Positions 1-10,320 of a stretch of DNA of 10,320 nucleotides are shown here, in pieces. The position numbers and the translations under genes are program-made. The first letter of the stretch is position 1. Each line of letters opens with the position of its first letter. Location: assembly GCA_016215705.1 (NCBI GenBank), contig JACRIR010000011.1, positions 1 through 10,320 of the forward strand, written 5' to 3'. This stretch comes from Candidatus Poribacteria bacterium (GTDB taxonomy: Bacteria > Abyssobacteria > SURF-5). A model generated the notes under the pieces. That model worked only from the letters and a program-made list of their open reading frames with translations, did no database searches and was not told the DNA's origin.

Positions 1-117
1 CTGAAACAATCCGGAATGCACTGGAGCCTGCGCGGCGCAAACGCAATCATCGCACTTCGCTGTTGCATCGAATCCGGTCTGTTTGAGGACTACTGGGAAT
101 CTCGGCGTACCGCCTGA
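1..117 (+). CDS. C-terminal tail of an insertion-sequence transposase (partial)
   Basis: Frame 1 is open from the left edge to TGA at 115-117 and encodes 38 residues. The tail contains GMHWSLRGANAIIALRCC followed by a SGLFEDYWE block. This pattern (Gly-Met-x-Trp-Ser, Gly-Ala-x-Ala-Ile, Ala-Leu-Arg-Cys-Cys, then Phe-Glu-Asp-Tyr-Trp) matches what I recall of the C-termini of DDE transposases of the ISKra4-like group. The family name comes from memory of the motif, not a search. The catalytic region lies outside the window, so it cannot be judged whether the element is intact. The sequence TATGTCGCACACCC at 127-140, just after the stop, could be part of the right terminal inverted repeat, but the left end is not visible to test this. 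Confidence 0.65.
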   Translation: MKQSGMHWSLRGANAIIALRCCIESGLFEDYWESRRTA

Positions 118-289
118 ACCACTATTTATGTCGCACACCCAAAATATGAGGTGAAAGCCGGAGGGGCAAAGATGAAAGGCGAGAAAAGCTCGAAGCGTCT
201 GAAATATGCCGTCGCTTCCGGAGTTAAGGAAGATGGGGGCGAATAGTGAGAGTGCGAAGTGGAAGAGTCGAGGACAGAAATCCTTTCGC

Positions 290-877
290 TTATTCTCTCT
301 CCTCGCCGCCTGCGAGTAGACCGAAAATCATACGTCTGAGCAGTGTCCTCTTGCGCACAAGCTTGGCGCCGCAGTTGTAACAGAGAGCAGTTTCGGCGGA
401 AATGCGGGCTTCGCAATTCTGACAACGAATCGTCTCGTTCCCCATGTGTCCCAAGAGCCCGGCGATCTCCTCTCGCTGAAGGCTGTTTTCAAAGGAGAAC
501 ATCGCGCCGACATAAATATTGTCGTCTCGGACCAACTCCTCCAGTTCCCTCTTTCGCTTGAACCACTTTACGTGACCTGCAACAAATACGTTACTCGGGT
601 GAGATCGGCAAAATATCTGAATCTCAATGTCCCTGTTCAGAATGAAGAGCTTCCCGTGGGACTCCATGAATAAGTCGGAGTCCATCGGGCATATCTCCAT
701 GCATAATCCTCCAACCGACATATCAAGCAGTTTGGCAAATGCCACGCGCGTCGGTTTCCCTTTCTTCGCTCTGACGAAAAAGGTCAAATGAATCTCATCA
801 CCGAGAACCGGTCTCTCAGCGGAAACTTGAAGCGACATGTGCGGATTCTCCCGTCTTTCAATTCCTGTGCGTGGCAC
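290..877 (-). CDS. PilZ-like domain protein with C-terminal zinc ribbon
   Basis: The 195-residue reading starts at GTG (875-877). An RRENPH segment at residues 8-13 sits where PilZ domains carry RRxxPR, and DMSVGG at 52-57 fits the D/N-x-S-x-x-G motif. The beta-rich stretch to about residue 135 (VFVAGHVKWFKRKRE, IYVGAMFSF) also looks PilZ-like. PilZ domains bind cyclic di-GMP through RxxxR and DxSxxG; here the second arginine is histidine, so binding is uncertain. C152, C155, C166 and C169 form a CxxC...CxxC zinc ribbon, followed by a basic tail. An alternative ATG at 836-838 has a good GGGAG nine bases upstream and would give 182 residues, but would lose RRENPH. A longer TTG start at 1024 reads through a MITE-like repeat and is unlikely. 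The gene stands alone. A sigma-54-like site lies about 110 bp upstream. A role in c-di-GMP signalling or motility is inference. Confidence 0.75.
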   Translation of the reverse strand: MPRTGIERRENPHMSLQVSAERPVLGDEIHLTFFVRAKKGKPTRVAFAKLLDMSVGGLCMEICPMDSDLFMESHGKLFILNRDIEIQIFCRSHPSNVFVAGHVKWFKRKRELEELVRDDNIYVGAMFSFENSLQREEIAGLLGHMGNETIRCQNCEARISAETALCYNCGAKLVRKRTLLRRMIFGLLAGGEERE

Positions 878-885
878 ACCCTCAC

Positions 886-968
886 GAGACTGTCCAACAA
901 ACCCGACATAAGCAAGATGTCTTGTGTAGGGGCGCGCCGTGCCCCTACAACAATTGTCGGACAGATTC
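886..968. mobile_element. MITE-like repeat, copy 1
   Basis: Left end GAGACTGTCCAACAA (886-900) and right end TTGTCGGACAGATTC (954-968) are inverted repeats matching at 13 of 15 positions. The centre holds a perfect 9-bp hairpin, TGTAGGGGC (925-933) with GCCCCTACA (941-949). A second small hairpin, GACAT/ATGTC, lies at 905-921. The element has no coding capacity. A second copy with the same architecture lies at 1205-1294 in the same orientation. It ends about 9 bp upstream of the GTG start of the PilZ gene. A clear target-site duplication was not found. Confidence 0.65.
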
Positions 969-989
969 CCGTCTGCTGTTTGTAAGAAA

Positions 990-1006
990 AGCAAGGTCAA
1001 TGCCAA
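990..1006 (-). promoter_or_regulatory. Sigma-54-like promoter facing the PilZ gene
   Basis: On the minus strand this reads TTGGCATTGACCTTGCT. Against the sigma-54 consensus YTGGCACGRNNNTTGCW it differs at two positions (C to T and G to T) and keeps the GG-N10-GC spacing. Transcription would start near 978-980 and run toward the gene at 877. The leader would then include the MITE-like element at 886-968. No enhancer-binding protein gene is seen. This is a motif match only. Confidence 0.4.
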
Positions 1007-1009
1007 AGC

Positions 1010-1045
1010 GTGCAGCCTTATCAAAATAGTGCAGTCTTATCAAAA
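1010..1045. repeat. Two-copy tandem direct repeat, 19-bp period
   Basis: GTGCAGCCTTATCAAAA (1010-1026) and GTGCAGTCTTATCAAAA (1029-1045) match at 16 of 17 positions. They lie directly upstream of the sigma-54-like site at 990-1006, on the side where an activator could bind. They could be an operator or a chance duplication. A related 15-mer, CTTATCAATACGTAT, occurs at 10111-10125 against CTTATCAAAACGTAT at 1036-1050. Confidence 0.6.
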
Positions 1046-1204
1046 CGTATTGGCATTATTATGTTTACGCAAAACAGTCTTTTTCTCCAGGCATGCTATG
1101 TCTGCTTCACGTTTCGATGGCCCACTGCTTTTGTAGTCTGCGCGTTACAGTTCCGTAATTTCAGGCCGTTTTCTGTCCGGGCCGCCGATGAAATCATCCC
1201 TCTT

Positions 1205-1294
1205 GAGACTGCCCCACAATTCATGCTTTGACGCAATATTTGCCCATAGGGGCACGTTGCGCCGTGCCCCTACACACAGTTGCGGGACAGATTC
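1205..1294. mobile_element. MITE-like repeat, copy 2
   Basis: Ends GAGACTGCCCCACAA (1205-1219) and TTGCGGGACAGATTC (1280-1294) are inverted repeats matching at 11 of 15 positions. The centre holds a perfect 10-bp hairpin, TAGGGGCACG (1247-1256) with CGTGCCCCTA (1263-1272), and a six-base loop. Both outer ends and the CCCCTAC hairpin arm are shared with copy 1 in the same orientation. The sequence between left end and hairpin is diverged, which suggests independent insertions or old copies. Confidence 0.6.
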
Positions 1295-1326
1295 CTTGGC
1301 TAGTCGCGCCATGCGTGGTCGGTCGC

Positions 1327-1355
1327 TTGAAAATCATTATCGCGTGTGGTAGCAT
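1327..1355 (+). promoter_or_regulatory. Candidate sigma-70-type promoter for the small ORF/HU/recQ cluster
   Basis: TTGAAA (1327-1332, five of six to TTGACA) and TAGCAT (1350-1355, four of six to TATAAT) are separated by 17 bp. The expected start near 1362 leaves a leader of about 44 bases before the ATG at 1406. This is a motif match only. Confidence 0.35.
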
Positions 1356-1405
1356 TAGGTGTTCCACGTTGCTGAGTTTAGCAAAAGGGAGTAGGTGGTC
1401 GAGTC

Positions 1406-1630
1406 ATGAAGTTCTATTCCTGTATCGCGAACGATCCCGACGGCGTCGAAATAAGCCCCCGGTCACTTTCACGCGTAAGCCAAGGGAAATATTGCGTTCC
1501 CGACTGCGTCGACTACGAAAGCAAGTTCAATCTCCCACGGAGAGTCAGGGCCAGAGAGATATTCGCCGGATGGAGCTGCCATAACTGCAAATTCCTCAAA
1601 GAAACCTCGAAGCCAAAAAAAAACTCTTGA
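1406..1630 (+). CDS. Small cysteine-rich protein of unknown function
   Basis: This 74-residue ORF has an ATG start with AGGTGG seven bases upstream. Cysteines at 6, 30, 34, 58 and 61 include a CVPDC pair and a CHNC pair, suggesting metal (zinc or Fe-S) binding. I do not recognise a family. It has no membrane segment or signal peptide, and the tail is basic (KPKK). Its stop TGA (1628-1630) overlaps the TTG start of the downstream HU-like gene (TTGA), which implies translational coupling. A run of nine adenines at 1615-1623 lies just before the stop, and the HU-like frame is the -1 frame relative to it. A minus-strand ORF opposite (1469-1714) is the competing reading; the cysteine pattern and ribosome-binding site favour the plus strand. 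Confidence 0.5.
   Translation: MKFYSCIANDPDGVEISPRSLSRVSQGKYCVPDCVDYESKFNLPRRVRAREIFAGWSCHNCKFLKETSKPKKNS
1615..1624 (+). other. Slippery A9C run joining the small ORF to the HU-like frame
   Basis: The zero frame reads CCA AAA AAA AAC TCT TGA. This contains the -1 slippery heptamers A AAA AAA and A AAA AAC, two codons before the stop. A -1 shift would continue directly into the HU-like ORF, which is open upstream to 1585, and give one fused protein. Transcriptional slippage or an assembly indel in the homopolymer would have the same effect. No downstream stimulatory structure was identified. Confidence 0.35.
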
Positions 1631-1953
1631 ATCTGCCCCGTTCTCGCCGATCCATTGAGACCGTAACCCGCTGTACCCTATCCCGGGAAGTTTCGGAAAG
1701 GCTTGGCGTTTCACAGCGTCATGCCGATAGGATTCTTGCAGAAGCGTTTTCTGCCCTCACCCATCATCTTCTCGCGCGGGAGGCAGTGAAACTCGAGGAC
1801 TTCGGAAAGTTCGAGGTGAATCTCCGAAAAGGCTGGAACGGCAGGCATCCAGCCACCGGCCGCCGCGTCCTCATTCGCGACCGCCTCACTGTCGCGTTCA
1901 GGCCCGGTAAAGGGCTAAAGCGCCGCGTCGCCGGAAAATCCTCCTCCTCGTAA
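1627..1953 (+). CDS. HU/IHF-family DNA-binding protein (divergent)
   Basis: The 108-residue product fits the HU/IHF fold, which binds and bends DNA as a dimer. An N-terminal helical half (about 14-52) is followed by VKLEDFGKFEV, equivalent to the GFGTFEV strand. Then comes GRHPATG at 72-78, matching the HU signature GRNPxTG with Asn replaced by His. The C-terminal TVAFRPGKGLKRRV resembles PVFKPGKALKEAV. It is slightly longer than typical HU (about 90 residues), with a basic N-terminal extension and a serine tail. No ATG exists in this frame. TTG at 1627 is the assumed start and overlaps the upstream stop; a start further upstream (open to 1585) or production by frameshifting is possible. recQ begins 20 bp downstream. 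A role in nucleoid organisation or repair is inference. Confidence 0.8.
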   Translation: MNLPRSRRSIETVTRCTLSREVSERLGVSQRHADRILAEAFSALTHHLLAREAVKLEDFGKFEVNLRKGWNGRHPATGRRVLIRDRLTVAFRPGKGLKRRVAGKSSSS

Positions 1954-1973
1954 AGGGCATGTTCTGAATCTTC

Positions 1974-3707
1974 ATGAACGCCAATAAGTTTATACCTTCT
2001 GACGGACCGAATGCGATTCTCGCCGCCGGGAAACTTCTTCGCGACCTCTTCGGCTTCTCCGATTTCCTGCCATTTCAGAAAGAGGTCATCGAAGGCATCA
2101 TGCGCGGCGAAGATCTCCTCGTTGTGCTTCCCACGGGTTCCGGCAAGTCGCTTTGTTTCCAAATACCGGCGCTTCTCCGCAAGGGGCTGACTGTTGTCAT
2201 CTCTCCTTTGATTGCGCTGATGAAGGATCAGGTAGACGCTCTTTGCGCGCGTCATCTGCCTGCGGCGTGTCTTCACAGTTCGCTGCGGCATTCGGAGAGC
2301 AAGCGGATTCTGGACGACGTAAGAGACGGCCGGCTGAAGTTGGTCTACGTCTCGCCAGAGCGGCTGCGCGACGGTTTTTTTCTTAACGCCGTTCTCGCCG
2401 CCTGCCAAAATCCGCCACTGTGGGTGGTCGATGAAGCCCATTGCATAACCGAGTGGGGACACGATTTCCGCACCGACTACATTAATATTCCTGACGCCCT
2501 CGATTTGATTTCAGGTGATTCGCAACTCGTAATGTTTACGGCAACCGCCACCCCCGTAGTTCGCGAGGATATTCTTCGGCAAATGCGTCGTGAATCCGCG
2601 CGCACTGTATGTGGCAGTTTCGATCGTTCCAACCTGTATCTCGGCTGTCGCCAGGCGTCGTCAAAGGCCGAGAAGCTGCGGACGCTCTCAGAGTTGCTCC
2701 GAAGAGCCGGCCCGGGGATCATATACACCGCAACTCGCAGGCAGTGTGAAGACGTCAACCGGTTCCTCCAGGAACTCGGCAAGAACAGCGACTTTTATCA
2801 CGCGGGTCGCTTGGCCCATGAGCGCGCGGAAGTCCACGACAGGTTCATGACGAATGGAATCGAGGTCGTCTCGGCCACCAACGCTTTTGGCATGGGCGTG
2901 GACAAGTCCGACATTCGTTTCATTATCCATTACGCCCATCCCTCAAGCATCGACGCCTATTACCAGGAGATAGGGCGGGGAGGGCGCGACGGCGGCAGGT
3001 GCGATTGCATACTTCTCTTCTCGCGCTTCGACCGGAAAGTGCAGGAGCGGTTCATCATCGACTCGACGCCCGACGCCGACGCAGTCCAGGATTGTTTCAA
3101 TGCCATTATGTCAGCCGTTAGCGACTCGCAAGGCGGTCACGGCTTGCGCGAGCTTGTCATCAAACGCGCTTTTCACGAGGAGCACCACGTGGAACTGTTC
3201 GAGATGGAGAAAGTGGGACTCCTGAGCCGGCGCACGGTCATGTGCGGCAGGGCTTCCGTCTACCTCCCGGGTGATCTCGGCAGGGCTCTCCGGTTATGCT
3301 CGCCCGAACAGATGAAAGTCCTCGTCGCGCTCGAAAAGAGCATCAGGCTTTCCCGAAAAGGTTTCGCCCAGTCAGTGGATTTGAATGCCTTCCGTCAAGA
3401 GCACTTTCCGGAGACCGGCCTTTTTGCCTTGGAGCAAACCCTCCTGCAAATGAACAGCCGCGGAATCATCGCATACCGTCCGGCCGACCGCAGCATTTAC
3501 TATGAAGTCCGCGCCGATTCTATTCCGGATTCTGCCCGCCGAAGTATTGAAGAAAGCGTCTCCCTCCGTCGCGCCTTCAAGAACCGGCGCCTTAAAATGA
3601 TGATCGAATACGGTTCCCTCCGCTCCTGTCTGCGCGAGTATCTCCTCACCGCTCTCGCAGATCCCACCCCAAAACCGGCATGCGGCTTCTGCGACAATTG
3701 CTTATGA
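1974..3707 (+). CDS. recQ: RecQ-family ATP-dependent DNA helicase
   Basis: This is a 577-residue superfamily 2, 3'-5' helicase acting in recombinational repair. Motifs in order: motif 0 around FGFSDFLPFQ (26-35); Walker A PTGSGKS (53-59); motif Ia VISPLIALMKDQV (75-87); DEAH (153-156) with the RecQ aromatic-rich loop HCITEWGHDF; motif III FTATATP (188-194); motif V ATNAFGMGVDK (301-311); motif VI QEIGRGGRDG (331-340). The zinc site is unusually placed: C552, C570, C573 and C576 lie at the extreme C-terminus, after a winged-helix-like region (about 385-510). In E. coli RecQ the cysteines directly follow the helicase core. No HRDC domain is present. The ATG lacks a good ribosome-binding site, with AAAGGG about 15 bases away. 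It probably shares a transcript with the HU-like gene. Confidence 0.95.
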   Translation: MNANKFIPSDGPNAILAAGKLLRDLFGFSDFLPFQKEVIEGIMRGEDLLVVLPTGSGKSLCFQIPALLRKGLTVVISPLIALMKDQVDALCARHLPAACLHSSLRHSESKRILDDVRDGRLKLVYVSPERLRDGFFLNAVLAACQNPPLWVVDEAHCITEWGHDFRTDYINIPDALDLISGDSQLVMFTATATPVVREDILRQMRRESARTVCGSFDRSNLYLGCRQASSKAEKLRTLSELLRRAGPGIIYTATRRQCEDVNRFLQELGKNSDFYHAGRLAHERAEVHDRFMTNGIEVVSATNAFGMGVDKSDIRFIIHYAHPSSIDAYYQEIGRGGRDGGRCDCILLFSRFDRKVQERFIIDSTPDADAVQDCFNAIMSAVSDSQGGHGLRELVIKRAFHEEHHVELFEMEKVGLLSRRTVMCGRASVYLPGDLGRALRLCSPEQMKVLVALEKSIRLSRKGFAQSVDLNAFRQEHFPETGLFALEQTLLQMNSRGIIAYRPADRSIYYEVRADSIPDSARRSIEESVSLRRAFKNRRLKMMIEYGSLRSCLREYLLTALADPTPKPACGFCDNCL

Positions 3708-3845
3708 TTCAATGTACAGTCAAAAGCTCTTTTACCGGTTGACGTGCACGCTTTGCCATCCGCGTGCTCCGCGGCTGATGATTTATGCAGTTCGTTCCAT
3801 TCGCGATTCGTGTTCCGGGAGTCTTTGTCCCACACCCTCGAGCAT

Positions 3846-3874
3846 TTGGCCCGCGGGGGTCTGCGGTGTATAAT
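3846..3874 (+). promoter_or_regulatory. Candidate sigma-70-type promoter of the redox-signalling operon
   Basis: TTGGCC (3846-3851, four of six) lies 17 bp from a perfect TATAAT (3869-3874). The expected start near 3881 leaves a leader of about 15 bases before ATG 3896. That favours the shorter start of the kinase gene over ATG 3785, which lies upstream of this promoter. The 188-bp gap after recQ supports a new transcription unit. This is a motif match only. Confidence 0.45.
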
Positions 3875-3895
3875 AATAACAGCCGTCAAGTGCTT

Positions 3896-5974
3896 ATGAA
3901 CTCCCCCGGGCCGGCAAATTTGACGGTTGAATACCCGACAAAGTGCGCGGCTCAGGTGTTCAAGTCAGGAGTCACTGGGGTGGGAATAATTACCACCATT
4001 CCCGAGAAATGCAGGCGATGTTACACCTGTGTGAGGGAATGTCCGGCTAAGGCCATCAAAGTCGAACAAGGCCAGGCGACCGTCATCGAGACGCGCTGCA
4101 TCGCGTGCGGCAACTGCATCAAAGTTTGCGCGAAGAAGGCCAAGAAGATCGCGGACAGCGCCGCCGAAGTCTTGCAGATGCTGCAAGGAAACAAGCGTGT
4201 TTTCGCGATCCTTGCGCCTTCCTTTCCTGCGGCCTTTGCTGAACACAGGCCCGGCCAAATCATCACTGCCATTCGTAGGCTCGGATTCGAGGAGGCCTGG
4301 ATGGTTGCCTTCGGCGCCGAGCTTGTAAGTCGGGAGTACGCAAAGCTATTCAGGAAAATGAAGGAAAGCAGGAAGTTCGTGATCGCGAGCCCCTGCCCGG
4401 CCATCGTGTCCTTCATCGAACAGTATGCTCCCTCACTCGTCGATTATCTTGCGCCGATTGTTTCGCCCATGATTGCTACGGGCAGAGCTATCCGAAAAAG
4501 ACATGGTTGCGACGCGCACGTTGTTTTCATTGGACCCTGCACGGCCAAGAAGGCCGAAATCCACGAGCCCTCCCTTGCAGGCGCTGTCGACAGCGTTCTC
4601 ACTTTCGCTGAACTGGATAGAATGTTCGACAGTGGAGGCATTAAGGTGGCCGACTTGCCAAACAGCCGTCTTGATGGTCCACTTGCGTTCACGGGCGGTT
4701 CGTTTCCTCTTCCCGGAGGGTTAGTCAAGACCGCCGGCCTCGAGGCCGATATTCTCGAAAACGACATAATTTCCACTGAAGGCAAAGACCGCGTTCTCAG
4801 CGTGCTCAACGAGTTAGTGAAATCGCCGCGGCAAGCGCTCCTGGTTGACGCCCTTTTCTGCGAAGGTTGCATCAGCGGCCCCGTGATGAGGAATGAGCTT
4901 ACCGTATTCGCACGGAAGCAGATAATAATCAACTTCATCGACGACCTGAGATTGAACGTTCTGCCTGAAGAAGCGAATGACGCAAGGAGAGAATTCGAGG
5001 ACCTCGACCTCGGGCGTTCTTTTACCCCCAGATGTCTCCTGCTTTCTCAGCCCACAGAGGATGACATAAATCGAGTCCTTATGTCCATGAAGAAATACAC
5101 GTTGGAGGACCAGCTCAATTGCGGCGCCTGCGGGTATCCGACCTGCCGCGAGAAAGCCATCGCCGTATTCCAGGGTCTGGCGGAAGCTGAAATGTGCCTG
5201 CCTTATCTGGTAGAAGAGCTTGAACTCACTTGCGGTGAATTGAAGAAGACCAACGAAGACCTTGCAAACGCCCAGGAGCGGCTGGCGCTCACGGAGCGGC
5301 TTGCCTCTCTCGGCCAGCTTTCCGCCGGTGTGGCGCACGAGATTAACAATCCGTTGGGGACAATACTCCTGTTCTCACATGCGCTCTCAAAACAGATCGA
5401 GCACCAGGACACCCGTCAAAAGGACCTTCAAATGATTGTAAGCGAGGCTACCCGCTGCAAGAGCATCGTGCGGGGCCTTCTGGATTTTGCCCGGCAGTCC
5501 CGGGTGTCGAAGGCGCCCACGAATCTGGCAGACCTCGTCAAGGATGTCGTATCGATTCTCAACACCGCGGCCGCATCCGCGAACGTGCGTCTATTATGTG
5601 ACGTGCCGGCCGATCTGCCCAAGATGATGATCGATGGGGCCCAAATCAAACAGATGTTCATCAATATCGTTCAAAATGGAATCGATGCCATAGCCGGAAT
5701 CGGCGAAGTGAGAATACAGGCGCGCCTGCTCGACAAAGGAAATTTCGTGGAAATCTCAGTCGAGGACAATGGCTGCGGCATCCCGCGCGAAAATCTCTCG
5801 AAGGTGTTTACGCCATTCTTCACGACCAAGAAGATGGGGAAGGGAACCGGCCTGGGTCTCGCGATTGCCTACGGTGTCGTTAAGATGCATTCCGGCGATA
5901 TTTCAATCCAGAGCGAAGCGGGGAAAGGGACCACTGTCCTGGTAAGGCTGCCCGTCGGGAGACGAGAAGGGTAG
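3896..5974 (+). CDS. [FeFe]-hydrogenase-like redox sensor histidine kinase
   Basis: This is a 692-residue soluble fusion. Two [4Fe-4S] ferredoxin motifs (C39/42/45/49 and C68/71/74/78) lead into an [FeFe]-hydrogenase large-subunit-like domain (about 100-345). Its H-cluster loops read SPCPAI (C167), GPCTAKKAE (C215) and FCEGCISGP (C322, C325). An RnfB-type Fe-S domain follows (C409, C412, C417, C434), then a coiled-coil-like linker (about 435-470). HisKA has H481 in AHEINNPL, and HATPase_c has an N-box at N594, DNGCGIP at 624-630 and GKGTGLGL at 648-655. There is no PAS domain or membrane segment. This resembles group C-type sensory [FeFe] hydrogenases, thought to report H2 or redox state by autophosphorylation. 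The proton-relay cysteine is proline (P166), and the last pair is CxxC rather than CxxxC, arguing against catalysis. An in-frame ATG at 3785 would add 37 residues but precedes the candidate promoter. Neither start has a clear ribosome-binding site. Confidence 0.9.
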
Positions 5975-5984
5975 GCGTGAGAGA

Positions 5985-6407
5985 ATGTCGGAACAAGGCC
6001 CGCTGATCGTAATCGTCGACGATGACTTCGACTCCCTCGAGATCATAAGGAATATCCTCGAGCCGGCCGGTTATAAGACGTTGTGTTTTACCGAGCCGAT
6101 GGAAGCGTTGCAGCACATGGCAATCGAAAAGCCTCGTCTTATTATTACGGACTTGATGATGAAATTTATCGACACTGGGTTTGCATTTTCCAGGCAGATA
6201 AGGTTCGATTCGCGTTTCAGCAACATACCCATCATTCTGATAACGGCCGCGTTCAGCCAACGCAGGTTTGCCGTACAACCACAAGACAAGAGGGGCCTCG
6301 AGAAGATGGGGATTGACGCTTTCTTTGACAAACCTGTCGATCCCGATGATCTCCTGGGAAAAGTTCAGGAACTCCTGGGTCAGAGCGGAAAGGAGCAGGG
6401 CAAATGA
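5985..6407 (+). CDS. Stand-alone receiver-domain response regulator
   Basis: This 140-residue protein is a single CheY-like receiver with no output domain. The acidic cluster is D12-D14, the phosphoacceptor D56 (in IITDLMM), the switch threonine T87, and the conserved lysine K116 in DKP. The segment after D56 reads DLMMKFIDTG, lacking the usual proline and one residue longer than the DxxMPxxDG pattern. T87 and K116 are 29 residues apart, against about 22 in CheY, so the beta4-alpha4 region carries an insertion. From memory, DLMM-x3-D-x-G receivers recur beside hydrogenase-like kinases. It starts 10 bp after the sensor kinase and overlaps the next gene by 4 bp (ATGA). It is therefore the likely phosphoacceptor of one or more kinases here, acting by protein contact or as a relay. 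Confidence 0.93.
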   Translation: MSEQGPLIVIVDDDFDSLEIIRNILEPAGYKTLCFTEPMEALQHMAIEKPRLIITDLMMKFIDTGFAFSRQIRFDSRFSNIPIILITAAFSQRRFAVQPQDKRGLEKMGIDAFFDKPVDPDDLLGKVQELLGQSGKEQGK

Positions 6408-7891
6408 ACGTCGAGAAGCCCCGAATCCTTGTCGTAGATGATGAATCCGGCATCCGGGAAGGATGTCGAATCAACCTCGAGATGGAAGGCTACGACGTCG
6501 ACGTGGCCGAAGACGGCTTCGCCGGACTGAAGACTTTCAAGGAGCGAGGAAACTACGCCGTCGCCCTCATCGACCTCAAGATGCCCGGGATGGACGGTCT
6601 GGAGCTAATTGAGAAAATCAGAGAACTCGACCAGGACGTTGTCATGTTTGTGATCACCGCCTATGCGACGCTCGACACGGCGGTCGAAGCGACTAAGAAA
6701 GGCGCATACGGATACATAGCCAAGCCGTTCTCGCCGGACGAAATCTTCCTGCCCATCAAACGCGGAATCGAGAGCCGCAATCTTGCTCTCGAGACGAAAA
6801 GGCTCCGGCAGGAGCGCGAGAATCGTCTGCTCGAGGTGGCATTCGAAAGGTCAAAGAGCAACACCATAATCAGGTGCATGACTGACGGCGTTCTGGTAAT
6901 TAACCGCGACAAACAAATCGTACTCAGGAACGAGGCGGCCCGCCGAATCATCCCCGGTTGCGAAAATCTGCCGCTTCCGGCGTCCCTCAGCGCCCTTGCC
7001 GATTTGCATGAGATAATTGACTTCTTGAATGAGACCGCAACTGCCGACTTCAAACCCGGCATTATTTCAAGAGAAGTCGCCATTGGTGAAACAATATTCA
7101 TGGTGAACGTGAGCCCCGTCATGGAACAGGGTGTGGCGTCTTCCGCCGGCGCCGTCGCAGTGTTCCGCGACATCACGGAGCTCAAGAAGCTTGAGACCGC
7201 GAAGTCCATGTTTGTCAGCATGGTGGCGCACGAGGTGAAGAGACCGCTCGGAGTGATTGAGGGATACCTTAATCTGATCCTGAGCGGTAGGGCTGGAGAG
7301 GATGGGCAAAAGCAGAAGGAAATGCTTGAGCGTTCCCTCATCCGCGCCCGCACCCTTCGACAGATGGTGTCCGAATTGATGAACCTAACCGCCATGGAGA
7401 CTGGCAATTTTGCAATCAAGCGAAATCCTCTGAATATCTCTACGGTCGTCAAAGAGGCCACTGACTCATGTCTTGACAAAGCGAAGGAGAAAGAGATAGA
7501 CCTTTCATTAAGCGTCGAGGGTCCCGGCGGCCAGGACGTCGTTCTCGCCGACAAGAGCGCCATGTTCAGCGTATTTGCAAATCTTATCGACAATGCGATT
7601 AAATATACGCCGGAACGCGGCCATGTTGAAGTGCGGGTGGAAAATGCGGGGAATTATGTCAAGGTGACCGTCCGCGACGACGGTATCGGCATCGACGCCG
7701 GAGAGAAGGACAAAATCTTCGATGAGTTCTTCCGCGCCAGAAACAAGTACACCGCCAGGATTCCCGGCACGGGCCTGGGGCTCACTGTCGCAAAGCGCTT
7801 TGTCGGCCTGCACCAGGGCAAGATTACCGTTGAGAGCGCGCCGGCGCAAGGAAGCGTCTTTACGGTATTTCTGCCCATGTGGGAAGAGTGA
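6404..7891 (+). CDS. Hybrid histidine kinase: receiver-PAS-HisKA-HATPase
   Basis: This is a 495-residue soluble protein. The N-terminal receiver (about 7-120) has acidic residues D12/D13, phosphoacceptor D57 in LIDLKMPGMDG, T85 and K107 in AKPF. A helical linker (about 122-150) leads to a PAS-like domain (about 153-262) with MTDGVLVINRDKQIVLRN and a closing VAVFRDITELKKLE. HisKA carries H276 in VAHEVKRPLG. HATPase_c has N393/N397 in FANLIDNAIKY, DDGIGI (425-430) and GTGLGL (455-460). The receiver-first order means a partner kinase can probably modulate this kinase by phosphorylating D57. The ATG overlaps the previous gene by 4 bp, with GGAG eight bases upstream. The next gene follows immediately. 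No output domain is present. Confidence 0.93.
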   Translation: MNVEKPRILVVDDESGIREGCRINLEMEGYDVDVAEDGFAGLKTFKERGNYAVALIDLKMPGMDGLELIEKIRELDQDVVMFVITAYATLDTAVEATKKGAYGYIAKPFSPDEIFLPIKRGIESRNLALETKRLRQERENRLLEVAFERSKSNTIIRCMTDGVLVINRDKQIVLRNEAARRIIPGCENLPLPASLSALADLHEIIDFLNETATADFKPGIISREVAIGETIFMVNVSPVMEQGVASSAGAVAVFRDITELKKLETAKSMFVSMVAHEVKRPLGVIEGYLNLILSGRAGEDGQKQKEMLERSLIRARTLRQMVSELMNLTAMETGNFAIKRNPLNISTVVKEATDSCLDKAKEKEIDLSLSVEGPGGQDVVLADKSAMFSVFANLIDNAIKYTPERGHVEVRVENAGNYVKVTVRDDGIGIDAGEKDKIFDEFFRARNKYTARIPGTGLGLTVAKRFVGLHQGKITVESAPAQGSVFTVFLPMWEE

Positions 7892-9817
7892 GTGGAAGAC
7901 ATGATGGCAGAAACGCATCCCCTCAACATTCCGGAAGAGTTGAACAAACGCAGACAGATTCTCCTCAGAGAACTGAGGAAGCGGACGCTCTGGTTTGTTC
8001 AACTGCGTTGGTTTGTGCCGCCGAGCATCGTCGCAGTCGCTTTGATGGGATACCTGCTGGGTGTCGAGTTCGAAAAAGCGCCGCTCATAGCGGTCGCTGT
8101 GTTTATGCTCGCATACAACGCCATTCTCTATCTGTGGAGCCGAAACCTCGAGAAAGGTCCCGGATGGAAGACGCAAGACATCAAGCGATTCACGCACCTG
8201 CAGGTTGTCCTTGATTATTTCTCGATGTTTCTGCTTATCCACTTCACCGGTGGCATTGCGAGCCCTCTCGTATTCTTCTTCATCTTCCATGTTGTTTTCG
8301 CCTCGATACTCCTGCCGGCGGCATCCGCCTATTTCTTTGCGCTGTTGGCCGTGGCAGGAACGGTTCTCGTGGCAGCCGCAGAGAATTTCAACGTGCTCGC
8401 CCATTACGGCATCAGGTATCAAGGGCTTGACGTCAACCCCCTCCAGAATCCGTTCCATACCCTGCTCAACCTGGGCTTCTTCGCCGCATCTGTATTCATA
8501 ACAGCCTATTCCACAACGGTAATCATGCCCATCTTCCGGAGAAGGATTCAGAATCTGGCCGAACTTTCTGATACCGTGGTGGCAATCAACAATCGGCTGA
8601 ATGCCCTGTACACAATCACCAAATCGATCAGCTCTACGAGCCGTTTCCAGGCGGTTTTGGATATAGCCACCTCCGAGTTGGCTTCGGTGATGCAGGTTTT
8701 CGGCGTGTCAATCAAGCTTCTGAGCGAGGACGGCAAACAGCTCCACTATGCGTCAACCTATGGATTGCCCCCTGAATTCACGAAGGACAAGGTGGTCGAT
8801 CTCGAAAAGAGTCCTCTTAACCGGCGCATCATCGAGGGCGAACCTTATGTAACGGGCAAGATTAACAGCGGCGAGCTGTTTCAGTATGGCGAGAACTTGA
8901 CCGCGATAGGAGTCAAATCGGCTCTCTTCGTGCCTCTCGCGGTCGAAAGACGTGTCATAGGAATCATGGGCGCTTACAGCACGGAGACGGAGCGCTTCGG
9001 AGTCGATGAGCTTGATTTCTTCAGGCTCGCCGCCGGAATCGTGGCGGTCGCTCTTGAGAACGCGCACGCCTTTGAGTCCATCGAGAAACTGAACAAAGAG
9101 CGCCTTTGGTTCATGTTGCGGGTCGCTCACAACTTGCGGGCGCCCCTTACTTCCAGTCTCAGCATAATCAACATGATCCGTGAAGGCTTCATGGGCGAGA
9201 TAACGGAAGAGCAGCGCCAATATCTTTGCCGGGTCACCGAGCGGGCTAAGGGTATGCTTGCCACGCTGAACGAACTCATGATCCTTGCAGAAACCAGAAG
9301 CCACAAGTCGCAAGCCAAAGGCGCGTCTGTCGACCTTGGCGCGGTCGCGAAGAGAATCAAGGGGACCTTCGAGCAAGAAGCAACACAAAAGGGGATCGCC
9401 TTCGCGGTTGACATTCCTGAGGACTTTCCGGCAATCAGTGGGGATACGGAAGCAATTGAGGAGATGTTCGAGAACCTGGTCTCAAACGGCATCAAATATA
9501 CAAAGCCGGGTGGGAGGGTCAGCGTCGAATTCTCACGGGGAACAGCCGACACGGTTCAGATCAGGTTTGCCGACACCGGCATAGGGATTCCTCAGGACGC
9601 AATGCCGCGTCTGTTCACTGAATTCTTCCGAGCAGAGAACGCCAAGCAAGTCCAGGAAGTGGGAACTGGCCTGGGACTGGCTATCGTAAAAGATATTGTG
9701 ATCCAGCATCAAGGACGGATCAACGTGGAAAGCGACGAGGGAAAGGGAACCACCTTTGTCGTGGTTTTTCCTTGTGCTCATGGCAAGGACCAACCGGCCC
9801 TGCGACCATCTGTCTAG
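7892..9817 (+). CDS. Membrane-bound GAF-domain sensor histidine kinase with RegB-like membrane motif
   Basis: The 641-residue reading starts at GTG directly after the previous stop. ATG at 7904, with GGAAG five bases upstream, is an equally good start and costs four residues. About six membrane segments lie at 41-58, 63-83, 103-119, 123-163 (probably two) and 188-213. FTGGIASPLVFFF contains GGIASPL (120-126), like the quinone-binding GGxxNPF of RegB/PrrB. A short helical linker (about 215-245) precedes a GAF domain (about 250-390; ALFVPL and RVIGIMGAYS). HisKA has H413 in VAHNLRAPL, with Asn replacing the usual Glu/Asp after histidine. HATPase_c has N528 and N532 in FENLVSNGIKY, DTGIGIP (561-567) and [11 protein letters not shown] (591-601). 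A redox or quinone signal is inference; GAF ligands cannot be predicted. No receiver or DNA-binding gene follows. Confidence 0.92.
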   Translation: MEDMMAETHPLNIPEELNKRRQILLRELRKRTLWFVQLRWFVPPSIVAVALMGYLLGVEFEKAPLIAVAVFMLAYNAILYLWSRNLEKGPGWKTQDIKRFTHLQVVLDYFSMFLLIHFTGGIASPLVFFFIFHVVFASILLPAASAYFFALLAVAGTVLVAAAENFNVLAHYGIRYQGLDVNPLQNPFHTLLNLGFFAASVFITAYSTTVIMPIFRRRIQNLAELSDTVVAINNRLNALYTITKSISSTSRFQAVLDIATSELASVMQVFGVSIKLLSEDGKQLHYASTYGLPPEFTKDKVVDLEKSPLNRRIIEGEPYVTGKINSGELFQYGENLTAIGVKSALFVPLAVERRVIGIMGAYSTETERFGVDELDFFRLAAGIVAVALENAHAFESIEKLNKERLWFMLRVAHNLRAPLTSSLSIINMIREGFMGEITEEQRQYLCRVTERAKGMLATLNELMILAETRSHKSQAKGASVDLGAVAKRIKGTFEQEATQKGIAFAVDIPEDFPAISGDTEAIEEMFENLVSNGIKYTKPGGRVSVEFSRGTADTVQIRFADTGIGIPQDAMPRLFTEFFRAENAKQVQEVGTGLGLAIVKDIVIQHQGRINVESDEGKGTTFVVVFPCAHGKDQPALRPSV

Positions 9818-10114
9818 GTCTTCGATGATAACGATGTGCTCGCTTGCGCAAGTCGTCCGCGAAGCAACGTCCTTGTCGAAGTTCCGCCGGAATCAAGGAT
9901 GGAGACCAGACAAATCGTTGTTGACCATGATGCACAGAACACTGTCGACTTCTTGAATACTCGTCGTGATCATATGCGGCGCCTTATCCGGAAATGAAAA
10001 GAACGCAATGAATTGCGCCCTTACAGACATGAATCAAGAGATTCCGTAGGGGCGCGATTCATTGCGCCCGATGTATGCTGTCTGATTGCGGCTATGCCGC
10101 GCTGCCTACTCTTA
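9818..10114. other. Intergenic stretch after the signalling operon
   Basis: No convincing gene is seen. A 32-codon ORF (9899-9997) begins with a receiver-like segment but has no usable ribosome-binding site. CTTGCGCAAG (9843-9852) is a perfect 10-bp palindrome. The REP-like inverted repeat lies at 10004-10066. No classical hairpin plus T-run terminator was found after the last kinase gene. Confidence 0.6.
10004..10066. repeat. REP-like imperfect inverted repeat
   Basis: The left arm (10004-10024), reverse-complemented, reads GTAAGGGCGCAATTCATTGCG. The right arm (10046-10066) reads GTAGGGGCGCGATTCATTGCG. They match at 19 of 21 positions, with a 21-base spacer. The right arm also forms its own hairpin, GGGCGC (10050-10055) with GCGCCC (10064-10069). 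It shares the GTAGGGGC core with the two MITE-like elements but lacks their GAGACTGTCC ends, so it is a related or different repeat type. It could stop transcription as a hairpin but has no T-run. Confidence 0.7.
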
Positions 10115-10318
10115 TCAATACGTATCCCATCCTTGCCGCCAACCGCACCTTCTCCTCCAGAGAATACCCCGCTGTCTGAGTTCACCGTGTCTGACAGATT
10201 TCCAAAGCGAGGCCAGTTCCGCTTCCGTGACGCCACGTTCGTTAATCAAACGCCGATTGACGGCCTCCGATTGCTCTGCCATGCGGGCAAGCCAAGCCCT
10301 CAGAGTGTCAGCTTTCAG
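10115..10318 (-). pseudogene. Partial minus-strand ORF, possibly a decayed HTH transposase
   Basis: The frame is open from the right edge to TGA at 10115-10117 and encodes 67 residues. LKADTLRAWLARMAEQSEAV, then about ten residues, then TEAELASLW resembles the helix-turn-helix region of IS1-type transposases (a DTVRRWL-like block, AEHAEAV, then a VQLDELW-like block). After LWKSVRH the sequence becomes arginine/tryptophan-rich and unlike any family I know. Another frame of the same strand looks more protein-like there (YSLEEKVRLAARMGYVLIRV), so a frameshift or remnant is possible. The assignment is from memory and weak. The upstream part lies beyond the window. Confidence 0.3.
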
Positions 10319-10320
10319 CC

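Follow-up and report, generated by a model that had tools for sequence, protein, structure and literature searches.

A candidate H2-responsive histidine kinase with an [FeFe]-hydrogenase domain and a shortened metal-site loop

The window analysed here is a whole contig of 10320 bases from a Candidatus Poribacteria genome of 5.47 Mb in 270 contigs. On its forward strand lies a gene encoding a sensory, group C-like (HydS/BfuT) hydrogenase with a fused histidine kinase. The gene product is fairly likely to be a cytosolic histidine kinase that responds to H2, has a modified H-cluster pocket and controls hydrogenase expression. Such a protein probably detects H2 and sets the amount of the hydrogen-making enzyme. 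Protein type and architecture are known, and the shortened metal-site loop, found throughout its clade, appears uncharacterised.

Gene and domain architecture

The reading frame at 3896–5974 (+) is real, and sequence and Pfam agree with its preliminary description in domain order and in the three loop motifs. The start assigned there, ATG 3896, is less likely than GTG 3980, which is probably the true one: it follows an AGGAG Shine–Dalgarno sequence (3967–3971, +) by 8 nt, several relatives start at the same residue, the nearest start codon lies 10–13 residues before the first cluster cysteine in most homologues, and residues 1–27 have a pLDDT <50 in an AlphaFold2 model. The gene (HydS-HK, sensory [FeFe]-hydrogenase-like histidine kinase) is accordingly placed at 3980–5974 (+) and encodes 664 aa, on the basis of its domains, the start evidence and the identity of residues 29–463 with homologues from other phyla (41–58%). 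Residue numbers nevertheless follow the numbering from ATG 3896. Ahead of the gene lies a sigma-70-like promoter match (TTGGCC, 17 nt, TATAAT; 3846–3874, +; 10/12 by pattern match only).

Pfam and motifs bear out the reported fusion of two ferredoxin clusters, an [FeFe]-hydrogenase fold, an Fe-S domain and a histidine kinase, all encoded on the forward strand. Two ferredoxin-type [4Fe-4S] motifs (4010–4129; C39/42/45/49 and C68/71/74/78) precede the H-domain (Fe_hyd_lg_C, 4193–4882, residues 100–329, E 5e-48). The C-terminal Fe-S domain (PF04060, 5120–5197) carries a CX2CX4CX16C motif (C409/412/417/434), also seen in the alignment, and in the AlphaFold2 model a single continuous helix (5198–5395, residues 435–500) joins this domain to the dimerisation helix of the kinase. 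The latter consists of HisKA (5309–5497, residues 472–534), with His481 as phospho-acceptor, and HATPase_c (5633–5956, residues 580–687). A PAS domain was found neither by Pfam nor in the model, where helix 435–500 is unbroken. Because the protein contains no strongly hydrophobic segment (top 19-residue Kyte–Doolittle mean 1.3), it is soluble, as first described. The model, built from 54 sequences, has a pLDDT of 88. Its first 380 residues resemble active [FeFe]-hydrogenases (Z 39.3 for CbA5H and 33–36 for CpI), with ∼350 residues aligned at an rmsd of 2.5–3.0, and Foldseek also matches the ZraS kinase core.

The H-cluster site and its shortened loop

In a clade-profile alignment, C167, C215, C322 and C325 fall on CpI C300, C355, C499 and C503. 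The L1 loop ASPCP (4385–4399, +) contains C167 and has P166 at the position of the relay cysteine C299. The L2 loop GPCTAKKAE (4532–4558, +) contains C215, K218 (K358) and E221 (E361), with G213 at the position of M353. The L3 loop CEGC (4859–4870, +) contains C322 and C325, the counterpart of the bridging C503, and is one residue shorter than CxxxC (C-x-G-G-C or C-x-G-S-C). A107-P108-S109, P191 and F270 correspond to A230-P231-S232, P324 and F417, and the residue set of the diiron pocket is complete. As L320 stands in place of M497, the catalytic set of group A (C299, M353 and M497) is absent. Thus, the exchange of the relay cysteine for proline and the CxxC reading of FCEGC were both correct in the preliminary description. 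Its designation of modified H-cluster ligands was not: the relay position is a non-ligand, therefore all four ligands are present and only the spacing of the last pair is changed. Likewise, its proposal of an altered or absent H-cluster was too strong; the altered loop stands, but absence does not. The four cysteines map and the residues that hold the diiron half are conserved, which makes a cluster that is present within an altered loop more probable than no cluster at all. No CxxC enzyme with a demonstrated diiron unit is known to us.

Many sensory hydrogenases lack the relay cysteine, so that its loss is not unusual (PMC8163306, PMC10055695). In the group D enzyme TamHydS, E252 and E289 constitute an alternative relay and proton path (PMC10407848), and their positions are occupied by L276 (aligned by eye) and D318 in the window protein. 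The alignment suggested as a check thus places the cysteines on the four CpI ligands and leaves both known first relay positions, P166 and L276 (the latter by eye), without a protonatable residue. These two residues, together with the presence of a separate HydABC in the genome, speak against a catalytic hydrogenase of low activity that carries a kinase. That reading is highly improbable, even though all ligands are present and TamHydS itself turns over slowly without a relay cysteine (PMC8163306). Of 102 kinase-free relatives that have Lys358, 70 keep a cysteine at the relay position, among them R. albus HydS (L044:5989-7662; SSCCHS) and most clostridial PAS-type HydS proteins. Since so many of the kinase-free Lys358 relatives retain it, absence of the relay cysteine is no general rule for sensory hydrogenases.

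Homologues were collected in steps, as a search with the whole protein as query is dominated by kinases. A tblastn search against plasmids gave R. albus HydS and two similar proteins; their alignment with the window protein drew 80 genome-contig loci. Eight of these are kinase-fused, their titles naming Planctomycetota, Syntrophaceae, Thermodesulfobacteriota, Aerophobetes, Dehalococcoidales, Bacteroidales and Thermoleophilia. Profile searches in three phylum draws supplied further relatives. The CxxC form of the last loop occurs in 70 of 71 kinase-fused sequences (four of which are duplicates) and in none of 114 kinase-free relatives, the one kinase-fused exception (L216) being a PAS-containing hybrid kinase. 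Relatives with the shortened loop span at least seven phyla; every one of the 70 CxxC sequences has the four ligand cysteines, and none has a relay cysteine. The typicality of this ligand set and domain order, left undecided at first, is therefore settled: both are typical of one kinase-fused clade and absent from the 114 kinase-free relatives examined, the domain order having already been published (PMC5037454, PMC11406978).

Being common to nearly all kinase-fused sequences, the CxxC loop cannot be ascribed to chance or to sequencing or assembly error. Nor is it confined to degenerate proteins, as 60 of the 70 keep the diiron pocket. Among these 60, 13 carry CCxxC, for which a CxxxC reading is possible; the FCxxC of the window protein excludes it. 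As to several origins of CxxC, a quick tree needs two changes, with a sigma54-fused CxxxC clade nested in the CxxC group by FastTree (support 0.10, long stem). Holding the CxxC sequences together scores 11 likelihood units higher (p-AU 0.77). A single origin is thus compatible with the sequence trees and slightly preferred.

Other fusions of the H-domain were also encountered. In L138:1120-3771 (+), and also in L142 and L144-L152, all from Desulfobacterota, ferredoxin motifs, a degenerate H-domain (no K358, CxxxC loop) and an FeS domain are apparently fused to a sigma54 AAA+ activator with a Fis HTH, the domains having been checked in L138 only. From their sequences, these proteins appear to be hydrogenase-like one-component transcription factors. 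In the related genome G001, an RsbW-like HATPase is fused N-terminally to ferredoxin motifs, a degenerate H-domain and FeS (L043:901-2478, −); this may be the ‘C1 with HATPase lacking P1-P3 motifs’ of PMC11406978. A Syntrophaceae MAG has, upstream of its sensor kinase, a further protein (L048:4693-6036, +) that combines a degenerate H-domain with an FeS domain and has no kinase part.

Could the window protein be an ordinary group C sensory hydrogenase, in which CxxC is a neutral variant and function is that of TmHydS or R. albus HydS? R. albus HydS shares the same Fe-S motifs, including CX2CX4CX16C, at 37% identity, and Gly at the M353 position is as reported for TmHydS (PMC8163306). However, loop length tracks kinase fusion (70/71 versus 0/114), the window protein has no PAS domain and its partner is a regulator gene instead of a SpoIIE phosphatase. 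This makes the explanation improbable.

Pocket-keeping and pocket-losing members of the clade

Residues of the diiron pocket are kept in 60 of 70 CxxC sequences, including the window protein. In CpI numbering, they are conserved as K358 and P324 (60/60 each), P231 (59/60), A230 and S232 (58/60 each) and F417 as F or Y (58/60). The other ten sequences, all from Desulfobacterota, form one monophyletic sister clade (support 1.0) that retains the four cysteines but has H or Q for K358, D for A230, A for S232 (9/10) and I, V or T for F417; the M353 position is changed together with these. Where the flank is long enough to judge, 40 of 52 pocket-keeping loci have hydA immediately upstream, against none of eight pocket-losing loci. 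Fisher's p for this comparison (5e-5) overstates it, because the pocket-losing type is a single clade and the contrast is thus a single one in evolutionary terms. In four of the 12 unlinked pocket-keeping loci, a group A hydA is found ∼5–6 kb away on the same contig, and group A HydA is present in all 13 pocket-keeping genomes tested. The searches of four pocket-losing genomes found neither a further H-domain protein nor HydG, nor HydF above the cut-off; in five other genomes of this clade, HydG is above the cut-off.

These data bear on a redox sensor without diiron unit, in which the four cysteines would hold only a [4Fe-4S] cluster and the kinase would read the redox state of ferredoxin or NADH. 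In its favour, every CxxC member has a remodelled last loop, now CxxC, and none has a relay cysteine. In the sister clade the cysteines remain, but the diiron residues are gone and, in four genomes, so are HydF and HydG; a kinase sensor of this fold can thus survive without diiron. NiFe-HydABCSL is reported to have an H-domain whose only cluster is a [4Fe-4S] (PMC9304861). Yet K358 is conserved in the window protein and 59 relatives, almost all of which also have A-P-S, P324 and F/Y417; where diiron is presumably gone, these positions drift. Pocket-keeping genes also sit with hydA. For the window protein such a sensor is thus unlikely, though it is the main rival reading. For the clade as a whole, it is conceivable, and advanced here tentatively, that CxxC members carry a non-canonical H-cluster in which the bridging cysteine, between cubane and diiron unit, has moved with the shortening of L3, so that the site is tuned for sensing or the diiron unit is held differently, and that the sister clade consists of diiron-free redox kinases.

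Seven Bacteroidota genomes with pocket-keeping members (G1010, G1057, G950, G978 and G1167, with loci L218, L220, L221, L223 and L225; G1088 and G926) contain no recognisable HydG, and five of the seven also no HydF above the cut-off. Either assembly gaps or a different maturation route would explain this. The motifs of group A HydA are fully intact in these genomes. Therefore, the missing HydG does not discriminate, and it was dropped as evidence against diiron.

Gene neighbourhood and proposed signalling

Downstream of the sensor gene, Pfam identifies a stand-alone response regulator receiver (RR; 5985–6407, +), a receiver–histidine kinase (RR-HK; 6404–7891, +) that overlaps it by 4 bases and a kinase with six membrane helices and a GAF domain (6TM-GAF-HK; 7892–9817, +). 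The promoter-like match and the close spacing of these three genes suggest, at the level of sequence, that hydS, RR, RR-HK and 6TM-GAF-HK constitute an operon. In every one of the 61 homologous loci whose flank extends far enough, a regulator gene comes after the sensor, RR-HK being the conserved third gene in most; in L051 the regulator slot is taken by a sigma54-type response regulator. Four loci (L047, L050, L052 and L054) have hydA and other hyd genes upstream, and two of them (L047 and L052) have hydG downstream. PAS-type HydS genes are followed by a SpoIIE phosphatase instead of a regulator gene. The window sensor gene has no hydA neighbour; it is flanked by RecQ and by the RR and kinase genes, and the contig ends at 10320. 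Within the window, no gene for a DNA-binding output protein is present. Upstream lie an HU/IHF-like gene (1627–1953, +) and the RecQ helicase gene (1974–3707, +), with no evident link to the sensor.

Another contig of the host encodes, in order, HydC, HydB, HydA, RR, 6TM-GAF-HK, HydG, AspA, HydF and HydE, so that the search for maturases proposed in the preliminary description finds all three. Directly behind this hydA come the RR, 33% identical to the window RR, and the kinase, 57% identical to the 6TM-GAF-HK of the window. These paralogues tie the window locus to the catalytic hyd cluster.

We infer the cofactor content, H2 as the signal, the direction of the response and the phosphotransfer partners, and on the favoured reading of an H2-responsive kinase the mechanism would be as follows. 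The two N-terminal [4Fe-4S] clusters would feed an H-domain that holds an H-cluster, i.e. a [4Fe-4S] cluster and a diiron unit built by HydE, HydF and HydG, in a pocket without relay cysteine and with its bridging cysteine on a CxxC loop shorter by one residue. Owing to these two features, turnover is expected to be very slow, and states that are reduced or have H2 bound would persist for long. A change of state would pass through the C-terminal Fe-S domain and the unbroken helix 435–500 to the kinase dimer, whose state would set autophosphorylation of His481. Phosphate would then move to the adjacent response regulator and RR-HK, whose phosphorylation may adjust expression of HydABC and the maturases.

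If so, the protein touches on the question of how [FeFe]-hydrogenase sensors relay the H2 signal. The C-terminal cluster of the group D model enzyme is unresponsive to H2 (PMC13104023). Here sensor and kinase form one chain, and a helix leads directly to the phospho-acceptor His, so that H2-dependent autophosphorylation could be tested on a single purified protein. The clade, with some members that have the diiron pocket and others that do not, offers a natural comparison, and the conserved deletion at the bridging-cysteine loop is open to direct probing by hydrogenase chemists.

Among known systems, HydDB lists a group C1, ‘histidine kinase-linked (putative)’, for which H2 sensing via histidine kinases was proposed (PMC5037454), as in the reading given here. 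In Hydrogenedentota, Calditrichota and Bacteroidota, BfuT of sub-type V (group C3, with a His-kinase domain) also combines H-domain and histidine kinase, and its gene adjoins a group A3 bifurcating hydrogenase (PMC11406978). Linkage to hydA is seen in 40/52 pocket-keeping relatives with enough flank, but not for the window gene itself. That account, in the main text, makes no mention of the CxxC loop or of the conserved RR and RR-HK genes. In the main texts of the open-access literature, no published CxxC variant of L3, association with kinase fusion or pocket-losing sister clade was found. TamHydS, of Thermoanaerobacter mathranii, resembles the window protein in lacking the relay Cys and in its C-terminal [4Fe-4S] cluster; it turns over slowly and is a proposed H2 sensor (PMC8163306, PMC13104023), but it has no fused kinase and relies on the E252/E289 path (PMC10407848) where the window protein has L276 (by eye) and D318. 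Group C PAS-type HydS proteins (R. albus L044, TmHydS) share the two N-terminal clusters, the H-domain, CX2CX4CX16C and Gly at M353, but have a PAS domain, as published; R. albus HydS further differs in its SpoIIE phosphatase partner, its CxxxC loop and its relay-position Cys. The [NiFe] regulatory hydrogenase with HoxJ is alike in its working, as a slow hydrogenase coupled to a histidine kinase that controls hydrogenase genes, but has an unrelated [NiFe] fold and its kinase is a separate subunit.
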